A stretch of DNA of 64,000 nucleotides from Mycobacterium sp. SMC-4 (GTDB lineage Bacteria; Actinomycetota; Actinomycetes; Mycobacteriales; Mycobacteriaceae), in contig NZ_CP079869.1 in the NCBI RefSeq assembly GCF_025263265.1, positions 1,984,001-2,048,000 of the forward strand, read 5' to 3'. The notes under the pieces are model-generated. The model ran no database searches, was not told where the DNA came from, and was given only the letters and a program-made list of their open reading frames with translations. The position numbers and the translations under genes were made by a program. Shown piece after piece: positions 1 through 64,000 of the stretch. Position 1 is the first letter of the stretch; every line of letters begins with the position of its first letter.

Positions 1-90
1 AGCGACTGGGACGTCGACTATGACAACGCAGTACGGGCCCGGACATCCAGTGTGCGGGGCTGGTCCCGGATGCCGGTCCGGACCGGCTGA
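1..90 (+). CDS. Possible C-terminal tail of an upstream gene (partial)
   Basis: An open frame enters from the left edge and stops at TGA 88-90, giving 29 residues rich in Arg, Asp and Val that end in PVRTG. No motif is visible and the family cannot be named. It sits just upstream of a DosR-like box, so it would be the last gene of the preceding unit. It could equally be chance open frame in GC-rich DNA. Confidence 0.3.
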   Translation, partial: SDWDVDYDNAVRARTSSVRGWSRMPVRTG

Positions 91-114
91 TGACTGCGAC
101 CTGAGCCGACACTA

Positions 115-128
115 GGGACTTTCGTCCC
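115..128 (+). promoter_or_regulatory. DosR (DevR) box
   Basis: The 14-mer GGGACTTTCGTCCC matches the palindromic core of the mycobacterial DosR consensus (GGGACT-WWA-GTCCC) with one mismatch. It is centred about 65 bp upstream of the ATG at 187. The genes behind it (phosphotransferase/ATPase, alcohol dehydrogenase, PEP synthase, universal stress protein) are of the kind found in DosR regulons, so hypoxia or nitric oxide induction of the whole operon is likely. Confidence 0.75.
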
Positions 129-186
129 CGGCGCGGAGTCGGAAGGACTGCTGTGAAGGTGTGCGCCGTTCGGGCACCATGGGGTT

Positions 187-1677
187 ATGAGCGGCGACGA
201 CGCATCCGGTGTTCGCGTGCCGGCCGGCCCGGAGATCCACGAGACCCACACCGGCATCGTCGCCCTCGTCGGGGACCGCGCGTACAAGGTCAAGAAATGC
301 ATCCGCACAGACTTCCTCGATTTTTCCGGGGTTGAACAGCGCGAGCGCGCGTGCAGGCACGAAGTCGAGCTGAACCGCCGGCTGGCGCCGCAGGCCTATC
401 TGGGGGTGGCCCATCTCAGCGACGTCGCCGACGGGCCCGCTGAGCCGGTGATCGTGATGCGCCGCTATGCCGATCGCGACCGCCTCAGCACCCGCGTGCA
501 ACGCGGGGTGTCCGTCGATGACGAGCTGAGGTCCATCGCCGAGGTCCTGGCACGCTTCCACGCGGGGGCGGACCGTGGCGCCGACATCGATGCCGATGCG
601 ACCCCGACCAGGGTCGAGCAACGCTGGCGGGACAATCTGGTCGAACTGCACGGGTATGCGCCGACACTGCTGCCTGCAGCTGCCGTCGATCAGGTCGAAC
701 GGCTTTGTGCTGAGTTCCTCGCGGGGCGCGCCGCGCTGTTCGCCGAGCGCATCGCCACCCACCGCATCGTCGACGGCCACGCCGATCTGCTGGCCGACGA
801 CATCTTCTGCCGCCCGGAGGGGCCGGTGCTGCTGGACTGCTTGGAGTTCGATGCCGCGCTGCGCCACGTCGACGGCATCGACGACGCGGCGTTCCTGGCG
901 ATGGATCTGGAGTTCCTGGGCCGCGGGGATCTGGCCGCGGCCTTCCTCGACCACTACCGCCGCGCTGCGCAGGATCCGGCGCCGCCCTCGCTGGTGCACT
1001 TCTACATCGCCTACCGGGCCGTGGTGCGCGCCAAGACCGACTGCATCCGCGCCCAGCAGGGCCGCGCCGAAGCAGCTGCCGACGCCCGCCGCCATCTGGA
1101 TCTCGCCGTCGAGCACCTGCGAGCCGGGGCGGTGCGTCTGATCCTGGTGGGGGGTGGTCCCGGCACCGGGAAAACGACTCTGGCACGCGGGTTGTCCGGG
1201 CATCTGCAGGCCGAGGTCATCTCCACCGATGACGTGCGGCGGGAGTTGGTGCGCGACGGGGTCCTCACCGGCCAGGCCGGTGCGCTGAGCTCCGGGCTCT
1301 ACAGCCCTGAGCAGGTCGAGAAGGTTTATGACGCCGTGCTGGACAGGGCCGCGCGACTGTTGGGTGCCGGACAGACGGTGATCCTCGACGGCACCTGGCG
1401 AGACCCCCACCACCGCGCCCGGGCTCGTGAGCTTGCCGAGCTGATGCATTGCCGCAGTGTCGAATTCGCGTGCACGCTACCGCTGGCCGAAGCCGAGGCG
1501 CGCATCGAAGGCCGGCGTCACACCACCTCGGACGCCACCCCCGGCATCGCTGCGGCCCTGGCGGTGAGCACCGCTGAGCACGACGGTGCCTGGGACGGCG
1601 CCCACCGGTTGGACACCGGTCGTCCCTTGGGTGACACCATCGCAGAGGCGCATGAAATCTGCTGTCTGGCAATTTAA
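187..1677 (+). CDS. Bifunctional phosphotransferase-like/P-loop ATPase, Rv2004c-type
   Basis: This 496-aa protein has two parts. The N-terminal ~320 residues resemble the aminoglycoside-phosphotransferase/kinase fold, with a VDGHADLLADDIF stretch in the position of the catalytic HGD loop. The C-terminal ~170 residues form a small P-loop kinase/ATPase with Walker A GGGPGTGKTT (Lys329). Length and architecture match the DosR-regulated mycobacterial protein Rv2004c. The true substrate is unknown, and an aminoglycoside need not be it. The ATG at 187 is chosen because the Rv2004c-like N-terminus begins there. It is the first gene behind the DosR box, with the dehydrogenase gene 21 bp downstream. 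Confidence 0.8.
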   Translation: MSGDDASGVRVPAGPEIHETHTGIVALVGDRAYKVKKCIRTDFLDFSGVEQRERACRHEVELNRRLAPQAYLGVAHLSDVADGPAEPVIVMRRYADRDRLSTRVQRGVSVDDELRSIAEVLARFHAGADRGADIDADATPTRVEQRWRDNLVELHGYAPTLLPAAAVDQVERLCAEFLAGRAALFAERIATHRIVDGHADLLADDIFCRPEGPVLLDCLEFDAALRHVDGIDDAAFLAMDLEFLGRGDLAAAFLDHYRRAAQDPAPPSLVHFYIAYRAVVRAKTDCIRAQQGRAEAAADARRHLDLAVEHLRAGAVRLILVGGGPGTGKTTLARGLSGHLQAEVISTDDVRRELVRDGVLTGQAGALSSGLYSPEQVEKVYDAVLDRAARLLGAGQTVILDGTWRDPHHRARARELAELMHCRSVEFACTLPLAEAEARIEGRRHTTSDATPGIAAALAVSTAEHDGAWDGAHRLDTGRPLGDTIAEAHEICCLAI

Positions 1678-1698
1678 CTCAAAGACAAGGGACGGGCG

Positions 1699-2745
1699 AT
1701 GAAGGCAATGGCATACCACGGACCAGGCCGACGGTCATGGGAAGAGGTCCCCGATCCGGTCCTGCGTGCGGCCACCGACGCCATCGTCCGCGTCGACGCC
1801 GTCACCATCTGCGGCACCGACCTGCACATCCTCAAAGGCGACGTGCCCGAGGTCACCGACGGGCGCATCCTTGGACACGAAGCAGTCGGCACCGTCGTCT
1901 CCGTCGGCGACGCAGTGCAGACGTTGTCGGTGGGGGACCGTGTCCTCGTCTCGTGCATTTCGTCATGCGGCAGCTGTCGCTACTGCCGCGAGGGCCAGTA
2001 CAGCCAGTGTCTGGGTGGCGGCGGCTGGATTCTTGGCCACCTCATCGATGGCACCCAGGCCGAGCTCGTGCGAGTGCCGTTCGCCGACAATTCAACCCAC
2101 AAAGTACCCGACGGCGTCACCGACGAACAGATGCTGATGCTTGCCGATATCCTGCCCACCTCCTATGAGGTGGGGGTGCTCAACGGTGCGGTGCGACCGG
2201 GTGACGTGGTGGCGATCGTCGGCGCCGGGCCCATCGGTCTGGCCGCCATCCTGACCGCGCGGCTCTACAGCCCCAGTCACATAGTGGCCGTCGACCTCGC
2301 CGACTCCCGACTGGAGGCCGCACGCACGTTCGGCGCAGACATCGTCGTGAACTCGGCCACGCAGTCGGTCCGCGAGGTCATCGACGAGTTGACCGGAGGG
2401 CTCGGCGCCGATGTCTCGATGGAGGCTGTCGGGGTGCCGGAGACCTTCGAGCAGTGCGTGAGCCTGGTGCGTCCGGGCGGGCACGTGGCCAACATCGGCG
2501 TGCACGGCGCCCCGGCCACACTGCACCTGGAGGACATCTGGATCAAGAACCTCACGATCACCACGGGACTGGTGGACACCTACTCCACCCCGACGCTGAT
2601 CGAGCTGGTCGCAAGCAAACGGCTCGACACGACCGCGATGATCACCCACCGGTTCGTCCTCGACGACTTCGAGGACGCCTACGACGTGTTCGGCCGTGCC
2701 GGCGAAACGGGCGCGCTCAAAGTCTTGCTGACCGGTAACAACTAG
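1699..2745 (+). CDS. Zinc-dependent alcohol dehydrogenase (MDR family)
   Basis: A 348-aa medium-chain dehydrogenase. Catalytic zinc ligands are visible in ICGTD (Cys ~38) and GHE (His/Glu ~61-62). The structural-zinc Cys cluster lies at CGSCRYCREGQYSQC, and the NAD(P)-binding glycine motif is GAGPIG. It should oxidise or reduce an alcohol/aldehyde pair with NAD(P)H in the cytoplasm. It sits 21 bp after the phosphotransferase gene and 27 bp before the PEP synthase gene, so it belongs to the same putative DosR operon. A role in anaerobic redox balance is inferred from context. The substrate cannot be read from sequence. Confidence 0.85.
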   Translation: MKAMAYHGPGRRSWEEVPDPVLRAATDAIVRVDAVTICGTDLHILKGDVPEVTDGRILGHEAVGTVVSVGDAVQTLSVGDRVLVSCISSCGSCRYCREGQYSQCLGGGGWILGHLIDGTQAELVRVPFADNSTHKVPDGVTDEQMLMLADILPTSYEVGVLNGAVRPGDVVAIVGAGPIGLAAILTARLYSPSHIVAVDLADSRLEAARTFGADIVVNSATQSVREVIDELTGGLGADVSMEAVGVPETFEQCVSLVRPGGHVANIGVHGAPATLHLEDIWIKNLTITTGLVDTYSTPTLIELVASKRLDTTAMITHRFVLDDFEDAYDVFGRAGETGALKVLLTGNN

Positions 2746-2772
2746 ACACGCCAACGGATTCGGAGAACAGCG

Positions 2773-5055
2773 ATGACGAACTCGAACCTGGTGCGCGATT
2801 TCGCGCATCTGCGGCTCAGCGACGCCGAGGACGCCGGAGGCAAAGGGGCAAACCTCGGCGAGATGATCGCCGCCGGGCTGCCGGTACCGCCCGGCTTCGT
2901 CTTGCTGCGCGACTGCTACCGGGACTCCATGCGCGCCGGCGGGGTAGCCGACGAGCTCAACGCCGCACACCGCACGGCCATGGAGCAGGTCGCCAACCCG
3001 GACCGGCTGATCGAGATGTGCGAGCAGATGCAGACCTTGGTGTGGAAGGGCGGCATCGCCGACGAGGTTCGCGAACATGTACTCAGCGCCTACCGCGCGC
3101 TCGGAGACGACGTGCTGGTGGCGGTGCGATCCTCGGCGACTGGAGAGGATGGCAAAGATGCGTCCTTTGCCGGCATGAATGCCACCTTCACCAACATCAG
3201 CGGCGAAGACGACCTCATCGAGGCAGTCCAGCGGTGCTGGGCTTCGCTGTTCAGCCCGCGCGTGGTCACCTACCGCGCCAGCCGCAACTTCGTCTCCGAC
3301 CCGGCGATGGCCGTGGTGGTGCAACAGATGATCGCCTCTGAGCGCTCGGGAGTGGCGTTCACCGCCGATCCCAGTACCGGAGCCGAGGACCGTGTCGTGG
3401 TGGAGGCGGCGTTCGGACAGGGTGAAGTCGTGGTGTCGGGGTCGGTGGAACCGGACACCTACATCGTGTCGAAGGAGCATCGCAAGATTCTCAGCACGCG
3501 GCTGGGGTACAAGTCGTTCAAGATCGTTCGGGGCGCCGACGGCAACGACGAGAACGTGGATCTCAGCGAGGAGGAGGCCAGGTCGAAGGTGCTCAGTGAT
3601 GTCGAGCTACGGGAGATCGTGGACCTGGCGCTCGCTATCGAAAACCACCACGGCTGTGCCCAAGACACCGAATGGGCCATCGCCGAAGGGAAAACGTGGT
3701 TCGTTCAGGCCCGCCCGGTAACCACCCTGCACCACACCACGATGCCCGCGCCCGAGCCTCACGACGTGGTGGCACGCGGTCTGCCGGCCGCGCCCGGCGA
3801 AGCCGCCGGCACCGTGCGGGTACTGCTGACCCCGGAGGAGGGATCGCGTCTGCAGGCCGGCGAAGTCCTGGTGTCGCAGATGACCAACCCGGACTGGCTG
3901 CCTACCATGCGCAGGGCCGCGGCGCTGGTCACCGACACCGGCGGAATGACCTGCCACGCAGCGATTGTCGCCCGCGAGTTGGGCGTGCCATGCATTGTCG
4001 GGGCGCGGACGGCCACCACCGACCTCAAGGACGGCATGCTGGTGACCGTCGACGGCACCCACGGCCGGGTGCTGACCGGTGACGCCGTCGCGAGCGCTCA
4101 GACCTCGGCGGTCGACCGTCCCGCCGGCCCGGTGACCACCGTCGCGGCCGCGGAGGTGACCGCAACCAAGATCTATGTCAACCTCGCGATGCCGGACACC
4201 GCAGAAGCCGTTGCGGCACAAGAGGTCGACGGCGTGGGCTTGCTGCGCGCGGAGTTGATGCTGACCGAGGCGCTGCGCAACCGCCACCCCCGGGACCTGA
4301 TCGCTCGCGGGGAGCAGGACATATTGGTCGACTCGATGGTCGAGGCCGTCGGACGGATCGCCGCCGCGTTCGCCCCGCGCCCGGTCATCTATCGCGCCAC
4401 CGATTTCCGCACCAACGAGTTCCGCAGCCTGCAGGGCGGCGATACCTACGAGCCGGTCGAGCACAACCCGATGATCGGATTCCGGGGCTGCTATCGCTAC
4501 GTCAACCAGCCCGACGTGTTCGCCCTGGAACTGGCTGCGCTGGCCCGGGTGCGCGAGCAGAGTCCTAATTTGCACCTGATGATCCCGTTCGTGCGCACCC
4601 GATGGGAACTCGAACAGTGTCTGGCTCTGGTCGATGCCAGCCCGCTGGGGCGTCAACGCGGTCTGCACCGCTGGGTGATGGCCGAGGTGCCGTCGGTGGT
4701 GTACTGGCTGCCGGAGTATGTCGGGATGGGCATCGACGGGGTCTCCATAGGCAGCAACGACCTGACCCAGCTGATGCTGGGTGTGGATCGTGATTCCGAC
4801 ATCTGCGCCGAGTTGTTCGACGAGTCCGACGCCGCGGTGCTCGACGCGATCGGCCACATCATCGCCACCGCGCGCCGGCAGGGGATCACATCGTCGCTAT
4901 GCGGTCAGGCGCCCTCCACCAATCCGGCGTTCGCCGAACACCTGGTACGGATGGGTATTACCTCGGTGTCGGTCAACCCCGACGCCGCACTGGCCGCGCG
5001 GCGTACGGTGGCAGCTGCCGAACGTCGGGTGTTGCTGGAGTCGGTGCGCACGTAG
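2773..5055 (+). CDS. ppsA: Phosphoenolpyruvate synthase
   Basis: A 760-aa protein with the three-part layout of PEP synthase: an N-terminal ATP-grasp domain (starting with GGKGANLGEM), a central swivelling phospho-His domain with GGMTCHAAI (His395), and a C-terminal PEP/pyruvate-binding barrel with GSNDLTQLMLGVDRD. It makes PEP from pyruvate and ATP, a gluconeogenic step useful in lipid- or lactate-fed or non-growing cells. The length fits the family. Position within the DosR-box operon suggests induction under hypoxia. Pyruvate phosphate dikinase shares these domains but is usually about 100 residues longer. Confidence 0.9.
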   Translation: MTNSNLVRDFAHLRLSDAEDAGGKGANLGEMIAAGLPVPPGFVLLRDCYRDSMRAGGVADELNAAHRTAMEQVANPDRLIEMCEQMQTLVWKGGIADEVREHVLSAYRALGDDVLVAVRSSATGEDGKDASFAGMNATFTNISGEDDLIEAVQRCWASLFSPRVVTYRASRNFVSDPAMAVVVQQMIASERSGVAFTADPSTGAEDRVVVEAAFGQGEVVVSGSVEPDTYIVSKEHRKILSTRLGYKSFKIVRGADGNDENVDLSEEEARSKVLSDVELREIVDLALAIENHHGCAQDTEWAIAEGKTWFVQARPVTTLHHTTMPAPEPHDVVARGLPAAPGEAAGTVRVLLTPEEGSRLQAGEVLVSQMTNPDWLPTMRRAAALVTDTGGMTCHAAIVARELGVPCIVGARTATTDLKDGMLVTVDGTHGRVLTGDAVASAQTSAVDRPAGPVTTVAAAEVTATKIYVNLAMPDTAEAVAAQEVDGVGLLRAELMLTEALRNRHPRDLIARGEQDILVDSMVEAVGRIAAAFAPRPVIYRATDFRTNEFRSLQGGDTYEPVEHNPMIGFRGCYRYVNQPDVFALELAALARVREQSPNLHLMIPFVRTRWELEQCLALVDASPLGRQRGLHRWVMAEVPSVVYWLPEYVGMGIDGVSIGSNDLTQLMLGVDRDSDICAELFDESDAAVLDAIGHIIATARRQGITSSLCGQAPSTNPAFAEHLVRMGITSVSVNPDAALAARRTVAAAERRVLLESVRT

Positions 5056-5091
5056 GACACGCCTGAGGAAACGACCACGGAGGAACTCGTC

Positions 5092-5973
5092 ATGTCAGAA
5101 CACACCGGGGCAGTGGTCGTCGGGGTGGACGGCAGCGACCTGGCCATCGCGGCGGCCCGCTGGGCGGGAGCGGTCGCTGCACGTGTGGGTGCGCCGCTGC
5201 ACATCGTGCACGCCATGGTGGGTGTGGGTCGCGGCCTGACCGAAGCGGGTGCCGCGATCCAGGCCGCGATCATGTCCTACCAGGCAGACACCGCACCGAT
5301 CTTCCTCAAAGACGCCACTGACGCAGTCCACGCCGACTACCCGGACCTGACCGTGACGACAGCGTCGCACCGCGAGCCCGCCGATCATGTCCTCACCGCG
5401 GCGAGTCGGGAGGCGCGCCTGATTGTGTTGGGTGGCAACGAGATCAACGCCGCGTCGCTGTTGCTGCTGGGGTCCACCACGCTGGCGGTGGCCGCCCACG
5501 CGCACTGCCCGGTGGTGGCGTGGCGCGGCGGACAGACAGCGCTGAACGGCCAACCGGTGGTGGTCGGGACCGACGGTAGCCCGTCGGGCGCGGCGGCGCT
5601 GGCGGCCGCGTTCGACTTCGCCGACCGGTTCGGCGTCAGTGTGCGCGCGGTGCGGGCGTGGTCGCCGCGGATTCCAGCTGCCGCGGTCGACGCGCAGCTG
5701 GGGGAGGCGCTGCACTCGGCGCAGCGGGCCCAACTGCTCGGTGAGGTCAACCGGCTCACCGAACGGTATCCCGCCGTCGCAGTGGACTGCCTGGTCGAGC
5801 AGGATACGCCGGCGCAGGCTGTCATCAGCCATTGTGAGGGTGCTCAGCTGGTGATCGTGGGCACTCGCGGGCGCAATGCGCTGGCCAGCACTCTGTTGGG
5901 TTCGACGAGCCTGAACCTGCTGCAGCACAGCCCTGTTCCGGTGATGGTGTGCCGCGCCGAGGGCACCGAGTGA
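5092..5973 (+). CDS. Universal stress protein, tandem Usp domains
   Basis: The 293-aa protein contains two consecutive Usp domains. Each starts with a VVVGVDGS/VVVGTDGS nucleotide-loop strand (near residues 5-15 and 155-165), and the second ends in an ATP-binding G-x2-G-x9-G-S type segment (VGTRGRNALASTLLGS). Tandem Usps of this length are typical DosR-regulon members in mycobacteria (the Rv2005c/Rv2623 type). A GGAGGAA ribosome site precedes the ATG. It is the last gene of the putative hypoxia operon, 36 bp after ppsA. Its probable role is ATP-binding stress signalling in dormancy; its partners are unknown. Confidence 0.88.
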   Translation: MSEHTGAVVVGVDGSDLAIAAARWAGAVAARVGAPLHIVHAMVGVGRGLTEAGAAIQAAIMSYQADTAPIFLKDATDAVHADYPDLTVTTASHREPADHVLTAASREARLIVLGGNEINAASLLLLGSTTLAVAAHAHCPVVAWRGGQTALNGQPVVVGTDGSPSGAAALAAAFDFADRFGVSVRAVRAWSPRIPAAAVDAQLGEALHSAQRAQLLGEVNRLTERYPAVAVDCLVEQDTPAQAVISHCEGAQLVIVGTRGRNALASTLLGSTSLNLLQHSPVPVMVCRAEGTE

Positions 5974-6035
5974 GTGCCGGTTGGCGTTTCGCTCGGATGC
6001 TGGCGGGACGGGCCGCCCACTGACACACTGGGTCG

Positions 6036-6809
6036 ATGCGCCCCACCCCGCAGTGTTGGCTGACCGATATGGACGGTGTGCTCGTCCGCGAAGAACACGC
6101 ACTGCCCGGAGCCGCGGAGTTCCTCCAGCGTCTGGCCGAGCGTGAGCGGCCGTTCCTGGTTCTCACCAACAACTCGATCTTCACGCCGCGCGATCTGGCT
6201 GCTCGCCTGACCCGCTCCGGACTGATCGTGCCCGAGGAGGCGATCTGGACGTCGGCGCTGGCGACGGCGACGTTCCTGGCTGACCAACAGCCCGGTGGGT
6301 CGGCGTACGTGATCGGCGAAGCCGGCCTGACCACCGCGCTGCACGAGGCCGGATACACGATGACCGACGTCGAACCGGATTTCGTCGTGCTGGGTGAAAC
6401 CCGCACCTACTCGTTCGAGGCGGTCACCAAGGCGGTACGCCTCATCCTGGCCGGCGCCCGGTTCATCGCCACCAACCCCGACGTCACCGGGCCCTCGGCG
6501 GAGGGCCCGCTTCCGGCCACCGGGTCGGTCGCCGCGATGATCACCAAGGCCACCGGCCGCGAACCGTACTTCGTGGGCAAGCCCAATCCGATGATGTTCC
6601 GCAGCGCGCTGAACCGCATCGAGGCGCACTCGGAGAGCACGGTGATGGTCGGTGACCGGATGGACACCGACGTCGTCGCCGGCATCGAGGCCGGTTTGGA
6701 GACGATCCTGGTGCTCACCGGCTCGACCTCGATGGCCGATGTGGACCGCTACCCGTTCCGGCCCAGCCGCGTGCTGCCCTCGATCGCCGAAGCGATCGAA
6801 CTGATCTGA
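6036..6809 (+). CDS. HAD-superfamily phosphatase, NagD-like
   Basis: A 257-aa protein. Motif I is DMDGVL (Asp11/Asp13), followed by LTNNS (motif II) and the C-terminal [16 protein letters not shown] (motif IV), with a large C2-type cap between. This is the arrangement of NagD/p-nitrophenyl phosphatases, which hydrolyse small phosphate esters in the cytoplasm. Substrate is not predictable. It is separated from the Usp gene by 62 bp and from the next gene by 24 bp, with no functional link evident. Confidence 0.82.
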
Positions 6810-6833
6810 ACGCGCGCTTGCTAGCTTGATCGA

Positions 6834-8042
6834 GTGACCGAATCAGAGCCGGACCCGGCGCGGCCGCTGGCCGGAGTGCGCATTGTCGAGATCTCGAGTT
6901 TCGTCGCGGTTCCGCTGGCCGGGATGACCTTGGCTCAGCTCGGCGCGGAGGTCCTGCGCGTCGACCCGGTCGGCGGGGCGGCGGACTACCGTCGGTGGCC
7001 GCTCACCGAGGCCGGCGACAGCATCTATTGGGCCGGCCTGAACAAGGGCAAGCGGTCGCTGGCCGTCGACATGCGTTCCGACGCCGGACAACAGCTGGTG
7101 AGCCGTCTGGTCGCCGACGCCGGGGTGTTCATCACCAATGTCGCTGGCCGGCAGTGGCATTCCTATCCGGCCTTGAGCAGGGTCCGCGCCGACCTGATTC
7201 ACGTCGAGGTGTCCGGGCGCTACGACGGCGGCACCGGCGTCGACTACACCGTCAATGCGGCCATCGGATTCCCGTTGGTGACCGGGCCGGCCGAACTGAA
7301 CACCCCGGTCAACCACGTGTTGCCGGCCTGGGATGTCAGCTGCGGCCTCTACGCCGCAATGTCGGTGGTCACGGCCTTGCGTCACCGCGACATAACCGGT
7401 CACGGTCAGCAGATCAGCATTCCTCTGGAGAACGTCGCGTTGGCCACCGCGGGCAACCTCAGCTTGTTGACCGAGGCCATGGTCAACGGCACGTCCCGGC
7501 AACGTATCGGCAACGCTGTGTACGGCACCTACGGGCAGAACTTCACCAGCGCCGACGGCGTTTCCTACATGGTCGTCGCATTGACGGGCCGCCACTTCCG
7601 TGACTTGACGACACTGACGGGTACCACCGAAGCTGTTGGGGCGTTGGCTGATTCGTTGCAGGCCGACTTTTCCGACGAAGGGCAGCGCTACCGGCATCGG
7701 GAAGCGCTGAGCGCTCTGTTCGCCGAGTGGTTCAGCGCCCACAGCGGCGCCGAGATCGCGGCGGCGCTGTCGGCGTCGTCGGTGCTGTGGGAGCGCTACC
7801 AGAGCTTCGGTGAAACGGCCGCCGATCCCAGGGTGACCGAGAACCCGTTGTTCACCGAGCTCGACCAGCCGCGGGTGGGCCGGTATCTGGCCGCGGGCCT
7901 GCCGGTGTCGATCGACGGCGCCTACCCGCCGGCCGCCGCTGCTCCGGCGCTCGGAGACGACACGGCCACCGTGTTGGGTGACTGGCTGGCCCTGGACCGG
8001 AACGAGATCGATGAGATGTTCAGATCGGGCACCGTCGCGTGA
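6834..8042 (+). CDS. Class III CoA-transferase (CaiB/BaiF family)
   Basis: A 402-aa protein that starts at GTG 6834. The N-terminal GVRIVEISSFVAVPLAGMTLAQLGAEV stretch is the CoA-binding Rossmann-like start of the family. The middle contains GVDYTVNAAIGFPLVTG and NHVLPAWDVSCG, features I associate with a subgroup often annotated as 2-methylfumaryl-CoA isomerase-like. The assignment within the family is therefore open: CoA transfer or intramolecular CoA shift. It overlaps the thioesterase gene by 4 bp, so the pair is translationally coupled and probably handles the same acyl-CoA. Confidence 0.82.
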   Translation: MTESEPDPARPLAGVRIVEISSFVAVPLAGMTLAQLGAEVLRVDPVGGAADYRRWPLTEAGDSIYWAGLNKGKRSLAVDMRSDAGQQLVSRLVADAGVFITNVAGRQWHSYPALSRVRADLIHVEVSGRYDGGTGVDYTVNAAIGFPLVTGPAELNTPVNHVLPAWDVSCGLYAAMSVVTALRHRDITGHGQQISIPLENVALATAGNLSLLTEAMVNGTSRQRIGNAVYGTYGQNFTSADGVSYMVVALTGRHFRDLTTLTGTTEAVGALADSLQADFSDEGQRYRHREALSALFAEWFSAHSGAEIAAALSASSVLWERYQSFGETAADPRVTENPLFTELDQPRVGRYLAAGLPVSIDGAYPPAAAAPALGDDTATVLGDWLALDRNEIDEMFRSGTVA

Positions 8043-8866
8043 GTGCGCTGCAGCATCTGCTCGATGTCACCGAGCTCGGTGACGACACGTGGCGCGGACC
8101 GCCCAGCGGCCCAGCCGGTAAGCGTGCCTACGGAGGATTGCTGGTCGCCCAGAGTTTGGCCGCGGCATGGCGCACTGTGGATGAGGTCAAGGCACCCACC
8201 GCGCTGCACCTGCAATTCCTGCGCGGTGGCGACGCCGGAGAGGCCGTCGACTATCGGGTCGCGCGGGTCTATGACGGCCGGACCGCGGCGTCGCGACGCG
8301 TCGACGCCTTCCAGGCCGGTCGGCTGCTGACCACCGCGACGGTGTCCTTCTCCGCAGCATTGACCGGCCCCGAGCACGGACGGGCGAGACTGCCGGTGCA
8401 GGATCCCGACCGGCTGCCACAGACCGGCCCGCCCGGCCCCGCGCCGTCGCTGCCTCTCGACGAACTCGACATCCGGGTTACCGACGAAGGCGTCGGTACC
8501 GAGGATTTCGTGCGGTGGACGTGGTGGCGCACCAGAGCCGACCTACCCGCCGACGCGCGGTTGCACACGTTGATCGCCGCCTACATCACCGATCTGTACC
8601 TGATCGACCCAGCGCTGCAGGTGCACGGACATTCAATGCGGTCGCGCAGTCACCGCTCTGGCACCACCGACTCGTCGATGTGGCTGCACCGTCCGGTGCG
8701 TGCCGACCGGTGGAACCTGCTGGAATGCCGGTCTCCGGCGGCGGCGCGCGGGCGTGGCGTCGTGTCCGCACGCCTGATCAGCCGACACGGCGCGGTCGCG
8801 GCGACCCTGGTTCAGGAAGGGCTCATCGCAGAGCGCGAGCCGGGAACTGATGGGCCGGCACGCTGA
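8039..8866 (+). CDS. Acyl-CoA thioesterase II-like protein (TesB family, double hotdog)
   Basis: A 275-aa protein with two hotdog halves. Recognisable stretches are the N-terminal GKRAYGGLLVAQSLAAA and the C-terminal HSMRSRSHRSGTTDSSMWLHRP, corresponding to conserved TesB segments. It should hydrolyse an acyl-CoA to the free acid. The GTG start at 8039 overlaps the end of the CoA-transferase gene. The 3' end overlaps by 44 bp the convergent adenylation/acyltransferase gene, so transcription of the two may interfere. Confidence 0.82.
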   Translation: MSALQHLLDVTELGDDTWRGPPSGPAGKRAYGGLLVAQSLAAAWRTVDEVKAPTALHLQFLRGGDAGEAVDYRVARVYDGRTAASRRVDAFQAGRLLTTATVSFSAALTGPEHGRARLPVQDPDRLPQTGPPGPAPSLPLDELDIRVTDEGVGTEDFVRWTWWRTRADLPADARLHTLIAAYITDLYLIDPALQVHGHSMRSRSHRSGTTDSSMWLHRPVRADRWNLLECRSPAAARGRGVVSARLISRHGAVAATLVQEGLIAEREPGTDGPAR

Positions 8867-11318
8867 CCTGGCGGCGGTGCAGACGTCTGCGTAGCCACGC
8901 GAGGGCGGTGCTCAGTGCGATGCCGACGAGAACCGACGCGATGACACCGGCGAGGCGGTGCTCGCCGAACAGCGGATAGATCTGGTAGTGCGTCAGGTAG
9001 GTGTACAGCGACGCCTCGGCCACGACGCCGGCCATCGTGGCAACCAGAGCAGGGCCGCGCAGCGTGGGCAGCCAGATCAGCAACACCAGCCCGGCCAGGA
9101 CCAGCGCCTCGCGCTGAAGGTTCTCGAAATAGCCGACCAGGCCGATCAACAGAACCACGGTCACCGCCGCGCGCTGCAATGTGGTCGACGCCTTGGCCGC
9201 CGCCCATCCCAGCGCGAAGAACCAGAACGTCAAGACGGTGAACTTGGCATCGTGTGTCGCCCCCGGGCCGAACCGCAAAGCCAGCCCGACCGCCAGGAAT
9301 GCCGCGGCCACTGCAAACGGGTACCGGCGTTCGATCCGATCCACTGCGGGCAGCCAGAACAGCACAGCCAGCGCCACCAAAGTCCACACCAGCACCTCGA
9401 CAAACCACAGCCGCCCCGCGGTCATGCTGTCGGATGGGCCGAGGAGCTTGTTGGCCAGGAGCAGGTTGGTCAGGTGGTAATCGTCGGTGATCAGCAAGGC
9501 AATCGAGACCCACAACATCGACGGGACGGCGATCCAGGCGATGGTGTTGCGCAGGTGCCGGATTCGAGAGGTCCGCGGTAGCGGGGTCAGACAGAAGCGG
9601 CCGAAGTTGTATCCGGCCACCCCGAGCAGGATGTGCGCCCCGCCCCAGAGCTCAAACAGTTCGGCGTGCGAGACAACGACCAGCACGATGGCGGCAGCGC
9701 GCAATGCGACGCTGGTCTCCATCGTGGTGCTCCACAACCGTCGACGGCTGGGCCTGGGCGCGGGCAGGTCCTGTAGCTCCCGCAACGACATCTGCTGCCA
9801 CCCGGCCGGAAGTTGACCGAGTACGCGTTCGAGCCGGACCGACATCGTCACGTAGGACAGCGAATTGCCGCCGAGGTCGACGAAGCTGGCGTCCTCGTCG
9901 ATGTGGCCGGGATCGAGCTGGAGCACCTCGGCGAATACGGCGCGCAGGTCGCCGTGCTCGTCGCCGCGTTCGGCCTCGGTGTCGCGTGCCAGCGTGCGCG
10001 CCGTCTGATAGTCGGGTTTACCCGAGGACAACATCGGTAGCTCGGCGACGGTCACGGCGTGCACCCCCTCGGCCGGAATGCCGGCGGCGGCTGCCGCGGA
10101 CCGGCGCACCTTCGTCGCGTCGTGACCACCGCTGGCCACCACGGCGATACCGTCGTCATGGTCGACACACAGCGCGGCGACACCGTCGTCGCGCAGTGCC
10201 GTCTCCACCTGGTGCAGATCGATGCGCAAGCCGTACATCTTCACAAAGCGACTCTTGCGGCCGACGATCTCGTAGAGACCGTCGGCGGCCTGCCGAGCCA
10301 GGTCGCCGGTACGCAGCGTCTCGACAGAGCCGGCCGAAGCCAGATCGGTACCGCTCTCGGCATAGCCCATCATGACATTGGGACCGTGGTAGATCAGCTC
10401 ACCGACCTCGCCGTCGGGCCACTCGTCGCAGGGTTCGATGGAGAAGGTGCCGCCGGGAATCGGCACGCCGATCGCCTCCGGGCGGCTGCGGGCCAGATCT
10501 GGGGGTAGGTAGGCCATGCGCGCGGTCGCCTCGGTGGCGCCGTACATGACAAACAGATCCCAGCCCCGCCGCTGACCCAGCTCGGCGAAGCGCCGGACTC
10601 GTTCGGCGGGCATGCGTCCACCGGCTTGGGTCAGATACCGCAGATGCGGCAGGTCCATCTCGGCGAAGCCGATCCGTTCCAGCAGCTCGAAGGTGTAGGG
10701 CACGCCGGCGAAAGTGCTGCCCTGATGACGGCGGAACAGCGTCCAGAACTGCTCATCGGCGACCGACAGATCGGTCAGGATCAGTGCCGCCCCGACCAGC
10801 AGATGACTGTGCACCACTGAGAGCCCGTAGCAGTAGGACATCGGCAGAGTCGTTGCTGCTCGGTCATTTTGGCGGATCCCGAGATATTCTGCGATCGCCG
10901 AGGCGTTGGACGCCACGTTGTCGTAGGAGAGCCGCACCAGTTTCGGCGATCCGGTGCTGCCCGACGTGGACAGCAGCAACGCGAGGTCGTCGTGCAGTTC
11001 GTGGTCGTGGAGACAGTGCCGCCGCGCACCTGTGCGATCGACAATCACATTCGGTCGATAGGTGTCGATGATGGCCGCGTGGTCGCGTCCATCGGAGACC
11101 GGCAGCACGACGTGACCGCCGGCCAACGCGCCCAGGTAGTGAACCAGGGTGTCGACGGTGTTGGCGGTCTGCACCATCACCAGCTGACGGCGCGGACCCA
11201 GGTCGGCCACGACAGCGGCCACCCGGTCGGCGAGGTCGTGGTAGGTGAGTCGCTGCGTCTGGGTCAGTACCGCCGGTCGGTCGCCGCATTCACGCAGGTG
11301 GTCGATCAGCGGACGCAT
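8823..11318 (-). CDS. Adenylation domain + carrier domain + membrane acyltransferase, single chain
   Basis: An 831-aa protein with three modules. Residues 1-450 are an adenylation domain: STSGSTGSPK near 117-126, YGATEA at 259, TGDL at 337, GRKSRFVKMYG at 353 and a C-terminal Lys434 in SSGKPDY. Residues 455-515 are a phosphopantetheine carrier with DLGGNSL (Ser486). From ~530 on there is a membrane part of about ten helices that starts like an acyltransferase-3 domain (His551 in VVVSHAELFELWGG). It should activate a carboxylic or amino acid, load it on its own carrier and pass it to an acceptor at or across the membrane. This is a functional analogue of DltA+DltC+DltB in one chain. Substrate is unknown. 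Confidence 0.8.
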   Translation of the reverse strand: MRPLIDHLRECGDRPAVLTQTQRLTYHDLADRVAAVVADLGPRRQLVMVQTANTVDTLVHYLGALAGGHVVLPVSDGRDHAAIIDTYRPNVIVDRTGARRHCLHDHELHDDLALLLSTSGSTGSPKLVRLSYDNVASNASAIAEYLGIRQNDRAATTLPMSYCYGLSVVHSHLLVGAALILTDLSVADEQFWTLFRRHQGSTFAGVPYTFELLERIGFAEMDLPHLRYLTQAGGRMPAERVRRFAELGQRRGWDLFVMYGATEATARMAYLPPDLARSRPEAIGVPIPGGTFSIEPCDEWPDGEVGELIYHGPNVMMGYAESGTDLASAGSVETLRTGDLARQAADGLYEIVGRKSRFVKMYGLRIDLHQVETALRDDGVAALCVDHDDGIAVVASGGHDATKVRRSAAAAAGIPAEGVHAVTVAELPMLSSGKPDYQTARTLARDTEAERGDEHGDLRAVFAEVLQLDPGHIDEDASFVDLGGNSLSYVTMSVRLERVLGQLPAGWQQMSLRELQDLPAPRPSRRRLWSTTMETSVALRAAAIVLVVVSHAELFELWGGAHILLGVAGYNFGRFCLTPLPRTSRIRHLRNTIAWIAVPSMLWVSIALLITDDYHLTNLLLANKLLGPSDSMTAGRLWFVEVLVWTLVALAVLFWLPAVDRIERRYPFAVAAAFLAVGLALRFGPGATHDAKFTVLTFWFFALGWAAAKASTTLQRAAVTVVLLIGLVGYFENLQREALVLAGLVLLIWLPTLRGPALVATMAGVVAEASLYTYLTHYQIYPLFGEHRLAGVIASVLVGIALSTALAWLRRRLHRRQVSVPAHQFPARALR

Positions 11319-11396
11319 GGGCCGCCTGGCGACAACTGCGGTGACATGGCGGTGACGATACCGTCGACGCCGAGTCGGGGCGCCGCGAAGAGGGGG

Positions 11397-12236
11397 TCAC
11401 ATGCGGTTGTAACGGCTCCGGATGAAGTTGTAGACACCGAACGCGGCGATCCCGAGAGCGGCCGCGACCAGCAAGAACTTGCCGAAGGGTGCCTCGCCGA
11501 GCGTCTTGACCGCGGCGTCGATGCCGCTGGCCTTCGACGGGTCGGCTTGCAGCGTCGCGACCACCACCAGCAAACCGGCGCCGCCGAGGACGATCCCTTT
11601 GGCGACGTATCCGACCACGCCGGCAGCGGTGATACCGGTGCCGCCGGAGACCTTCAGTTCGTCGAGGAACTTCTGCGACACGCCCTTGTACACGTGATAG
11701 GCGCCCACGCCCAGTACGCCGACGCCGACCCCGATCAGCAGCGCCCTACCCCAGCCTGACTGCATCAGTTGCGCCGACATCCCCGAGTTCTGCTGACCGC
11801 TCGACTGCCCGCTGCCCATCGCAAAGCGCGCTGCGGAGAACGCGATGGCGAAGTTCACGATGGCCAAACCCGCCGATTTGCCGCGTTTCCACGCAGGGTT
11901 GTCTTGACCGGTCGAGCGCTCGCCGGGTTTGGAGCCGATGACGGCCTCGGCGATACGCCACAAGCCGAGCGCGACCAGCCCGACCGCGACCACCCACAAC
12001 ATGACCGCGCCGCCGGTCTGGCTGCCCAGGGTGGCCAGCGCCCCGGACTGGTCGGCACTGCCTGCCCCGCCCACGAAGGCCAGTCGCCCGATGATGTAGG
12101 CGACGAGCAGGTGCAGCACACCACTGGCCGCGAACCCGATGCGAGCGGTGTACTCGAACGCGGTGCTGTCGGTTGCGCGGTCGGCGGCACCGTGCGCTGA
12201 GCGGTGCAGCGACGAAGCTGAAGGTCGGGCGTCCAT
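11397..12236 (-). CDS. DUF1206 multi-pass membrane protein
   Basis: The 279-aa protein has about six hydrophobic segments in repeated blocks (for example AARIGFAASGVLHLLVAY-like, AVMLWVVAVGLVALGLWRIAEA, LLIGVGVGVLGVGAYHVYKG, FLLVAAALGIAAFGVYNF). The recurring G-V-x-H/Y-x2-x-G pattern is typical of DUF1206. The ATG at 12236 is chosen over longer in-frame extensions because AGGAGGAG lies four bases upstream of it. Function is unknown. It stands alone, 78 bp from the adenylation/acyltransferase gene and divergent from nothing obvious. Confidence 0.78.
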   Translation of the reverse strand: MDARPSASSLHRSAHGAADRATDSTAFEYTARIGFAASGVLHLLVAYIIGRLAFVGGAGSADQSGALATLGSQTGGAVMLWVVAVGLVALGLWRIAEAVIGSKPGERSTGQDNPAWKRGKSAGLAIVNFAIAFSAARFAMGSGQSSGQQNSGMSAQLMQSGWGRALLIGVGVGVLGVGAYHVYKGVSQKFLDELKVSGGTGITAAGVVGYVAKGIVLGGAGLLVVVATLQADPSKASGIDAAVKTLGEAPFGKFLLVAAALGIAAFGVYNFIRSRYNRM

Positions 12237-12331
12237 CGGGCTCCTCCTGTTCGGATGATCGCCCGGGTACCCCAGATTTGACGCCGGTGAAACCACGGCC
12301 GTGAACGGCTGTGTCGACCTCCGACGACCGA

Positions 12332-13015
12332 CTAATCGTGCCTGTTTTCGACGGCGGCCAGCAACAGCTTCATACATCTGCGCTGCATTCTCGCGTGGGC
12401 CGCGACCGCGCGGTCGGTGTCTTTGTTGCGAAGTGCCTTGATCACGGCCAGCGTGCCGGTGCGGCTCACCTCTATCGTCTCCGGTGCCGCGTCGAAGATC
12501 GCGTCGATCGCAACCGCTCTCGTCCGCCGTACGGTGCGTGCCACCGCCGGCGCGCTCCCGACGTCGAAGAGCACGTCGAGGTACTCTTCGCACAGCGAGC
12601 CCACGGTCGCGGGGTCAGGCTCCGCGGCGAGTTCGACGGCGATCTTTGCCAGCTGCGAATCCGATTCCGGCGTCATTCGCTCGACGGCACGCCGGGCGAT
12701 CAGCCCGTAAACCAACTCCCAGACCTCGGCGTTGTCGGCGATCGCGGTATCAAGCGGCAACACGAAGGCGCCGCGGTGCATTTCCAGCTTCACCCAGCCT
12801 TCCTGCTCAAGGATGACCAAAGCCTCGCGAACGGGCACCCGGCTTGTCCCGAGCCGTGCGGCGATGTCCTCTTGGGTCAGATGTTGGCCGTCGCGCAGCT
12901 CGCCGGACAGAATCTGGCGGCGTAGCCGGTCGGCGACGAGGTCACCACTACTTCGGCGCAACAATGCGGCGCTCCGCCGTGATCGTTGATTCAACTGCTG
13001 TGTCACCGCTTTCAT
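12332..13015 (-). CDS. GntR-family transcriptional regulator, FCD subfamily
   Basis: A winged-helix DNA-binding domain (VADRLRRQILSGEL, then QEDIAARLGTSRVPVREALVILEQEGW) is followed by an all-helical FCD effector domain of ~130 residues. The ATG at 13015 gives 227 aa; a TTG at 13090 would add 25 basic residues. The gene is divergent from the CAR-mce operon. Mce1R of M. tuberculosis is also an FCD GntR beside an mce operon, so this protein is a good candidate for the operon's ligand-responsive repressor. An acid or acyl metabolite as ligand is inferred. Confidence 0.85.
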   Translation of the reverse strand: MKAVTQQLNQRSRRSAALLRRSSGDLVADRLRRQILSGELRDGQHLTQEDIAARLGTSRVPVREALVILEQEGWVKLEMHRGAFVLPLDTAIADNAEVWELVYGLIARRAVERMTPESDSQLAKIAVELAAEPDPATVGSLCEEYLDVLFDVGSAPAVARTVRRTRAVAIDAIFDAAPETIEVSRTGTLAVIKALRNKDTDRAVAAHARMQRRCMKLLLAAVENRHD

Positions 13016-13101
13016 TGCCCGGCGACACTCCGGCGCGGCCCGGTCCCGCGCGACGTACCGCCGGGGTGGCTTGGCTGAGCGACGCTTCAATCAGGTGACT
13101 G

Positions 13102-13107
13102 AGTATA
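13102..13107 (-). promoter_or_regulatory. Candidate -10 box of the GntR gene
   Basis: On the minus strand the hexamer TATACT is a near-perfect SigA -10. It would place the transcription start near 13095, between the two candidate starts of the regulator. No good -35 is seen. It lies about 75 bp from the GAATGCA repeats, so autoregulation is possible. Confidence 0.45.
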
Positions 13108-13181
13108 GACGCCCCGAACCCGACGGACTGCTTTCCTCTGTCAAAAGCCTTATGCCGAGGCGACGGCGTAGGGTACCGTCA

Positions 13182-13205
13182 GAATGCAGAATGCAGAATG
13201 TATTC
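13182..13205. promoter_or_regulatory. GAATGCA direct repeats and GAATGTATTC palindrome, candidate operator
   Basis: Two perfect 7-bp direct repeats, GAATGCA (13182-13188 and 13189-13195), run straight into the near-palindrome GAATGTATTC (13196-13205). They lie in the 270-bp space between the divergent GntR regulator and the CAR-mce operon. Phased repeats plus a palindrome here fit a regulator-binding site controlling the operon. No experimental motif is known to me. Confidence 0.5.
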
Positions 13206-13245
13206 AATCGGTGGTGTCGGTCCGTGTGGAAGTGAGGAAGTGACG

Positions 13246-13296
13246 GTGCTCGACATCAGTCACTACCAGAGCAAGGCAACTGCCGGTGCTCGCTAA
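13246..13296 (+). CDS. 16-codon upstream ORF overlapping the CAR start
   Basis: A GTG-initiated 16-codon frame has a strong ribosome site, GAGGAAG, six bases upstream. It ends at TAA 13294-13296, 11 bases inside the CAR gene. The CAR start itself has only a weak AAGG. The arrangement suggests that translation of CAR is coupled to this leader peptide. It may also be chance; nothing in the peptide is recognisable. Confidence 0.3.
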   Translation: MLDISHYQSKATAGAR

Positions 13297-16200
13297 GGAA
13301 ATTGAGAAGCTGGCCCAGCGGGTGAGTGAGTTGTTGGCCAGTGATCCGCAATTTCGCGAAGCGGTACCGGACCGACAGCTATCCGAGCACATGGTTCAAA
13401 GCGACTGCACGCTAACGGAACTGATGTGCATAGTCTGTGAGGGCTACAGTGACCGTCCGGCGCTGGGGCAACGCGCTCGCCAGATCAGCACCTCCGCCGA
13501 GGGGGAAGCCCTGCACCTGCTCCCGCGGTTCGACACGATCAGCTATCGGGATCTCTGGCGCCGGGTGGACGCCCTGAGTTCGGCTTTGGCCGATGCCGGT
13601 GTTCATGCTGGTGACCGGATAGCCATCCACGGATTTCCGAGTGTGGACTACACCACGGTCGACATGGCCATTCCGGTTCTGGGCGCGGTCGCGGTGCCGC
13701 TGCACGACGGCGCACCGATCGCGCAGCTGCAACCCATGGTCGATGAGACAGAACCGTCGGTGATGGCCTGCAGTGCCGATCGGCTGGGGCTGACTGTAAC
13801 CCTCGCGATGGACGCCCAGACCCCGCGGCTGATCGTGTTGTTCGACGTCGTCGAGGAAGGGGCCGTGCATCGCGAGGCGCTCGAATCGGCTCGCTGCCGG
13901 CTCAGCGCCGCGGGCCGGCCGGTGGAGGTGGTAACACTGGCCGACCTGGTGACGCGGGGAGTCGCGTTGCCGGCTCCACCCTCACCCTGTTTCGACGATG
14001 AGCGCCTGGCGGCGATCATCTACACCTCGGGAAGCAGCGGGTCCCCCAAAGGCGCCATGCAACCGGAGGGCCAGGCCAAATCGGTGTGGGCGGCCGTGGC
14101 CGGCACCGTCGTCGAACACGGATTCGCGATTCCGGCGATCACGTTGAATTACCTGCCGATGAGCCACACCGGCGGCCGGGCCATGTTGTATTCGACGCTG
14201 GGAGCAGGCGGCACCGCCTACTTCACCGGCGCCAGCGATATGTCGACCATCCTCGATGACCTCCAGATGGTGCGTCCCACCCAACTGAACTTCGTACCCC
14301 GGGTCTGGGAGATGCTCTACCGTGACTTCTCCGACACGTTGGGCGATGGACGCGTCAGCGAGGATGAGGTGCTGGCGGACTGGCGATCGCGCGCGCTCGG
14401 CGGGCGCTATGTGACGGCGCTGACCGGATCCGCGCCCATCTCGGCAGACCTCGCGGCCTGGGTGGAGAAGCTGCTCGATTCCCACCTGATCGACGCGATG
14501 GGGGCCACCGAATCGGGTGCGGTGCTCGTCGACGGTCAAATTCAGCGACCGCCGGTAACCGACTACAAGCTCGTTGACGTGCCGGAACTCGGATACTTCA
14601 GCACCGACAGACCCCACCCGCGCGGCGAGCTGCTGATCAAATCGCGTGCGTTGTTCAGCGGCTACTACCGGCGGCCGGCGCTGACTGCGGCAGTGTTCGA
14701 CGAGCAGGGCTTCTACCGAACGGGCGACATCGTGGCCCAGAGTGGTCCAGATCAGCTGCGGTTCATCGAACGGCGCAACAACGTGATCAAACTCTCCCAG
14801 GGTGAGTTTGTCACCATCTCGACCCTCGAATCGATATACGTCAATTGCGAACTAGTGCAACAGATTTACATCTACGGCAGCAGTGAGCAGGCTTATCTGC
14901 TGGCGGTCGTGGTTCCCAGCGCAGATGCGCTGGCCGCCCACCGGCCCGACGAGCTCAAGGAAGAGATCCTTCGCTCGCTTCGTCGCGGCGCCCACGCTGC
15001 CGAACTTGAACCCTATGAGATCCCGCGTGACATCCTCGTCGAGCCCGAACCGTTCAGCCTCGACAACGGTCTGCTCAGCGGCATCGGTAAACCATCTCGG
15101 CCGAAACTCAGGCAGCGCTACGGCGAGGTCCTGGAGCGGTTGTACGCGCAGTTCGCCGACGAACAGAGTCGCCGGCTTGCCCAGCTCAAAGAGTCCGCCA
15201 CCGACCTGCCGACAATCCAGATCGTCCGCGCCGCTGCAGCGATCCTGTTGGGAATCTCAGAGCACAGTTGTCCCCCATCAGAACAGTTCACCAACTTGGG
15301 TGGAGATTCGCTGTCGGCGTTGACCTTTGCGCGCAGTTTGAAGGACATTGTCGGAGTCGATGTTCCGGTGGGACACATCGTCAGTCCGGCCGCCGACCTG
15401 CAGTCACTCGCGGACTACATCGACGAGGAGCGTCGATGCTCAGGTGCGCGGGCCACCTTCGACCAGGTCCATACCGGGGATTCTGCGATGGTGTCAGCTA
15501 ACGAGCTGACGTTGGAGAAACTCATCGACGCGGACACCCTTCAGGGGGCGCCGACGCTGGCGAGCCCGACCTCCGATGTGAGAACAGTACTCATCACCGG
15601 TGCCACCGGGTTCCTCGGCAGGTATCTGATGTTGGATTGGTTACACCGAATGAGCAAGGTCGGTGGTCGGGTGATCTGCCCGGTGCGTGCCAGAGACGAT
15701 GCTCATGCGCGCGCGCGGCTGGACGCGGTGATCGACAGCGGTGATTCCGCTGTGCTGGCGCGATATCGTGCGCTGGCGGCCGAGCATCTCGAGGTGCTCG
15801 CGGCCGACAAGGCGGCAACCGGTCTCGGGCTGGACGAGGTCACGTGGCAGCGTCTGGCGGATACGGTGGATCTGATCGTCGACTCTGCTGCTCTGGTCAA
15901 CCATCTCTTGCCCTATCAGCAGCTGTTCGGCCCCAACGTCACCGGTACGGCTGAACTCATCCGACTGGCTCTGACGTCGAAGCAAAAACCAATTGCCTTC
16001 GTATCCACCATCGGCGTGGCAGCCGGCATCATGCTCGACGAGTCCGCCGAGGACGCCGACGTACGTCGGGTCGGAGCATCACGGCGGCTTGACAACGGCT
16101 ATGCCAGTGGCTATTCCACCAGCAAATGGGCCGCAGAAGTGTTGCTGCGTGAGGCCCACGACCTGTGCGGTCTGCCGGTCACGGTCTATCGCTGCGACAT

Positions 16201-16837
16201 GATCATGGCCGAGTGCACCTGGGTCGGGCAGCTCAACATCCCCGATGCGGTCACTCGGCTGATCCTCAGTGTCGCGCTCACTGGACTCGCGCCGCGGTCC
16301 TTCTATGCCGGCGATTCTGCGGACGGACGGCCGAGAGCTCATTTCGACGGTCTGCCCGTTGATTTCGTCACCGAAGCGATCACCACGCTGGCGTCCCGCC
16401 CATCCGGGGAATTCAAGGGTTTCCAGACGTTTCACGTGATGAACCCCCACGACGACGGCATCGGTCTGGATCAGTTCGTGGATTGGCTGGCCGAGGCCGG
16501 TTGCCGTATCGAACGTATTGCCGACTACCCAGAATGGCTGTCTCGGTTCGAGACGGCCTTGCGCAACCTGCCCGAGCGGCAGCGGCAGGCTTCGTTGCTG
16601 CCCGTGCTGGACGTGTACCGCCACCCGCAGATACCCATCAACGGCGCGTTCTGTTCCACCCGCCGCTTCCAAGCCGCTGTTGCCGAAGCCGGCATCGGGG
16701 TCGAGGGAGCCATTCCGCACATCGATGCGCCCATCGTCGAGAAGTACCTATGTGACCTCGAATTCCTCGGATTACTCGACAGCCAACGTCGCGGTGAGCA
16801 CACCGACAACGACGTAACAACCGACAAGGAGCAATAA
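13286..16837 (+). CDS. car: Carboxylic acid reductase (CAR), A-T-R architecture
   Basis: A 1183-aa enzyme closely resembling mycobacterial CAR/FadD9. The adenylation domain (~1-640) has YTSGSSGSPKG and YYRRPALTAAVFDEQGFYRTGD. The carrier domain carries LGGDSL with the phosphopantetheine Ser675. The NADPH reductase domain begins with GATGFLGR (~Gly772) and has Tyr943-x3-Lys947. It reduces a carboxylic acid to its aldehyde with ATP and NADPH and needs a phosphopantetheinyl transferase elsewhere. GTG 13286 is the start that preserves the usual N-terminus. It heads the operon that continues with an unknown protein and mceABCDEF; the next gene follows its stop directly. Confidence 0.92.
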   Translation: MLAKEIEKLAQRVSELLASDPQFREAVPDRQLSEHMVQSDCTLTELMCIVCEGYSDRPALGQRARQISTSAEGEALHLLPRFDTISYRDLWRRVDALSSALADAGVHAGDRIAIHGFPSVDYTTVDMAIPVLGAVAVPLHDGAPIAQLQPMVDETEPSVMACSADRLGLTVTLAMDAQTPRLIVLFDVVEEGAVHREALESARCRLSAAGRPVEVVTLADLVTRGVALPAPPSPCFDDERLAAIIYTSGSSGSPKGAMQPEGQAKSVWAAVAGTVVEHGFAIPAITLNYLPMSHTGGRAMLYSTLGAGGTAYFTGASDMSTILDDLQMVRPTQLNFVPRVWEMLYRDFSDTLGDGRVSEDEVLADWRSRALGGRYVTALTGSAPISADLAAWVEKLLDSHLIDAMGATESGAVLVDGQIQRPPVTDYKLVDVPELGYFSTDRPHPRGELLIKSRALFSGYYRRPALTAAVFDEQGFYRTGDIVAQSGPDQLRFIERRNNVIKLSQGEFVTISTLESIYVNCELVQQIYIYGSSEQAYLLAVVVPSADALAAHRPDELKEEILRSLRRGAHAAELEPYEIPRDILVEPEPFSLDNGLLSGIGKPSRPKLRQRYGEVLERLYAQFADEQSRRLAQLKESATDLPTIQIVRAAAAILLGISEHSCPPSEQFTNLGGDSLSALTFARSLKDIVGVDVPVGHIVSPAADLQSLADYIDEERRCSGARATFDQVHTGDSAMVSANELTLEKLIDADTLQGAPTLASPTSDVRTVLITGATGFLGRYLMLDWLHRMSKVGGRVICPVRARDDAHARARLDAVIDSGDSAVLARYRALAAEHLEVLAADKAATGLGLDEVTWQRLADTVDLIVDSAALVNHLLPYQQLFGPNVTGTAELIRLALTSKQKPIAFVSTIGVAAGIMLDESAEDADVRRVGASRRLDNGYASGYSTSKWAAEVLLREAHDLCGLPVTVYRCDMIMAECTWVGQLNIPDAVTRLILSVALTGLAPRSFYAGDSADGRPRAHFDGLPVDFVTEAITTLASRPSGEFKGFQTFHVMNPHDDGIGLDQFVDWLAEAGCRIERIADYPEWLSRFETALRNLPERQRQASLLPVLDVYRHPQIPINGAFCSTRRFQAAVAEAGIGVEGAIPHIDAPIVEKYLCDLEFLGLLDSQRRGEHTDNDVTTDKEQ

Positions 16838-17830
16838 GTGTTCGACCACCTTGAGTTCGACGTCACCGGCTACCGGCCGACGCTGCAGCACTACCGTCGT
16901 GACTGGACTCCTGGACCGGGCCTGGCGTTGGCCGGGATATGGATCGGTGCCGTGGTCAGTGACAGCGCGGGTAACACCTACTGGGGAGTGCGCGGCTGTG
17001 ACGACTTCATCGCAGGAATGACGCACGTGGTGTCGCCCATCTGTGGCTTCCGCAAGCTACCGAAACAACTGGACGCCGAGGCATCTCACCTGTTCACCGA
17101 ATACTCGACCTTGGACTGGTTCGAACCGATGATGTACACAGCCGCCGAGGACAGCGTTGCTCTGATCTATCCCAGCGGACGCATTGAACGCAAAGACAGC
17201 GGCTTCCATTGGGTCGACGCATCCAACCGGTGGGAGCTACACGGTCACACGGTCAGCGATGCCGTGGTCACCCAGGTCCCCCGACAAGAAGGAATTGCCG
17301 ACGACGTCTGTTATCGGCATGAGCTGATGTATCTGACCGGCACGATCGACGGTGTCGAGGTCTCGGGTTATGGGCATCAGGACTTCGCCTACGGCCCTCC
17401 GGGAAAGATCTACACCGAGCTGCCCATTGCGCGTCATCTGCAGGGTATGTGGGTGTCGTGGCTGCATGAGTACACCGATGGCGAGTTCGGTGGTGGCAGC
17501 TTCTGGCAGGGTCGCGACGGAATCTCCTTCGGCCCTGGGTATCTGCTCGAGGATGGCGTGACCACGACCTATAAGGACATCGAGACCACGGAGAAGTTCA
17601 ACGAGGCGGGCAAGATGACGGAATTGCACGCCACGTTCGGTTCGGCGACGTATTCCTTCGACTTCGACTCCAGTGGCAGTCCGCTCCATGTATTCGGCCC
17701 GCTCACCTCCGCGCCGACGGGCAAGGAGTGCGCCCGCAGCTGGTGCTGGGTCGAGTACAGCGGGAACCTGCTGAACCCAGAACTGCTCGACGCTGCGAAC
17801 GCGGTGTACGCGCTGGCGCGCGGAAAGTGA
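16838..17830 (+). CDS. 330-aa protein of uncertain family, possibly CrtC/AttH (lipocalin-like) fold
   Basis: No family is recognised with certainty. The protein is rich in aromatic residues and in short beta-type stretches, with patterns such as SGYGHQDFAYGP, MWVSWLHEY, GGSFWQGRDGISFGPGYLLEDG and a Cys pair near the C-terminus (CARSWCW). The overall look recalls the two-domain lipocalin-like hydratases/isomerases of the CrtC/AttH type, which bind isoprenoids or lipids. The GTG start follows the CAR stop codon directly and has AAGGAG upstream, so expression with CAR is assured. A role in binding or converting the CAR/Mce substrate is inferred. Confidence 0.6.
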   Translation: MFDHLEFDVTGYRPTLQHYRRDWTPGPGLALAGIWIGAVVSDSAGNTYWGVRGCDDFIAGMTHVVSPICGFRKLPKQLDAEASHLFTEYSTLDWFEPMMYTAAEDSVALIYPSGRIERKDSGFHWVDASNRWELHGHTVSDAVVTQVPRQEGIADDVCYRHELMYLTGTIDGVEVSGYGHQDFAYGPPGKIYTELPIARHLQGMWVSWLHEYTDGEFGGGSFWQGRDGISFGPGYLLEDGVTTTYKDIETTEKFNEAGKMTELHATFGSATYSFDFDSSGSPLHVFGPLTSAPTGKECARSWCWVEYSGNLLNPELLDAANAVYALARGK

Positions 17831-17846
17831 CCGAAGGAGTTGCCCA

Positions 17847-17879
17847 GTGACGCCCTCGATGACGGTGCACCGTTGGTGA
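17847..17879 (+). other. 10-codon mini-ORF with strong ribosome site ahead of mceA
   Basis: The 71-bp gap before mceA holds GAAGGAG followed seven bases later by GTG and ten sense codons ending at TGA 17877-17879. The mceA ATG at 17902 is the only possible start in its frame after an in-frame TGA at 17860 and has no clear ribosome site. The mini-ORF may deliver ribosomes to mceA, or may be a remnant of lost coding sequence such as yrbE genes. Confidence 0.25.
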
Positions 17880-17901
17880 TCGCGAGCCGCAGACCGTAAC
17901 C

Positions 17902-19128
17902 ATGACAAAGACGGACCGTGACCAGAGCAATGCGCGCCCCAGGCGCGATCTTGTTCGCCCGATGGTGGGACTGACCGCTCTGCTCGCCCTGGTGGGCATT
18001 GTGGTTCTGGCGCTAAGCATGTTTCGCGGCAGCTTCGCTGACACCGTCGCTGTGACCGTGGTCTCGTCACGGGCCGGCCTGGTGATGAACCCCGACGCCA
18101 AGGTCAAGCTCAATGACATCCAGGTCGGAACCGTAGCCGCGATCGAGCATCGATCCGACGGCAAGGCCGAACTGAGGCTCGCGATCGATCGCTCACAAAT
18201 CTCGATGATCCCCTCAAACGTGGCGGTCAGTGTCGCCTCGTCGACCGTGTTCGGCGCGAAGTTCGTCGAGTTCACCCTGCCGGGTGATCCTGCGGCCACC
18301 CCGATCCGTGCGGGACAGATCATCGAAGGTGACCATGTCACCGTCGAAATCAACACGGTATTCGAGCAACTGACCTCCGTGTTGTCGCAGATCCAGCCCG
18401 AGCATCTCAACCAGACGCTCACTGCGCTGTCATCCGGCGTCAGCGGTCGCGGAGCAAAAATGGGCCAGATCATCAGCGACGTCGACGTGACGTTGGCTGC
18501 CTTGGAACCCAGCCTGGATATCCTCAGTCACGACATTGCGGTGGCGCCTCGGGTGTTGAACATCTACGCCGATGTGGTCGAAGATCTGGTCACTGTTGCC
18601 GATCGCACGGCGTCGATCGGCCGCATCGTGGTCGAGCAGCAACACGAACTCGACACGGTGCTGCTCAGCATCATCGGGTTCGGCGCCGCCGGGACCGACG
18701 TGCTGTCCACCAATCACCGGCCGTTGGCCGAACTGGTGGGACTGCTCGCACCCGTCACCGCTTTGACGCGGCAATACGATCAAGCACTGTATTGCATTCT
18801 GGCCGGCGCGGTGCCGCTGGCCAAAATTCCACCGGCTCGGGTGCCGGGTGCCGAGGTGATGGCCAGCTTCCAATGGGGGATGGACCCATACCGGTACCCG
18901 TCGGATCTGCCCAAGGTCGCGGCCACGGGAGGGCCCCAGTGTCAGGGTTTGCCCCGAATTCCTTATGAGACGCGCCCGCCCTACGTGGTCGCCGATACGG
19001 GCACCAATCCCTGGAAGTACGGAAACCGCGGTATCACGCTCAATACGGCCGGAATGAAGGAGTTTCTGCTGGGGCGTCCGCTCGATGGTCCACCACGCAA
19101 TTCGTCGCAGATCGGAATGCCCGGATGA
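17902..19128 (+). CDS. mceA: MceA-family protein (first of mceABCDEF)
   Basis: A 408-aa protein with an N-terminal signal anchor (~residues 22-42), an MCE/MlaD domain (SRAGLVMNPDAKVKLNDIQVG onward) and the helical extension used to form the periplasmic needle. Order and sequence mark it as MceA. Mce complexes carry lipids, fatty acids or sterols across the mycobacterial envelope using YrbE permeases and an MceG ATPase. No yrbE genes lie upstream here; the gap holds only 71 bp. It overlaps mceB by 4 bp. Confidence 0.88.
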   Translation: MTKTDRDQSNARPRRDLVRPMVGLTALLALVGIVVLALSMFRGSFADTVAVTVVSSRAGLVMNPDAKVKLNDIQVGTVAAIEHRSDGKAELRLAIDRSQISMIPSNVAVSVASSTVFGAKFVEFTLPGDPAATPIRAGQIIEGDHVTVEINTVFEQLTSVLSQIQPEHLNQTLTALSSGVSGRGAKMGQIISDVDVTLAALEPSLDILSHDIAVAPRVLNIYADVVEDLVTVADRTASIGRIVVEQQHELDTVLLSIIGFGAAGTDVLSTNHRPLAELVGLLAPVTALTRQYDQALYCILAGAVPLAKIPPARVPGAEVMASFQWGMDPYRYPSDLPKVAATGGPQCQGLPRIPYETRPPYVVADTGTNPWKYGNRGITLNTAGMKEFLLGRPLDGPPRNSSQIGMPG

Positions 19129-20153
19129 GCCGCTCCGGGGTCACCATGGCCAAGTTCGGCGTGTTCGTGACCGTCATGTCGCTGTTGACGGTGTGTTTGT
19201 TCGCGGTATTCGGCGAGTACCGGGGTGGGGCGAGCACTCGATATTCGGTGGTCTTCGACGATGTCTCCGACTTGCAGCCGGGTGACTCTGTGCGGGTCGC
19301 CGGTATCCGGATCGGCTCGGTGAACTCCGTGTCGTTGCGACCGGACAAACGGGTGCTGGTCGGCTTCGACGCTGATCGGCACGTTGTGCTCACCACCGGA
19401 ACTCGTGCGGCGGTGCGGTACTTGAACCTGGTCGGGGATCGCTACCTCGAGCTGATTGACGGCCCTGGCGATACGGTCAGCCTGCCCGCGAATGCAGAAA
19501 TACCGGTTGACCGCACGATGCCCGCTCTTGATCTCGACGTTCTGCTGCACGGACTCAAGCCCGTGGTCCGGGGCCTGGACCCGCGCGACGTCAATCAGTT
19601 GACCTCGGCGTTGATCCAGATCATGCAGGGACAAGGTGGAACGGTGGAATCACTGCTGTCGCAGACCTCCTCGTTCACCAACGCCCTCGCCAACAACGGA
19701 CAGGTGATCGAAACACTGATTGACAATCTCAACATCGCAATGGAGACGCTGCGCACCGAGGGCGAGCACTTCGGCGGTGCGGTCGACAAGCTGCACCGAC
19801 TCGTCGAAGAGCTCGCGACAGAACGTGAGCCGATCGGTGCAGCAATCGAGGCGCTCAGCGATGGCACCGCCTCGCTGGTCGGGCTTCTCGGCGAGGCGCG
19901 CGCGCCGTTGGCGGCCGGTGTTGATCAGCTCCACCGGCTTGCTCCCGCCATCGATGCGCAGAAAGATCTCCTCGATGGCGTTCTGCAGAGGTCGCCGGAG
20001 AACTATCGCAAGCTCGCACGCATGGGTGCATACGGGAGCTTCTTCAACTACTACCTGTGCGGGGTGACCGTCCGCGTCTCGGATCTGCAGGGCCGCACGG
20101 CGGTGTTCCCGTGGATCAAACAAGACACGGGCAGGTGTGCGGAGAATCCATGA
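19125..20153 (+). CDS. mceB: MceB-family protein
   Basis: A 342-aa protein. The N-terminal helix FGVFVTVMSLLTVCLFAVFG serves as signal anchor, followed by an MCE domain (YSVVFDDVSDLQPGDSVRVAG) and long helices (~170-300). The C-terminus has the usual NYYLCGVTVRV-like end with a Cys. It starts with ATGA overlap on mceA and ends with ATGA overlap on mceC, so the genes are translated in series. It is part of the hexameric Mce substrate-transfer assembly. Confidence 0.88.
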   Translation: MSRSGVTMAKFGVFVTVMSLLTVCLFAVFGEYRGGASTRYSVVFDDVSDLQPGDSVRVAGIRIGSVNSVSLRPDKRVLVGFDADRHVVLTTGTRAAVRYLNLVGDRYLELIDGPGDTVSLPANAEIPVDRTMPALDLDVLLHGLKPVVRGLDPRDVNQLTSALIQIMQGQGGTVESLLSQTSSFTNALANNGQVIETLIDNLNIAMETLRTEGEHFGGAVDKLHRLVEELATEREPIGAAIEALSDGTASLVGLLGEARAPLAAGVDQLHRLAPAIDAQKDLLDGVLQRSPENYRKLARMGAYGSFFNYYLCGVTVRVSDLQGRTAVFPWIKQDTGRCAENP

Positions 20154-21241
20154 ACAGATACCGCGGCAACAAGCTCATTCGTTCCGGTTTCATCGGCGTG
20201 ACGCTGGTCGTGTTGGTGATCGCGATCGGACTTCGACCCGAGCACGTGACTTCCTGGGCGAGCGCGATTCGTTACCAGGCGGTGTTCTCCGAGGCAGGGG
20301 GGTTGGCCGCCGGCAACGCCGTGAAGATCGCCGGGGTGACCGTCGGCAGTGTGACCGACGTGTCGCTCCAGCGTGGCGAAGCGCTGGTCACCTTCACGGT
20401 CAGGAGCAGCGTCAGTCTGGGATCGGAAACAACTGCACACATCCGGACCGGAACGCTACTCGGCCAGCGGGTGTTGACGCTGGAGTCGTCCGGCGATGAC
20501 TCGATGTCCTCGATGCAGCGCATCCCCGTCACGCGCACCTCGTCACCGTATTCGCTGAGCGAGGCGGTGGGCGATCTGACCACCAACGTCGCAGGTACCG
20601 ACACCGAATCGCTGAACCATTCACTCGACGTGCTTTCGGAGACACTCGACCAGATAGCACCCCAACTCGGACCGACCTTCGAGGGTCTGACGCGACTGTC
20701 TCGGTCGTTGAACAGCCGCGACCAGACAGTGGCCGAATTGCTGGCGCACACCTCGGATGTCACGAGCATACTGGCCGAACGCAGCGACCAGGTGAACAGC
20801 CTGATCCTCAACGCCAACGACCTGACCAGCGTTCTGGTGGAGCGTCGTGAGGCGATCGTTTCTCTGCTGGCATCGACATCATTGCTGGCCCAGCTGATTT
20901 CGGGAATCATCGAGGACAACGAGGAAGAACTGGCGCCGACGCTGGAAAAACTCAATGACATCGCGGCGATGCTGGAGAAGAATCGCGACAACATCGGCAA
21001 AGCGATCCCCGGCCTGGCCAAGTTCCAGAGCGGGCTCAGCGAGTTGGTGTCGAGCGGGCCGTATTACATCGGGTACATCCCGAATCTGACTCAGGGAGCA
21101 CTGCTCCAGCCGTTCCTCGACTACGCTTTCGGATTCCGTCGTGGCGTGGACGCCGGCCAGCCGCCAGACAATGCCGGTCCCCGCGCCGAGATTCCGTTCC
21201 CCTACAACGGCATTCCGGAACGTCAGGAGCACGCCGGGTGA
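20150..21241 (+). CDS. mceC: MceC-family protein
   Basis: This 363-aa reading begins at ATG 20150, which overlaps the mceB stop. A longer in-frame extension to 20057 lies inside mceB and is rejected. N-terminal helix IRSGFIGVTLVVLVIAIGL, MCE domain (YQAVFSEAGGLAAGNAVKIAGVTVG) and heptad-like helical region through ~300. The C-terminal tail ends with FPYNGIPERQEHAG. It overlaps mceD by 4 bp. Confidence 0.88.
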   Translation: MNRYRGNKLIRSGFIGVTLVVLVIAIGLRPEHVTSWASAIRYQAVFSEAGGLAAGNAVKIAGVTVGSVTDVSLQRGEALVTFTVRSSVSLGSETTAHIRTGTLLGQRVLTLESSGDDSMSSMQRIPVTRTSSPYSLSEAVGDLTTNVAGTDTESLNHSLDVLSETLDQIAPQLGPTFEGLTRLSRSLNSRDQTVAELLAHTSDVTSILAERSDQVNSLILNANDLTSVLVERREAIVSLLASTSLLAQLISGIIEDNEEELAPTLEKLNDIAAMLEKNRDNIGKAIPGLAKFQSGLSELVSSGPYYIGYIPNLTQGALLQPFLDYAFGFRRGVDAGQPPDNAGPRAEIPFPYNGIPERQEHAG

Positions 21242-22605
21242 TGAACCGCAAGAAGTTGCTCACCATCACGATGAGTCTGCTGACCGTCACACTGTTCGCC
21301 GCGACTGTGTTCCTGGTCCGACAACACCACTTCGGTCCGGTAACCATCACCGCCGACTTCAGCACTGCGACTGCGATATATCCCGGTGACGAGGTACGGG
21401 TGGCCGGAGTCAAGGTCGGCACCATCTCCGCGATCACGCCCCAGCCGAGCTTCACCCGGGTGAGCATGAGTGTCGATCGTGGTGTGCCGATTCCCGCCGA
21501 CGCCGGCGCGGTCATCGTCGCGCCCAACCTGATCTCGGCGCGCTACGTGCAATTGACGCCGGCCTATCTGGACAGCGGGCCGCAGATGGCCGACGGAGCG
21601 TCAATTCCGCTCGGGAAAACCGCAGTGCCCGTGGAATGGGATGAAGTCAAGAAACAGTTGACACGCCTGGCGACAGAGTTGGGACCGAGCGGCGCAGATC
21701 CCGATACAGCCACCGCCAGGTTCATCGACAGCGCTGCCACCGCGATGGCCGGCAACGGCGATGCTCTGCGTCAGACGTTGACCCAATTGTCCGGCGTCGG
21801 ACGCATTCTTGCCGAGGGCAGCGGTGACATCGTCGAGGTCATCAAGAATCTTCAGACGTTCATCTCCACGCTACGCGCCAGCAGCACACAGATCGTGCAG
21901 TTCCAGGACCGGTTGGCGACGCTGACCAGTGTGCTGGACGGCAGCAGATCCGACCTGGACCAGGCTCTGGTCAATGTCTCCGAGGTCGTCACCGACGTCG
22001 AGCGCTTCGTGCGGGGGAGTCGCAACCAAACCGCGGAGCAGATCCAGCGGCTTGCCAATGTGACGCAGAATGTCGTCGACCATCAACGCGACCTCGAACA
22101 GATCCTGCATGTCGCCCCCACGTCGATTGCGAACACCCTCAACATGTTCGACCCCCGCGACGGCGGTGCCACCGGCATCTTCACCCTGTCCAACATCAGC
22201 AATCCGGTGCAGTTCCTCTGCGGCGCGATTGGTGCCATCGAGAACACCACAGCACCCGAGACCGCCAAGCTGTGCGCCCAGTACCTGGGGCCGGCATTGC
22301 GGCTGATGAACGTCAATTACATACCGCTACCGCTCAATCCGCTGCTGAACCCGGCGCCGGCGCCGGAGTACCTTGTCTACACCGACCCCGCACTGGCGCC
22401 CGGGGGTTCGGGTGGCGCGCCGGTCCCTCAGACTGCGCCCTCGGTGTCGGCCTACACCGGTGCCGGCGACGTAGCCCCACCCCCGGGTTATGGGCCGGTG
22501 CCGCCAGTGACCGCAACCGACCTGGAAGGCTTGATGCTGCCACCGGCCGCGGTCCCGCCGACCGCAGCTGCACCACCCCTTGCTGCCGAAGGACCCACAT
22601 CATGA
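21238..22605 (+). CDS. mceD: MceD-family protein
   Basis: A 455-aa protein with signal anchor LLTITMSLLTVTLFAATVFLV, MCE domain (ITADFSTATAIYPGDEVRVAGVKVG) and helical needle section. A Pro/Ala-rich low-complexity C-terminus runs from about residue 360, as is common in MceD. GTG 21238 or ATG 21241 can both serve as start. Its stop overlaps the mceE ATG. Confidence 0.88.
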   Translation: MMNRKKLLTITMSLLTVTLFAATVFLVRQHHFGPVTITADFSTATAIYPGDEVRVAGVKVGTISAITPQPSFTRVSMSVDRGVPIPADAGAVIVAPNLISARYVQLTPAYLDSGPQMADGASIPLGKTAVPVEWDEVKKQLTRLATELGPSGADPDTATARFIDSAATAMAGNGDALRQTLTQLSGVGRILAEGSGDIVEVIKNLQTFISTLRASSTQIVQFQDRLATLTSVLDGSRSDLDQALVNVSEVVTDVERFVRGSRNQTAEQIQRLANVTQNVVDHQRDLEQILHVAPTSIANTLNMFDPRDGGATGIFTLSNISNPVQFLCGAIGAIENTTAPETAKLCAQYLGPALRLMNVNYIPLPLNPLLNPAPAPEYLVYTDPALAPGGSGGAPVPQTAPSVSAYTGAGDVAPPPGYGPVPPVTATDLEGLMLPPAAVPPTAAAPPLAAEGPTS

Positions 22606-23807
22606 GCACCATCGGAACCGCAAAAGCGGGAATTGCCGCGGCCTGTTCTGTCGTGTTGGTCACCACCGGATGCAGCTTCCAGGGCGTGAACTCGCTGCCT
22701 CTGCCGGGGGTGGTCGGCCGCGGATCTGATGCCGCGGTGTATCACGTGCAGGTCAGTAACGTCGGTACGCTGGAAACGAATTCACCGGTCATGGTCGATG
22801 ACGTCATCGTCGGCAGCGTCGCCAAGATGACTGTTTCAGACTGGCGAGCCAACGTCGAGATCTCGGTGCGACCCGACGTTGAACTGCCCGCCAACGTGTT
22901 CGCCAGGGTCGGGCAGACGAGTCTGCTCGGCTCGATGCACATCGCGCTGGACCCACCGCTGGGCCAAGCGCCCCAGGGGCGCCTCACTCCCGGGGCGACC
23001 ATCCCGATCTCGCAGTCGGCGGTGTTTCCTTCGACAGAACGCACGCTGTCCAGCGTGTCGACCGTGGTCAACGCCGGTGGGTTGGGTCAGATCGGCGACA
23101 TCATCCACAGCTTCAACGCAGCGTTGAGTGGTCGTGAGTCCGAAGCACGCGACATCTTGGCGCGGCTGGACAGATTCGTCGGTGTCTTCGACCGTCAGCG
23201 TGGAGATGTCATCGCATCCCTGCAGGCGCTCGACAGACTGGCGTCAGGACTGGTCGTCCAACGCGAAGCGGTTCGCCGGGCGCTGAACGATATTCCGCCG
23301 GCACTGGATGTGCTCATCGCCCAACGAGCGCAATTCACCACCGCTTTGGAGCACTTGCGGACGTTCAGTGACATCACTCGTACCGTGGTCAGAGACACCC
23401 AGACCGACCTTGTCGAGACGCTGTCCAATCTCGACCCCACCCTACGGGCGCTGGCCGATGTCGGACCCGACATCGGCGTGGCACTGGCCTTTCTTCCCGT
23501 CATGCCCTTCGGCCAGAACCTGATCGACCGCGGCGTCCGTGGCGACTACATGAACCTCTTCGCCGTCATGGACCTCACCGTCCCTCGGTTGAAGCGCACC
23601 TTGTTCTCGGGAACGAGGTGGGGCGACCCGCACGCCCTGTTGGTCCCCGCCCCCGGCGATCCCGGTTATGACACGTTCTACGGATCCAACCCGCTGACAG
23701 CTCCGTTGGCGGCACCACCGGCCGATGACCCGCCACCCGAGAATCCGACACCCTCCGAGCCGCACAGCGCAGGCCCGGTGCCTGCCACCCCGCCGGGAGC
23801 ACGCTGA
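22602..23807 (+). CDS. mceE: MceE-family lipoprotein
   Basis: A 401-aa protein from ATG 22602. Its signal peptide ends in a lipobox, VTTGC, so Cys26 or nearby should be lipidated and anchor the protein in the membrane, as in other MceE (LprK-type) proteins. The MCE domain follows (YHVQVSNVGTLETNSPVMVDDVIVG). A Pro-rich tail begins near residue 365. It overlaps mceD and touches mceF. Confidence 0.9.
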   Translation: MSTIGTAKAGIAAACSVVLVTTGCSFQGVNSLPLPGVVGRGSDAAVYHVQVSNVGTLETNSPVMVDDVIVGSVAKMTVSDWRANVEISVRPDVELPANVFARVGQTSLLGSMHIALDPPLGQAPQGRLTPGATIPISQSAVFPSTERTLSSVSTVVNAGGLGQIGDIIHSFNAALSGRESEARDILARLDRFVGVFDRQRGDVIASLQALDRLASGLVVQREAVRRALNDIPPALDVLIAQRAQFTTALEHLRTFSDITRTVVRDTQTDLVETLSNLDPTLRALADVGPDIGVALAFLPVMPFGQNLIDRGVRGDYMNLFAVMDLTVPRLKRTLFSGTRWGDPHALLVPAPGDPGYDTFYGSNPLTAPLAAPPADDPPPENPTPSEPHSAGPVPATPPGAR

Positions 23808-25357
23808 TGCTGACTCGTTTTGTGCGCCTTCAGCTGATCATTTTCACGATTGCGTCGATCATCGGCGTCACCACGATGGTCGTTAGCTACCTGCAGGTGC
23901 CTACGCTGCTGGGCGTCGGGCGAATCACGGTCACCCTCGAATTACCGCGTGGCGGTGGGCTTTACCGGCTCGCCAACGTCACCTACCGGGGCGCGCAGAT
24001 CGGTAAGGTGGCCGATGTGACGCTGGCTGGGCCGGGGGCCGAAGTCACGTTGCTGCTGGACAGGTCGACGAAAGTTCCCGCCGATCTCGTGGCCGAGGTG
24101 CGTAGTGTCTCGGCGATCGGTGAACAGTACGTCGACCTGCGGCCGCGCAGCGCCGGGCCGCCCTACCTGGCTGACGGATCGGTCATTTCGATCCGCGACA
24201 CCGAGGTGCCCCAGCCGGTGGGGCCGATGCTGGACCGCACCAGCGCGCTGCTGGGTAGCATCCCCGGTGAGCAGGTGTCGGCTCTGCTGGACGAAACGGC
24301 CCGGGCCTTCGATGGCGCGGGTTACGACGTCGGGTCCCTGATCGATTCTGCGGCAGTGGTGGCCAAGGACAGCCGTGGCGCGGCCGAGCAACTGCGCATG
24401 CTCATCGACGACTCCCGGCCGCTGCTCGACGGACAGATCGAGTCCGAACAGGACACCCGCACCTGGACTCGCAGTCTGGCCAACGTCACCGATCAGTTGG
24501 TGACCAATGATCCGCAATTGCGCACCATCCTGGCCTCGGCGCCGGGTGCACTAGGGGAAGTGACGGAGCTGCTCGACAGCGTGCGGCCGACACTGCCGGT
24601 GTTGCTGGCCAACCTGACCAGCGTCGGCCAGGTGGCGGTGACCTATTTGCCGTCCTTGGAACAGCTGCTGGTCCTGGTGCCGCCGTTCTTTGCCAATCTT
24701 CAGGCGATCGCGCCGAACAACAATGCGACCGGACTACCGCTGGGTGACTTCCGGATCCAGATGAACGACCCGCCGGCGTGCACCGTCGGATTCCTGCCAC
24801 CATCGCAGTGGCGCTCACCGGCGGACACCACGACGGTCGACACGCCTGAAGGCCTCTACTGCAAATTGCCTCAGGACTCACCGATTGCAGTACGAGGTGC
24901 GCGGAATTTGCCCTGCATGGCTCGGCCCGGCAAGCGGGCGCCGACGGTGGAAATCTGTGACAGCGACGAACCATATGTGCCGCTGGCGATGCGCCAGCAT
25001 GCGTTGGGTCCGGCACCCTTCGACCCCAATCTGGTGTCACAAGGTGTTGCGCCCGACGACCGAACCACATTCCAGGAGCGGATCTTCGCCCCGCCCGAGG
25101 GCACGCGCCCACCGGCCGAGGCAGGGGTGGCGCCGCCGCCCCCGCCATCTGCATCCGGCGCGCCGCCGGCAGCACCGAGCTCGGCGCAGAGTCCCGCAGA
25201 GGTGGCGCCCGCGGTCGCGGTGCGGACCTACGATCCGCGTACCGGGCGCTATCTCGCGCCTGGTGGAACGGTGGGACAGCAGTCCAACCTGGCAACGGCC
25301 ACGCAGCCGACGGGTTGGCAGGATCTGGTCATCGCCCCGGAGTATCTGTCGCCATGA
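23807..25357 (+). CDS. mceF: MceF-family protein
   Basis: A 516-aa protein. N-terminal anchor LIIFTIASIIGVTTMVVSYL, MCE domain (VTLELPRGGGLYRLANVTYRGAQIG), helical section to ~residue 310, a Cys-containing segment and an Ala/Pro-rich C-terminal tail. Its position as sixth mce gene and its length fit MceF. The stop overlaps the start of the secreted-protein gene. The whole set from CAR to this point reads as one operon with overlaps or short gaps. Confidence 0.88.
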   Translation: MLTRFVRLQLIIFTIASIIGVTTMVVSYLQVPTLLGVGRITVTLELPRGGGLYRLANVTYRGAQIGKVADVTLAGPGAEVTLLLDRSTKVPADLVAEVRSVSAIGEQYVDLRPRSAGPPYLADGSVISIRDTEVPQPVGPMLDRTSALLGSIPGEQVSALLDETARAFDGAGYDVGSLIDSAAVVAKDSRGAAEQLRMLIDDSRPLLDGQIESEQDTRTWTRSLANVTDQLVTNDPQLRTILASAPGALGEVTELLDSVRPTLPVLLANLTSVGQVAVTYLPSLEQLLVLVPPFFANLQAIAPNNNATGLPLGDFRIQMNDPPACTVGFLPPSQWRSPADTTTVDTPEGLYCKLPQDSPIAVRGARNLPCMARPGKRAPTVEICDSDEPYVPLAMRQHALGPAPFDPNLVSQGVAPDDRTTFQERIFAPPEGTRPPAEAGVAPPPPPSASGAPPAAPSSAQSPAEVAPAVAVRTYDPRTGRYLAPGGTVGQQSNLATATQPTGWQDLVIAPEYLSP

Positions 25358-25842
25358 TCCACCTGAACGTTGGAATTGCCGCCGCGACAACGCTGTCGAC
25401 GGTCGTCGCGGCCGCTGTCGCCACGCCGGCCAATGCCGCGGTGAACCCTGCGTTGAACGGGGTCTACACCGCGACATCCGACGGCCAACGGTCAAAGACG
25501 AACGAAAAATTCCGTGTGATGCCCAGCGTCGTCAGCAGGTGGACCATGGAATCAACGTGCTTGGGTGCCTACGACTGCTCCGGCACGGTCAGCAGCGATG
25601 CCGGCTGGACGGCGGACCTTCTCTACGCCAGCGGAATGTGGTTCGTCCAACGTACGCTCCCGGGTTGGCAGCACTGCGAAGACGGCAGCACCGCCGACGG
25701 TAGGCAGATCATCAAGTTCCACGAGGATCCGAACGACACACTGCGCTACGTCGGATGGGACACCACAGCAGGGCCCAGCGGTGCCTGCGGGGTCAACCGC
25801 CCGGTGTTCATCGAGATCCCCTTCTCCCTGGTGCCACAGTAG
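25354..25842 (+). CDS. Secreted Mce-associated protein of unknown function
   Basis: A 162-aa protein from ATG 25354, overlapping the mceF stop. It has a signal peptide with likely cleavage after ATPANA. The mature part has five or so Cys residues (including CLGAYDC, HCEDG and ACGVN) and ends FSLVPQ. Small secreted proteins often close mce operons. Its role is unknown; a periplasmic partner of the Mce needle is inferred from position. Confidence 0.75.
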   Translation: MIHLNVGIAAATTLSTVVAAAVATPANAAVNPALNGVYTATSDGQRSKTNEKFRVMPSVVSRWTMESTCLGAYDCSGTVSSDAGWTADLLYASGMWFVQRTLPGWQHCEDGSTADGRQIIKFHEDPNDTLRYVGWDTTAGPSGACGVNRPVFIEIPFSLVPQ

Positions 25843-25850
25843 GTCTGGCC

Positions 25851-25872
25851 CCACCGGGGGCGAAGCCGGTGG
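25851..25872 (+). terminator. Short GC hairpin after the mce operon
   Basis: CCACCGG (25851-25857) and CCGGTGG (25866-25872) form a 7-bp stem with an 8-nt loop nine bases after the last stop codon. There is no T tract, as is usual for mycobacterial intrinsic terminators. Confidence 0.4.
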
Positions 25873-25957
25873 CCCGCGCTGGGCGGTGCATTTGTGGATG
25901 AAGTCGCCGTTGGGGATAACTGCGCGTTCGTGTCGGAATCTGTCGGCGGGCCGGGTC

Positions 25958-26335
25958 ATGGTTGCGTACGTGACCGGAACACAGAGTCGCGGCGAACTCG
26001 GGGCTTGGGGCGAGCAACTGGCCGTTGACTATCTTCAGCGGATTGGACTCTCTGTGCTGCAACGTAATTGGCGGTGCCGCTACGGCGAGCTGGACATCAT
26101 CGCTGCCGAGCTCAACACGGTGGTTTTCGTCGAGGTGAAAACCCGTGCCGGTGATCAGTTCGGCGGGGCGGTCACCGCGGTCACCCCGGCCAAGCTGCGG
26201 CGGTTGCGCCGCCTGGCCGGGCTGTGGCTGGCGGGCCAGGACCGCAGCTGGGCGCACATACGAATCGACGTGATCGCCATTCAGGCGGGGCGACGCCGGG
26301 ATCCGGAGATCACCCATCTACAGGCGGTGGCGTGA
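25958..26335 (+). CDS. yraN: YraN/UPF0102 family protein
   Basis: A 125-aa protein with the endonuclease-fold hallmarks of UPF0102: RNWRCRYGELDIIA and VVFVEVKTRAGDQFGGA, containing the E-x-D and E-V-K residues of a restriction-endonuclease-like site. ATG 25958 is used; GTG 25970 is an alternative. It overlaps the comM ATG (ATGA), the same yraN-comM coupling seen across mycobacteria. Confidence 0.85.
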   Translation: MVAYVTGTQSRGELGAWGEQLAVDYLQRIGLSVLQRNWRCRYGELDIIAAELNTVVFVEVKTRAGDQFGGAVTAVTPAKLRRLRRLAGLWLAGQDRSWAHIRIDVIAIQAGRRRDPEITHLQAVA

Positions 26336-26787
26336 TGGCGTTGGGGCGGGCGTTCTCGGTGGCGGTGCGCGGTGTCGACGGTGAAATCGTCGAGATCGAG
26401 GCAGATATCTCCTCGGGTCTGCCGGGTGTGCATCTGGTCGGCCTGGGAGACACGGCCTTGCAGGAGTCGCGCGATCGGGTGCGCGCGGCCATTTCCAACT
26501 GCGGTTTCGATTGGCCCAAGACCCGGCTGACGCTGGCGTTGTCGCCGGCAACCCTGCCGAAAGTGGGGTCGGTTTATGACCTGGCGCTGGCCACGGTGGT
26601 GCTGGCCGCCCAAGGGAGGAAAAGCTGGCCTGGCTTGGAGAAGACGGTGTTGCTCGGTGAGCTCGCCCTCGACGGCCGGGTGCGGCCGATCAAAGGGGTG
26701 CTGCCGGCAGTGCTGGCCGCTCGCAAACACGGCTGGCCCGCCGCTGTGGTGCCCATCGACAACCTGGCCGAACCGACATATGAGTAA
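26335..26787 (+). pseudogene. comM: comM 5' fragment, interrupted by the island
   Basis: The first 144 codons are ComM/YifB (Mg-chelatase-like AAA+ helicase, which aids branch migration during natural transformation): ALGRAFSVAVRGVDGEIVEIEADIS, SGLPGVHLVGLGD. Then island sequence adds a few codons and a stop at 26785-26787. The fragment lacks the ATPase motifs, which are at 35164-36237. Excision at the GCCGA core would rejoin both parts in frame as 501 residues. The intact 5' coding sequence shows no decay, which fits a recent or reversible insertion. Confidence 0.9.
26750..26786. other. attL junction
   Basis: Left of the core the sequence is comM (codons for PIDNL); right of it is island. 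The core shared with attR is GCCGA at 26767-26771, within CT-x-GCCGA. The rebuilt attB, AACCTGGCCGAGGCCAGCC and its flanks, is an imperfect palindrome, as expected for a large serine integrase. Confidence 0.8.
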
Positions 26788-26802
26788 AGACAGTTATTGC
26801 GG

Positions 26803-26808
26803 TATGAT
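26803..26808 (+). promoter_or_regulatory. -10 box for leaderless integrase mRNA
   Basis: TATGAT lies seven bases before ATG 26816, the spacing expected if transcription starts on the A of the start codon. No ribosome site precedes ATG 26804, 26807 or 26816, which supports leaderless initiation at 26816. The promoter is about 30 bp inside attL. Confidence 0.5.
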
Positions 26809-26815
26809 GCTCCGC

Positions 26816-28249
26816 ATGTCTAGAACGAAAGAAACGCCGAGGTCAGCGGCTATATATGCGCGTATCAGCCGGGATCGGCGGGGTGCTGGTCTTGGTGTGC
26901 AACGGCAAGAGCAAGAGTGCCGCGACCTTGCGGCGCGGCTCGGGTGGGGAGTCGCGGAGGTCTATGCCGACAACGATCTGTCGGCGTACAGCGGTAAGCG
27001 GCGACCGGAGTATGAGCGGATGCTTGCGGACGTGGCGGCGGGTCGGGTCGGTGCGGTGCTGGCGTGGCACACTGACCGGCTTCACCGTTCGCCGGTCGAG
27101 TTGGAGCGGTATATCGACGTGTGTGAGGGGCGGCGGGTGCCGACGCACACGGTCCAGGCGGGACCGATTGATCTGGCAACGCCGTCAGGGCGCATGGTGG
27201 CCCGACAGTTGGGTGCGGTGGCCCGGTATGAAAGCGAAGTGAAGACGGAGCGGTTGAGGTCAACGATGCGTCAGCAAGCGGCGCTGGGGAAGTACCACGG
27301 AGGCAGTCGGCCATTCGGCTATGAGAAAGACGGTGTGACCGTTGTGCCGGAGGAAGCCGCCGAGATTGCGAAGGCGGCGAGCGCGGTCGCGGGCGGTGAA
27401 AGTTTGCGGAGCGTTGTCCGTGATCTGAACGTGCGGGGTGTGCCGACAGCTACCGGCAAGGTGGGCAAGTGGACTTCGCAACAGTTACGAGAATTGTTGC
27501 TACGCCCACGCATTGCGGGGCTATCGAGTCACAACGGTGAGGTGGTCGGTGCCGCCCAGTGGCCCGCGATTATTGACGAGCCGTTGTGGCGGGCGGTCGT
27601 GGCGGTGCTGAGCAACCCGGCGCGTCAGACGAATGTGGGCCGCGCTGGGACGGCCAAATGGTTGGGGTCGGGTTTGTATGTGTGCGGTGTGTGCGATGAG
27701 CGGCAGATGCGGGTCAGTCTCGGAAAGTCGGGCGCTGACAGCCGTATCCCGATGTATCGGTGCAATAACCGGGATGCGGTTCCCGGTCGGCACGTGACCC
27801 GCAACGCGGTCGCGCTGGACACGTTCGTTGAGGAATTGGTGATCGAACGGTTGAGCCGACCGGGTGAGGTCGAACGGCTGACGCGGCGCGATGACACGGT
27901 GGACACCTCGAAACTTCGCGCCGAGCATGTGGAGATCGCGGAGCGTAAGGACGAGCTGGCGGCGTTGTTCGGTGACGGCACCATCGACGCGGGCCAGTTC
28001 GCCACCGCGAGCAAGCGGCTGAGCGCACGCGAGGACGAGATAACGGACGCGCTGGCGTCGGCGGGATGGCGGTCGCCGCTGGCACCGCTGGCGGGCGGCG
28101 ACGTTCGGGAGTTGTGGGCGGGTCTGACGTTGGGTGCGAAACGGGCGATCCTGTCCACGGTCGTGGACATTGTGGTGTTGCCGAGCAAGCGTCAGCCGAA
28201 GGGCTGTATCGACCCTAACGCGGTCGGGGTGCGTTGGCGTATCGACTGA
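26816..28249 (+). CDS. int: Large serine integrase (resolvase/invertase family)
   Basis: A 477-aa recombinase. The N-terminal resolvase domain has Ser18 in YARISRDRRGAGLGVQRQ and the DRLHRSPVELE helix. The recombinase domain follows (~170-280). A zinc ribbon with CGVC ... C lies near ~290-330, then a coiled-coil (~360-420) and a C-terminal strand ending VGVRWRID. Layout and several stretches resemble the phiRv1 integrase (469 aa). It should recombine attP with the comM attB without host factors and excise with a directionality factor, probably the HTH protein at 34698-34901. Confidence 0.92.
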   Translation: MSRTKETPRSAAIYARISRDRRGAGLGVQRQEQECRDLAARLGWGVAEVYADNDLSAYSGKRRPEYERMLADVAAGRVGAVLAWHTDRLHRSPVELERYIDVCEGRRVPTHTVQAGPIDLATPSGRMVARQLGAVARYESEVKTERLRSTMRQQAALGKYHGGSRPFGYEKDGVTVVPEEAAEIAKAASAVAGGESLRSVVRDLNVRGVPTATGKVGKWTSQQLRELLLRPRIAGLSSHNGEVVGAAQWPAIIDEPLWRAVVAVLSNPARQTNVGRAGTAKWLGSGLYVCGVCDERQMRVSLGKSGADSRIPMYRCNNRDAVPGRHVTRNAVALDTFVEELVIERLSRPGEVERLTRRDDTVDTSKLRAEHVEIAERKDELAALFGDGTIDAGQFATASKRLSAREDEITDALASAGWRSPLAPLAGGDVRELWAGLTLGAKRAILSTVVDIVVLPSKRQPKGCIDPNAVGVRWRID

Positions 28250-28251
28250 AC

Positions 28252-28282
28252 GGCCCGCCCATAGGGGAGCGATGGACGGGCC
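28252..28282. terminator. Hairpin between convergent int and the next leftward gene
   Basis: GGCCCGCCCAT (28252-28262) pairs with ATGGACGGGCC (28272-28282) with one mismatch and a 9-nt loop. It lies in the 41-bp gap between the integrase stop and a convergent gene, so it probably works as a bidirectional terminator. Confidence 0.55.
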
Positions 28283-28290
28283 GACACTAC

Positions 28291-28608
28291 TTACGACGCA
28301 GCGGTGGGTGTCTCGGTTCCCCTCAGTTTTCGCCGCGCATGGATAAGCCGGTCGCCGCGCAAGGTGTAGACGATGGTGCCGTCACGGGGCGGGGTGTGTT
28401 CGGGCGGTAGCTCATGCCGGTACACGGCGGTCACGTCCGCACCGTCGAGCAAGGCGTCGACCCGGTCACGCTGACGCTGTAGCTCGGGGCCAAAGTTGTA
28501 CCAGTCGCACTCGGCGGCGGCGAGACGGGCCACCTCGGCGCGGACCTTGCCGATGAGGTGCTCGCGGAGACCGTGCGCGACGGCGGGGTCGCGGTCAGCC
28601 CGTGGCAC
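28291..28608 (-). CDS. Island protein of unknown function (105 aa)
   Basis: Not recognised. It starts at GTG 28608, overlapping the preceding gene by 14 bp. The first half is helical and charged (VRAEVARLAAAECDWYNFGPELQRQRDRVDALL); the second half looks like short beta strands (DGTIVYTLRGDRLIHARRKLRG). The coupling with the gene at 28595-28963 suggests a shared role. A phage-type regulatory or packaging accessory is possible but unproven. Confidence 0.55.
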   Translation of the reverse strand: MPRADRDPAVAHGLREHLIGKVRAEVARLAAAECDWYNFGPELQRQRDRVDALLDGADVTAVYRHELPPEHTPPRDGTIVYTLRGDRLIHARRKLRGTETPTAAS

Positions 28609-28963
28609 CGCGATCCTTCGCCCAGCGGGACAGCGCGGCGTGTTGCGCGCGGCGGCTCCGCTGACTCACGGGCTTGGGGGTGGGGTCGTCGGTGCTGATC
28701 TGTTTCAGCAACCGCGCCACCAGCCCGTCGCACAGCCGAATTTCCGTCGACAACCGGCACAGGTTCTTCGCGTCGGTCGGGTCAGTGTTGTCATACCGCC
28801 CTTGCAAGTGGACCCGGCGGTCAACTGTCGCGGCGATCATGTCGAGGTGTTGCCGCTCGGCGGGTGTCCACGACAACCGCACACCAGCGGCCTCCGCAGA
28901 CTTCGACAGCTCCGAATCCAGTTCCGCGAGCAGCTGTTCCGCCTCCCGCGACCGCTTCACCAT
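28595..28963 (-). CDS. Possible small terminase subunit-like protein (122 aa)
   Basis: A helical, charged protein. The stretch TPAERQHLDMIAATVDRRVHLQ, then LSTEIRLCDGLVARLLKQI and the C-terminal RSRRAQHAALSRWAKD, resembles small actinobacterial prophage proteins often called terminase small subunits. ATG 28963 is preferred over a start 42 bases upstream because a TATTCT -10-like hexamer lies at 28976-28971, again at leaderless spacing. If it is TerS, it would redirect a helper phage's large terminase, because the island has none. Moderate confidence only. Confidence 0.5.
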   Translation of the reverse strand: MVKRSREAEQLLAELDSELSKSAEAAGVRLSWTPAERQHLDMIAATVDRRVHLQGRYDNTDPTDAKNLCRLSTEIRLCDGLVARLLKQISTDDPTPKPVSQRSRRAQHAALSRWAKDRGATG

Positions 28964-29035
28964 AAGACCGAGAATAACCCTGGCAACCCCCGAAACGAAC
29001 GCCAACTACGTCCAGAGCACAATCCACAGTCCTGG

Positions 29036-29182
29036 CCGTGGGGGGTTTTGGTGCCGGGGAGGGGGTGGTGCCGGGGGTGGTGTTTTGGGTGGCTGTGTGG
29101 CTGTGTGCGGGTCGTTTGTGGTTGGTGTGGGGTGGTGGTGGCTGGGCGGGTGTGGGGTGGCTGTGAGCGGGGTGGGGTGAGG
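29036..29182. other. Strand-asymmetric G/T-rich spacer
   Basis: About 145 bp in which the + strand is almost free of A and very rich in G and T, with many G runs (GGGGGG, GGGGAGGGGG, GTGGGG). It lies between the leftward gene at 28963 and the rightward zinc-finger/WhiB unit and holds no gene. It could be an origin-type unwinding or G-quadruplex region, or a promoter-control element. The rest of the gap 28964-29253 contains the TGTCCA palindrome and the start region of the rightward unit. Confidence 0.5.
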
Positions 29183-29198
29183 TGTCCAGTTTTGGACA
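29183..29198. promoter_or_regulatory. TGTCCA-GTTT-TGGACA palindrome, candidate operator 1
   Basis: Perfect 6-bp arms with a 4-bp spacer, about 55 bp upstream of the GTG at 29254. The same arms, extended to 11 bp, occur at 30376-30402. These two sites bracket the rightward transcription unit. Confidence 0.5.
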
Positions 29199-29253
29199 GT
29201 GGTGGTGTGGATTAGGTTGGTGTGCAGCTTGTCTATCGTGCGCGGAGACGGCG

Positions 29254-29558
29254 GTGAGGAAGCCGGTGAAGGTGTGCGAACAGAGTGCGGGGGCGAGTTC
29301 ACGGCGGCGCGACGAGATGCCCGGTTCTGTTGTGGCCGTTGCCGGGTGGCCGCGCACCGTGCCCAGTCTGTCGAGTCGCACGCAACGTCACAGCGGAGAA
29401 GGCAACGGGGCAACACGAGCCCGCCAGAACTAGCGGGCACCGAACGACGTTGTCTGACTTCGCTCGTGAGTGCTGACGTGGGCGTGGGAAAGCGTGAGAA
29501 GAATGTCGTGATCCCGTGCCGAATTGAGCGCGGTGGTCGATGCTTGACGGTGTGTTGA
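29254..29558 (+). pseudogene. Small zinc-finger protein gene with an internal frameshift
   Basis: GTG 29254 has GGAG seven bases upstream and reads RKPVKVCEQ. The rest of a typical actinobacterial zinc-finger, CGGEFTAARRDARFCCGRC then RVAAHR, follows in another frame from TGC 29286. Dropping the two bases AG at 29284-29285 would join them as the expected C-x2-C followed by C-x2-C and give about 100 aa, ending 19 bp inside the WhiB-like gene. The break may be a true mutation, a sequencing error, or a frameshift site. Proteins of this kind are common in phages and plasmids; their roles are unknown. Confidence 0.55.
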
Positions 29559-29956
29559 GCCGTGAGGGCCGGTGTCGGCGGGTGGCGCGTCAGCGTGGGT
29601 GGTCGGTGTTGGTGCGGCGGTCGGTGCCGGGGCTGTATGGGTTGCGGCAACCTCACAGCAGGTGTCGCATCGACCTCGACATCACCGCCCTAGAAGCGGC
29701 GCTCGGTATCGGCCCGGTACCGACCTCAGCTCCGACGTGGATGGCATTGGCCGCGTGTCGCGGCGTAGACCCTGAGACGTTCTACCCGCCCCGAGGTGAC
29801 CGCGCGGCGGTCCAGCGGGCACGCAAGGTCTGTCGCCGGTGCCCAGTCGCTGTGGAGTGTCTGGCCTTCGCGGTGGAGCGTCGTGATCCGTTCGGTGTGT
29901 GGGGCGGCACGACTCGCAACGAGCGCGTGGCCCTGCGTCGGGAGTCGGCACACTGA
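29540..29956 (+). CDS. WhiB-like iron-sulfur regulator, phage type
   Basis: The four WhiB cysteines are present: Cys73 (AACRGVDPETFYPP), Cys98, Cys101 (CRRCPV) and Cys107 (ECLAFA). The GVWGG turn (119-123) is also present, followed by a basic tail (RNERVALRRE). These bind a 4Fe-4S cluster, and the tail contacts DNA or sigma factor. The start is uncertain because about 60 atypical residues precede the domain; ATG 29540 is used, and several in-frame GTG/TTG codons are possible. Mycobacteriophage TM4 encodes a WhiB protein that represses host whiB2 and blocks superinfection, so a similar exclusion role is plausible here. Confidence 0.85.
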   Translation: MLDGVLSREGRCRRVARQRGWSVLVRRSVPGLYGLRQPHSRCRIDLDITALEAALGIGPVPTSAPTWMALAACRGVDPETFYPPRGDRAAVQRARKVCRRCPVAVECLAFAVERRDPFGVWGGTTRNERVALRRESAH

Positions 29957-30048
29957 GTTGTCGGCGTGTCTGACCGTGTCGTGACCGGATGGTCGCTTAC
30001 CATCTACGCAGGCCCCTCCACCGTTTTCCCGAGAGAGAAGGTGGGACA

Positions 30049-30327
30049 TTGGTCGCCACAGCGAAATCACTGTTGCTTGAACTTCAACGCCGGGGTTACG
30101 GCGGTTCATGGGGTCATACCAAAGAGGGTGCTGATTGCACGATCCTTCGAGGCCCGAACGGCAGGATCGACCCGCCGTTCGTCATTCACCGACGTAACCC
30201 GCTGTACCCAGACAACGGCGACTTCTGGTGGAAGCTCGGATCGACTGTTCACCGCGTACCCCTCGACACGGACACGTCCCAACTGGCGGACGCATTGATC
30301 GCGTCGTTGGAGGAGGCCGGAGTCTGA
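30049..30327 (+). CDS. Island protein of unknown function (92 aa)
   Basis: Not recognised. Start TTG 30049 is favoured because AAGGTGGG lies just upstream; a longer in-frame version from 29989 is possible. The N-terminus is helical (ATAKSLLLELQRRGYGG) and the middle has many Trp/Gly residues (GDFWWKLGSTVHRVPL). It ends about 50 bp before the large palindrome at 30376. It is probably co-transcribed with the WhiB-like gene. Confidence 0.55.
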   Translation: MVATAKSLLLELQRRGYGGSWGHTKEGADCTILRGPNGRIDPPFVIHRRNPLYPDNGDFWWKLGSTVHRVPLDTDTSQLADALIASLEEAGV

Positions 30328-30375
30328 CCGTTCACAACGGTGGGCACAATTCGCGGAGCGGTTCCCACTGAGGAC

Positions 30376-30402
30376 AAGGTGTCCAACGTGTTTGGACACC
30401 TT
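30376..30402. promoter_or_regulatory. 11-bp palindrome AAGGTGTCCAA / TTGGACACCTT, candidate operator 2
   Basis: Perfect arms (30376-30386 and 30392-30402) with a 5-bp spacer CGTGT. The inner TGTCCA/TGGACA arms match the site at 29183-29198. It may be a repressor operator or a terminator of the rightward unit; the shared half-site favours a protein-binding site. The remainder of 30328-30632 holds two further hairpins and no gene I can support. Confidence 0.5.
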
Positions 30403-30491
30403 CGGTTCGTGGACCCAGGTCAAAGCGAACTTGCCGAAACCGCCTACGTCTCAGCCTTAGCCGAAGCGACAGGCCCGTTTGTCGACACCAA

Positions 30492-30534
30492 AGCGCCCCG
30501 ACGTGGTGTGCCTGATTGAACACGTCGGGGCGCT
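30492..30534. terminator. Strong hairpin between convergent units
   Basis: AGCGCCCCGACGTG (30492-30505) pairs perfectly with CACGTCGGGGCGCT (30521-30534) across a 15-nt loop. It lies between the rightward unit ending at 30327 and the leftward capsid gene ending at 30633, where a bidirectional terminator is expected. No T tract. Confidence 0.6.
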
Positions 30535-30587
30535 GGCCCGCCCACCGGCCTCGTTGAAGGAGGAGTGAGGAACCCCGAGGCAGTGGG

Positions 30588-30626
30588 CGGGTGGCCGGTG
30601 CTATGGCTGATGGAACCGGCCACCCG
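30588..30626 (-). terminator. Hairpin directly after the capsid gene
   Basis: CGGGTGGCCGGT (30588-30599) pairs perfectly with ACCGGCCACCCG (30615-30626) with a 15-nt loop, six bases after the capsid stop on the minus strand. It is a likely terminator of the leftward operon. Confidence 0.6.
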
Positions 30627-30632
30627 TGTCTA

Positions 30633-31496
30633 TCAGCTTCCGCCGACGCCGACCGCGACGATGGCTTGCTGGTGTGGGAATCCGAACCCGACACGGCAGG
30701 TGACCCGGACGGCCAGCGAATCGGAGCCGAAGAAATAGTCAGTGCTCACGTCGAGGGTCACGTCACGCCGGATCACCACGAACACCTTCGCCTTGTCGAC
30801 GGCCCACACCCGTCCATCGGGGAGGTTGGTGCCGTCCGCGACCGACACTAGGGGCACGCCGAGCACGCTGTCGGCCACGGCTTTGGTGGCATCGCCGACC
30901 GTGGACGCCAGCAAGGGTTGGTTGCTGTTGGCCTCGGTTTTGAGGGTTTCGATGTCAGCGACGGTGTCAGCGGCGGCAACGAACGCGGTGGCGGTGGAGC
31001 CGACCTTGCGCAGTTTCGTCTTAGCTTCGACGGCCCAGTCGAGGTTGGTGAACGCCGATCCGGCGGTGACGAACTGGGTGTCGGCCAGGGATTGCAACCC
31101 GCTGGGTCCGTTGGTGACGCTGTCTCCGAAAAACGCGCTGTCGATTCGTCTCGCAACGCTTCGGGCGAGGGATGCCTGGACGACGGCGGTCGCCTCGGGC
31201 GAGCTGTCCTGAGCCAGTTCGGAACTGACTTTCACCAGCGCGGCGACCTTGAGCGGTCGGACGACGAGTTCTCGGGTGACGGGGTCGGTCAGGTCGATGT
31301 CGAAGCCTTCGGGCACCCACGCGGCGGCAGCATCTATGTCCACGATGGGGATGCGGAAGTCGCGGGCGTTGGTGTTGACGACGGTTGCGACTTCGGGCCG
31401 CAGGGCGACGGATTCGTCTTGGATCGGGCGGGTGATGAGTTCGCCGACTTCCTCGGGGGTGAGGATGCCGGATGCAGCGTCGGACAGGAAAGCCAT
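30633..31496 (-). CDS. HK97-fold major capsid protein
   Basis: The 287-aa protein matches the phage_capsid pattern: N-terminal EEVGELITRPIQDESVALR, the middle ARDFRIPIVDIDAAAAWVPEGFDI, VKVSSELAQDSSPEATAVVQASLARSVARRIDSAFFGD (the conserved spine-helix region) and a C-terminal FFGSDSLAVRVTCRVGFGFPHQQAIV. It has only a very short N-arm (no ~100-residue delta domain), consistent with a separate scaffold protein. GAAGG lies ten bases before the ATG. It is the last gene of the leftward operon. Shell protein for a small or helper-dependent particle is inferred. Confidence 0.9.
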   Translation of the reverse strand: MAFLSDAASGILTPEEVGELITRPIQDESVALRPEVATVVNTNARDFRIPIVDIDAAAAWVPEGFDIDLTDPVTRELVVRPLKVAALVKVSSELAQDSSPEATAVVQASLARSVARRIDSAFFGDSVTNGPSGLQSLADTQFVTAGSAFTNLDWAVEAKTKLRKVGSTATAFVAAADTVADIETLKTEANSNQPLLASTVGDATKAVADSVLGVPLVSVADGTNLPDGRVWAVDKAKVFVVIRRDVTLDVSTDYFFGSDSLAVRVTCRVGFGFPHQQAIVAVGVGGS

Positions 31497-31562
31497 TGTC
31501 GGAACCTTCGGTAAGGCAACGACGGTGGGCCGTCCCGCTGTGGGGACAGCCAGCGTCGTTGT

Positions 31563-31730
31563 TCAGTTACCGCAGACGCCGACCGGCTGGCCTACGTCAG
31601 CCCGACCGGGCCGAAAGCCGAATTGCCCTACCGGGCAACCGTTGTCAGCGATCTTACCGCCGTCCTCGGACAGCCCCTTGGAGCAAGTCTTGAAAGCTCT
31701 TTGTCTTCGCGTCGGACAGGTCGGGGACAC
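31563..31730 (-). CDS. Possible 55-codon ORF overlapping the scaffold 3' end
   Basis: A GTG-started frame overlaps the last 77 bases of the scaffold-like gene in another frame. It continues through most of the gap to the capsid gene and ends PVGVCGN. It has five Cys and no ribosome site of note. It might be a small coupled gene or a frameshift extension of the scaffold. Equally it may be chance. The gap also contains a nested stem (31517-31524 with 31554-31561, inner GTCCC/GGGAC) in the capsid leader. Confidence 0.25.
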   Translation of the reverse strand: MSPTCPTRRQRAFKTCSKGLSEDGGKIADNGCPVGQFGFRPGRADVGQPVGVCGN

Positions 31731-32193
31731 CTCGGGCGGTCACCGCGCTGGCGGGCGCAGCGGCATGGACTCCATGCCGCTTGGATAGGTGGGGGTGCTG
31801 TTGGACGACAACAGTGAGAGCGGCGTGCACCAGCCCGGGGTCGACATCGCCGTGCGCGTCTCGCAGTTCGGCCAGCGGTGGCCCGTAATGCGTGAAGTCG
31901 GAGGGATCGTGAAGCCGGTCGCTTACCAGCGATTCGACCTCTCGTTGCTGGACGGTGTCCAGGCGGCTTTGAAGGTGGTCGCGTTCGGCGGTCAGCGTCT
32001 CGATGGTGCTGGCGTGTTCGCGGGCCTTGGCTTTCCACCATTCGAGGGAGCGGGGCGCTGGTGGCTTGTCCTCTTCGGCAGCCGGCGGCTGGTCCTCGGT
32101 GGGAGTGTCCGTCACATCGGTGTCCTGGGGTGGTGGGGTGGTTCGTGCGTCTCCGGGCGTCTCGGAGCCAGGAGCGGGGGTGTGGGTCGTCAT
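31654..32193 (-). CDS. Probable capsid scaffolding protein
   Basis: A 179-aa protein with a Pro/Thr/Asp-rich disordered N-terminus (~1-48), a coiled coil (SLEWWKAKAREHASTIETLTAERDHLQSRLDTVQQREVE, ~50-85) and a small basic helical C-terminus. This layout, directly upstream of a major capsid gene, is typical of actinophage scaffolds. Start ATG 32193 overlaps the previous gene by 4 bp. No protease motif is seen. Assignment rests on architecture and position. Confidence 0.65.
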   Translation of the reverse strand: MTTHTPAPGSETPGDARTTPPPQDTDVTDTPTEDQPPAAEEDKPPAPRSLEWWKAKAREHASTIETLTAERDHLQSRLDTVQQREVESLVSDRLHDPSDFTHYGPPLAELRDAHGDVDPGLVHAALTVVVQQHPHLSKRHGVHAAAPASAVTARGVPDLSDAKTKSFQDLLQGAVRGRR

Positions 32194-32408
32194 TGGTCCT
32201 CCAAAGATTGTTGGTGCAAGGCGATTTCGATGGTCCGGTACAGGAAAGCGAGGGTGACGTGCCCCTGCAAGTGATTGAGGCGGGCGACAGCGGCGAACAG
32301 GCGAGGATCACGGTCACGCGCCGCGATCACCGCCAGTTCAGCCATCAGCCGCTCCTCGTCATGGAGCCGGATGCCGGTTGCCCGGTCGATGTCATGGCCG
32401 TTATCCAT
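32190..32408 (-). CDS. Island protein of unknown function (72 aa)
   Basis: A short helical protein (LMAELAVIAARDRDPRLFAAVARLNHLQGHVTLAFLYRTIEIAL). It overlaps both neighbours by 4-8 bp, which strongly supports it as a translated gene in the leftward operon. No function is recognised. Confidence 0.6.
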   Translation of the reverse strand: MDNGHDIDRATGIRLHDEERLMAELAVIAARDRDPRLFAAVARLNHLQGHVTLAFLYRTIEIALHQQSLEDQ

Positions 32409-32697
32409 CGTCTCGTGTGGCGGTGCGGCGGGCGATGTCCTCGGCTTCCTCGGCGGCGTAGCGTGCGATGGCCCGTTCGAGCCGCTTCATGGCCTCCTCG
32501 TCGCCACGCAGCTTGAGAATCTCGGCAAGCTGGGCGCACAGCGCCGCGAGGAGGTGGTAGCCGCGATGTTCCTCGGTGGCCTCAGCAGTGAGGTAGCCCA
32601 GCATTCGAAGGTCATTTTGCACCCAGGCGCGTACGGCCATACCTGCCCGCTTACGGTCACCGGCGGTGGGGTTCGGATCAAGGTCTGGCACAGTCAT
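32401..32697 (-). CDS. Island protein of unknown function (98 aa)
   Basis: ATG 32697 overlaps the stop of the preceding gene (ATGA); a longer in-frame extension to 32784 is rejected for that reason. The protein is helical with a central VQNDLRMLGYLTAEATEEHRGYHLLAALCAQLAEILKL and a charged tail. Function not recognised. Confidence 0.6.
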   Translation of the reverse strand: MTVPDLDPNPTAGDRKRAGMAVRAWVQNDLRMLGYLTAEATEEHRGYHLLAALCAQLAEILKLRGDEEAMKRLERAIARYAAEEAEDIARRTATRDDG

Positions 32698-32930
32698 ACG
32701 TTCGATTCCCCCTTTGAGGTTGCCCGCCAGGTCAAGTCTTGGGTGCTGGGATCGAAGCCCATGACGAGTTCGCCTCGGTGCCACATGTTTAGCGCGGCAG
32801 CGTCGACGTACATGTCGGATAGTCGGTCACACGCCGCCCGAACGTCATTCTCAGACAGTGGGCCATCTCCCAGTATCTCCGTGAGGAACCGCTTCTGGTC
32901 CACCTGCGTGATGAAGTTGGTATCGGTCAT
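32694..32930 (-). CDS. Island protein of unknown function (78 aa)
   Basis: A small acidic protein (FITQVDQKRFLTEILGDGPLSENDVRAACDRLSDMYVDAAALNMWHRGEL). It starts 24 bp after the RepA-like gene stop and overlaps the next gene by 4 bp. Not recognised. Context suggests an accessory to replication or a lead-in to the structural genes. Confidence 0.6.
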   Translation of the reverse strand: MTDTNFITQVDQKRFLTEILGDGPLSENDVRAACDRLSDMYVDAAALNMWHRGELVMGFDPSTQDLTWRATSKGESNV

Positions 32931-32954
32931 CGGTAGTGATTCCTCTCTTTGTGT

Positions 32955-34217
32955 TCATCTTTCTTCTCGCCAGACGCGGTAGGCGCGGTTGGCGCGGTCT
33001 TTGTTGCACCGCAGTACCTTCCGTGCGTCTTCGGCGGTTCTCGGTGGCGGGTCAGCGGCGTTGAGTAGTGCAATGTCGGCGGGGTCGGCGGTTTCGTCGG
33101 GGTCGCGGTCGCAACGTGACGGGTTGAGGACACGCCACGGGCCGAGGCCGGTGCTGACCTCGTAGTCGGTCGCGAGGACGAACGTGCCAGCCGATTGCTC
33201 GGAGCCGTGCTCGGGTCGTGCCGCGTGACGACGGACGCCGCCGTGCCGGTCCTTGTTGACGAGTAACAGGGCGGTACCACCGTTGCCGGGACTGAACGGG
33301 CGGGTGGCTTTCACGCGCAGCGAAGTACCGCCCAGCGCACGGCGTTTTGCGGCGGTGCCGCCTGGACCCTTGGCGCGACTGTCGTTGTTCTTCGCGAGGT
33401 GGTCAATCGCGATGACGGCGGCACCAGCGCGGGCGAGCGGTTTAAGCACGTTCGTGTGGGCGCGAGTGAAGTCGTCGGCGTTGTTGGAGTCGGCCTTGAG
33501 AGTCGGAAGCAGCTCACCAATTGAATCCACGACCGCGACCGTGGGTTGCCAGTCCTTGCAATCCTTGACCACCTCGAAGATGTCGAGAGCACTTTCCGGT
33601 TCGCAGTACCGGAAGCGGTTGAGGTCGGCGAGCGCGGCGCGGTTCGCGCCCAGCATGAGCAATCGAGCGACAGTGGCCTCGACGCCGTTGTGGTCGAGGT
33701 CCAACACGAGGGCGGTGCGGCCCGCGTTGAGCGCTTCGACGGTGGCGGCGAGTGCAACGAATGTCTTGCCAGATTCGGGGTCGCCGAACAGGACGTTGAC
33801 CTGTCCTCGGTAGAGAAGCCGGTGCCCGTCGATTCGTTGCAGCAAGTCCGGTTCGGGTGGCTCGGGTAGTTTGCCCGCAAGCAATGCGGCCACGTCGAAG
33901 TAGCGAGGCGGCGTGTTGATTTCAGCGTCCCAGGACCGAGGACCGGACCCCTTAGTCCTGTTTTCGGTCCTGGCATGTTTGCGCTGGTCAGTGCTATGCG
34001 GGTTTTCGTCAGGACTCTCACAGGACCGAGCGGACCCTACGCCAGGACCGCCTACCGAGTCCGGACCGAGTCCGGAGTCCGCTGTTTGCTCGTCAGGTGG
34101 TTCCGGACCGGGGTCGTCGGGATGCACGTCATGCAGGGCTTGGCCGTTGTGGCGGGCCTGAGCCGCGTAATACTCAGCCCGTTCCTTGCCGTAGGCGGGG
34201 TCGGAGTAGTTCTTCAC
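32955..34217 (-). CDS. RepA-like/AAA_25 P-loop ATPase (RecA-fold helicase type)
   Basis: A 420-aa protein. About 95 disordered, Asp/Pro/Ser-rich residues precede a RecA-fold core with Walker A GDPESGKT (Lys151), Walker B TVAVVDSIGE (Asp231) and an AIDHLAKNN sensor stretch near 275. A C-terminal tail (RTAEDARKVLRCNKDRANRAYRVW) looks like a DNA-binding helix pair. This is the RepA/AAA_25 pattern of plasmid and satellite replication helicases. It should drive island replication after excision. It overlaps the preceding gene by 4 bp. Confidence 0.75.
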   Translation of the reverse strand: MKNYSDPAYGKERAEYYAAQARHNGQALHDVHPDDPGPEPPDEQTADSGLGPDSVGGPGVGSARSCESPDENPHSTDQRKHARTENRTKGSGPRSWDAEINTPPRYFDVAALLAGKLPEPPEPDLLQRIDGHRLLYRGQVNVLFGDPESGKTFVALAATVEALNAGRTALVLDLDHNGVEATVARLLMLGANRAALADLNRFRYCEPESALDIFEVVKDCKDWQPTVAVVDSIGELLPTLKADSNNADDFTRAHTNVLKPLARAGAAVIAIDHLAKNNDSRAKGPGGTAAKRRALGGTSLRVKATRPFSPGNGGTALLLVNKDRHGGVRRHAARPEHGSEQSAGTFVLATDYEVSTGLGPWRVLNPSRCDRDPDETADPADIALLNAADPPPRTAEDARKVLRCNKDRANRAYRVWREER

Positions 34218-34564
34218 GCAGCCCCCCGGCGCGCCAAGTCCTCAAGACGGCTCCGGTGCTCGGGGAGTAGTCGCCACACGGCGCGGAGCGTGCGTGAATC
34301 GAACAGTGGTGCCACACCCAGGCTTTCGAGGTAGTTCGCGGCGGCGATCACGGCGTCGGCCTCGGCAAGCGTCATGTCTCCGTGACAGCGGTGTCGGTCG
34401 TGGTCCGGGTCGCGCACGCACCCGCACGGTTCCAGCGGCGGTAGCCGTAGAGCAGCGGTTCGGCGGGCACCGTTGGCGGGGCGGTGCGGTAGGCTTAGGT
34501 CCGCGTTTGTGCGACGTGTTCGGAGCGGGGCCGGTGGATTCGGCCCCGTTTCTGTTTTGGTCAT
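34214..34564 (-). CDS. Island protein with Cys/His cluster (116 aa)
   Basis: The middle contains CGCVRDPDHDRHRCHGD, a Cys/His-rich stretch that could bind zinc, followed by a helical MTLAEADAVIAAANYLESLG. The ATG overlaps the stop of the 46-codon gene and the stop overlaps the RepA-like gene start. Function unknown; a replication partner of the ATPase is inferred from coupling. Confidence 0.6.
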   Translation of the reverse strand: MTKTETGPNPPAPLRTRRTNADLSLPHRPANGARRTAALRLPPLEPCGCVRDPDHDRHRCHGDMTLAEADAVIAAANYLESLGVAPLFDSRTLRAVWRLLPEHRSRLEDLARRGAA

Positions 34565-34701
34565 TCGTAGTCGGTGTCCTCGGGGGTTACGCCCATAAGA
34601 AGCAGGCGGATACGGGTGATCTGGGCTTCGGTGAGCGGGGGCGCGTCCGCAACATGGCGGCGGATCGCTTCACGCTCGGCGTCGGTGAGGTGGCGGCTCA
34701 C
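34561..34701 (-). CDS. 46-codon gene, translationally coupled on both sides
   Basis: GTG 34701 overlaps the stop of the HTH gene (GTGA) and its own TGA overlaps the next ATG (ATGA). The peptide is SRHLTDAEREAIRRHVADA, then PPLTEAQITRIRLLLMGV and an acidic end. It is compact and helical, and its start and stop overlap both neighbours, so it is very probably real despite its size. LTEAQITRIRLLL-type peptides recur in actinophages. Function unknown. Confidence 0.65.
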   Translation of the reverse strand: MSRHLTDAEREAIRRHVADAPPLTEAQITRIRLLLMGVTPEDTDYE

Positions 34702-34901
34702 GACGCGGTGAGTGGGGTGGGGGTGACCATGCGTCGCACGTCGTCGCGGTGGACGAGGAATCGGCCCGCGCCGACTTGGAGGGCGCGGATTCGTCCCGAC
34801 TTAGCCCACCGTAGGACGGTCTTGTCGGTCGGAGTGTTGAGGCCGTCGCGGCTCAGTTCAGCGAGGACGCGGGAGATGCGGTCGAAGTCAGCAGGGTTCA
34901 T
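34698..34901 (-). CDS. xis: Excisionase-like HTH protein (candidate recombination directionality factor)
   Basis: A 67-aa MerR/HTH_17-type winged helix: TPTDKTVLRWAKSGRIRALQVGAGRFLVHRDDVRRMV. Proteins of this kind act as excisionases, and phiRv1 uses a small protein of this type to switch its serine integrase to excision. It is the first gene of the leftward operon, 262 bp inside attR. If it is the directionality factor, its expression controls comM restoration. An alternative is a plain operon regulator. Confidence 0.7.
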   Translation of the reverse strand: MNPADFDRISRVLAELSRDGLNTPTDKTVLRWAKSGRIRALQVGAGRFLVHRDDVRRMVTPTPLTAS

Positions 34902-35016
34902 CGGGGGGCGGTCCTTAGCGGCTCAGCGGTCAGTTACGCGCCGTTCCGCTGTTCCAGCCTCACCCGTTCGGTGGCGTCAGTGGCTTACCGCCAAGTACCG
35001 GACGTGACGCCCGCCC

Positions 35017-36237
35017 GTGTTCAGAAGACTAGCCCTCGTCGGACCCTTCGGGCAAGACCGACATAGCCGACAAAGTGGCTGTGAGAGAACAGGTTCCGTG
35101 TCATTCTGTGTACTACGCGATCACAACTGTCGGTATTTGTGGGTTTGTCTCAATTCAAGACTCGCCGAGGCCAGCCTGGTCGACGGGATCGAGGTGTGGG
35201 GTGCACGCACCCTGCGCCAGTTGCACACATGGTTGCGGGGCAGGGGGGAGCTCGACGGCCGGATCGACCATCCCGCCCAGAGTCCGGACTGCGCCATGGA
35301 TCTGGCCGACGTGGTGGGCCAGCCGCAGGCCCGTTTCGCCGTGGAGGTGGCTGCCGCCGGAGGGCACAACCTGATGATGACCGGACCACCGGGCGTGGGA
35401 AAGACCATGTTGGCGCAGCGGCTGCCCGGCCTGTTGCCGGCGTTGTCGCACACCGAGGCGCTCGAGGTCACCGCGATCCACTCGGTGGCCGGGATGCTCA
35501 GTGGACAGGCCCCGCTGATCACCCGGCCACCGTTTGTGGCACCGCATCACACTTCCAGTGTCGCCGCACTTGTCGGCGGCGGCTCGAACATGGCCCGCCC
35601 TGGCGCGGTCAGCCGGGCCCACCGCGGCGTGCTCTTCCTCGACGAGTTCGCCGAGATCACCACCAGCGCATTGGAGGCGTTGAGAACGCCACTGGAAGAC
35701 GGTCATATTCGGTTGGCCCGCCGCGACGGCGTGGCAACCTATCCGTGCCGCATCCAGCTGGTGCTTGCGGCCAACCTGTGTCCGTGCGCACCGCCGGACC
35801 CGCGGGACTGCCAATGCGGAGCCACTGAACGGCGGCGATACCGCAGCAAGCTCTCCGGCCCACTCCTCGATCGTGTCGACCTTCGAGTGGAGATGCACAC
35901 GTCGCGCGCCGGGCCTTTCGTCGATACGGCGGAGGAGTCCACATCGGCTGTGCGTGAACGTGTCTGGGCTGCCCGCCAGGCGGCGCGAGAGCGCTGGCGA
36001 CCCTATGGCATCGCGACCAACGCCGAAGCCGGCGGGACGTTGCTCCGTCGAAAATTCCGACTCGGCGCCGAGGCGATGACCCCGGTGCGAACCGCTGTCG
36101 ACCGGGGCGCACTGAGCATTCGCGGGATGGACCGCACACTGCGCGTCGCGTGGAGCCTGGCCGACCTGGCCGGGCGGACGTCGCCGACCAAGCAGGATGT
36201 CGCCACGGCGCTCAGTTTCCGGCAGGGGACACACTGA
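35017..36237 (+). pseudogene. comM: comM 3' fragment with island-supplied N-terminal codons
   Basis: The host part, 35164-36237, encodes the AAA+ core of ComM: Walker A GPPGVGKTM, HRGVLFLDEF (Walker B), a Cys cluster (CPCAPPDPRDCQC) and the arginine-finger region. The open frame does not begin at the junction: 49 codons from GTG 35017 are island DNA and stay in frame. A truncated, chimeric ComM ATPase might therefore be made. The stop overlaps the dprA ATG, so this reading may also keep dprA translated. Confidence 0.85.
35146..35182. other. attR junction
   Basis: Island sequence runs up to the core GCCGA at 35164-35168, then comM resumes with codons for EASLVDG. The GCCGA copy is in the same comM codon phase as at attL. 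Confidence 0.8.
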
Positions 36238-37367
36238 TGGACAACACCGATCGCCGCGCCTGGGCGTACCTGTCGCGGATCTGCGAACCGCCCAATTCAT
36301 TTCTGGCCGAACTCGTCGGCGCGGAGGGACCGGTCGCAGCGGCGCAACGCATCCGGGCACGTCAGGTCGACGGTGAGCTTGCCCGCGTCACCGAAGCGCG
36401 CCATCACATCGACTCCAGCCACGCCGATCTCGAGGTGCTCGACCGACTCGGCGGACGTCTGATCACCCCCAGCGACGACGAATGGCCGCACCTGGCGTTT
36501 GCCTCCTTCGGCCGCCCGGCACTGGCGAAGCGGCCCTACGGACATCCTCCGCTGGTGCTGTGGGCGGTGGGTCCCTCCAACCTGACCGACGTCGCGGCGC
36601 GGTCGGCTGCGCTGGTGGGCACGCGGGCGGCCAGCCCATACGGCGAACACGTCACCGCCGAGTTCGCTGCCGGGCTGGCCGAGCGCGACGTGACGGTGGT
36701 CTCCGGCGGGGCCTACGGCATCGACGGAGCAGCACACCGTACGACGCTGGCCTGTGACGGGGACACCGTGGCGGTACTGGCCGCCGGTATCGATGTCCCC
36801 TACCCGTCAGGTCACTCGGCCTTACTGCACCGCATCGCCCGCAGCGGGCTGGTTCTCACCGAGTATCCGCCAGGAATGCGGCCCACCCGTCGGCAGTTCC
36901 TGGCACGCAACCGATTGGTCGCCGCGCTTTCCGGAGCCACAGTGGTGATGGAAGCCGGGGTACGCAGTGGCGCGGCCAACACCGCCGCGTGGGCCACCGC
37001 GCTGGGCCGTCAGGTGTGCGCCCTGCCTGGACCGGTGACCTCGGCGAGTTCGGCGGGATGCCACATCATGATCGCCAACGGCACCGCACGGTTGGTCACC
37101 CGCGCCGCCGACGTGGTCGAAGCCGTCGGCCGCGTCGGTGAGCTCGCGCCCGAACCGGATCGGCCCACCACCGAGCTCGACGGTCTCGACGACACCGAAT
37201 TGACGGTGTACGACGCAATACCGCGCCGAGGTGCCCGCACCGTGGCCGAGATCGCGATCCGGGCCGGTCTGCCGGTGGCCGACGTGTTGGGACCGCTGGC
37301 CATGCTCGATCTACGGGGATTGGTCCGACAGGGGGAGGACGGCTGGAAGCTGGCCAAACGTTCATGA
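36237..37367 (+). CDS. dprA: DNA-processing protein DprA (Smf)
   Basis: A 376-aa protein. The N-terminal helical part precedes the Rossmann-like DprA domain with VGTRAASPYGEH, VSGGAYGIDGAAH and ARNRLVAALSGATVVMEAG, then a C-terminal winged helix (TELTVYDAIPRRGARTVAEIAIRAG). It loads RecA on incoming single-stranded DNA during transformation. ATG 36237 overlaps the comM stop; longer starts lie inside comM. The island upstream separates it from the yraN-side promoter, so its expression may depend on a promoter in the island. Confidence 0.9.
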   Translation: MDNTDRRAWAYLSRICEPPNSFLAELVGAEGPVAAAQRIRARQVDGELARVTEARHHIDSSHADLEVLDRLGGRLITPSDDEWPHLAFASFGRPALAKRPYGHPPLVLWAVGPSNLTDVAARSAALVGTRAASPYGEHVTAEFAAGLAERDVTVVSGGAYGIDGAAHRTTLACDGDTVAVLAAGIDVPYPSGHSALLHRIARSGLVLTEYPPGMRPTRRQFLARNRLVAALSGATVVMEAGVRSGAANTAAWATALGRQVCALPGPVTSASSAGCHIMIANGTARLVTRAADVVEAVGRVGELAPEPDRPTTELDGLDDTELTVYDAIPRRGARTVAEIAIRAGLPVADVLGPLAMLDLRGLVRQGEDGWKLAKRS

Positions 37368-37446
37368 CGTCCCAGGGCGGCCCCTACGGCCTGCGCAGCG
37401 CTCGTATAGTCGCAGACAAAGGTCGTCGGAAGTTAGGGTTGATCAC

Positions 37447-38292
37447 GTGGCAGGACGTCCAGTCCACACCTTCGAAGTGGTGCGCACCGAGAAGATTGCA
37501 CCGCACATGGTTCGAGTTGTCCTCGGCGGCAACGGCTTTGACACGTTCACGCCCAACGAGCACACCGATGCGTATGTCAAGTTGGTGTTCGTCGACGACG
37601 ACTTGGACGTCAGCGGACTTGATCAGCCGCTGATGCTGGACAGCTTCAACGCGCTGCCCGAAGTCAAACGGCCGGTGGTGCGGACCTATACCGTGCGGCG
37701 CGCCGACAGCCAGCGCCGTGAGCTGACCATCGACTTCGTCGTGCACGGCGACCACGGTGTGGCCGGCCCGTGGGCCGCCAACGCCGTCCCGGGCCGGCGG
37801 CTGTTCGTGGTGGGGCCCAGCGGTGCCTTCGCGCCCGACCCGGCCGCCGACTGGTATCTGTTCGCCGGCGATGAAGCCGCTCTGCCGGCCATCGCCGCCG
37901 CGCTGGAAGCACTGCCGCCCAGCGCGGTCGGACGTGCGTTCATCGAGATCTCCGGGCCCGACGACGAGATCGAGCTGACCGCACCCGACGGTGTCGAGGT
38001 GCGTTGGATCTACCGTGGCGGACGGGCCGATCTGGTCGGCGACGAGATCGCCGGGGATCACGCACCGCTGATCGACACCGTCAAGGAAACCCCCTGGCTA
38101 CCCGGTCAGGTTCAGGTATTCATCCACGGAGAGGCGCAGGCCGTGATGCACAACCTGCGTCCCTACATCCGCAATGAACGCGGGATCCCCGCCAAGTGGG
38201 CGTCCTCGATCTCGGGCTACTGGCGCCGGGGGCGCACCGAAGAGACCTTCCGGCAGTGGAAGCGCGAACTCGCCGAGGCGGAAGCCAAATAA
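37447..38292 (+). CDS. viuB: Siderophore-interacting FAD-binding reductase (ViuB-like)
   Basis: A 281-aa protein from GTG 37447. It has the SIP FAD-binding beta barrel (VVRTYTVRRADSQRRELTIDFVVHG, the RxYTxR flavin motif) and NAD(P)H domain (WYLFAGDEAALPAIAAALEALP). The C-terminal helices end with SISGYWRRGRTEE. It should release iron from internalised ferric siderophores by reduction. It is the Rv2895c equivalent, 79 bp after dprA. Confidence 0.85.
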   Translation: MAGRPVHTFEVVRTEKIAPHMVRVVLGGNGFDTFTPNEHTDAYVKLVFVDDDLDVSGLDQPLMLDSFNALPEVKRPVVRTYTVRRADSQRRELTIDFVVHGDHGVAGPWAANAVPGRRLFVVGPSGAFAPDPAADWYLFAGDEAALPAIAAALEALPPSAVGRAFIEISGPDDEIELTAPDGVEVRWIYRGGRADLVGDEIAGDHAPLIDTVKETPWLPGQVQVFIHGEAQAVMHNLRPYIRNERGIPAKWASSISGYWRRGRTEETFRQWKRELAEAEAK

Positions 38293-38328
38293 CCCGAGCC
38301 GGAGCGGTGACGATGGCAGGCTGACGCC

Positions 38329-39489
38329 ATGACCTTCGGCAACTATCAGCTCGAGATCTACCTGCAGGGCCTGTCCGGGATCTTGCCGACCCTCCCGATG
38401 GATTATGCCGGCTGGGAAGCCAAAGCCGAGGTCGCGATGCCGCCCTCGATCTGGTCCTACGTGGCCGGTGGAGCCGGCGACGAGCACACCCAGCGCGCCA
38501 ACCGCACCGCCTTCGACCGCTGGGGGCTGATGCCGCGCATGCTGGTCGGGGCCACCGAGCGCGATCTGACCGTCGACCTGTTCGGCATGACGTTGCCCTC
38601 GCCGCTGTTCATGGCTCCCGTCGGTGTCATCGGGATCTGCGGGCAGAGCGGCCACGGTGACCTGGCCGCCGCCCGCGCAGCCGCGCGCACCGGGGTGCCG
38701 ATGATGGTGTCCACCTTGACCGAGGACCCACTCGAGGACGTGGCCGCCGAGTTCGGCGACACTCCGGGGATCTTCCAGCTCTACACGCCGGCCGATCGCG
38801 ACCTGGCGGCCAACCTGGTCCAGCGCGCCGAAAAAGCCGGATACCGGGCGCTGGTCGTCACCCTGGACACCTGGATCCCCGGGTGGCGACCGCGAGACTT
38901 GGCGACGTCGAACTTTCCTCAGCTGCGTGGCCGCTGCCTGGCCAACTACACCAGCGACCCGGTGTTCCGCGCGAGCCTGGCCCAGCCGCCGGAGGAGAAC
39001 ATGCAGGCGACTGTCCTACAGTGGGTCCAGCAGTTCGGCAACCCGCTGACTTGGGATGACCTGCCTTGGCTGCGGTCGCTGACCGACCTGCCGCTGGTAC
39101 TCAAGGGCATCTGCCACCCCGACGATGTGCGGCGCGCCAGGGATGGCGGTGTGGACGGAATCTACTGCTCGACCCACGGAGGTCGCCAGGCCAACGGCGG
39201 ACTGCCCGCGCTGGACTGTCTGCCCGGCGTGGTGGAGGCCGCCGACGGGATGCCGGTGCTGTTCGACTCCGGGATCCGCAGCGGCGCCGACATCATCAAG
39301 GCGCTCGCCCTCGGTGCCACCGCGGTCGGCGTCGGCCGGCCCTACACCTACGGGCTGGCCATCGGTGGCGAGGACGGCGTCGTGCACGTGCTGCGGTCAC
39401 TGCTCGCCGAGGCCGACCTGATCATGGCCGTCGACGGTTATCGCAGCCTGGCCGAGTTGACGCCCGAGGTGCTGCGGCGCGTCGGCTGA
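38329..39489 (+). CDS. Lactate 2-monooxygenase-like FMN alpha-hydroxy-acid oxidase
   Basis: A 386-aa TIM-barrel flavoprotein that closely follows M. smegmatis lactate 2-monooxygenase along its length ([67 protein letters not shown]). The catalytic His is in STHGGRQ, where many relatives have SNHGGRQ. It should turn lactate or a similar 2-hydroxy acid into a decarboxylated acid with O2. It is inserted between viuB and xerC and is not part of the core conserved block. Confidence 0.85.
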
Positions 39490-39521
39490 CCTGCGGCGCG
39501 ACTGTCTGCCACGGTAGATCG

Positions 39522-40424
39522 GTGGACGCTGTGCTCGAGGACTTCGACCAGTACCTGGCGTTGCAACGGGGGCGTTCCGAGCACACCCGGCGCGCCTACC
39601 TCGGCGACTTGCGGGCGCTGCTGGCCTTCGTCGATCATCGAAGCCCCGGCGCCGGGCTACGCGGGCTGACGCTGCCACTGCTGCGGTCCTGGCTGGCCAC
39701 CCAGGCCGCCGCCGGCGTCGCGCGCTCCACGCTGGCCCGCCGCACCTCAGCCACCAAGACGTTCACCGCTTGGGCGCTGCGGCGCGGCCTGCTCACCGAG
39801 GACCCCGCAGCCCGGCTGCAGATGCCCAAGGCTCGTCGTACCCTGCCTGCCGTGCTGCGTCAGGACCAAGCCATCGAAGCGTTGGATGCTGCGAAGACCG
39901 GTGCACAACAGAATGACCCACTCGCGCTACGTGACCGACTGATCGTCGAGATGCTCTACGCCACCGGCATCCGGGTCAGCGAGCTGTGTGGGCTGGACAT
40001 CGATGACGTCGACACGTCCCGGCGGCTGATTCGGGTGCTGGGCAAAGGCAACAAGCAGCGCACCGTGCCCTACGGCACACCGGCTGACGCGGCACTCACA
40101 GCTTGGCTGGCCGAAGGTCGCCCGAAGCTGGCCACCGATCGCTCCGGCCCCGCGCTGCTGCTCGGCGCCCGAGGCGGACGGATCGACCCCCGACAGGCAC
40201 GCACCGTCGTGCACCAGACCGTGTCGGCCGTCACGGGAGCTCCCGACATCGGCCCACACGGTCTGCGCCACAGCGCAGCCACCCACCTGCTCGAAGGAGG
40301 CGCCGACCTGCGCGTGGTCCAAGAGCTGCTCGGTCATTCGTCGCTGGCCACCACCCAGCTCTACACCCACGTCAGCGTCGCGCGACTGCGCGCCGTGCAC
40401 GACCAGGCCCACCCTCGGGCCTGA
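39522..40424 (+). CDS. xerC: Tyrosine recombinase XerC
   Basis: A 300-aa protein from GTG 39522 with an N-terminal SAM-like core-binding domain and C-terminal catalytic domain. Active-site residues are in [12 protein letters not shown] (Arg), GKGNKQR (Lys), [15 protein letters not shown] (His-x2-Arg), [15 protein letters not shown] (His and Tyr nucleophile). It resolves chromosome dimers at dif with XerD. It is the Rv2894c equivalent and convergent with the M23 gene, 5 bp apart. Confidence 0.9.
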
Positions 40425-40429
40425 GGCGC

Positions 40430-40927
40430 TCATCGCACCGGCTTGAGCCGGATGCGGGTCTCGGCCAGCAGGCCCAGCGGATCGACATAGTCGGCGCGTC
40501 TGGCCGGCCCCCACATCGCGCCCCAATGGAGGCAGGCCACCGCCGTGCAGCCGGCGTGTCCGGCGACGAGCGTTCCGATCGCGCTACCCGACTGCACCGT
40601 CTGTCCCGGCCGTACCGACGGGCGCACCGGTTCGTAGCTGCTGCGCAGCCCACCGGGATGGGCGATCGAGACCACCGGACGGCCGGCCAACGGGCCGGCG
40701 AACACCACGGTGCCCGCCGCCGCGGAGTACACCGGTTGCCCCTCGAACCCGGCCAGATCAACCCCGCGGTGTCCGCGTTGCCAGTTCGGCGACGGTGCGT
40801 CGAAGGCGCGCACCACCGGGGGCCGTGGTCGAAGCGGCCACGAGAACCGGTCTGCGTCGGCCGCCGCCGGGACCGCGGTGAGCACCATGAGCACGCAAAG
40901 CGCGACCAATACCATTGCTGCACGCAT
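40430..40927 (-). CDS. M23-family (LytM-like) secreted peptidase homologue
   Basis: A 165-aa protein with a signal peptide (VLVALCVLMVLTAVPAAADA) and a short M23 domain: RGHRGVDLAGFEGQPVYSAAAG has the H-x3-D zinc pair, and CLHWGAMW carries the H-x-G type C-terminal motif in modified form. It may trim peptidoglycan or regulate a hydrolase if the zinc site is incomplete. It is the Rv2891 equivalent. Confidence 0.82.
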   Translation of the reverse strand: MRAAMVLVALCVLMVLTAVPAAADADRFSWPLRPRPPVVRAFDAPSPNWQRGHRGVDLAGFEGQPVYSAAAGTVVFAGPLAGRPVVSIAHPGGLRSSYEPVRPSVRPGQTVQSGSAIGTLVAGHAGCTAVACLHWGAMWGPARRADYVDPLGLLAETRIRLKPVR

Positions 40928-41001
40928 CGGCCCAGTTCAGCGCACAGTTCCGGGGCGGGCCAAGCCCGACCGTACTAACCCTGGGGATGAGCGACGCGCT
41001 G

Positions 41002-41031
41002 GTCAAAGCACCTGCTCTGAGCGTGTAAACT
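41002..41031 (+). promoter_or_regulatory. Candidate rpsB-tsf promoter
   Basis: GTCAAA (41002-41007) and TAAACT (41026-41031) with 18 bp spacing resemble SigA -35 and -10 boxes. Transcription would start near 41038, directly before a hairpin, and give a ~190-nt leader. Confidence 0.5.
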
Positions 41032-41039
41032 GCTATCCG

Positions 41040-41193
41040 CAGCTCGTTCGCGCGAGCTGACTTCGCGCGTCTGCGACACGGACCGGAGTGGTTCGTCACC
41101 TCGTATGCCGGGCGGTCCCGTTGCAGGAGTTCTCTCCGAAGACGGGTCCGGCATCGAAGCAGACGCCAGGGTCCGGCTCACCCGATGCCGGAC
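41040..41193 (+). promoter_or_regulatory. Structured rpsB leader RNA
   Basis: Two perfect stems lie in the leader: CAGCTCG/CGAGCTG (41040-41046, 41053-41059, loop 6) and GTCCGGCATCG/CGATGCCGGAC (41146-41156, 41183-41193, loop 26). The second ends 14 bases before the AAAGAGG ribosome site. S2 autoregulates rpsB-tsf in other bacteria through its leader; this stem may be the mycobacterial counterpart. That role is inferred. The rest of the 298-bp gap 40928-41225 shows nothing else. Confidence 0.5.
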
Positions 41194-41225
41194 GACAACC
41201 GACAACCAAAGAGGTATGGCCAATC

Positions 41226-42056
41226 ATGGCTGTTGTAACCATGAAGCAGCTGCTCGACAGCGGCACCCATTTCGGGCACCAGACTCGGCGCTGGAACCCG
41301 AAGATGAAGCGGTTCATCTTCACCGACCGCAACGGCATCTACATCATCGATCTCCAGCAGACGCTGACCTACATCGACAAAGCGTATGAGTTCGTCAAAG
41401 AGACCGTCGCACACGGCGGTTCGATCATGTTCGTCGGCACCAAGAAGCAGGCCCAAGAATCGATCGCCGAGGAAGCCACCCGCGTCGGCATGCCCTATGT
41501 GAACCAGCGCTGGCTGGGCGGCATGCTCACCAACTTCTCCACCGTGCACAAGCGTCTGCAGCGCCTCAAGGAACTCGAGGCCATGGAGCAGACCGGCGGG
41601 TTCGAGGGTCGCACCAAGAAGGAAATCCTGATGCTGACCCGCGAGAAGAACAAGCTGGAGCGCAGCCTCGGTGGTATCCGGGACATGCAGAAGGTGCCCT
41701 CGGCGATCTGGGTCGTCGACACCAACAAAGAGCACCTGGCCGTTGCCGAGGCCCGCAAGCTGAACATCCCGATCATCGCGATCCTCGACACCAACTGCGA
41801 CCCCGATCTGGTCGACTACCCGATCCCGGGTAACGACGACGCGATCCGTTCGGCCGCGCTGCTGACCAAGGTGATCGCCTCGGCGGTGGCCGAAGGCCTG
41901 CAGGCCCGTGCCGGTGCCGGCAAGGCGCAGGCCGACGACTCGGCCGAACCGCTGCCCGAGTGGGAGCAGGAGTTGCTGGCCGGCGCCACCGCCGCGACCC
42001 CGGGCACCCCCGAGGCCGAGGTACACACCGAACCCACCCCCACCCCGAATCCGTAG
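41226..42056 (+). CDS. rpsB: Ribosomal protein S2 (bS2/uS2)
   Basis: A 276-aa S2 starting [29 protein letters not shown], with conserved [14 protein letters not shown] and the C-terminal actinobacterial acidic tail. The ATG 41226 start is fixed by homology; ATG 41216 in another frame is ignored. The ribosome site AAAGAGG lies 11 bases upstream. Followed after 12 bp by tsf. Confidence 0.97.
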
Positions 42057-42068
42057 GGAAAGGCTCAG

Positions 42069-42884
42069 ATGGCTAACTACACCGCTGCCGACGTCAAGCG
42101 TCTCCGCGAGCTGACCGGTGCCGGAATGCTGGACTCGAAGAACGCACTGGTCGAGGCCGGTGGCGATTTCGACAAGGCGGTCGAATTGCTGCGTATCAAG
42201 GGCGCCAAGGACGTCGGTAAGCGCGCCGAGCGCGCCACGGCCGAAGGTCTGGTTGCGGCCAAGAACGGCGCGTTGATCGAGCTCAACTCCGAGACCGACT
42301 TCGTCGCCAAGAACAGCGAGTTCCAGGCGCTGGCCGACCAGGTCGTCGCCGCGGCCGCCGAGGCCAAGGCCGCTGACGTCGACGCCCTCAAAGCCGCCAA
42401 GCTGGGTGACACCACTGTCGAGCAGGCCATCGCTGACCTGTCGGCCAAGATCGGTGAGAAGCTCGAACTGCGCCGCGCCACGTATCTCGACGGCAAAGTC
42501 GAGACCTACCTGCACAAGCGGGCCGCCGACCTGCCCCCGGCGGTGGGCGTACTGGTCGAGTACGAGGGTGACTCCGTAGAGGCGGCGCACTCGGTCGCGT
42601 TGCAGATCGCTGCGCTGAAGGCCAAGTACCTCACCCGCGAGGACGTGCCCGAGGACATCGTCGCCAACGAGCGGCGCATCGCCGAGGAGACCGCCCGCAA
42701 CGAAGGCAAGCCCGAGCAGGCGCTGCCCAAGATCGTCGAGGGGCGGGTGACCGGCTACTACAAGGACGTCGTGCTGCTCGACCAGCCGTCGGTCTCGGAC
42801 AACAAGAAGACCGTCAAGGCGCTGCTCGACGAGGCCGGCGTGACCGTGACCCGGTTCGTCCGGTTCGAGGTCGGGCAGGCGTAG
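42069..42884 (+). CDS. tsf: Elongation factor Ts
   Basis: A 271-aa EF-Ts with [23 protein letters not shown] and the Tu-contacting SETDFVAKN stretch (after IELN). It recharges EF-Tu with GTP. Co-transcribed with rpsB; a long hairpin follows the stop. Confidence 0.97.
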
Positions 42885-42896
42885 CACCCTTGCGTC

Positions 42897-42932
42897 ACAG
42901 GACCCTCGGAACCTCGGTTCCGAGGGTCCTGT
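42897..42932 (+). terminator. Terminator of rpsB-tsf
   Basis: A 17-bp perfect inverted repeat, ACAGGACCCTCGGAACC (42897-42913) with GGTTCCGAGGGTCCTGT (42916-42932), 13 bases after the tsf stop. No T tract. Confidence 0.8.
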
Positions 42933-42986
42933 GCGTTGTCCGCCGAGACCAGCCGCACCGGCGGTACGCTTTGGTACCGTCGGCGC

Positions 42987-44402
42987 ATGGATCGGATTTC
43001 GGCATTCCGCGACGATGCGCTCGGTGAGCTTGACGCGGTCGGCCTGGTGCAGGCACTGCGCGCCGGGGACGTGGCACCGGCCGAGGTCGTCGAGGCGGCG
43101 ATAGCACGGGCCGAGTCGGTGAACTCGACGCTGAACGGTCTGGCTTTCGAGGCGTTCGACCGGGCTCGTGCCCGCGCCGTCCAACGCCATCGCCACGGCG
43201 GATTCTTCGACGGCGTGCCGTCGTTCATCAAGGACAACGTCGCCGTGGCCGGGATGCCGACGATGAGCGGCACCGACGCGTGGCACCCCCGCCCGGTCGC
43301 CGACAACGGGGACTTCGCACGCTCCTACCTGTCGACCGGCCTGGTCCCGCTGGGCAAGACCGCGCTGTCGGAATTCGGCTTCAGCGCTTCGGCCGAACAC
43401 CCGCGGCTGGGTCCGGTGCGCAACCCATGGAACCCTGAACACACCGCCGGTGCGTCGTCGTCGGGCTCGGGTGCCTTCGTCGCCGCCGGTGTGGTTCCGA
43501 TCGCCCACGCCAATGACGGCGGCGGCTCGATCCGCATCCCCGCCGCATGTAACGGGCTGGTGGGACTCAAGCCCTCGCGCGGGCGGCTACCGCTGGACAA
43601 GGACATGCGCCAGATGCCGCTGCGTATCGTGCACAACGGTGTCGTGACCCGCTCGGTACGCGACACGGCGGCGTTCTTCCGCGAAATGGAGAGAGTCACC
43701 GCCAACCCGAAGCTGCCGCCCATCGGTGATGTCACCGGACCCGGTGCGAAGCGCCTGCGCATCGCGGTCTGTACGAAATCCATTGAGCGCGAGGCAAGCC
43801 CGGAAGTCACTCGGCTGACCCTGGACACTGCCGAACTGCTCGAGAACCTCGGGCACCGGGTCAGCGTCGTGGACAATCCGGTTCCGAAACGGTTCGTCGA
43901 CGATTTCCTGCTGTACTGGTCGTTCCTGGCCTTCGCGTTGGTGCGCGGCGGTCGGCGCACGTTCGGGCCGAGCTTCGACCGCGATCAGCTCGACAACCTG
44001 ACCCGCGGTCTGGAGTCGCACGCCGCGCGCAATCTGCACCGGCTTCCCGCCGCGATAGCCCGGCTGGCCCGTGTCCGGCGGGTCACCTCGCGACTGCACG
44101 CCGACCATGACGTGGTGTTGACCCCCACGCTGGCCGACGTCACCCCGCCCATCGGCCACCTCGATCCGACCGCGCCATTCGGCCAGGTCATGGACCGGCT
44201 CACCGAATGGGTGGCGTTCACGCCGTTGCAGAATGCCACCGGTGAACCGGCGATCTCGTTGCCGCTGGCCCAGTCGCAGTCCGGTCTGCCGGTGGGGATG
44301 ATGTTCGCCGCGCGCCTCGGCGAGGACGCCCTGCTGCTCGAGCTGGCCTATGAGCTCGAGCAAGCCCGGCCCTGGCCGCGTATCGACGATACCCCCACGT
44401 AA
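42987..44402 (+). CDS. amiC: Amidase-signature hydrolase
   Basis: A 471-aa protein with the amidase catalytic triad region: SFIKDNV (Lys), ASSSGSGAFVAAG and GGGSIRIPAACNGLVG (cis-Ser and nucleophile Ser). It should hydrolyse amides such as aryl or fatty amides. It is the Rv2888c (amiC) equivalent by position. ATG 42987 gives the family N-terminus. The substrate is unknown. Confidence 0.85.
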   Translation: MDRISAFRDDALGELDAVGLVQALRAGDVAPAEVVEAAIARAESVNSTLNGLAFEAFDRARARAVQRHRHGGFFDGVPSFIKDNVAVAGMPTMSGTDAWHPRPVADNGDFARSYLSTGLVPLGKTALSEFGFSASAEHPRLGPVRNPWNPEHTAGASSSGSGAFVAAGVVPIAHANDGGGSIRIPAACNGLVGLKPSRGRLPLDKDMRQMPLRIVHNGVVTRSVRDTAAFFREMERVTANPKLPPIGDVTGPGAKRLRIAVCTKSIEREASPEVTRLTLDTAELLENLGHRVSVVDNPVPKRFVDDFLLYWSFLAFALVRGGRRTFGPSFDRDQLDNLTRGLESHAARNLHRLPAAIARLARVRRVTSRLHADHDVVLTPTLADVTPPIGHLDPTAPFGQVMDRLTEWVAFTPLQNATGEPAISLPLAQSQSGLPVGMMFAARLGEDALLLELAYELEQARPWPRIDDTPT

Positions 44403-44508
44403 CCCGACCGCCGCGGTGTTAACCATGCCGACATCGGCGGCGGCGACGGGTGAAACGTTGGGCTTCCACCATCGCTGTCGTGGACGGCGATGCTCAGCGA
44501 TCTCTCGC

Positions 44509-46524
44509 ATGACCCTGGAGCGCTCCACGCTGGGTGCCGAGCCCGGTGAGCGGACACAGCGGTACCCCCTGGATCCGCTGACCGGCGCCGAGATCGAAGC
44601 TGCCGCGGCGGTCATCGGCGAATCCGACTATGCGACATCGACGTTGAAATTCGTCATGATCCAACTCGCCGAGCCGGCCAAGAACGACACGCTCACGTTC
44701 CGCGCCGTCGGAGACGTTCCGCGGCAGGCGTTCGTCACGATGTACGACCCGGCGGTCAAGCTGCTCCATGAAGCCGTCGTCGACCTCGACACCCGGGTGA
44801 TCGACTCATGGACACCGATACCCGGACGGTTCCCGTCCTATCTTGTCGAGCACATGACCGGTGTCGAGGAGCGGGTCCGCGAGGACCACCGCTGGCAGGA
44901 GGCCATGCGTCGGCGCGGGATCACCGACTTCAGCCTCGCGATGATCGATCCTTGGCCAGCGGGGTATTACGGGGCGCGTGACGACTACGAGAGCTCACCG
45001 CTGATCTGCCGGCCACTGACTTTTGTGCGGGCCGCTCCGGCGGAGAATGGCTACGCAAGACCCGTCGAGGGCCTGATTGTGATCTTCGACCTGGACTCGA
45101 TGACCGTCCTGGACATCGAAGACCACGGGGTGGTGCCGCTGCCGCCCAAGGCCGGCAACTACACCGGGAAGTACATGTTCGACGCCGGCAACCGGCCTGC
45201 CTTCACCCAGTGGCGCGACGACGTCACATCCATCGAGATCACCCAGCCCGACGGGCCGAGCTTCACCGTCGACGGGTGGAACGTCCGATGGCAGAAGTGG
45301 TCTGTGCGCATCGGATTCAACCCCCGCGAGGGCCTCACGCTGCACGAGGTGACCTACACCGACCGCGGCGAGGTACGGCCTGTCATGTATCGGGCCGCGC
45401 TCTCGGAGATGGTGGTGCCCTACGGGGATTCCTCGCCGACGCACTGGAACAAGAACGTCTTCGACATGGGTGAAGTCGGGATGGGATTCTCGGCCAACCC
45501 GCTGACGCTGGGCTGTGACTGTCTGGGCGAGATCTACTACTTCGACGCAACGGTCAACGACTCCGATGGCAACGCGGTGACCATCCCCAACGCGATCTGC
45601 ATGCACGAGGAGGACTACGGCATCTCGTGGAAGCACACTGATTTCCGCACCGGCGAGGTCGAGGTCCGCCGCTCACGGAGACTCGTGATATCGATGATCT
45701 GCACCGTCGGCAACTACGAGTACGGGTTTTTCTGGTACTTCTACAACGATGCGTCGATCGAAGTGGAGATCAAGCTCACCGGTGTGCTGACCACCGGCGC
45801 CATCGCCGAGGGAGATTCACCGCGCTGGGGCAAGATGGTCGCTCCGGGAATGTACGGACCCAACCACCAGCACTTCTTCAACTTCCGCCTGGACATGACC
45901 ATTGACGGACCGAAAAACACTGTCTACGAGGTCGACTCGGTCCCAGAACCAGATCCTGAGCTCAACCCGCACCACAATGCCTGGATCACCCGCGACACCC
46001 TGGTGGCCTCCGAGGCCGACGGGGCGCGGGACTGGGACTGCTCGACCGGACGGTACTGGAAGGTCGTCAACCCGTCGAAGCTCAACGAGCTCGGCATGCC
46101 GGTGGGGTACAAGCTGATGCCCAGGGGCATCGTGCCGGTGATGGTGCAGCCGGGATCGACCATCTACGACCGGGCCCGGTTCGTTCAGCACAACCTGTGG
46201 GTGACCCGTTACGACCCGCGGGAGCGCTACGCGGCGGGTGACTACATGTACCAGTGCGCCGAGGCGCAGGGGTTACCGCGCTACATCGCCGACGACGCGC
46301 CACTCGAGGACACCGACATCGTGCTTTGGTACACCGTCGGCGCCCATCACGTGGTGTGCCCAGAGGACTGGCCGGTGATGCCGTGCCACTACACCGGCTT
46401 CAAGATCAAGCCGGTCGGCTTCTTCGACGGTAACCCCGCGCTGGACCTGCCCCCCTCGGCGCCCAAGCAATGCCATCAGGGTCACGGCGGCGCTCCGGTC
46501 GCCGAACGTGCGATGGAGTCCTGA
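44509..46524 (+). CDS. Copper-containing primary-amine oxidase
   Basis: A 671-aa enzyme. The topaquinone precursor Tyr403 is in the canonical NYEYGF. Copper ligands are in NHQHFFNF (His-x-His) with a further His in NPHHNAWIT, and the catalytic Asp is probably in FDMGEVG upstream. It oxidises primary amines to aldehydes, releasing ammonia and hydrogen peroxide. It starts at ATG 44509; longer frames run back into amiC. It is not part of the core conserved block, and amine use together with the amidase is inferred. Confidence 0.9.
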   Translation: MTLERSTLGAEPGERTQRYPLDPLTGAEIEAAAAVIGESDYATSTLKFVMIQLAEPAKNDTLTFRAVGDVPRQAFVTMYDPAVKLLHEAVVDLDTRVIDSWTPIPGRFPSYLVEHMTGVEERVREDHRWQEAMRRRGITDFSLAMIDPWPAGYYGARDDYESSPLICRPLTFVRAAPAENGYARPVEGLIVIFDLDSMTVLDIEDHGVVPLPPKAGNYTGKYMFDAGNRPAFTQWRDDVTSIEITQPDGPSFTVDGWNVRWQKWSVRIGFNPREGLTLHEVTYTDRGEVRPVMYRAALSEMVVPYGDSSPTHWNKNVFDMGEVGMGFSANPLTLGCDCLGEIYYFDATVNDSDGNAVTIPNAICMHEEDYGISWKHTDFRTGEVEVRRSRRLVISMICTVGNYEYGFFWYFYNDASIEVEIKLTGVLTTGAIAEGDSPRWGKMVAPGMYGPNHQHFFNFRLDMTIDGPKNTVYEVDSVPEPDPELNPHHNAWITRDTLVASEADGARDWDCSTGRYWKVVNPSKLNELGMPVGYKLMPRGIVPVMVQPGSTIYDRARFVQHNLWVTRYDPRERYAAGDYMYQCAEAQGLPRYIADDAPLEDTDIVLWYTVGAHHVVCPEDWPVMPCHYTGFKIKPVGFFDGNPALDLPPSAPKQCHQGHGGAPVAERAMES

Positions 46525-46668
46525 GGCCGGTCGCCGGTCTGGTTGCGCTGGTGACGGCTGACGCGCCGGCCCACCCCGACGCCGTGTCGCGCCCCCGATG
46601 AGGCAGGATGAGGGTGCCGTCCGCCGCTGCGGGGTCGGCGCTGCACGCCAGGACCGCGAAGGAGTCGG

Positions 46669-47424
46669 ATGTCGGAGGACGCCACCGGCCACGGTAAGGG
46701 AATATCGTCGGCGATCAGGCCCGCCTATTCGCGAGTGCTTCTCAAACTCGGTGGCGAGATGTTCGGCGGCGGGTCGGTCGGACTGGATCCCGACGTCGTC
46801 GCACTGGTCGCCCGCCAGATCGCCGACGTGGTTCGCAGCGGCGTCCAGGTCGCCGTCGTGATCGGCGGCGGCAACTTCTTCCGCGGTGCGCAACTGCAGC
46901 AGCGCGGCATGGAACGCACCCGCTCGGACTACATGGGCATGCTCGGCACCGTGATGAACAGCCTGGCCTTACAGGACTTCCTGGAAAAAGAAGGTATCCA
47001 GACCCGGGTGCAGACTGCCATCACCATGGGCCAGGTCGCCGAGCCCTACATTCCGCTGCGCGCCCGCCGACACCTCGAGAAGGGCCGGGTGGTGATTTTC
47101 GGGGCAGGTATGGGACTGCCGTACTTCTCCACCGACACCACCGCGGCGCAACGTGCGCTGGAGATCGGCGCGGACGTGGTGCTGATGGCCAAGGCGGTCG
47201 ACGGCGTGTTCACCAAAGATCCACGTGTGCATTCCGACGCCGAACTGCTCATTGCCATCAGCCACCGCGAGGTCATCGACCGCGGCCTGAAGGTCGCCGA
47301 CGCGACCGCATTCAGCCTGTGCATGGACAATGGCATGCCGATCCTGGTGTTCAACCTGCTCGTCGACGGCAATATCGCGCGCGCCGTGGCGGGTGAGAAG
47401 ATCGGAACCCTGGTCACCACGTGA
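46669..47424 (+). CDS. pyrH: Uridylate kinase
   Basis: A 251-aa UMP kinase of the amino-acid-kinase fold: [47 protein letters not shown] and [13 protein letters not shown]. It makes UDP for nucleic acid and cell wall precursor synthesis and is essential. Followed by frr after 40 bp, the classical order. Confidence 0.96.
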
Positions 47425-47464
47425 GGCGTGACACCGGGCCAGACAGCGACGGGAGAGAGCGACA

Positions 47465-48022
47465 GTGATCGAGGAAACCCTCTTCGACGCCGAGGAGAAA
47501 ATGGAAAAGGCCGTGTCGGTAGCACGAGACGACCTTGCGTCGATCCGCACCGGACGCGCCAACCCCGCGATGTTCAACCGGGTCCATGTGGACTACTACG
47601 GAGCCGCCACTCCGATCACCCAGCTGTCGAGCATCAACGTGCCCGAGGCCCGGCTGGTGGTCATCAAACCCTACGAAGCCAACCAGCTGCGCACCATCGA
47701 AGACGCGATCCGCAACTCCGACCTGGGGGTCAACCCCAGCAACGACGGCAACGTCATCCGGGTGGCGATCCCGCAGTTGACCGAGGAGCGCCGCCGTGAA
47801 CTGGTGAAACAAGCCAAGTCCAAAGGCGAAGACGCAAAGGTGTCGGTGCGCAACATCCGGCGCAAGGCGATGGAAGAGCTGACGCGCATCAAGAAAGACG
47901 GGGACGCCGGCGAGGACGAGGTCACCCGCGCCGAGAAGGACCTCGACAAGACCACTCACCAGTACACCGCCCAGATCGACGAGCTGGTCAAGCACAAGGA
48001 AGGCGAGCTGCTGGAGGTTTGA
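47465..48022 (+). CDS. frr: Ribosome recycling factor
   Basis: A 185-aa RRF with [21 protein letters not shown] and [21 protein letters not shown]. It splits post-termination ribosomes with EF-G. The GTG start at 47465 fits the family. Its stop overlaps the proposed cdsA TTG start. Confidence 0.96.
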
Positions 48023-48915
48023 GCTCCACAGCAACCGATTCCCCACATGACGATCTCCTGATGAGCTCTCCGGTCAACGAACCGCCCGCCCAGAAGCCCT
48101 CACGCGCCGGGCGTAACCTGCCCGCAGCGATCGGCGTCGGCGTCCTGCTCGGCGGCGGCCTGATCGCGATCCTGCTCTTCGCTCCGTATCTGTGGTTGGC
48201 CCTGGTGGCCACCGCGGTGGCCATCGCCACCTATGAGGTCAGCAGCCGACTCGGCGAAGCCGGTTACCGCATGCCGCTCGTGCCGCTGCTGGTCGGGGGC
48301 CAGGCCACACTGTGGCTGACCTGGCCGTTCGGTCCCGCCGGAGCGCTGGGCGGATTCGCCGGCACCGTCGTGGTGTGCATGATCTGGCGGCTGGTCGGTC
48401 AAGGGCTGAACCACGCACCGCAGAACTACACCCGCGACATCGGCGCCACGGTGTTCCTGGCGACCTGGGTGCCGCTGTTCGCCAGCTTCGGTGCGCTGCT
48501 CATCTATCCCGACGACGGTGCCAACCGGGTGTTCGCCCTGATGCTCGGTGTGGTGTTCTCCGACATCGGCGGCTACATCGCCGGGGTGCTGTTCGGCAGG
48601 CACACCATGGCTCCCGCGATCAGCCCCAAGAAGTCCTGGGAGGGCCTGGCCGGCTCGCTGCTGTTCGGGACCACCGCATCGGTGCTGGCCGTGGTGTTCC
48701 TGCTCGACAAACCCTGGTGGGCGGGTGTGGCACTGGGCCTGATGCTGGTCATCACCGGCACGCTCGGCGACCTGGTCGAATCACAGTTCAAGCGTGACCT
48801 CGGCATCAAGGACATGAGCAACCTGCTGCCCGGTCACGGCGGCATGATGGACCGCATCGACGCCATGCTGCCTTCGGCTGTGGCCACCTGGATCGTGCTG
48901 ACGCTGTTGGCCTGA
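48019..48915 (+). CDS. cdsA: Phosphatidate cytidylyltransferase
   Basis: A 298-aa membrane enzyme of about eight helices. The signature [13 protein letters not shown] ... [32 protein letters not shown] near the C-terminus is diagnostic. It makes CDP-diacylglycerol for phosphatidylinositol and cardiolipin. TTG 48019 overlaps frr by 4 bp; ATG 48061 is an alternative start that would remove 14 residues. Confidence 0.93.
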
Positions 48916-48948
48916 GGTTGGATCAGCAGGGGATACTGGACGGCAGCC

Positions 48949-50061
48949 ATGCCCGATCCGCTTCCTCTGGTCTTCGATGCTCCGCGCCGCGCGTTGCCGC
49001 CGCGGCATTTCGCCGACCTCGACGACACCGAACGCGCCGCCGCGATCGCCGAACTCGGCATCCCGGCTTTTCGCGGGAAGCAGCTGGCCAACCAGTATTT
49101 CGGCCGCCTGATCGCTGACGCGCAACAGATGACCGATCTGCCCGCGGGGATACGCGAACAGGTGGGGGCCACGCTGTTCCCCACGCTCCTGGAGGCCACC
49201 CGCGAGATCGCGTGTGATGCGGGCGAAACCCGCAAGGTGCTCTGGCGCGCGGTCGACAAGTCCACGTTCGAGTCGGTGCTGATGCGCTATCCCGACCGCA
49301 ACACCGTGTGCATCTCGTCACAGGCCGGCTGCGGCATGGCGTGCCCGTTCTGTGCGACGGGACAGGGGGGACTCCAGCGCAACCTGTCGACCGCCGAGAT
49401 CCTCGAACAGATCCGATTCGCCGGTGCGGATCTGCGTGCCCGCGGCTCCGGCCCGACTGCGCGCGGCCGGCTGTCGAACATCGTCTTCATGGGCATGGGT
49501 GAACCGCTGGCCAACTACAACCGGGTGGTGGCGGCGGTCCGCAGAATCACGGCCCCGACGCCCAACGGCTTCGGGATCTCTGCCCGCTCGGTGACGGTGT
49601 CCACGGTGGGCCTGGCACCGGCGATCCGCAAGCTGGCCGACGAGAAGCTCAACGTGACATTGGCGGTGTCGTTGCACACGCCTGACGACGAGCTGCGCGA
49701 CACGCTTGTGCCGGTGAACAACCGCTGGAAGGTCGACGAGGTCCTCGACGCGGCACGCTACTACGCCGACGTGACCGGCCGGCGGGTGTCGATCGAGTAC
49801 GCACTGATCCGTGATGTCAACGACCAGCCCTGGCGGGCCGACCTTCTCGGCCGGTTGCTGCATACCAAGCTCGGTCCGCTGGCGCACGTGAATCTGATCC
49901 CGCTGAACCCGACACCGGGCAGCGAGTGGGACGCCAGTCCCAAACCGGTGGAACGCGAGTTCGTCCGACGCGTGCGGGCCAAGGGCGTGTCATGCACCGT
50001 GCGCGACACCCGGGGCCGGGAGATCGCGGCGGCCTGCGGGCAGTTGGCTGCTCAGGGCTGA
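48949..50061 (+). CDS. rlmN: 23S rRNA/tRNA adenine-C2 methyltransferase RlmN
   Basis: A 370-aa radical-SAM enzyme with CGMACPFC (Cys128, 132, 135) binding the 4Fe-4S cluster and [18 protein letters not shown]. The C-terminal [19 protein letters not shown] holds the methyl-carrying Cys. It methylates A2503 of 23S rRNA. It ends the conserved housekeeping block, 6 bp from a convergent gene. Confidence 0.94.
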
Positions 50062-50066
50062 CCACC

Positions 50067-50510
50067 TTACGGGGCCGCACCCGGCCTGTTGACGAACCAT
50101 ACGTTGTCCTCCCGCAGGTGCCGGCTACGCCATCCGTCGGGTGTGCGGACCAGATCGTGGTGGTAGTACCCGCCGCACGCACTCTGCTCGGCCATGCCCG
50201 GCAGCTGCATCGGGTTGTAGAACATCGCCCGGACGCTGGCGGTGTCACCGTCGATCTCGGTGATCTCGACATTGGTGATGTAGTGCATCGTCCACGGGAT
50301 GGCCTCGAAAGTCCTGCTGAACAGGTCGACGATCTCGTCCCGTAACCCCGGCGGGATACCGGCCGACGAGTAGTCGATCACCGCATTCTCGGTGAACACC
50401 GATCGGTACAGTTCCCAATCTTTGGTGTCGACGCCGCGGGCATACCGACTGAGCAGTCCACGGATCTCCAGCTCGTCGACGACCTGCTGGGGGACCGGCG
50501 CGAACGTCAC
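50067..50510 (-). CDS. SnoaL/NTF2-like protein
   Basis: A 147-aa single-domain NTF2-like protein: ELEIRGLLSRYARGVDTKDWELYRSVFTENAVIDYS, with TMHYITNVEITEIDGDTASVRAMF and GYYHHDLVRTPDGWRSRHL. Such proteins can be small hydrolases, isomerases or dehydratases. The GTG start overlaps the aldehyde dehydrogenase stop, so it belongs to that operon. A role in the catabolic cluster is inferred. Confidence 0.8.
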   Translation of the reverse strand: MTFAPVPQQVVDELEIRGLLSRYARGVDTKDWELYRSVFTENAVIDYSSAGIPPGLRDEIVDLFSRTFEAIPWTMHYITNVEITEIDGDTASVRAMFYNPMQLPGMAEQSACGGYYHHDLVRTPDGWRSRHLREDNVWFVNRPGAAP

Positions 50511-51994
50511 TGGTCGGGCATACCGATCGTCTTGGCCTCCAGGTACTCCTTGAAGCCTTCTTCGCCGTTGCGATAACCCAGCCCAGACTGCTTGGTTCCG
50601 CCGAACGGGCTGTTGATGCCGAAGTGGCTCTTGCCGTTGATGGTCACATTGCCGGTGCGCATCCGGCACGCGACCGCGAACGCGCGGTCCACATCGGCAC
50701 TGCTGACCTCCCCGGACAGTCCGTAGATGGTGTTGTTGGCAATGGCGATCGCTTCGTCGTCGGTGTCGTACGGCGTCACCGTCAACACCGGCCCGAAGAT
50801 CTCCTCCTGCGCCACTTGCGAATTGGGGTCGACGTCGGCCAGTAGTGTGGCTTGGGTGTAGTAGCCGGTCGGCAGGTTCTCCGGGACGCCGCCGCCGGTG
50901 ACCAGCCGCGCACCGGAATCGATGCCACTCTTGATCAGGCCGAGCACCTTCTGACGTTGGGTCTCGCTGATCTGGGGACCTTGCATGTTGCCCGGCGTCC
51001 ACGGATCACCGATCGGGAAATTCTCCATCACCGCTTTGAGGTTTTCGATCCCCTCGTCATATCGACTGCGTGGCAACAGAATCCGGGACGGCAGAATGCA
51101 GGACTGTCCACTCATCACGCAGGCCATCATCGCCGCCAGCGGCAACGTCGCACCGAAATCGGCGTCGTCGAGCACGATGTGGGCCGACTTTCCGCCCAGC
51201 TCCAGCAGAGTCTTCTTCACTGTCGGAGCGCCCGTGGCCAGAATCGCCCGCCCGGTGGCCGTCGATCCGGTGAAGGTGATCATGTCGACCCGCGGGTCGG
51301 CCGACAGTGCCGCGCCCACCTCGTTGGCATTCGACACGACCACGTTGAACACGCCGGCCGGGATGTCGGTCTCCTCGGCCACGATGCGGCCGTACTCACT
51401 GCCCGACCACGGCGTGAGCTGTGCGGGCTTGAGCACCACCGTGTTTCCGGCCATCAGCGCCGGGACCGTCTCGGCGATGTTGAGGTAGAGCGGCACGTTC
51501 CACGGCGTGATGGCCCCGACGACCCCGACAGCCTCGTAGTGGATCTTGCGTCGGGCCGGCCCCAGCGGGGTCTCGTGGACCCCGTTGTCGACCAGGTAGT
51601 TGAACTTCTTGCCGTGCTCGGCCCAGTGCCTGACCTCGGCGATCGGACTCTCGATCTGGCTGCCGGTGACCGACACCGGGCAGCCCACCTCGGTGATCAG
51701 GATCCGGCGCAACCGTTCCTTGTTGCGGTCCAACGCCTCGTGCAACTGGGTCAGGCAGTGGTACCGGAACTCCGGATCCCGCGACCAGTCGGTCTCGTCG
51801 AAGGCGCGCCGCGCTGCGCCGATTGCTCGCTCCATGTCTCCGACGGTGCCGTCGGTCGCCTGACCGACCACCTGTTCGGAGGCTGGGTGCACCACATCGA
51901 ACGTCGCACCACTGGCTGTCAGCGTCAACTCGCCGTCAATGAGCATCCGCTCGTCGCCGGCCAGCACCCCGGTTTCCGTCTCTGCCGTCGTCAT
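50507..51994 (-). CDS. Aldehyde dehydrogenase
   Basis: A 495-aa NAD(P)-dependent enzyme. Catalytic Cys in SGQSCILPSR, Glu in LELGGKSAH, and the substrate-binding GVVGAITPWNVPLYLN are all present. It should oxidise an aldehyde intermediate of the surrounding pathway to an acid. ATG 51994 is preceded by a TTTACAAA operator-like site and by a TetR gene in the same direction. It overlaps the SnoaL-like gene. Confidence 0.92.
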   Translation of the reverse strand: MTTAETETGVLAGDERMLIDGELTLTASGATFDVVHPASEQVVGQATDGTVGDMERAIGAARRAFDETDWSRDPEFRYHCLTQLHEALDRNKERLRRILITEVGCPVSVTGSQIESPIAEVRHWAEHGKKFNYLVDNGVHETPLGPARRKIHYEAVGVVGAITPWNVPLYLNIAETVPALMAGNTVVLKPAQLTPWSGSEYGRIVAEETDIPAGVFNVVVSNANEVGAALSADPRVDMITFTGSTATGRAILATGAPTVKKTLLELGGKSAHIVLDDADFGATLPLAAMMACVMSGQSCILPSRILLPRSRYDEGIENLKAVMENFPIGDPWTPGNMQGPQISETQRQKVLGLIKSGIDSGARLVTGGGVPENLPTGYYTQATLLADVDPNSQVAQEEIFGPVLTVTPYDTDDEAIAIANNTIYGLSGEVSSADVDRAFAVACRMRTGNVTINGKSHFGINSPFGGTKQSGLGYRNGEEGFKEYLEAKTIGMPDQ

Positions 51995-52004
51995 GATGAA
52001 CAGC

Positions 52005-52012
52005 TTTACAAA
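52005..52012. promoter_or_regulatory. TTTACAAA operator-like site 1
   Basis: CTTTACAAAA lies 11 bases upstream of the aldehyde dehydrogenase ATG. The same sequence recurs before three other transcription units in the cluster (53864-53890, 55675, 57716). It is a candidate TetR operator. Confidence 0.55.
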
Positions 52013-52058
52013 ATTTGAGCGCGGTGTCACCCATTCGTGGGTGCTCGACGACTCCCGT

Positions 52059-52604
52059 TCAGGTCGTCTTGAGTCCGACGGCGTGGCGCAACTGGTCGAG
52101 GAACTGATCGTCGTCGTCACTTCGCACGATGTAGTGCGACACCGCAACTCGGATCGCAGTTGCTGCTTTGACCGCCCCGTTGGATCCGGGCAGGAGCTTT
52201 TCTAGCTGTGCACGCATGGCGGGAAGGATGCGGCCCAGTTGGGCGATGACGACTTCGGGTTCGATGTCGACCAACCGAACACCCGAATAGGACCGCTGAT
52301 AGTCGACGATGAACCGCATCGCCGCATCGACCCGTTCGGGGCCGCGCAGTCCGGCGGTGGCCCGGGCTATGCCGGTCTGGAACATGTCGCGCTCGTAGAC
52401 GCCAAACGCCTCCAACAAGGCCTGCTTGTCGGCGAACCACCGATAGAGCGTGGGCCGGGACACTCCGGCCTGCAGCGCGACCTCGGAGAGGCTGAGCTTC
52501 GTCTGTCCGCTACGGGCGAGCACCTCGGCGGTCGCCACCAGGATTCGATGCCGGGTCGAGGTGTCCTCGGCGGTGTCGGATCGTTCAGATACGGGATGGT
52601 TCAC
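52059..52604 (-). CDS. TetR-family regulator 1
   Basis: A 181-aa protein with the TetR HTH: ILVATAEVLARSGQTKLSLSEVALQAGVSRPTLYRWFADK. The C-terminal part (RFIVDYQRSYSGVRLVDIEPEVVIAQL ... AIRVAVSHYIVRSDDDDQFLDQLRHAVG) is strongly similar to the regulator at 55103-55666. Because their recognition helices match, both probably read the TTTACAAA sites. It precedes aldehyde dehydrogenase in the same direction, 64 bp away. Confidence 0.88.
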   Translation of the reverse strand: MNHPVSERSDTAEDTSTRHRILVATAEVLARSGQTKLSLSEVALQAGVSRPTLYRWFADKQALLEAFGVYERDMFQTGIARATAGLRGPERVDAAMRFIVDYQRSYSGVRLVDIEPEVVIAQLGRILPAMRAQLEKLLPGSNGAVKAATAIRVAVSHYIVRSDDDDQFLDQLRHAVGLKTT

Positions 52605-52686
52605 AGAGCCGGCCTTCGCTGTCGGGTCGGTTTCGATCGTAGAGCCTGCTGAGGCCGGGCAGTCGCGACGCGCGCGGCGGCGTCGG

Positions 52687-53826
52687 TCACAGCGCCTTCT
52701 CCAGCAACGCGACGGTGTCCAGGTCGTCGAGCGCGGCCAGCGCGCGCTCCAGGCCCTTCAGTGCGATGTCCTCTGTCTGCATGCCGCCGATCCCGGCGGT
52801 GATCAGTGCCGCGACATAGGGGTACATCGCCCCCTGGCGGTAGCGGTCCCACAACTCCTCGCGCGCGATCTCGGGCCCGCCTCCGGCACCGAGCACCCGC
52901 CGGTACACGTCGAGCAGGTCCCGCTGGGCAGCGATGCGGTCGTCGGCGGTCATGCTCGTCACCAAGGTGTAGGCCAGCTCCCGGCTGGGATGACCGCGCC
53001 GCACCGCCTGCCAGTCCAACAGCCCGGCCCGGCCGTCCCGGAAGTAGAGATTGCCGGGGTGGGCGTCGCCGTGCATGACGGTGTGCGGCGGGGTGTCGAC
53101 CAGCGCCGCCGCCGCACGGTAATGCTCGTTGACGAACCGGCCGCGGCCCAACGGCAGGTCGGTGCGCTCGGCCAGTCGCCGTGTCGACGAACGCAGCAGC
53201 CGCGCCGTCAGCAGGGACACGCTGTCCTCCGACGCGCTGTAGAGCCAGCCCAACGGGCCGTACCCGCGCCGGGCCGGCAACCGCTTCCAGAACGTTGCGT
53301 GCACCGTCGCCAAGAGTTCGACAACCTGCTCAGCCTGGTCGACGCCGATCGGGTGCAAGGTGTCGGGAAACTCACATCCGGTGGCCGCCAGATCCTCCAG
53401 GACCAGCGCGAAACGCCCGGTCCACGAATCGAACCCGATCCCGTGCGCGCGCGGGACGTCGGCCAGTTCGGGGGCCAGCTGACGGTAGAAGCGTGTCTCG
53501 GTGTCGGCGAGGTTGCCTAACTCGCCCAGCACGCGGGTGGCCAGGGCCGGGGCGGCGGTCTTGACGAACACCGTCTCGGGAACGCCGTCGCCGGTCAGTG
53601 CGAGGCGGGCGCGCGATGAGGTTCCGGCGTCCGCGTCGAGCGCCGATACCGATGTCACCGAGCGGCCGATCAGTGCCGACAGCGCCGTGGGGTCGATGTC
53701 GGCGACGGTCCGGGGAACTGTCCGTACCCGCCCGATCAGCGCGTCGGTGCCGATGCGGCCAGCTGCGCGGCTCAGGTGCGAAGCCAAGCCCACACTGGGC
53801 GCAATCCGTTCGGCGAAAACTGACAC
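52687..53826 (-). CDS. APH-fold phosphotransferase (ecdysteroid-kinase-like)
   Basis: A 379-aa kinase-like protein with VMHGDAHPGNLYF (catalytic HGD) and RAGLLDWQAV (metal-binding DxQ, here DWQ). Family relatives phosphorylate sterol-like alcohols or are of unknown substrate; antibiotic resistance is not implied. Divergent from the CoA-transferase at 53908 across an operator pair. It may phosphorylate a hydroxylated intermediate. Confidence 0.8.
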   Translation of the reverse strand: MSVFAERIAPSVGLASHLSRAAGRIGTDALIGRVRTVPRTVADIDPTALSALIGRSVTSVSALDADAGTSSRARLALTGDGVPETVFVKTAAPALATRVLGELGNLADTETRFYRQLAPELADVPRAHGIGFDSWTGRFALVLEDLAATGCEFPDTLHPIGVDQAEQVVELLATVHATFWKRLPARRGYGPLGWLYSASEDSVSLLTARLLRSSTRRLAERTDLPLGRGRFVNEHYRAAAALVDTPPHTVMHGDAHPGNLYFRDGRAGLLDWQAVRRGHPSRELAYTLVTSMTADDRIAAQRDLLDVYRRVLGAGGGPEIAREELWDRYRQGAMYPYVAALITAGIGGMQTEDIALKGLERALAALDDLDTVALLEKAL

Positions 53827-53863
53827 CGCGGCCTCCTAGGCTTGACCGATAGCCACACCAGGC

Positions 53864-53890
53864 TTACAAAGTCTTACTACTTTGTAAAGT
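53864..53890. promoter_or_regulatory. TTTACAAA-type operator pair (site 2)
   Basis: TTACAAAGT (53864-53872) and ACTTTGTAA (53879-53887) are 9-bp inverted repeats with a 6-bp spacer, in the 81-bp divergent region between the kinase and CoA-transferase genes. The right arm sits in the palindromic ACTTTGTAAAGT. It is the strongest operator in the cluster and may serve both genes. Confidence 0.65.
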
Positions 53891-53907
53891 ACAAGGAGGG
53901 TATCGCG

Positions 53908-55098
53908 ATGGCCGGTCCGTTGCAGGGAGTTCGTGTCGTCGAGCTCGGCGTCTGGGTGGCGGGCCCGGCAGCGGGCGGAATCCTCGCAGACTGGGGTGCC
54001 GACGTCGTCAAGATTGAACCGCCGGCCGGTGATCCGGCGCGGACGTTCGGGCGCATGCTGGGTATCACCGCGGCCGACGGCGAGGACTCCAGCCCGCCTT
54101 TCGAAATGGACAACCGAGGTAAGCGCAGCGTCGTGCTCGACCTGGCCACCGAGGACGGCCGCACACACGTGCGGGAGTTGCTCGCTGACGCCGACGTGTT
54201 CCTGACCAACATCCGCACCGGGGCACTGCGCCGTATCGGGCTGGACTTCGATGCGGTCGCGGCCGCCAATCCGCGGCTGATCTACGGTTTGATCACCGGC
54301 TACGGCGCAGTGGGTCCGGATGCCGACCGGCCCGCCTACGACGTGGCCGCGTTCTGGGCGCGGTCGGGGCTGGCGCACCTGCTGACCCGGCCCGGCGACG
54401 TCCCGCCGTTTCAGCGCGGCGGCATGGGCGACCACATGGCCGCAATGACGCTGGCCGGTGCGCTGTGTGCGGCGCTGGTTTCGCGCACGCGCACAGGCGT
54501 CGGGCAACTGGTTACCACCTCGCTCTATCGTCAAGGCGCCTACACCGTCAGCTTCGACCTCAACACCTTTCTGCTGACCGGTCATTCGATTGCGATCGGC
54601 CAGCGTGAGGCAATGGCCAACCCGTGCATGAACAACTACACCGCCGGCGACGGGCGGCGGTTCTGGCTCGTCGGTCTACAGGGTGAACGTCACTGGCCGG
54701 CGCTGTGTGCCGCAGTGCAGCGGCTCAGTTGGCTGACCGACGAACGCTACGCCACCGGCCGCGCCCGCGCGGTCAACGCCACCGCACTGATCGCCGAGCT
54801 CGACGTCATCTTCGCCGGCAAGTCACTCGACGAGTGGTCCGAAGTCTTTGACGGGCAACCGGATCTGTTCTGGTCTCCGATCAACTCGCCCGAAGACGTC
54901 CTGGCAGACGAGCAGTTCCACGCTGCCGGCGGAGTGGTCTACGTTCCTGACGGGGACGGTGCCAGCGTGCCGATGATCGCCTCGCCGGCGGACTTTCACG
55001 GCACGCCCACGCAGATCCGGTCCGTTGCTCCGGCGCTTGGGCAGCACACCGACGAAGTGCTCGCCGAACTTGACGCGCGCACGCACGGTCGCGGCTAG
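53908..55098 (+). CDS. Class III CoA-transferase (CaiB/BaiF family) 2
   Basis: A 396-aa protein. N-terminal GPLQGVRVVELGVWVAGPAAGGILADWGADVVKIEPP, then GKRSVVLDLATEDGR and ADRPAYDVAAFWARSG (catalytic Asp region). It transfers CoA to a carboxylic acid, preparing it for degradation. ATG 53908 has AAGGAGGG eight bases upstream; an in-frame extension to 53842 runs through the operator and is rejected. Confidence 0.88.
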   Translation: MAGPLQGVRVVELGVWVAGPAAGGILADWGADVVKIEPPAGDPARTFGRMLGITAADGEDSSPPFEMDNRGKRSVVLDLATEDGRTHVRELLADADVFLTNIRTGALRRIGLDFDAVAAANPRLIYGLITGYGAVGPDADRPAYDVAAFWARSGLAHLLTRPGDVPPFQRGGMGDHMAAMTLAGALCAALVSRTRTGVGQLVTTSLYRQGAYTVSFDLNTFLLTGHSIAIGQREAMANPCMNNYTAGDGRRFWLVGLQGERHWPALCAAVQRLSWLTDERYATGRARAVNATALIAELDVIFAGKSLDEWSEVFDGQPDLFWSPINSPEDVLADEQFHAAGGVVYVPDGDGASVPMIASPADFHGTPTQIRSVAPALGQHTDEVLAELDARTHGRG

Positions 55099-55102
55099 GC
55101 GG

Positions 55103-55666
55103 TCACGGCGACCGGTGCTTGACGCGGGCGGCGTGGCGCAGCTGGGCCAGGAAATCTGCGCTGTCATCACTGCGGACCAGGTACTGCGATACCGCCACTC
55201 GCACCGCTGTGGCGGCCGACAGCCCAGCATCGGGCCCAGTGCACAAGCGCTGCAGACGATCTCGCATCAACGGCAGCACCCGCGCCAACCGTCGGATGAC
55301 CTGCTCGGGCTCAACGTCGACCATGCGCAGGCCGGGATAGGACAGTTGGTAGTCCACGATGATGCGCAATGCCGCGTCGAGCCGTTCATGGGCGGGTAGC
55401 CCGGCAGTCGCTTCGGCTACGGCGTGTTCGTAGAGCAGGCGCTCCCACACCACGAACGCGTCGAGCAGCTCGCGCTTGTCGCCGAAGTAGCGGTACAGCG
55501 TCGGCCGGGACACCCCGGCCTGGGCTGCGACGTCGGACAACGAAAGTTTCGCCGTGCCGTTGCGGCCCAGAACTTCCGCGGTCGCCGCCAGGATCCGTGC
55601 GCGCGTCGGAGTGTCCGGGCCGTCGGCATCGGGCGGCTCGTGACGTGCAACCGGCGGTTGCGGCAT
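55103..55666 (-). CDS. TetR-family regulator 2
   Basis: A 187-aa paralogue of the regulator at 52059-52604, with HTH LSLSDVAAQAGVSRPTLYRYFGDK and matching C-terminal region (RIIVDYQLSYPGLRMVDVEPEQVIRRLARVLP). Divergent from the ferredoxin gene across operator site 3, so probably autoregulated. Both regulators may work as a pair with different ligands. Confidence 0.88.
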   Translation of the reverse strand: MPQPPVARHEPPDADGPDTPTRARILAATAEVLGRNGTAKLSLSDVAAQAGVSRPTLYRYFGDKRELLDAFVVWERLLYEHAVAEATAGLPAHERLDAALRIIVDYQLSYPGLRMVDVEPEQVIRRLARVLPLMRDRLQRLCTGPDAGLSAATAVRVAVSQYLVRSDDSADFLAQLRHAARVKHRSP

Positions 55667-55672
55667 GCAGAT

Positions 55673-55684
55673 ACTTTACAAAAA
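55673..55684. promoter_or_regulatory. TTTACAAA operator-like site 3
   Basis: ACTTTACAAAAA lies seven bases upstream of the TetR 2 start and 62 bp before the ferredoxin ATG. It matches sites 1 and 4 over ACTTTACAAAA or nearly so. Confidence 0.6.
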
Positions 55685-55745
55685 TCTGATGGAATGTCAC
55701 GGTATTTGGATGGCAGCCCCTGCGGTGCGGCGATCGGAGCAACCC

Positions 55746-55937
55746 ATGCGAGTGTCAGTGGATCTGAGCAGATGCACCGGCCACGGTATCTGCGAGACGA
55801 TCGCCGAAGAGATCTTCGAGGTGCTCGACGAGGGCAGCGTGGTGATCCACGAGCCCGTGCGGCCCGCCGAGGACCGTGAGCGGATGCAGCAGGCGGTCAC
55901 CCAGTGCCCGGTGGCCGCACTGCGGTTGATCGACTGA
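55746..55937 (+). CDS. 3Fe-4S-type ferredoxin
   Basis: A 63-aa ferredoxin with Cys10, Cys16 and Cys54 (RCTGHGIC ... QCPVAAL). The position of the missing second Cys is occupied by His/Gly, as in P450-associated mycobacterial ferredoxins. It should pass electrons to the P450 at 58522. ATG 55746 is preferred; ATG 55710 would add 12 residues. Confidence 0.9.
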   Translation: MRVSVDLSRCTGHGICETIAEEIFEVLDEGSVVIHEPVRPAEDRERMQQAVTQCPVAALRLID

Positions 55938-55994
55938 CTTTCCCGCGGAGTAGCGTTCCCGGCTGCGGTCAAAGCTCAATCCGAGACTGGAATA

Positions 55995-56825
55995 CTATTC
56001 CGCGGGAGGATTTTTCGGGGGGCGGGGGCGAACCAGGACCGATTGCTGGATGGCGCCGACGGGCCCTGATTCGTCGAACAACGTTCCGATCGTGGTACCG
56101 ACGCCGTCGGGTCCGTAGCTCGTCTCTGCCCGGACGCCGACCCATTCGCCGTCGGGAACCCGGTGAACGTGGACCACCAGGTCGGTGTTGAGGAAGGTGA
56201 ATTGACGCGGATTCAGCGTGGTGCCGATACCGTTGGCCACATCGGCCACGGCGAACAACCGTTCCAGCGGGGTCATCTTTTCGCCCTTGACCAGATCGAC
56301 CTCGGGCCGCAGCCAGGATTCGCCGCCTCCGGGGGCCAGCGGACGGGTGAGCCAACGCCAGTCCAGGCTGTGCACGTAGTTGGGATCCCAGTCCTTCTTC
56401 ATGTCGTGGCGTGTCGCCTCTGCGAGCGCAGCCAACGGTTCGGCAGCCGCATGCGCGATCGCCGGGGTGTCGAGTGTCTGCAGCCGCCAGCCGCTGGCCC
56501 GTGCCACCGGGCGGGGCCGGCCATCGGGTCCCGGGGCCGCCATCTCGGCGCTGAACAACTCGATCTGCTTGCCGGGGCGTTCTCGCCAGGCACGCACCCA
56601 CAGGTCACCCTCGGCCGGGACGGGCCCGAGCAGATCGATCAACACCCGGCTCAACCGGGTGTCGTCCCGTGGTTCGCAGTGCTGCAGCGCCCGCACCAGC
56701 AGCGCCGACACCGGGGCGGCGTGTTGGATGGCCGCCGACCAGGTGCTGCGCACGAAATCGGTGGCGAGGAAGCGTTCGCCGTGCTCACTTTCGGCGTCGA
56801 GGAGTTCGTAGTAGGAATCGGACAT
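55995..56825 (-). CDS. Thioesterase-family protein (acyl-CoA, double hotdog type)
   Basis: A 276-aa protein. Patterns such as FVRSTWSAAIQHAAPVSALLVRAL, RVLIDLLGPVP, VADVANGIGTTLNPRQFTFLNTDLVVHVHR and TSYGPDGVGTTIGTLFDESGPVG fit the two-hotdog thioesterase-like superfamily of actinobacteria. It should hydrolyse an acyl-CoA. It lies 9 bp after the SMP-30 gene in the same direction, so they form an operon. Confidence 0.72.
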   Translation of the reverse strand: MSDSYYELLDAESEHGERFLATDFVRSTWSAAIQHAAPVSALLVRALQHCEPRDDTRLSRVLIDLLGPVPAEGDLWVRAWRERPGKQIELFSAEMAAPGPDGRPRPVARASGWRLQTLDTPAIAHAAAEPLAALAEATRHDMKKDWDPNYVHSLDWRWLTRPLAPGGGESWLRPEVDLVKGEKMTPLERLFAVADVANGIGTTLNPRQFTFLNTDLVVHVHRVPDGEWVGVRAETSYGPDGVGTTIGTLFDESGPVGAIQQSVLVRPRPPKNPPAE

Positions 56826-56834
56826 CGGGACCTT

Positions 56835-57695
56835 TCAGGGCTGGGCGGGGGCGGGAATGTCGACGGTGGTGGCATCCAGGCGAGACAGCGTGGTGCCGCG
56901 GAGCCGTTCGGGATAGGCGTCAGCAGCTGACACCAGGAACAGGGTGCGGCCCTCGGGCCCGCCCAGTGCGCAGGCGATCGCGACGCGCTCGCCGATGTCG
57001 ATGCGGTCGGTGACCGTCGCTACGCCATCGACGGACACGATGCGCTGGAACTGGTTTGCCAGCGTCATCGCCGTCCACACGCCGCCCTCGGTGTCCAGGC
57101 AGAGACCGTCCGGCGGACCGTCCAGGGCCTCGGCGAAGGCGCGCCGCTCACCCAGCGTCCGGTCGGCGGCGACGGTGAACGCGGTCAGTCGCCGACCGAC
57201 CGATTCCGCAACGATCAAGGTGGCGCCGTCGGGGGTGAGAACCATACCGTTGGGAAAGTCCAGATGCTGGGCGACCACCGTGGCCGCCGCGGCCACACCG
57301 TCACCCGGGTCGAGTCGCACGATGACGCCGGCTGCGCGCGCTTGGGAGCCGACGTAGACGGTGCCGCCGCAGTCGATCACCATGTCGCCGAGGGCGGCCG
57401 GCGCGAGCTCGCTCAGATCGGCGTAGACGTCGACGGATTCACCGTCGTAACGCAGCACCTCGCGACGCTCGGTGGATACGATCAGCAACGACCCGTCCGG
57501 GCAGAACCCGAGTCCCGACGGCGAATGACCGGGTAGCGCAAGGGTACTGAGCAGACCGTCGAGCGTCACCGTGTGCACGGCTTCGCCGAGCATGTCGGAG
57601 AACCACACCAGGTCCTCGAACCACCGTGGACCTTCGCCGAAGCAGAACCCGTCGGCCAACGGGGTCAACGTCATCGGCGCAGTATCCGGTGCCAT
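56835..57695 (-). CDS. SMP-30/gluconolactonase-like beta-propeller
   Basis: A 286-aa six-bladed propeller protein: FGEGPRWFEDLVWFSDM (the metal-binding Glu of the family), DFPNGMVLTPDGATLIVAES (Asn/Asp ligands) and DGLCLDTEGGVWTAM. It should hydrolyse a lactone, which fits the product of the Baeyer-Villiger enzyme nearby. Divergent from the NIPSNAP-like gene across operator site 4. Confidence 0.85.
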   Translation of the reverse strand: MAPDTAPMTLTPLADGFCFGEGPRWFEDLVWFSDMLGEAVHTVTLDGLLSTLALPGHSPSGLGFCPDGSLLIVSTERREVLRYDGESVDVYADLSELAPAALGDMVIDCGGTVYVGSQARAAGVIVRLDPGDGVAAAATVVAQHLDFPNGMVLTPDGATLIVAESVGRRLTAFTVAADRTLGERRAFAEALDGPPDGLCLDTEGGVWTAMTLANQFQRIVSVDGVATVTDRIDIGERVAIACALGGPEGRTLFLVSAADAYPERLRGTTLSRLDATTVDIPAPAQP

Positions 57696-57713
57696 GACCC
57701 CCGGCCCGACAAC

Positions 57714-57724
57714 ACTTTACAAAA
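57714..57724. promoter_or_regulatory. TTTACAAA operator-like site 4
   Basis: ACTTTACAAAA lies in the 102-bp divergent region between the SMP-30 gene and the gene at 57798. It is identical to site 3 over these bases. It is followed by CACGGGACAAGTGTC, which may hold a promoter element. Confidence 0.6.
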
Positions 57725-57797
57725 CACGGGACAAGTGTCACGCTGCCTGGGTGCAGCTGTCAACCGCCTGCGGCCCGTGCCAGATCGGGGTTCGGAC

Positions 57798-58508
57798 ATG
57801 AACATGAAGAAGTATCACAGCCACACGCTGATGTACCTGCACGAGACGATCGACCTGGGATCGGCGTGCGCCGAGGAGTTCGTCGCCGAGTTCGACGCCA
57901 ACTACCACCCGATGATGAGGGAGCTGGGGGCGAGGTTGTTCTCGATCTGGGAGACCACGCCTTACAACGGACACTGGCCGCAGGCGACCGTCATCTGGGA
58001 AATCGACTCGTTCGCCGATTACGCCCGCATCGGCCGGGCCCAAGCCGCCGGCGGCCGTCACCAGGCCGCCGCCCGAAAATGGGCGACATATCTGCGTGGT
58101 GCCGGTGCCCGGGGCGAGGGCCGCATCATGTATGCCGGTCGCAGCAACCGGCCGCTGTCCCAGTTGCAGGCCGAAGGGTTCACCGCAGGGCTGGTGATCC
58201 AGGAGATCATGCAAACCAAGCCGGGCCGCCAAGACGACTACATCCGTGAGCTCGAACGGCTCTACGTGCCCTGGTCGGAGTCGACCGGCAAACGCTGGCT
58301 CGGTTCGTTCATCACCACTTTCCGGTTCAACGAGGTCATCCATTACTGGGCCTTGGAAGGAGACTGGGACTGCTTCGAGAACCACTACCCGTCGTGGAAG
58401 GAACACCCGCCGGCCGAGATCGTGACGTGGATGAGCGTGGCCCCGGCGCTACGCGACGGGTGGGAGGACTCCATCCTGGCCGCGCTGCCACCATCCCCGC
58501 TGCGGTGA
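57798..58508 (+). CDS. NIPSNAP-like/dimeric alpha-beta barrel protein
   Basis: A 236-aa protein that appears to contain two ferredoxin-like barrels: MKKYHSHTLMYLHETIDLGSACAEEFVAEFDANYHPMM and LVIQEIMQTKPGRQDDYIRELERLYVPW. No catalytic residues can be named. Such proteins often serve as small monooxygenases, isomerases or accessory proteins. It is the first gene of the rightward operon leading to the P450, 13 bp away. Confidence 0.65.
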   Translation: MNMKKYHSHTLMYLHETIDLGSACAEEFVAEFDANYHPMMRELGARLFSIWETTPYNGHWPQATVIWEIDSFADYARIGRAQAAGGRHQAAARKWATYLRGAGARGEGRIMYAGRSNRPLSQLQAEGFTAGLVIQEIMQTKPGRQDDYIRELERLYVPWSESTGKRWLGSFITTFRFNEVIHYWALEGDWDCFENHYPSWKEHPPAEIVTWMSVAPALRDGWEDSILAALPPSPLR

Positions 58509-58521
58509 TCGGACAGCCGCG

Positions 58522-59745
58522 ATGACGCTGACAGAGTCGTTCACCTACGACCCGTTCGACCCGGTGGTGATGGCCGACCCGCTGCCGTTCTACCGCACGC
58601 TGCGCGATCGTCACCCGGTGTACTACCTGCCCCGATGGGACACCTACGCGCTGTCGCGATTCGACGACATCTGGAACGTGTTGGAGAGCAACGACGGAAC
58701 GTTCGTCGCTTCCGAGGGCACGTTGCCCTCGGCCGCGGTGCTCGCTGACCACAACCACGGCCCGGTGCCCGACCCACCGCTGCACCCGATGCCGTTCCAC
58801 GCCAACTTCGGCTCACCCCTCTACGAAGACGTCCGGCGGTGCACGGCCACACCGTTTCGGCCCAAGAGCATCACCGGACTCGCCGAGCGAATCCGGGTAT
58901 TGGCCAACGAACGCCTCGACGAGCTGCTGGCCCGAGGACGATTCGACCTGACTCAGGACTATGGTGGCATCGTCGCGGCCTCAGTGGTCTGTGAACTTGT
59001 CGGTCTTCCAACGGATCTGGCTGCCGATGTGCTCGCAACCGTCAATGCCGGAAGTCTCGCGCAGCCGGGCAGCGGCGTGGAGGTGGCCGATGCCCGGCCC
59101 GGTTATCTCGAGTATCTGACCCCGGTCGTGCAGCGCCGACGAGCCGGACATGACGCGCCGGTGCCTATCGTCGACAATCTGCTGGCCTACCGGCTGCCCG
59201 ACGGTACCGCGTTGTCCGACACCGAGGCGGCCGTGCAGTTGCTCGGTGTGTTCATCGGGGGCACCGAAACCGTGCCGAAGATCGTCGCGCACGGGCTGTG
59301 GGAATTGTTCGCCCGCCCTGAGCAACTCGCCGCCGTGCGTGCCGATCTCGACGTCAACATCGCGATGGCGCGCGAGGAGATGATCCGGTTCTGTGCACCG
59401 GCGCAGTGGTTCGCACGCACACTGCGCCGTCAGTTCACCCTGCATGGCACCACAATGCAGCCCGGCCAGCGCATCATCACCCTGCTGGCGTCGGCCAGTC
59501 GGGACGAGCGTGAGTACCGCGACCCCGAAGATTTCCTCTGGAACCGGCCGATCAAACGACTGCTCGCGTTCGGCCGCGGTCAGCACTTCTGTCTCGGCGC
59601 GCACCTGGCTCGTCTGGAGATCACCATCATGGTCACCGAATGGCTCAAGCGTGTCGACGAGTTCGCCGTGGATACCGACCAGGCCTGGCGGCCGCCGTCG
59701 AGCTTCCAGTGGGGCTGGAACAGCATTCCGGTGGAGGTCGGTTGA
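58522..59745 (+). CDS. Cytochrome P450
   Basis: A 407-aa P450. Heme-binding FGRGQHFCLGAHLARLE (Cys357), EMIR (ExxR) and an I-helix GGTETVPKI in place of the usual A-G-x2-T are visible. It hydroxylates a hydrophobic substrate, probably the first step here, with electrons from the ferredoxin at 55746. The following dehydrogenase gene starts 1 bp after its stop codon. Confidence 0.92.
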   Translation: MTLTESFTYDPFDPVVMADPLPFYRTLRDRHPVYYLPRWDTYALSRFDDIWNVLESNDGTFVASEGTLPSAAVLADHNHGPVPDPPLHPMPFHANFGSPLYEDVRRCTATPFRPKSITGLAERIRVLANERLDELLARGRFDLTQDYGGIVAASVVCELVGLPTDLAADVLATVNAGSLAQPGSGVEVADARPGYLEYLTPVVQRRRAGHDAPVPIVDNLLAYRLPDGTALSDTEAAVQLLGVFIGGTETVPKIVAHGLWELFARPEQLAAVRADLDVNIAMAREEMIRFCAPAQWFARTLRRQFTLHGTTMQPGQRIITLLASASRDEREYRDPEDFLWNRPIKRLLAFGRGQHFCLGAHLARLEITIMVTEWLKRVDEFAVDTDQAWRPPSSFQWGWNSIPVEVG

Positions 59746-59746
59746 C

Positions 59747-60715
59747 GTGTGGGCCTACCGTCTGGTCGCACCCTTCACCTTCGCCGAATCCGAGGTTGCA
59801 CAGCCGCATCCCGAAGATCTGGGCCATGGACACGTGCTACTGCGGTTCCTGGCGGCCGGAATCTGCGGCAGCGATCTGCCAGGCTTCCGCGGCACCAAGG
59901 GCAGACTGGCGTTCGACACCGGCCCGTGTGTGGCGGACAAGGACGGATTCCCGATCCACGAGGTGGTCGGTGAGGTGATCGCCAGCCGGCACCCGGCACA
60001 CCGGCCGGGGGACCACGTGGTGGGCTGGGCCTCGGGGTTCGACGGCCTGATGGAGTGCATCATCTCCGACGGCGACGGCCTCGCGCCCTACGACCCCGCG
60101 CTGGATCCCGCCCACGCCGTCGGTCTGCAACCGCTGGCGTGCGTGCTCTACGCGGTCGAACAGCTGCCCGAGCTTGCCGGGCGCCACGTCGCGGTGATCG
60201 GCCAGGGGTCGATCGGATTGCTGTTCAGCTACGTCATCAAGGCGCGAGGCGCCACTCATGTCACCGGCATCGACCCGGTCGACCGCGCCGAGATCGGTCC
60301 GGCGTTCGGCGTCGACACCGTCGTGCGCGCTACCAGCGATCGCTGGGTCAGCCGGCTTGACGCCGACGAACGTCCTGATGTCGTCATCGAGACCGTCGGT
60401 CACCAGGTCGCCACACTGGCTCACGCGATCGAGGCCGCCGCGTTCGGCGGCACCGTGTTCTACTTCGGCGTTCCCGACGACGATACGTACCCGATCAGCA
60501 TGCGCACCATCCTGCGCAACAACCTGACCCTCAAGGCCGGCGTCACCTTGGAACGGCGCCGAATGTTGAGGGCAGCCGACGACTTCGCCCGCGCCCATCC
60601 CGGGCTGCTGGACCGCTACCTGACCCAGACGTTCCCGGTCGCCGAGGTGCAGCAGGCATTCGAGTTGGCCTGCCGTCCAGATCCGCGGCGAATCAAGATT
60701 GCGATGGTGCCCTGA
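59747..60715 (+). CDS. Zinc-type alcohol dehydrogenase (MDR family) 2
   Basis: A 322-aa MDR protein from GTG 59747. Catalytic site ICGSD (Cys) and IHEVVGEV (His-Glu) are present; the structural-zinc Cys cluster is absent. NAD(P) site: VIGQGSIGLLF. It should oxidise the alcohol made by the P450 to a ketone or aldehyde. It touches the P450 gene and overlaps the aldolase gene by 1 bp. Confidence 0.86.
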   Translation: MWAYRLVAPFTFAESEVAQPHPEDLGHGHVLLRFLAAGICGSDLPGFRGTKGRLAFDTGPCVADKDGFPIHEVVGEVIASRHPAHRPGDHVVGWASGFDGLMECIISDGDGLAPYDPALDPAHAVGLQPLACVLYAVEQLPELAGRHVAVIGQGSIGLLFSYVIKARGATHVTGIDPVDRAEIGPAFGVDTVVRATSDRWVSRLDADERPDVVIETVGHQVATLAHAIEAAAFGGTVFYFGVPDDDTYPISMRTILRNNLTLKAGVTLERRRMLRAADDFARAHPGLLDRYLTQTFPVAEVQQAFELACRPDPRRIKIAMVP

Positions 60716-61506
60716 TGGCGCAGAGCAGACTGCAGCAGGCCCTGAGCACCCGGCCGCATCTGTGGGGAGGATGGGTGATCGGGCCGTCTGCGATCGGACC
60801 TGAGGAGTTCGCCGCGGCCGGCTACGACTACGTCGGATTCGACGTCCAGCACGGCTATCTCGACGACGCCGAGGTCGCGCAGACATTGCGCCGACTCGAG
60901 CATGTGCCGATCGCCACCGTCGTCCGGCTGCCCAACGCCGACCCGGCGCCGATCGGTAGGGTTCTCGACGCCGGTGCCGACGGCGTCATCATCGCGATGG
61001 TGGACACCCCCGAGCAGGCCGCGGCCGCGGTCTCGGCGACCCGCTACCCACCGGCCGGCGAGCGCAGTTTCGGGCCGCTGCGCGCCGGGCTCGGGCTCGA
61101 TCCCGCCGAGCTGCAGTCCCGGGCTTCGGTATTCGCGATGGTCGAGACCGCAGCAGCAGCGGCGGCGATCGAAGACATCTGCGCGGTGCCGGGTCTGACC
61201 GGTGTGTACGTCGGCCCCGCAGATCTGGCGATCTCGCTGGGACAGCCGCCGGTCGGTGCGCTCACACATCCCATCGTTCGCGATGCCGTCACCGACATCG
61301 CGCAGCGGGTCACCGCAGCTGGACGGGTATGTGGTATCCATGCCGGCGCAGGAGTTGCGGGAAAGATGCTGGCGCAAAATGGCTTTCAGCTCATCACACT
61401 GGCATCGGAAGGGCACGCACTGCGCCGCGGGGCAACAGCACACCTCCAAGAGGCTCGCGGAGGTGCGCCGCACGACGACGCCAGTTCATCGCGGCGGTAC
61501 CCATGA
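60715..61506 (+). CDS. HpcH/HpaI-family aldolase
   Basis: A 263-aa class II aldolase: GYDYVGFDVQHG, TVVRLPNADPAPIGRVLDAGADGVIIAMV, VFAMVETAAAA (metal Glu) and GVYVGPADLAISLG (metal Asp). It cleaves a 4-hydroxy-2-oxo acid, typically releasing pyruvate or a similar unit late in ring catabolism. Overlaps both neighbours by 1-4 bp. Confidence 0.87.
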   Translation: MAQSRLQQALSTRPHLWGGWVIGPSAIGPEEFAAAGYDYVGFDVQHGYLDDAEVAQTLRRLEHVPIATVVRLPNADPAPIGRVLDAGADGVIIAMVDTPEQAAAAVSATRYPPAGERSFGPLRAGLGLDPAELQSRASVFAMVETAAAAAAIEDICAVPGLTGVYVGPADLAISLGQPPVGALTHPIVRDAVTDIAQRVTAAGRVCGIHAGAGVAGKMLAQNGFQLITLASEGHALRRGATAHLQEARGGAPHDDASSSRRYP

Positions 61507-62237
61507 CAACCGGCGGGCGTATCGCGCTGGTCACCGGGGCCGCACGTGGCCAGGGTGCGGCGATCACCGAACGGTTGCTCGCCGATGGTTTCCGGGTGCT
61601 GGCCTGCGACAGGCTGACCGACGAGCTCACCGCGACGGTGCAGCGGCACGACACCGCCCGGGTTGCGGGTTTCACCTTCGACGTCACCTCGGCCCACCAG
61701 TGGCAGGCCGCCGTCGCAGCTGTCGTCGACAGATTCGGCGGGCTGACGACACTGGTCAACAATGCCGGTGTACTGCACCGGGCGTCGCTGACCGACGAGA
61801 CCGAGGCCGGATTCGAGTACAGCTGGCGGGTGAACTGCCTGGGACCGTTTCTCGGGATCCAGGCCGCCCTGCCGCAGCTGCGTCGGGCCACCGGCGCGGC
61901 GATCGTCAACACATGCAGCACCGGGGCGGTTCGGCCGTTCCCGAACCACAGCGCCTACGGATCCTCGAAATGGGCGTTGCGCGGGCTCACCCAGGTGGCC
62001 GCGGTCGAGCTGGCCGCCGACCGAATTCGGGTCAACGCGGTGTTTCCCGGCCCGGTCGAGACCCCTATGCTCGACGCGGCCACCCAGACCAGACTCGCCG
62101 AACGCGCATTGCTCGGCCGTATCGGCAAAACGACAGAGATCGCCGACGCGGTAGCGTTCCTTGTCTCCGAGCATGCGTCGTTCATCACGGGTTCCGAGCT
62201 CATCGTCGACGGTGGGCAATCGCTGCAGATTGGATGA
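61503..62237 (+). CDS. Short-chain dehydrogenase/reductase
   Basis: A 244-aa classical SDR: TGAARGQG cofactor loop, NNAGV, catalytic Ser in NTCSTGA and YGSSK (Tyr-x3-Lys), and C-terminal SELIVDGGQSLQIG. It oxidises or reduces a pathway alcohol or ketone. ATG 61503 overlaps the aldolase stop; a longer frame from 61329 runs within the aldolase gene and is rejected. Confidence 0.9.
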   Translation: MTTGGRIALVTGAARGQGAAITERLLADGFRVLACDRLTDELTATVQRHDTARVAGFTFDVTSAHQWQAAVAAVVDRFGGLTTLVNNAGVLHRASLTDETEAGFEYSWRVNCLGPFLGIQAALPQLRRATGAAIVNTCSTGAVRPFPNHSAYGSSKWALRGLTQVAAVELAADRIRVNAVFPGPVETPMLDAATQTRLAERALLGRIGKTTEIADAVAFLVSEHASFITGSELIVDGGQSLQIG

Positions 62238-63754
62238 AAACGACTATGGCGAAGGGTCTTTCGGTCGGAATCATCGGTGCCGGCCCCGGGGGTCTGGCCT
62301 TGGGAATCTTCCTGCGCAAGGCGGGATTCGACGACTTCACGATCTTCGACCGCGAGGACGGGGTGGGCGGAACGTGGCGAATCAACACGTACCCGGGTCT
62401 GGCCTGCGACGTCAAGTCCCATCTGTATTCGTACTCCTTCGACCTCAATCCGCGGTGGTCTCGGCTGTGGTCGGGCCAGCGCGAAATCCTCGAGTACTTC
62501 GAGAGGTGCGCGCAGCGGTACCGGCTCGGTTCCCATCTGATGCTCAACACCGAGGTCGTGGCGGCCAGGTGGGACGAGGCGGATCGGACCTGGCAGCTGG
62601 ACACCAGCGACGGTCGGGTTTACACCTTCGACATCGTGGTGTCGGCGGTCGGCATGTTCACCCGGCCGGTGATGCCGACGCTGGCCGAAGAAGAGCCGTT
62701 CACCGGCACGGTCATGCACACCGCGCGGTGGGACCACTCGGTGGATCTGCGAGGTGCTCGGGTCGCGGTGCTGGGCACTGGTTCCACTGCCGCGCAGCTC
62801 GTTCCGGAGGTCGCCCGGGTCGCCGAGCGGGTCTACTCGGTGCAGCGCTCGCCGACCTGGGTGCTTCCCAAGCCCGACCGGCCCTATACCGAGCGGGAGA
62901 AGTGGGTTTTCGCGCACGTTCCGCTGGCGCGGAAGTTCTACCGGACGCGGTTGTGGCTGCGCAGCGAGTCCAACATCTCGGTGATCGAGAACGGCAGCGA
63001 CAAGACCCAGGAGTTCAGGAACATCGCCCTGAACGCGCTGCAGAACGCGATCCCTGACCAGGCGCTGCGTGAGCGGCTGACCCCGGACCACCCGCTGGGG
63101 TGCAAGCGTCTGGTTTTCGCGACGAACTACCTGCAGGCGTTGGCCGCACCACACGTCGAGGTGATCTCCAGCGCCGCAAGCGCGTTGAGGTCGCGCACGC
63201 TGATCACCGAGGACGGTACCGAACTCGACGTCGACGTGGTGTTGTGTGCGACCGGGTACGCCGCCGCCGACTATCTGGGCCAGATCGAGGTCATCGGCGC
63301 AGACGCCACCCCGCTGGCCAGCACCTGGCGCGACGGTGCGTTTGCGTACCTCGGCATGACGGTGCCGGGCTATCCGAACTTCTTCATGCTCTACGGTCCG
63401 AATACCAATGTCGGCTCCAACAGTGTGATCTTCATGCTGGAAGCGCAGGCGCACTACATCGTGCGGGTCCTGAAATACCTGCGGCGCAGAAACCGCAACT
63501 ACATCGAGGTGCGCTCGGAGGTGACCGCCCGATTCCTGGACAAGGTCGACCAGTGGATGCAGGGCACCGTGTGGCTGACCCGGTGTAGCAGCTACTTTCG
63601 CGCCGCCAACGGCCGCGTGGTCACCCAGTGGCCGCGCAGCGCCCGCGACTTCTGGACGATGACGCGGAGGTTTCGGGCCGGCGATTACACCTTCGGGCCG
63701 CCGGCCGGCCGCCCGGTCATCGAGGTGCGGTCCGAGACCGCCCAGCGGCGATGA
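62234..63754 (+). CDS. Flavin monooxygenase, Baeyer-Villiger type
   Basis: A 506-aa FAD/NADPH enzyme. FAD site GIIGAGPGG, NADPH site VLGTGSTAAQ and between them FTGTVMHTARWDHS, which fits the BVMO fingerprint F-x-G-x3-H-x3-W. It should insert oxygen beside a ketone, giving an ester or lactone for the SMP-30 or alpha/beta hydrolase to open. Overlaps the SDR and hydrolase genes by 4 bp each. Confidence 0.9.
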   Translation: MKTTMAKGLSVGIIGAGPGGLALGIFLRKAGFDDFTIFDREDGVGGTWRINTYPGLACDVKSHLYSYSFDLNPRWSRLWSGQREILEYFERCAQRYRLGSHLMLNTEVVAARWDEADRTWQLDTSDGRVYTFDIVVSAVGMFTRPVMPTLAEEEPFTGTVMHTARWDHSVDLRGARVAVLGTGSTAAQLVPEVARVAERVYSVQRSPTWVLPKPDRPYTEREKWVFAHVPLARKFYRTRLWLRSESNISVIENGSDKTQEFRNIALNALQNAIPDQALRERLTPDHPLGCKRLVFATNYLQALAAPHVEVISSAASALRSRTLITEDGTELDVDVVLCATGYAAADYLGQIEVIGADATPLASTWRDGAFAYLGMTVPGYPNFFMLYGPNTNVGSNSVIFMLEAQAHYIVRVLKYLRRRNRNYIEVRSEVTARFLDKVDQWMQGTVWLTRCSSYFRAANGRVVTQWPRSARDFWTMTRRFRAGDYTFGPPAGRPVIEVRSETAQRR

Positions 63755-64000
63755 CCGAGGTGATCTCCCGGCTCGATCCCGCGCTGCGTCACCTGGTCGC
63801 AGCCCGGACCGATCTGTCGCCGCCCGTGCTCGGCACGGTGCGCGACAGCGTGAACCAGCGCCGCGCCGAAGCTGCACTGCACACCGACACCATCGGCATC
63901 GAGATCGAACAGCGCGACGTCGTCGCACCCGACGGTCACCGCATCACGGTTCGGATCTATCGGGGCGGTCCGCCGCCGTCGCCGGCGGTGATCTATTGTC
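63751..64000 (+). CDS. Alpha/beta hydrolase (partial, runs off the window)
   Basis: The first 83 residues are visible, ending RIYRGGPPPSPAVIYC, which is the lead-in to the HGG oxyanion motif of hormone-sensitive-lipase-type esterases. It probably hydrolyses the ester or lactone from the Baeyer-Villiger step. ATG 63751 overlaps the monooxygenase stop. Confidence 0.75.
   Translation, partial: MTEVISRLDPALRHLVAARTDLSPPVLGTVRDSVNQRRAEAALHTDTIGIEIEQRDVVAPDGHRITVRIYRGGPPPSPAVIYC

What the first reader, a model, noticed from the sequence alone, without database searches (positions are those of the whole stretch)
26767..35163. Serine-integrase satellite inserted in comM
The island ends are defined to within a few bases because the comM halves rejoin in frame at GCCGA. 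Capsid, scaffold-like, RepA-like, excisionase-like and WhiB-like genes sit in 8.4 kb without tail, portal, large terminase or lysis genes. phiRv1 and phiRv2 use a REP13E12 repeat and a tRNA gene respectively, so comM targeting would make this a distinct lineage.
Basis: partly seen in the sequence, partly recalled or inferred. Interest (0 to 1): 0.8.

Follow-up and report, generated by a model that had tools for sequence, protein, structure and literature searches.

The report
Small phage satellite inside comM
An 8.4-kilobase virus-like parasite, which carries its own shell protein but not the rest of a virus, has inserted itself precisely into a DNA-recombination gene of a mycobacterium; both the parasite type and the target gene are already known, but different parasites of this sort appear to have settled in that same gene more than once.

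Summary
comM (yifB) is split by an 8,397-bp element, bases 26770-35166 (shiftable within the shared GCCGA). The nearest comM found (90% identical C-terminal part) is uninterrupted at exactly that codon. The element has an intact large serine integrase, an excisionase-like protein, a RecA/AAA_25-type ATPase, an HK97-type capsid, a scaffold-like protein (weak evidence) and a WhiB protein. No portal, large terminase, tail or lysis gene was found. It is best read as a capsid-only candidate phage satellite, the kind that includes phiRv1. The capsid module is shared with mycobacterial elements that have other integrases and sit elsewhere. comM is also a common home: 21 of the 80 integrase loci kept, and at least 9 of 92 mycobacterial genomes with a related integrase, have it against comM, at residues ~84, ~425 or ~474; among those examined only this element uses ~144. 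Capsid-bearing elements occur at three of these sites, with integrases from separate parts of the tree. Durrant et al. 2022 already report this gene as an enriched target of large serine recombinases, so this is a new member of a known kind. Mobility, helper phage and effect on recombination are inferred.

The parts
26335..26771 (+). comM 5' part (ChlI domain), ends at attL; its frame runs on into the element to a stop, giving a 150-aa product
26767..26771 (.). attL core GCCGA; predicted crossover dinucleotide GA at 26770-26771
   Evidence: choice of GA is inferred from the attB inverted repeat
26780..28249 (+). large serine integrase, 489 aa (start could be ATG 26816)
   Evidence: PF00239 7.3e-29, PF07508 1.3e-10; YARISRD motif; tree
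28291..28608 (-). o105, unknown, overlaps o136; 64-68% in two cousin elements
   Evidence: no family hit
28595..29005 (-). o136 (about 122 aa from its likely start), unknown; conserved in cousin elements, no match in phage records; predicted all-helical
29036..29185 (.). GT-rich tract (0.89 G+T, the most skewed 150 bp of the window)
29540..29956 (+). WhiB-family regulator, four-cysteine cluster plus GVWGG
   Evidence: (PF02467 1.6e-23)
29989..30327 (+). o112, unknown
   Evidence: no family
30633..31496 (-). HK97-type major capsid protein, 287 aa
   Evidence: PF05065 1.9e-26; phrog_10 4.5e-25
31654..32193 (-). scaffold-like protein directly upstream of the capsid gene
   Evidence: none; cousin L207 phrog_4708 scaffold 8e-4 and phrog_36941 protease 1.5e-4; position
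32190..32408 (-). o72, unknown
32401..32694 (-). o97 (ORF 32401-32784), unknown; 79% in G109 element
32694..32930 (-). o78, unknown
32955..34217 (-). RepA-like AAA_25/RecA-type ATPase, 420 aa, Walker A GDPESGKT
   Evidence: (PF13481 5.3e-9)
34214..34564 (-). o116, unknown; 69% in L207
34561..34701 (-). o46, small ORF
34698..34901 (-). excisionase-like HTH protein (candidate recombination directionality factor), 67 aa
   Evidence: (TIGR01764 4.2e-6, 27.0 bits against a cut-off of 28.8)
35164..35168 (.). attR core GCCGA (GA at 35167-35168)
35164..36237 (+). comM 3' part (AAA+ and C-terminal domains), stop overlaps the dprA start (TGATG)

Best explanation
This is an integrated, probably intact, capsid-only phage satellite of the mycobacterial candidate-PICI kind. 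Shown by sequence: a large serine integrase gene lies against one end, an excisionase-like gene near the other, and the host comM gene is cut at codon 144 within a 5-bp shared core. Inferred: (1) the integrase joins attP to the comM site CTGGCC-GA-GGCCAG, and with the excisionase-like protein reverses it, restoring comM; (2) the ATPase supports replication after excision; (3) the WhiB protein regulates the element; (4) the element's capsid and scaffold-like proteins build or reshape heads, while portal, terminase and tail come from an unknown helper phage; (5) while integrated, comM is inactivated, which may protect the element from replacement by recombination with an empty-site chromosome and may lower expression of the coupled dprA.
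For: Junctions and empty site. Gene calls: 5, 6, 11, 46, 98. The host arms of the site form a perfect 6/6 inverted repeat round GA; as background, 1 of 1,417 positions inside the two comM halves does so. Of the 29 intact comM genes where the site was read (30 looked at), 13 have the identical 14 bases and 11 differ at one. Gene content too small for terL or portal: the open frames of 300 codons or more are the integrase, the ATPase and the capsid. Cousin elements with the same module: L207 (capsid 87%, scaf 62%, xis 73%, o116 69%, whiB 60%), L208, L209. Capsid relatives in 136 of 396 genomes of the genus (E<=1e-20).
Against: No excision, replication, particle or helper has been shown; no reads or sister strain of the host itself could be examined. 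Scaffold and excisionase assignments are weak. The inverted repeat fades outward in attB (11 of 20) and is poor in the predicted attP (3 of 6, 11 of 20). The nearest relative, G092, differs from the 14-base site at 3 positions. A capsid gene without portal or terminase might be used to interfere rather than to package. The one candidate packaging protein that I modelled, o136, has no significant fold match (best E 0.41).
Confidence: 0.82

Rival explanations
1. Remnant of a full temperate prophage that lost portal, terminase, tail and lysis genes by deletion and is now inert.
For: The capsid is phage-type; one comM element elsewhere (G072, L239) is a larger 17-kb element with terL, portal, protease and tape measure.
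Against: A similar compact module recurs in three other mycobacterial genomes at other places (L207, L208, L209); integrase, ATPase, capsid and WhiB frames are intact; no phage record has a near match and o136 has no match in phage records.
Confidence: 0.1
2. The element is a satellite, but its capsid protein acts as a decoy or size-redirecting subunit that poisons helper heads and is not the shell for its own DNA.
For: MCP and scaffold-like protein without portal or terminase; size redirection by satellites is known for SaPIs and P4 (PMC10690885 passages).
Against: The MCP covers nearly the whole PF05065 model and is well conserved, as expected of a working shell.
Confidence: 0.25
3. An ICE/AICE or mobilisable island that picked up a capsid gene.
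For: Serine integrase, WhiB and a RepA-like ATPase also fit such islands.
Against: No transfer (FtsK/TraB, relaxase) family hit in any window protein scanned; the capsid and scaffold-like pair is conserved in cousins.
Confidence: 0.03
4. Assembly artefact that joined unrelated contigs inside comM.
For: Reads are not available; the 5.58-Mb contig named is probably the window's own record, so it is no independent support.
Against: Both junctions fall on one codon, the halves match an intact relative without loss, and integrase and xis lie at the ends as expected.
Confidence: 0.02

Closest known systems
Mycobacterial candidate PICIs, including phiRv1 and phiRv2 (Abad et al. 2023, PMC10654092; abstract, passages and section 9 read)
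   Same: Phage-like region with integrase and major capsid gene; some use serine integrases and sit outside tRNA genes; replication and scaffold genes noted there too.
   Different: This one sits in comM codon 144. That site is not in the passages and section read; their supplements were not available to me. phiRv1 uses a REP13E12 repeat (recalled).
Large serine recombinases that target the magnesium chelatase/ATP-dependent protease gene (Durrant et al. 2022, PMC10083194; passages read)
   Same: Same target gene family; [quoted passage not shown]
   Different: The passages describe the enzymes, not satellite elements; whether this codon-144 site is in their supplement was not checked.
Capsid-forming PICIs (definition taken from PMC10690885 passages)
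   Same: Encode their own major capsid protein and depend on a helper for tails.
   Different: cf-PICIs also encode protease, portal, connectors and terminases; none was found here. The comM element of G126 (L220), with terL, portal and capsid, fits better.
comM-inserted elements of gamma-proteobacteria (Croucher et al. 2016, PMC4774983; 2024 PLoS Biol PMC11472951; passages read)
   Same: Mobile elements that break comM, interpreted as protection from transformation-mediated loss.
   Different: Different hosts; 'Actinobacteria' and 'Mycobacterium' occur 0 times in both held texts. Natural transformation is not established in mycobacteria (recalled).
Wolbachia phage sr1WO (PMC9203015, passages read)
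   Same: Recombinase inserts into the magnesium chelatase gene.
   Different: A phage of an unrelated host.

Membership tests
[quoted passage not shown]
   criterion
Mycobacterial candidate PICI (Abad 2023 criterion) | induction or packaging by a helper phage | not testable with these tools
   the paper also says not yet shown experimentally
Capsid-forming PICI | own major capsid protein | tested here: met
Capsid-forming PICI | own portal, head protease, connectors and large terminase | tested here: not met
   no such family hit among window proteins; no further open frame of 300 codons or more; the scaffold-like cousin has a weak protease PHROG hit, 1.5e-4
Capsid-forming PICI | own small terminase | tested here: inconclusive
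   o136 is conserved and helical but has no family or significant fold match
phiRv1-type element | insertion in a REP13E12 repeat | tested here: not met
   insertion is in comM; the 53%-identical integrase of G230 does sit against a DUF222 gene (the 13E12 link is recalled)
phiRv1-type element | direct sequence kinship to phiRv1 proteins | not tested
   no named phiRv1 record was fetched
Large serine integrase | Resolvase plus Recombinase domains, catalytic serine | tested here: met
   YARISRD
Large serine integrase | short shared core inside an imperfect dyad in attB | tested here: met
   GCCGA core, 6/6 arms round GA, 11/20 over longer arms
Complete temperate prophage | terminase, portal, tail and lysis genes | tested here: not met

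The most novel reading that the evidence does not exclude
Small mycobacterial satellites that carry capsid and scaffold-like genes but neither portal nor terminase are a satellite strategy of their own, with o136/o105 as an unrecognised packaging or interference pair. Capsid-bearing elements have moved into comM at least three times, by integrase replacement at three different codons, because breaking this recombination helicase (and perhaps its coupled neighbour dprA) stops the host from recombining them out.
Probability: 0.2. Interest if true: 0.6.

Novelty: new member of a known kind. Interest (0 to 1): 0.4.

Why it matters
It gives a base-resolved attachment site at codon 144, one of four positions in comM at which I saw related serine integrases, and a clean case of one capsid module riding on different integrases. 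The presence of capsid-bearing elements in comM at three codons, with integrases from separate parts of the tree, makes the idea that satellites gain from disabling comM testable in actinobacteria; the two papers on that idea whose passages I read do not mention Mycobacterium or Actinobacteria.

Tried and rejected
o136 as a small terminase: suggested by its C-terminal basic motif and conservation (recalled resemblance). The AlphaFold model was fair (pLDDT 81.9, pTM 0.63, 11 rows), but Foldseek against PDB gave nothing at E<=0.001; the Sf6 small terminase appeared only at rank 27 with E 3.2. No phage match. Not claimed.

A comM interruption in G017 was suspected from a short open frame, but its contig ends inside comM. 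G052, G110 and G136 have comM in two adjacent pieces with no large insert and were not counted as insertions. G141 and G299 lose or split comM near residues 408-429, unresolved. L154 lacks a match to the first 62 residues of ComM, not followed.

Looking for the same codon-144 insertion in relatives: no other integrase locus breaks comM there (112 of the 117 tree rows have DNA, the window included). The two closest integrases, P0002 (M. elephantis, 74%) and P0003 (M. seoulense, 67%), have no DNA available here, so their sites are unknown. A search of 148 relatives of G092 gave 2 matches, both already known; every genome shown had been seen before (126 were not shown). A repeat (GTGTCCA-N4-TGGAC) is shared with L207 only (1 of 248 loci). 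No Rfam family reached its threshold in 26000-36500.

Print: searches listed no paper that, by title and abstract start, is about a satellite in comM of a mycobacterium (listings were capped at 10-20 rows for the larger results); preprints, most subscription papers and supplements are not held.
Full report
What is there. The window holds yraN (UPF0102), comM and dprA in order. comM is split: residues 1-146 of an intact ComM match window 26335-26772, and the shared reading resumes as AEASLVDG at the codon starting at 35167 (the second match is extended by chance back to 35116). The two junctions share GCCGA (26767-26771; 35164-35168), so the insert is 8,397 bp. The left comM piece ends in a stop inside the element, giving 150 aa. 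There the sequence runs ...NLAEASLVDG... without a break. In all 30 best comM loci fetched the two parts are contiguous at this codon; in one of them (L154) the first 62 residues are not matched. No genome is held for the window itself.

Attachment site. The left and right host arms of the junction, compared separately, form a perfect 6-bp inverted repeat round GA (CTGGCC-GA-GGCCAG); as background, 1 of 1,417 positions inside the two comM halves does so. The repeat fades outward (11 of 20), and the predicted attP arms match poorly (3 of 6, 11 of 20). Of 30 intact comM genes, the site was read in 29: 13 are identical over 14 bases, 11 differ at one, 3 at two and 2 at three, G092 among the last. 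GA as the crossover dinucleotide is my inference from how large serine integrases work.

Genes. Integrase: Resolvase and Recombinase domains, catalytic motif YARISRD. On the opposite strand from the far end run an excisionase-like HTH protein (TIGR01764, 27.0 bits against a cut-off of 28.8), o46, o116, an AAA_25/RecA-type ATPase, o78, o97, o72, a scaffold-like protein and the HK97-type capsid. A WhiB protein with a four-cysteine cluster and o112 lie between; o136 and o105 lie by the integrase. The open frames of 300 codons or more inside the element are the integrase, the ATPase and the capsid, which leaves no room for a large terminase or portal of usual size. o72, o78, o97, o105, o112, o116 and o136 have no convincing family. 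The scaffold-like assignment rests on position and a weak hit of a cousin.

Relatives of the module. The capsid search returned 123 proteins, of which the 120 listed run from 100% to 37% identity. In 396 genomes drawn from the genus of M. setense, 136 have a capsid match at E<=1e-20; the weaker of these may be other kinds of capsid. The closest element, L207 (G214, contig length equal to that of the M. pulveris capsid record), shares capsid 87%, scaffold-like 62%, xis 73%, o116 69%, whiB 60%, o105 64% and o136 43%. Its integrase is only 34% identical, lies next to xis, and abuts a reading frame with a DAP_DH_C domain. L209 (G061) has o136 77%, o105 68% and capsid 46% with a tyrosine integrase. 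L208 (G109) has capsid 81%; no integrase was identified there. L210 (G230) has a 53% integrase and a 49% capsid, the integrase against a DUF222 gene. So the body of the element is shared and the integrase, hence the site, is exchanged.

comM as a target. The genome-contig scan kept 80 loci of 276 relatives. Of these 80, 21 have the integrase against a comM piece: 20 at about residue 84 and one (L065) at about 425; both comM halves are within the locus in 4 of the 21. Two of the 21 (L011, L012) have the same integrase sequence. In the genus scan, 92 of 396 genomes have an integrase match at E<=1e-60. Nine of these 92 have it within about 250 bp of an interrupted comM (G003, G004, G021, G072, G115, G126, G202, G308, G343); the other 83 were not all checked one by one. 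Seven of the nine are at about residue 474, with both halves seen in six. The comM scan itself matched 378 of 396 genomes; its place list was cut after the best matches, and 87 look-ups were made by handle (16, 71), so the count of broken comM genes is a lower bound. Four more genomes have comM split by 16-26 kb inserts at about residues 303-350 without a related serine integrase (G124, G313, G327, G389). Of the ORFs scanned near their ends, G327 and G389 have a tyrosine-recombinase catalytic domain, G313 only the N-terminal SAM-like domain, and the two G124 ORFs none.

Integrase tree. In a quick maximum-likelihood tree of 117 integrases, the seven comM-474 rows form one fully supported group. 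The 19 comM-84 rows need three changes of label (two forced by starred branches) against the other labelled rows. Counting 'other' as a state too, 11 changes are needed. The window row groups with P0002 and P0003 (99) and then G230 (97), apart from the comM-84 and comM-474 rows. Rows with unknown or other sites (89 of 117) are uncounted in the group tests, and the tree is a short search, so the number of separate arrivals is approximate.

Capsid-bearing elements in comM. A PF05065 search of 27 genomes with comM-inserted integrases found matches in 17. By coordinates, those inside the comM element are G476/L080 (site 84) and G072, G115 and G126 (474); G003 (84) and G343 (474) have one a few kilobases from the integrase on a contig that ends before the far junction. 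With the window that is seven elements at three sites. In the other matching genomes the match lay elsewhere or could not be placed. They differ: G126 also has large terminase and portal; G072 is a 17-kb element with terminase, portal, protease and tape measure; L080 and G115 carry a second integrase (phrog_1; tyrosine type by recall) at the far end; G003 has a head protease. So capsid-only content is shown for the window and its non-comM cousins, not for all seven. G021 at site 474 has no capsid in the element but a primase and a DNA methyltransferase. L008, L038 and L048, at site 84, have no PF05065 match in their genomes; L038 has a tape-measure protein.

What is known. Abad et al. 2023 (PMC10654092; abstract, passages and section 9) define mycobacterial candidate PICIs by integrase plus capsid, note serine-integrase examples, and place phiRv1 and phiRv2 among them. 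Durrant et al. 2022 (PMC10083194; [quoted passage not shown] Croucher et al. 2016 (PMC4774983) and the 2024 study PMC11472951 (passages) describe comM-breaking elements in gamma-proteobacteria and the idea that this prevents loss by transformation. PMC9203015 (passages) reports phage WO in the Wolbachia magnesium chelatase gene. The cf-PICI definition is taken from PMC10690885 (passages). Thus neither the element type nor the target is new; codon 144 and capsid-bearing elements converging on comM did not appear in the listings and passages seen (searches named under Tried and rejected).

How it most likely works. Shown: precise split, intact recombination gene, capsid. Inferred: excision with the excisionase-like protein restores comM; the ATPase serves replication; heads are made of its own capsid with helper portal, terminase and tail. 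The comM stop overlaps the dprA start (TGATG), so insertion may also lower dprA expression; this is untested. The protective value of breaking comM is borrowed from work on transformable gamma-proteobacteria and may not hold in mycobacteria.

Noticed in passing
29036-29185: Most G+T-rich 150 bp of the window (0.89), just upstream of o136; a weaker tract (0.76) lies at the same place in L207 (6646). Could be an origin, packaging or regulatory tract.
   Followed up: partly
29183-29198 and 30376-30403: Two inverted repeats built on TGTCCA...TGGACA; the first recurs (GTGTCCA-N4-TGGAC) in cousin L207 only, the second is a long hairpin between o112 and the capsid gene.
   Followed up: partly
L222, L224, L225-L228 (G327, G124, G313, G389): 16-26 kb inserts in comM at residues ~303-350 with no related serine integrase; tyrosine-recombinase domains near the ends of G327 and G389, a SAM-like domain only in G313, none in two G124 ORFs scanned: another kind of element in comM.
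   Followed up: partly
L080:17947-18831 and L229:11229-12128: Capsid-bearing comM elements at two different sites both carry a second integrase (phrog_1) at the end opposite the serine integrase.
   Followed up: no
L236:8565-8654: A 30-residue comM fragment (residues 105-134, 83%) lies about 6.7 kb before an intact comM, downstream of a serine integrase gene.
   Followed up: no
L238 (G021): 10-kb comM-474 element without capsid but with primase and DNA methyltransferase genes.
   Followed up: no
L231 (G141), L232/L233 (G299), L154 (G026): comM lost or split near residues 408-429 in the first two, and unmatched before residue 63 in the third; nature of the breaks unresolved.
   Followed up: partly
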